DNA of 5,601 bases from an uncultured Haloferula sp. (GTDB lineage: Bacteria; Verrucomicrobiota; Verrucomicrobiae; Verrucomicrobiales; Akkermansiaceae). The DNA is taken from NCBI GenBank assembly GCA_946885645.1, contig CAMPGU010000273.1, positions 1-5,601 on the forward strand, written 5' to 3'. Positions 1-5,601 of this stretch are shown here, piece after piece. The notes below the pieces were generated by a model. It had not been told where the DNA came from. It did not search any database and saw only the letters and a list, made by a program, of their open reading frames with translations. Every line of letters begins with the position of its first letter. Position 1 is the first letter of the stretch. The position numbers were made by a program, and so were the translations under genes.

Positions 1-2
1 GC

Positions 3-407
3 ATCGCGGAGGGACAGATGATCCGGGCCGCCGGTCTGGGCGAGCCGGGCGTCGCCGGAGGAGGACCGGGCGATCTCTTCCTGCGGGTCCATCTGGAGCG
101 GCACCCGGATTTCCGCGCGGAGGGTCACGATCTTTATTACGATCTGCGGCTGGCCCCTTGGGAAGCGGTGCTGGGTGCCACGGTGCCGGTACAGACGCCG
201 CATGGCACCACGCGCATCAAAGTTCCGCCGGGCACCGAATCCGGGACGGAATTCCGCCTGACGGGAAAAGGCCTGCCGAAAGGCAAGGACGGCGGCCACG
301 GGGACCTTTTCGCGGTCGCGGAGGTCGTGACCCCGGCCACGGCCACCGAGGAGGAGACCCGCCACTGGAGGGCCTTGGCGGATGTTTCAAAGTTCAATCC
401 CCGCTGA
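3..407 (+). CDS. cbpA: CbpA/DnaJ-family co-chaperone, C-terminal part (5' end outside window)
   Basis: The reading frame is open from the window edge, so only the last 134 residues are visible. They cover the end of one substrate-binding beta domain and all of the second, with the DnaJ-type block GDLFLRVHLERHPDFRAEG, then LYYDL, APWEAVLGATVPV, a VPPGT loop and a GKGLP turn. The tail (VVTPATATEEETRHWRAL, ending FNPR) follows E. coli CbpA (which has FDPR near its end) better than DnaJ. The J domain with its HPD motif lies upstream, so its integrity cannot be judged. Known role of the family: a cytoplasmic Hsp40 that delivers misfolded clients to DnaK (Hsp70) and stimulates its ATPase; E. coli CbpA also binds DNA in the nucleoid. 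A CbpM-like gene 3 bp downstream supports CbpA over DnaJ. Family call is firm; the cbpA symbol rests on the tail and this neighbour. Confidence 0.9.
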   Translation: MAEGQMIRAAGLGEPGVAGGGPGDLFLRVHLERHPDFRAEGHDLYYDLRLAPWEAVLGATVPVQTPHGTTRIKVPPGTESGTEFRLTGKGLPKGKDGGHGDLFAVAEVVTPATATEEETRHWRALADVSKFNPR

Positions 408-410
408 GCC

Positions 411-728
411 ATGACTGCCAGGAACGAATCGCTTTCCATCCCCGTTTCGGCGGGAGACGAGCTCTTCGATCTCGAAGCCGCGGCCGAATTGAGCGGCATG
501 CACCCCGAGATGATCCTCGAATTCTGCCGCGCCCATATCGTGGCGCTGCATCGCCGGGGCGACCTTCTCCAATTCGACAATCGCGGCATCCACCGCCTGA
601 GGCTGATCGAGACGCTCCGTCACGAACGGAGCATGAGCCTGCGGTCGATCCGCTTTGTCGTGGAACTGATGGAGCGACTGGACTCGGCGGAGCGGGAATT
701 GCGAATCCTGCGGGAACGGGTCAGGTGA
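411..728 (+). CDS. cbpM: CbpM-like chaperone modulator (MerR-type HTH)
   Basis: This 105-residue protein is about the size of E. coli CbpM (101 aa) and has the same layout. After a short variable N-terminus, residues 18-42 (LFDLEAAAELSGMHPEMILEF) form a MerR-like helix-turn-helix. A beta turn follows (DLLQFDNRGI, 51-60), then a helical segment with the LRHERSMSLRSIRFVVELM pattern (69-87) and a charged, coiled-coil-prone end (88-105). Known role: CbpM binds the J domain of CbpA and blocks both its DnaK co-chaperone activity and its DNA binding. The start codon lies 3 bp after the cbpA stop and has no Shine-Dalgarno sequence, so translational coupling to cbpA is likely. A plain MerR-type DNA-binding regulator is the alternative, but the missing effector domain and the position argue for CbpM. 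The gene ends 10 bp from the 3' end of the convergent exported-protein gene. Confidence 0.82.
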   Translation: MTARNESLSIPVSAGDELFDLEAAAELSGMHPEMILEFCRAHIVALHRRGDLLQFDNRGIHRLRLIETLRHERSMSLRSIRFVVELMERLDSAERELRILRERVR

Positions 729-738
729 AAATCCCCGC

Positions 739-1761
739 CTACTGCTTCCACTGCCTCGTCCGGACGACGTGCACGCCGCCCTGAATCCTCTTCTTGGCTC
801 CCTCGGCCCCGCTGGAAATCGTTTGCACGGTGTCGAACTCCTCCCGCAACACGATCGGATGAAGCAGGGAGCACCACACGTTTCCGGAACGGAGGCTGAT
901 CTCGCGGTCGCTGACTTCCCCCTCAAGCCCAACCGAGCCCTTGACCGAAACGTCCCCCACCACCGTGAAGCGCCCGCAGGGGTGGCCATCGAGAGCTTCG
1001 GACATCTCGTAGGTCAGGGTGATCTTTCCGCTGCTTTTGCCAGGAAAGAGCAGCGCCATCGCATCGCCCGTGAGCTCGAGCTTGTCCCCCGCGCTCCAGC
1101 GGCGGGATGAAGAAAACCATTGCGTCCGCGGCAGGATCCCCTCGGTGGATAACACCGCGGGAAGCGCCCCCTGCAGTTGTTTGCCCCAGATCATCCGGGT
1201 AAAATCGACTGCGCCCTTGCCCTCGGGCATTTTCCAACCACCGGTCGTCTGCCGGAATTCCACCGAGGCTCCTTCGAGGCGCTTTGCACCGTCCATCCCG
1301 CCGCCCGCCTCGGGCACCGGCAGCGGTTGTTTCGCCTCTCCGGATTCCTCTTTCTCGACCACCCGGCCTGATTCCTCGATGCCGACGCTAAGTTGCGAAC
1401 CCTTGCGCTGGAGGGTCCCGATGGTTTCGTGCTTGCCGGTGAGCGGCACCTTCTCCACGCCCAAGGCAGAGGTGCTGACGATGCGGGCGTCTTTGAATTC
1501 AAGTCTTTCGGTGGTCCGCACCGAGACCTCCGTAGGGAAGGGCAAATCCCTGCGGAAGCGCACGCCTTCCGCCGCCGAGTCAACCTGCGGTGCCAGCTCC
1601 GGCAAGACATCGCCTCCGGGGGCTACCGGTGCGGAAGGATCCGCGCCGCGGAACTTTTCGCGAGCGGCGACCACCGCCTCCTTGGCCTTGTCGCACGACG
1701 CCGATCCATACGTCAACCCCGCCAGAAGGAGGGTCGCCGCAGCGCTTCGTAAGCGATTCAT
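739..1761 (-). CDS. hypothetical exported protein, probable lipoprotein
   Basis: I do not recognise the family. The 340-residue product starts with two Arg in the first five residues, a hydrophobic stretch (AAATLLLAGLTYG, 7-19) and SASC with Cys at 23. This looks like a type II signal peptide, though Ser instead of Leu/Val/Ile at -3 makes the lipobox imperfect. A low-complexity linker rich in Ala, Pro and Glu follows (24-66), then an apparently beta-rich body with alternating hydrophobic and charged residues, a Glu/Lys-rich segment (129-145), and two Cys (262 and 297) that could pair outside the cytoplasm. The frame stays open 44 codons further upstream, but that stretch looks non-coding and would bury the signal peptide, so the ATG at 1761 was chosen; it has no Shine-Dalgarno. 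Likely place: periplasm or outer-membrane inner face. It lies 95 bp downstream of cysE on the same strand, with its own possible promoter. No enzyme motif is visible. Confidence 0.72.
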   Translation of the reverse strand: MNRLRSAAATLLLAGLTYGSASCDKAKEAVVAAREKFRGADPSAPVAPGGDVLPELAPQVDSAAEGVRFRRDLPFPTEVSVRTTERLEFKDARIVSTSALGVEKVPLTGKHETIGTLQRKGSQLSVGIEESGRVVEKEESGEAKQPLPVPEAGGGMDGAKRLEGASVEFRQTTGGWKMPEGKGAVDFTRMIWGKQLQGALPAVLSTEGILPRTQWFSSSRRWSAGDKLELTGDAMALLFPGKSSGKITLTYEMSEALDGHPCGRFTVVGDVSVKGSVGLEGEVSDREISLRSGNVWCSLLHPIVLREEFDTVQTISSGAEGAKKRIQGGVHVVRTRQWKQ

Positions 1762-1770
1762 GATGATCAG

Positions 1771-1799
1771 ATAACATGAGGATTCCGGGATGGCGACAA
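1771..1799 (-). promoter_or_regulatory. candidate sigma-70-type promoter for the exported-protein gene
   Basis: Reading the minus strand, TTGTCG (1799-1794) and TGTTAT (1776-1771) each match the -35 and -10 consensus at four of six positions, with a 17 bp spacer. The -10 box ends 9 bp before the ATG at 1761, so the transcript would have a leader of only a few bases. This fits the missing Shine-Dalgarno at that start. It was found by eye in a 95 bp gap, and such matches occur by chance. Confidence 0.27.
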
Positions 1800-1856
1800 C
1801 AAGGTGCGGGCATCCGCCCCGGAAAGGGTCACGTGATCGCGTAAGCCCCCGCGCAT

Positions 1857-2738
1857 TCAAATGCTGAAGGTCAGATGCTCGCCTCCGCGGCAACCCAGAC
1901 GCTGGTCCATCTCAAGCGCGGGCGCATCCTCGCGGCTGACGCCCACGACCTGCGCCGGCACACCCGCCACGGTGGTATGCGGCATCACGTCATTCAAGAC
2001 CACGCTGCCTGCACCGACTTTCGCCCCCTCCCCGATTTCAACGCGCCCGAGGATCTTCGCTCCGGCCCCGAGAAGCACGCCGGAGCGCACGATCGGGTGG
2101 CGGTCTCCGGTTTCCTTGCCGGTGCCGCCGAGCGTGACCTCATGCAGAATCGAGACGTTGTCCTCGATGATGGCGGTCTCCCCCACCACGAAGCTGGTGG
2201 CGTGGTCCAGCAAGATGCCGCAGCCGATCCGCGCCGCCGGGTGGATATCCACCGCGAAGACCTCGCTGGCGAGACTCTGGAAATAGAGCGCGAGCTCCCG
2301 CCTGCCGTGTCTCCACAGATGGTGGGACACGCGGTAGGTGGAAATCGCCATGAAGCCCTTGTAAAAGAGCAAGGGATGAAGCGGCGAGTCGCAGGCCGGA
2401 TCGCGATCCACGATTGCCCGCAGGTCCCGTGCGACCGCGGCGACCAGCTCCTCGTCTCCTTGCAAAATCCCGGCCAGCAGGGGCGCGAGCTCTTCGCGGC
2501 TCATATCCTCACGCGCCAGCTTGCGGGCGAGGCGCACGCCCAGCGAAGCACCCAAGCAGGGCTGATCCAGCACCACCTCCCTCAAAAGAGGGAGTAACTG
2601 GGGCTCGCGGAGGGCCACCTGCGCGGCGTCTTCACGGATCCAATCCCATACGCCAGCGACGTCATTTCCCGCCGACTGACAGAGGCGAACAACCTTCGCG
2701 CTTCCGCCACCCTCGCCCGTGTGATGCTTTGCCTCCAT
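1857..2738 (-). CDS. cysE: serine O-acetyltransferase
   Basis: Transfers acetyl from acetyl-CoA to L-serine, giving O-acetylserine, the committed step of cysteine synthesis in the cytoplasm. The 293-residue product has an N-terminal helical domain (about 30-155, with PLLFYKGFMAI and YRVSHHLW as in CysE) and a C-terminal left-handed beta-helix of hexapeptide repeats (about 160-268). Both catalytic residues are present: Asp164 in VDIHP and His179 in LDHAT, the same spacing of 15 as Asp143/His158 in E. coli. DRHP (His214) and GAGAKILG/GAGSVVLNDV/HTTVAGVPA are also conserved. The chain ends in Ile after an EMDQ segment; in characterised CysE proteins the C-terminal Ile enters the CysK active site to build the cysteine synthase complex. 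There are about 20 residues before the conserved core that E. coli CysE lacks. The ATG at 2738 has GGGAA six bases upstream; an in-frame ATG at 2744 is the alternative. The start overlaps the divergent rrf2 start. Confidence 0.96.
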   Translation of the reverse strand: MEAKHHTGEGGGSAKVVRLCQSAGNDVAGVWDWIREDAAQVALREPQLLPLLREVVLDQPCLGASLGVRLARKLAREDMSREELAPLLAGILQGDEELVAAVARDLRAIVDRDPACDSPLHPLLFYKGFMAISTYRVSHHLWRHGRRELALYFQSLASEVFAVDIHPAARIGCGILLDHATSFVVGETAIIEDNVSILHEVTLGGTGKETGDRHPIVRSGVLLGAGAKILGRVEIGEGAKVGAGSVVLNDVMPHTTVAGVPAQVVGVSREDAPALEMDQRLGCRGGEHLTFSI

Positions 2739-3150
2739 GCGCATTTCCCAAAAGCTCGACTACGCGTGCCGCGCGATGGCCCAACTGGCCAAGCGTCACG
2801 ACGGGCGAACCATTACACGGCTGGACGAACTGGCGCAACGCGAAGCCGTGTCGGCAAACTTCCTTGTGCAGATCCTCAACGACTTGCGTCGTGCCGGCTT
2901 GGTGGAAAGCCGCAGGGGAAAGAGCGGCGGCTACATGCTGGCGCGCAAGCCCGATACGATCCACCTCAGGGAAATCGTCGAAGCGGTGGAGCCATCGCTG
3001 CTTTCCTTCTCTACCCATACCGAGGGGGAAAGCGGTATATCCGTGCGGGCGGCATGGGAAACGGTGGCGCGGGAGCTGCGCGACCACCTGGAGCGGGTGA
3101 CCCTGCCGCAATTGGCGGAGAAAAGCGAAGCGCCGATGTTTTACATCTGA
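2737..3150 (+). CDS. Rrf2-family transcriptional regulator (CymR-like candidate)
   Basis: A 137-residue winged helix-turn-helix DNA-binding protein, the family's usual length. The N-terminus MRISQKLDYACRAMAQLA is the typical Rrf2 opening and fixes the start at 2737. Then come the HTH (LDELAQREAVSANFLVQILN, 29-48), LRRAGLVESRRG, the wing SGGYMLA (63-69), and IHLREIVEAVE (75-85), a diagnostic Rrf2 block. The C-terminal part (90-137) is predicted to be the dimerisation helix. IscR, NsrR and RsrR bind an iron-sulfur cluster through cysteines after the wing. Here the only Cys is residue 11, so cluster sensing is unlikely. In this it resembles CymR, which represses cysteine genes in Firmicutes and senses O-acetylserine through CysK. 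The divergent, overlapping cysE makes a cysteine-metabolism role likely by inference. No Shine-Dalgarno precedes the ATG. The last 10 bp overlap the convergent GNAT gene. Confidence 0.93.
   Translation: MRISQKLDYACRAMAQLAKRHDGRTITRLDELAQREAVSANFLVQILNDLRRAGLVESRRGKSGGYMLARKPDTIHLREIVEAVEPSLLSFSTHTEGESGISVRAAWETVARELRDHLERVTLPQLAEKSEAPMFYI
2777..2791. repeat. short inverted repeat inside rrf2, upstream of cysE
   Basis: TGGCC and GGCCA flank a 5 bp spacer (CAACT), a perfect 5-5-5 dyad. It lies within rrf2 codons 14-19 and 39-53 bp upstream of the cysE start, where an operator for cysE would have to be because the two genes share no intergenic DNA. GC-rich coding sequence yields such dyads by chance, so this is only a candidate. 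Confidence 0.2.
2812..2840 (-). promoter_or_regulatory. weak candidate cysE promoter inside rrf2
   Basis: On the minus strand TGTAAT (2817-2812) matches the -10 consensus at five of six positions. The hexamer 17 bp upstream (CGTTGC, 2840-2835) is a poor -35. Transcription from here would give cysE a leader of roughly 65 bases. Any cysE-specific promoter must lie within rrf2, and this is the best -10 I can see there. Confidence 0.2.
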
Positions 3151-3743
3151 ACCTGCGGTTCGCGGAGCCAGAAGACGAGTTCGTTCGCCACCTCCGTGCC
3201 GGTGGTATCCACCTGCTTCCACGAGAGGCGTGCCCGCAGGTCGGGGCGTTTCACGTATCCGCGCTTTCCCCAGAAGAGGTCGTTCGGCCGGTAGCCGGGT
3301 GGGCGCAGCGGGTGATCGGCCGGTCGTTCCACGGCACAGAAACAGGTCCGGCGGAGGCCGAGTTCCCGCGCGTGTGCTTCCCGTTCATCGAAGAACCGGT
3401 GCCCGATGCCGCGTCCGCGCCACGCCGGATCGAGGACGGATTCGCCGCAATAGAACCATTCCCCGGGCGAAAGGCCGGCCGTTTTGAAAGGAGCTTGAAA
3501 CGCTTCGGCCGCATCGGCCAAGGGAAGTCCGGTGGACACCCCGACCACCTTTCCGTCGCCCAAGGCAATCACGAAGACGCTCCCAGGGCACCCGCCGTAA
3601 CCGGCGAGATACTCCCTTTCCGCTTCTTCGTCGCCGGCGTAGAGGTAAGGGAACTCGCGGAAGACGGAGATGCGGAGCCTCGCGGCATCCTGCAGGTAGT
3701 CCACTACCCCCGTCCCTGTGACCCGGCGGATTTCGGTCGGCAT
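3141..3743 (-). CDS. GNAT-family N-acetyltransferase
   Basis: A 200-residue protein of the GNAT fold, expected to move acetyl from acetyl-CoA to an amine. The acetyl-CoA-binding motif A is RGRGIG (109-114, matching R-x-x-G-x-G), after the strand FYCGESVLDPAW (97-108) and before the helix HRFFDEREAHARELG. Other conserved-looking blocks are RLRISVFREFPYLY (22-35), STGLPLAD (70-77) and VERPADHPLRPPGYRPNDLFWGKRGY (138-163). The whole pattern resembles a widespread uncharacterised GNAT family whose substrate I do not know. The frame is open for 103 more codons upstream, but these overlap the preceding gene and look out of frame with any domain; MPTEIRRV at 3743 is the natural start. It lies 50 bp after the HtrA-like gene on the same strand with no obvious terminator between, so co-transcription with the sigma operon is possible but unproven. 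Confidence 0.88.
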   Translation of the reverse strand: MPTEIRRVTGTGVVDYLQDAARLRISVFREFPYLYAGDEEAEREYLAGYGGCPGSVFVIALGDGKVVGVSTGLPLADAAEAFQAPFKTAGLSPGEWFYCGESVLDPAWRGRGIGHRFFDEREAHARELGLRRTCFCAVERPADHPLRPPGYRPNDLFWGKRGYVKRPDLRARLSWKQVDTTGTEVANELVFWLREPQVQM

Positions 3744-3793
3744 GCCGGAAACTAAAGATGCTCCAGGCGATCGCGGCAAGAGCGCCCGGGGTG

Positions 3794-4651
3794 TCAATTG
3801 CCCTCTTTCCGGACCGGCGTGACGGACAGCGAGAGCTCCTGATTTCCACGTCTCAACCGCAGCGGAGCCGAAACGCCGGGACGCAGGAAAAAGAAGGCAT
3901 TCACGGCATCGGCATATTCCGGCGTCCGGAGTTGGCCGATCTGGAGCAGCACGTCGCCTTCCCGGACTCCCGCGAGGGCGGAGGGCGAACCTTCCTGCAC
4001 CTTCGTCACCTGCGGGACCTTCGCCTCCGGACGCAGCTTCAGGCCGATCCAACCGCGGGAGACCTTCCCGTGACCCTGCACGTCTTCCAGGACCCGCTTC
4101 ACCACTTCCACGGGCAGGGCATAGCCGCGGCGGCCGTCTGAGGCCTGATGCGCGATCGCGACCACCGCGCCCGAGGCGTCCGTCAGCGGCGTCCCCGCAC
4201 GGGGAACCGTGGCCGAGTAGTCCATTTTCAGGAGGGACAGGGGGAGCATCTTGCCATTGATCTGCTTGATCCAGCCTTCCGCCTCAGCCTTGCCGCCGCC
4301 CTTCACGGCCCATTCCGCACCCGCCGCAGCGGAGCGCGAGGACGCCAGCGGTAGCGCTTTCTCCGCAGGGCCGGAAATTCGGAAAATGACGACCCGTGAA
4401 ACGGGATCCACGAAAACCTCGGCAGGAAGGATGCGGCCGGCCGACCGGAGCCGGACATCCGCGATCTGTACGCCCGACAGGGCCACGGCCACAAAGTACC
4501 GCCCGTCTCCCACGGGGAACGCCACCGAATCAGGCTCGCTCTCCGGCCCGCGGAAGACCGCCTCCCATGAAAGTTCGGCCGGAGCGGCGGATACGGACCA
4601 GATGCACATGCCGCCCAATGCCAGCAAGCACCGACAAAAAAAAGGAGTCAT
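3794..4651 (-). CDS. exported HtrA/DegP-like pseudoprotease with PDZ domain
   Basis: The 285-residue product has a signal peptide (MTPFFCRCLLALGGMCIWSVSA, cleavage likely after SVSA at 22), a degenerate S1C trypsin-like domain (about 28-190) and a PDZ domain (about 200-283, with SRGWIGLKLRP, VQEGSPSALAGVREGDVLLQIG). HtrA landmarks can be traced, but the catalytic residues are gone. The GNSGGPL active-site loop is RAGTPL (151-156) with Ala152 for Ser. The D-x-x-(T/S)-D-L-A strand is DPVSRVVIFRI (82-92) with Arg86 for Asp. No His occurs before residue 168, so the catalytic His is absent too. YALPVEVVKRVLEDV (177-191) matches the HtrA FAIP helix. It is expected in the periplasm. The start is 10 bp after the anti-sigma gene's stop, with AGGAG 16 bases upstream, so it belongs to the sigma/anti-sigma operon. 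A scaffold, chaperone or sensor role is inferred, by analogy with DegS in the sigma-E pathway. Confidence 0.82.
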   Translation of the reverse strand: MTPFFCRCLLALGGMCIWSVSAAPAELSWEAVFRGPESEPDSVAFPVGDGRYFVAVALSGVQIADVRLRSAGRILPAEVFVDPVSRVVIFRISGPAEKALPLASSRSAAAGAEWAVKGGGKAEAEGWIKQINGKMLPLSLLKMDYSATVPRAGTPLTDASGAVVAIAHQASDGRRGYALPVEVVKRVLEDVQGHGKVSRGWIGLKLRPEAKVPQVTKVQEGSPSALAGVREGDVLLQIGQLRTPEYADAVNAFFFLRPGVSAPLRLRRGNQELSLSVTPVRKEGN

Positions 4652-4661
4652 CCGGAATGGA

Positions 4662-5054
4662 TCAAAACTCCTGTTCCCCGGTGCTTCCCTGCGAAGAAGG
4701 ATGCAGATCCAAGGCTTTCAACTGCTCCACCGCGGCGGGTTCGGCAGGGGCCACCTTGTAGTGTACCGGAACAGGAGCCGCGGGCTGCTCGCGTGGAGCA
4801 TCCGGTGCCAGGAGAAACAATGCCGTGACCGTGGCGTAGGCCAGACCCACCCCGTAAGCCCACCTGGAAGCTCCCAGATTGGAAAACCATGCCGAGGCGC
4901 GGCGGAGCCACCCGGAGGGTCCGCTCTTCAGCACCTCCTCTTCCCGGCGGCGGTGGTGAAACTCGCGGAGAAAATCGTCGAAATACCCTTCCTCAGGGCG
5001 CTCATGGCGCTTGAGGGCAAGCAGGGCTCCGATCTCTTCAACACTCGGTTTCAC
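4662..5054 (-). CDS. probable anti-sigma factor, single-pass membrane protein
   Basis: A 130-residue protein encoded directly after the sigma gene. Residues 1-45 are helical and charged (LLALKRHERPEEGYFDDFLREFHHRRREEE), matching a motif I recall from verrucomicrobial proteins encoded after ECF sigma genes. Residues 46-64 are amphipathic with Trp and Arg, residues 65-83 (WAYGVGLAYATVTALFLLA) form one membrane span, and 84-130 is a Pro/Ala-rich tail ending in Gln-Glu-Phe. By the positive-inside rule the N-terminus is cytoplasmic and the tail periplasmic. The protein has no Cys, so it is not a zinc-binding (ZAS) anti-sigma factor, and I see no clear sequence match to RseA. The function is therefore inferred from position and topology. 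The start is GTG at 5054, since an in-frame stop lies 12 bases upstream; no Shine-Dalgarno is evident. The next gene starts 10 bp downstream. Confidence 0.7.
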   Translation of the reverse strand: MKPSVEEIGALLALKRHERPEEGYFDDFLREFHHRRREEEVLKSGPSGWLRRASAWFSNLGASRWAYGVGLAYATVTALFLLAPDAPREQPAAPVPVHYKVAPAEPAAVEQLKALDLHPSSQGSTGEQEF

Positions 5055-5098
5055 GGCGATTGATGGTTAACGTATCTAAAACTTTAGGGCGCTCTGCA

Positions 5099-5119
5099 AG
5101 GATTTTTTTAAAAAAGCCT
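5099..5119. repeat. A/T palindrome between sigma and anti-sigma genes
   Basis: A run of seven T followed by six A (5103-5115 on the plus strand) is flanked by AGG (5099-5101) and CCT (5117-5119), giving an imperfect dyad that touches the sigma stop codon. It sits in the 64 bp sigma/anti-sigma gap, the most AT-rich spot in the window. In the RNA it could form a weak hairpin and lower anti-sigma expression relative to sigma, but there is no GC-rich stem as in a standard terminator. Function is unknown. Confidence 0.3.
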
Positions 5120-5601
5120 CACTCCCAATAATCCTGCAACTTCGACTGGAGGTGGAGATGGGCATAATGCAGGCGGGACCGCACGGTCCCCTCGGAGGTC
5201 TTGAGGATGCGTGCAATTTCAGCATGCGGCAGGCCTTGGATGTCGAACATCGTCACCACCGTTCTATGCGCTTCTGACAGGGAGAGCATCGCTTCGTTCA
5301 ATCTTTTTTGAAGCTCGTGAAGCTTGCTCTGTTTCTCGGGATTCGCGAGATGACTGGTATCCACCAGCGCCGGATCGAGTTGGATCGATGAATCCAATTC
5401 GTTGAGACTCATTCCGCTACGGCGCTTCCTTTTCTTCAGGAAGTTCAAGGTCATATTGACCGCGATCTGGTAGATCCAGGTGTAAAAACTGGCTTGGCCG
5501 CGGAACCGGGGAAGGGAATGATAGGCCTTCGCAAAAATGTCCTGGAGCAGGTCGTGGGTGTCCTCCTTGTGGGAGGTCATATTATAGACTAAGCCGTACA
5601 G
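5119..5601 (-). CDS. ECF (sigma-70 family, RpoE-type) sigma factor, 5' end outside window
   Basis: Directs RNA polymerase to a specific promoter set, usually for a stress or envelope response. The frame is open to the window edge: seven codons (LYGLVYN) precede the first visible Met at 5580 and read as region 2, so that Met is internal. Visible in order: region 2 (DLLQDIFAKAYHSLPRFRG, then ASFYTWIYQIAVNMTLNFLKKRKRR, the -10 recognition part), a linker of about 40 residues, and region 4 (LNEAMLSLSEAHRTVVTMFDIQGLPHAEIARILKTSEGTVRSRLHYA), whose HTH reads the -35 element. The chain ends DYWE. About 160 residues are seen, so roughly 20-40 are missing. GC content is lower than in the neighbours (about 48% in two sampled 60 bp rows). 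The anti-sigma-like gene follows after 64 bp. Confidence 0.95.
   Translation of the reverse strand: MYGLVYNMTSHKEDTHDLLQDIFAKAYHSLPRFRGQASFYTWIYQIAVNMTLNFLKKRKRRSGMSLNELDSSIQLDPALVDTSHLANPEKQSKLHELQKRLNEAMLSLSEAHRTVVTMFDIQGLPHAEIARILKTSEGTVRSRLHYAHLHLQSKLQDYWE

Follow-up and report, generated by a model that had tools for sequence, protein, structure and literature searches.

A conserved sigma factor operon in Luteolibacter and its relatives pairs a putative anti-sigma factor, its C-terminus a candidate PDZ ligand, with an HtrA-like protein that lacks the catalytic triad

Envelope-stress signalling through sigma-E in Escherichia coli involves a periplasmic PDZ protein of the HtrA fold (DegS) and a guard that has no protease activity of its own (RseB). 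The sigma-E/RseA/DegS-RseB-RseP pathway is built on an ECF sigma factor and a one-span anti-sigma factor (PMC7728848, PMC10202637); one review reports that RseP cleaves RseA once it is truncated, with no need for a site-1 cut, and mentions a suggestion that the C-terminus which DegS creates on RseA contacts the PDZ domain of RseP (PMC10202637). In the AlgU/MucA-AlgW-MucE system of Pseudomonas aeruginosa, the PDZ domain of an HtrA protein is described as reading a hydrophobic C-terminus, the MucE peptide WVF (PMC8545111). Alanine at W281, L282 or V284 of AlgW is reported to lower its activity, and the pocket formed by these residues houses the terminal Phe of the ligand in the authors' interpretation (PMC8545111). 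The sigE-rseA-htrA-tatB cluster of Mycobacterium tuberculosis has the same order of sigma factor, anti-sigma factor and HtrA as the locus presented below; unlike the protein encoded there, its HtrA is said to be a serine protease that is essential, cotranscription of sigE with rseA is reportedly absent, and regulation is described as acting by redox and by phosphorylation-dependent proteolysis of RseA (PMC10027907). Among open-access titles, we found none describing the operon reported here or a pseudo-HtrA encoded beside an anti-sigma factor.

The window—the whole stretch of 5,601 nucleotides that was analysed—carries on its minus strand a sigma factor gene, then a putative anti-sigma factor gene and then a gene for an HtrA-like PDZ protein, separated by 64 and 10 bp (Table 1), and the ORF coordinates thereby agree with the three-gene arrangement given in a preliminary description of this DNA. 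Likenesses to the E. coli pathway are the ECF sigma factor, the one-span putative anti-sigma factor, the presumed periplasmic PDZ protein of the HtrA fold, which may act as a guard without protease activity, and an RseP-like protease, a family that exceeds its curated cut-off in 20 of the 22 genomes tested (two fall below). Unlike in E. coli, the HtrA-like gene adjoins the anti-sigma gene and encodes a product without the triad, the proposed ligand is the anti-sigma factor's own C-terminus, and no RseA or RseB Pfam domain is found. The system may work like sigma-E, with a third protein that lies outside the HtrA proteases and with second and third proteins that are, by domain, neither RseA nor RseB. 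It would differ from the Pseudomonas system in that AlgW is described as an active protease whose ligand is a third protein (PMC8545111). The next downstream gene encodes a GNAT acetyltransferase, relatives of which were found in five of the ten loci of a first contig scan, and stands outside the operon core.

Table 1. Coordinates of the operon, its neighbour and the features discussed, numbered on the forward strand of the window
Feature	Coordinates	Strand	Basis or remark
ECF sigma factor, 5' end beyond window edge	5119..5601	(-)	160 aa seen; Pfam matches
Putative one-span anti-sigma factor	4662..5054	(-)	130 aa, GTG start; no Pfam family
Anti-sigma transmembrane span, residues 65-83	4806..4862	(-)	Hydropathy only
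Anti-sigma extracytoplasmic tail, residues 84-130	4665..4805	(-)	47 aa; hydropathy, AlphaFold2
GEQEF-COOH, anti-sigma C-terminus, proposed PDZ ligand	4665..4679	(-)	Last-residue counts across loci
Pseudo-HtrA, degenerate trypsin fold and one PDZ domain	3794..4651	(-)	285 aa; probably exported
Catalytic His column, Leu58	4478..4480	(-)	Alignment to seven intact HtrA sequences
Catalytic Asp column, Arg86 (DPVSR)	4394..4396	(-)	Alignment to seven intact HtrA sequences
Catalytic Ser region VPRAGTPL (GNSGGPL in active HtrA), Ala152 in Ser column	4184..4207	(-)	Alignment
PDZ domain, residues 201-277	3821..4051	(-)	PF13180, E 3.4e-8
Carboxylate-binding loop RGWIGLKL, residues 199-206	4034..4057	(-)	By motif, against AlgW W281-L282-G283-V284
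GNAT acetyltransferase, next downstream gene	3141..3743	(-)	PF00583, 4.1e-8

The ECF identity proposed earlier for the first protein holds: Sigma70_r2 (3.1e-14) and Sigma70_r4_2 (4e-13) both exceed their curated Pfam cut-offs, and the sigma70-ECF superfamily model also scores above its cut-off, so that the sigma2 and sigma4 regions and the superfamily model all place the protein among ECF factors. Its start lies outside the window; several relatives are 196-197 aa long. Upstream of the sigma gene, a GGAACTT-type promoter was not enriched, and the looser pattern GAAC-N16-19-TC occurred in 51 of 147 cases, against a shuffled mean of 28, at positions that scatter.

The second protein has a single hydrophobic span followed by a short tail, and its AlphaFold2 model shows four helices, after which the tail is unstructured (mean pLDDT 68.5, pTM 0.30; pLDDT <50 from residue 100 onward). 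The window's protein matched no Pfam family, and 45 of its relatives gave a sole Pfam match, to one DUF, in one member and at E 0.078. A comparison with solved structures produced no convincing match (one chain at E 0.38), and Foldseek returned none for the predicted fold, itself a low-confidence model. A recognisable anti-sigma domain of the RseA type (class I) was therefore not found by Pfam or Foldseek, and we call this 130-aa protein a putative anti-sigma factor on the strength of its position and architecture. From the conserved neighbourhood, we infer that it binds and inhibits the adjacent sigma factor. Among close relatives of the window, conservation in the tail extends past its final residues to an EQL..LDL block.

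The third protein, probably exported to judge by eye from its N-terminus, matched PDZ models only in Pfam (PDZ_2, E 3.4e-8), with neither a trypsin-fold model nor MucB_RseB among the matches. Among PDB sequences it aligns to DegP-like, MucD and DegQ chains, the best stretches falling within residues 60-281, and Foldseek, given its AlphaFold2 model (mean pLDDT 86.8), ranked DegQ, HtrA, DegP and MucD among the first matches. The model, Foldseek and PDZ_2 thus agree on the trypsin-like fold plus PDZ domain of the HtrA/DegP (S1C) family, whose His-Asp-Ser triad is absent from the window's protein (Table 1). Any likeness to RseB would be one of function only, as the predicted fold is HtrA plus PDZ and MucB_RseB is missing.

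Loss of the triad is not peculiar to the window. In an alignment of 100 operon rows set against seven intact HtrA sequences—three of the rows being fragments with gaps, and the 100 counting three genomes twice (through L019, L023 and L037) and taking in four fragments—the full triad occurred in none (His in 0, Asp in 1, Ser in 5, never two together), and it was likewise found in 0 of 22 and 0 of 22 copies in two further sets of operon loci. The test is able to detect a triad, since HtrA relatives outside the operon kept it in 9 of 9 cases and those from genomes whose operon is without the pseudo-HtrA had His, Asp and Ser in 20 of 20. Absence from every operon copy examined indicates a loss that is shared and probably old rather than recent decay. 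The preliminary description had called the protein an HtrA-like PDZ protein apparently without the triad, which proved correct, and had named intact triads in related operons, that is, a recent loss here, as what would tell against its reading; a search for such triads among the loci examined found none, and for these loci a recent local loss is accordingly rejected. We also rejected relocation of the pseudo-HtrA to another part of the genome: 20 matches from 15 of 20 searched genomes without an operon copy were all intact HtrAs, a check that covers those 20 among the matches listed, in genomes that may be incomplete.

The PDZ loop has been kept. With the fragments L006, L014, L025 and L077 omitted, the order-level rows conserve G203 in 93 of 93 and W201 in 80 of 93, have I, L, V, M or F at residue 202 in 92 of 93, and have L, I, V or F at residue 204 in 81 of 93 (C or A in the other 12); two further sets of 22 loci have the loop Trp in 20 and 18 and the Gly in 22 and 21. 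Matched by motif and not by superposition, W201, I202, G203 and L204 of the window correspond to W281, L282, G283 and V284 of AlgW (PMC8545111), so that the W-phi-G-phi motif, comprising the carboxylate-binding loop and hydrophobic pocket residues of DegS/AlgW-type PDZ domains, is retained. What persists in the pseudo-HtrA is, as predicted from its sequence, a C-terminus-binding PDZ loop. The PDZ helix differs between loci whose anti-sigma factor ends in Phe and those in which it ends in Leu, and within one clade it shows no clear matching change.

The operon recurs in genomes of the order and class of Luteolibacter marinus, and relatives with names include Luteolibacter and Haloferula, so that the window probably derives from that part of the Verrucomicrobia. 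Sigma, anti-sigma and PDZ genes stand in this order in nine of the ten loci of the first contig scan (in L002, the sigma gene is a contig-end piece only; the tenth locus, L005, lies at a contig end with part of the PDZ gene), which suggests an arrangement that is more than chance. Across 288 genomes of the order of L. marinus (G004), the anti-sigma profile matches 200 and the PDZ profile 109 at E 1e-18. There were 110 PDZ matches, 71 of them located ≤1.5 kb downstream, and on the same strand, of a listed anti-sigma match; six had no such neighbour among the matches listed, and 33 belong to genomes whose anti-sigma factor is outside the 150 matches listed. Inspection of 20 of these 33 loci revealed all three genes in 16 and no recognised anti-sigma factor in the other four. 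At the class and phylum levels, sigma factor, anti-sigma factor and pseudo-HtrA were present in 44 of 44 loci (22 + 22), taken from the top of the score lists and hence not random, with at least one (L205, from G095) lying inside the order; the match lists at these levels also contain ordinary HtrAs. The conserved order in related genomes that the preliminary description had proposed to look for is thus there in the loci examined.

The last residue of the anti-sigma factor goes with the pseudo-HtrA gene. It is F, L, Y or M in all 137 loci carrying the gene (F 100, L 23, Y 8, M 6), which include 93 of 93 at the order level, as opposed to F, L or Y in 14 of the 58 order-level loci without it, the hydrophobic end being lost in the remaining 44. 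As 22% of 364 other mechanical ORFs (≥300 aa) end in a hydrophobic residue, the gene-less loci, at 24%, are at about background. Clustering at 55% identity leaves a hydrophobic end in 52 of 52 clusters with the gene versus 7 of 25 without (Fisher p 2.9e-12, from the first 115 loci with the gene and 58 without, in a test that ignores kinship). The last anti-sigma position carries 3.25 bits versus 0.65-1.98 at the 15 preceding ones, and in the wider set the conservation of the tail lies mostly in its last one or two residues. The 58 gene-less loci were picked from anti-sigma matches without an adjoining PDZ match and are not random. Left out of the counts were L079, L019, L023 and L037 (the last three from the same genomes as L003, L004 and L010), L121 (at a contig end; its anti-sigma factor ends in REF) and, as loci with no recognised anti-sigma factor, L005, L081, L084, L085 and L086; L036, L048 and L087, in which long mechanical ORF starts obscured the PDZ gene, were counted as gene-bearing, and repeat loci (L161-L188, L211-L213, L222-L225, L227-L230, L232-L239, L261-L272) enter no count.

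When gene and tail-end states were reconstructed by parsimony on a tree built from 148 sigma proteins, costly gains implied that the gene had been lost 15 times and the hydrophobic tail end 11 times, and all 11 of the latter losses fell on gene-less branches, which make up 30% of the tree length (p 2e-6). Equal costs placed 5 of 5 tail-end losses on such branches (p 0.003). A strict independent-pair test was not significant (median p 0.5; 8 supported pairs, 200 pairings): the tail followed the gene in 2.2 pairs on average (1-3), never the opposite, and was unchanged in 5-7. With every tail loss on a gene-less branch and few differences within pairs, loss of the tail end seems to follow loss of the gene with a delay. 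In one locus (L038, G194), the gene is absent, a GNAT-like gene (by eye) lies directly downstream and the anti-sigma factor still ends in AEQEF; retained ends of this kind fit either a recent loss of the gene or another reader of the tail.

This joint conservation leads us to propose that each anti-sigma tail is bound in the PDZ groove of the pseudo-HtrA encoded beside it, and we consider it reasonably probable that the operon encodes an envelope-stress switch in which a pseudoprotease PDZ partner takes hold of the C-terminus of the anti-sigma factor until competing ends set it free. Specifically, the ECF sigma factor would be held at the inner membrane by the one-span anti-sigma factor, whose short periplasmic tail would present a PDZ ligand at its end, GEQEF-COOH in the window. 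Devoid of His, Asp and Ser, the secreted pseudo-HtrA would grip that end through its kept PDZ loop. The likely consequence of docking is that the anti-sigma factor is guarded. Titration or displacement of the pseudo-HtrA would then free the tail; the competitors might be hydrophobic C-termini of other proteins, for example of misassembled outer-membrane proteins. Outer-membrane proteins often end in Phe. The freed anti-sigma factor would be removed by another protease, most likely an RseP-like site-2 protease, and an active HtrA may or may not cut beforehand. A capped hydrophobic end would fit the presence of RseP-type proteases and the statements, noted above, on truncated RseA and on contact between the RseP PDZ domain and DegS-cut RseA. 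The preliminary description had the protein sensing peptides through its PDZ domain and guarding or presenting the anti-sigma factor without cutting; holding or sensing peptides without cutting agrees with the missing triad and the kept loop, and what that reading missed was a specific candidate ligand, the anti-sigma C-terminus. New here is the suggestion, drawn from comparison across loci, that this candidate ligand is the anti-sigma factor's own end, an end tied to the pseudo-HtrA gene.

More tentatively, and with the balance of our expectation against it, the operon might exemplify regulated intramembrane proteolysis free of a site-1 protease: the pseudo-HtrA would cap the hydrophobic C-terminus of an anti-sigma factor made with an already short tail, competing C-termini of stressed envelope proteins would push the cap off and leave the anti-sigma factor accessible to the site-2 protease, and an old, class-wide sensor would have given up cutting in favour of competition for a single PDZ ligand.

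The end could instead be read by a PDZ protease, either RseP-like or an active HtrA, with the pseudo-HtrA acting otherwise in the same pathway. The RseP-like proteins found in most genomes tested, the contact suggested between RseP and DegS-cut RseA (PMC10202637), the active HtrAs of genomes without the pseudo-HtrA and the hydrophobic ends retained in 14 of 58 gene-less loci would all suit such a reader. Yet intact HtrAs are present in 15 gene-less genomes, and RseP scores above its cut-off in four of the five tested (G103, G109, G115 and G143; G064 falls below), even as the hydrophobic end has been lost from 44 of the 58 loci; we hold this reading to be unlikely, if the best placed of the alternatives. 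Somewhat less probable again is an RseB-like role for the pseudo-HtrA as a sensor, with misfolded proteins or some other stretch of the anti-sigma factor as its ligand and with the end of the tail serving stability or cutting only. RseB is itself a guard without protease activity, and the window's close relatives do have the further tail block in common; set against this, the last one or two residues hold most of the conservation of the tail in the wider set, and their fate tracks the presence of the pseudo-HtrA gene.

HtrA proteins can serve as chaperones, and the pseudo-HtrA might be merely a chaperone under control of the sigma factor, its association with the tail being a product of shared ancestry and coincidence. 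The non-significant strict pair test agrees with this, but the zero tail losses along the 70% of tree length that bears the gene and the uniformly hydrophobic ends of the gene-bearing clusters do not, and we think it improbable, more so than either reading above. The conserved end could in principle be a Shine-Dalgarno sequence for the downstream gene, which begins nearby, and no feature of the protein, given that AGGAG-like DNA could encode Glu at -2 and Gln or Arg at -3 and that such a signal would go with the gene; this we reject, as a single locus of the 137 has a candidate site covering the final three codons (25 have one elsewhere, and in 111 none was found) and codon use is free (terminal Phe, TTC 58 and TTT 42; Glu at -2, GAA 38 and GAG 28), the variation among synonymous codons pointing to selection on the protein. 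Hardly credible, too, is cutting by the HtrA-like protein through an unrecognised active site: we found nothing in its favour, and other residues, varying from member to member, occupy all three catalytic columns.

If the proposed switch is correct, it would explain how envelope stress could be sensed by a non-cutting, operon-encoded HtrA in a large and little-studied bacterial group, and it would be a clear example from nature of an HtrA protein that lost catalysis and kept signalling. The function of the pseudo-HtrA becomes a single-residue question, with the predicted ligand defined to the last amino acid and with lineages without the pseudo-HtrA partner as natural controls.

In related loci, a DNA motif lies upstream of the sigma factor gene. 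In a pattern search of the 12 close genomes, CTTTACA-N14-TGTA was matched exactly once in each (12/12), always 5′ of sigma and with identical letters in the upstream alignment. The reversed pattern, used as a control, was matched 14 times across these 12 genomes (0–4 times per genome), so the motif is notable for its position rather than its count. Of 144 loci, 23 carried a looser form, TTTACA-N13-16-TGTA, 5′ of sigma, and across those loci it had 24 matches in total; within the window, the pattern search for the upstream motif returned 0 matches. By its letters, the element can be read as TTTACA-N16-TAGNNT or as a TACA/TGTA dyad.

The pseudo-HtrA gene, encoding the PDZ protein that lacks the catalytic triad, is broken into two ORFs in one related locus (L006:9908-10769), which reflects either true decay or an assembly error. 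Among loci from the order of Luteolibacter marinus, the PDZ helix near the groove (residues 246–254) differs at positions 249, 253 and 254 between proteins whose neighboring putative anti-sigma factor ends in F or Y and those whose neighbor ends in L; this difference tracks kinship and is not clear inside one clade. Where the pseudo-HtrA gene is absent (L042–L045, L060 and L064), the anti-sigma factors end in QKL, LKF, IKF, FRF, PGP and PGP, variation that looks like drift. A YjbQ-like gene, named by eye, comes next downstream in these loci.

Downstream of the operon, a GNAT acetyltransferase gene follows in 5 of the 10 loci of the first contig-scan set. At L038, another locus without the pseudo-HtrA gene, a GNAT-like gene (by eye) lies immediately 3′ of the anti-sigma gene.

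Features flanking the operon and the upstream motif
Feature	Position	Strand	Remark
DnaJ C-terminal-domain protein	window 3-407		domain match
MerR_2 protein	window 411-728		domain match; after DnaJ C-terminal-domain gene
ORF, 384 aa	window 739-1893		
Serine acetyltransferase and Rrf2 regulator	window 1857-2744 and 2737-3150		divergent
GNAT acetyltransferase	window 3141-3743	(-)	next gene downstream of operon
CTTTACA-N14-TGTA	outside window		upstream of sigma in L001, L003, L004, L006, L011-L013, L015-L018, L020

Elsewhere in the window, the DnaJ C-terminal-domain and MerR_2 genes resemble a CbpA/CbpM pair. The 384-aa ORF had 0 Pfam matches; by eye, an internal start would give it a lipoprotein-like N-terminus. 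The listed starts of the serine acetyltransferase and Rrf2 regulator genes overlap by 8 bp, and this divergent pair may represent local control of cysteine synthesis.
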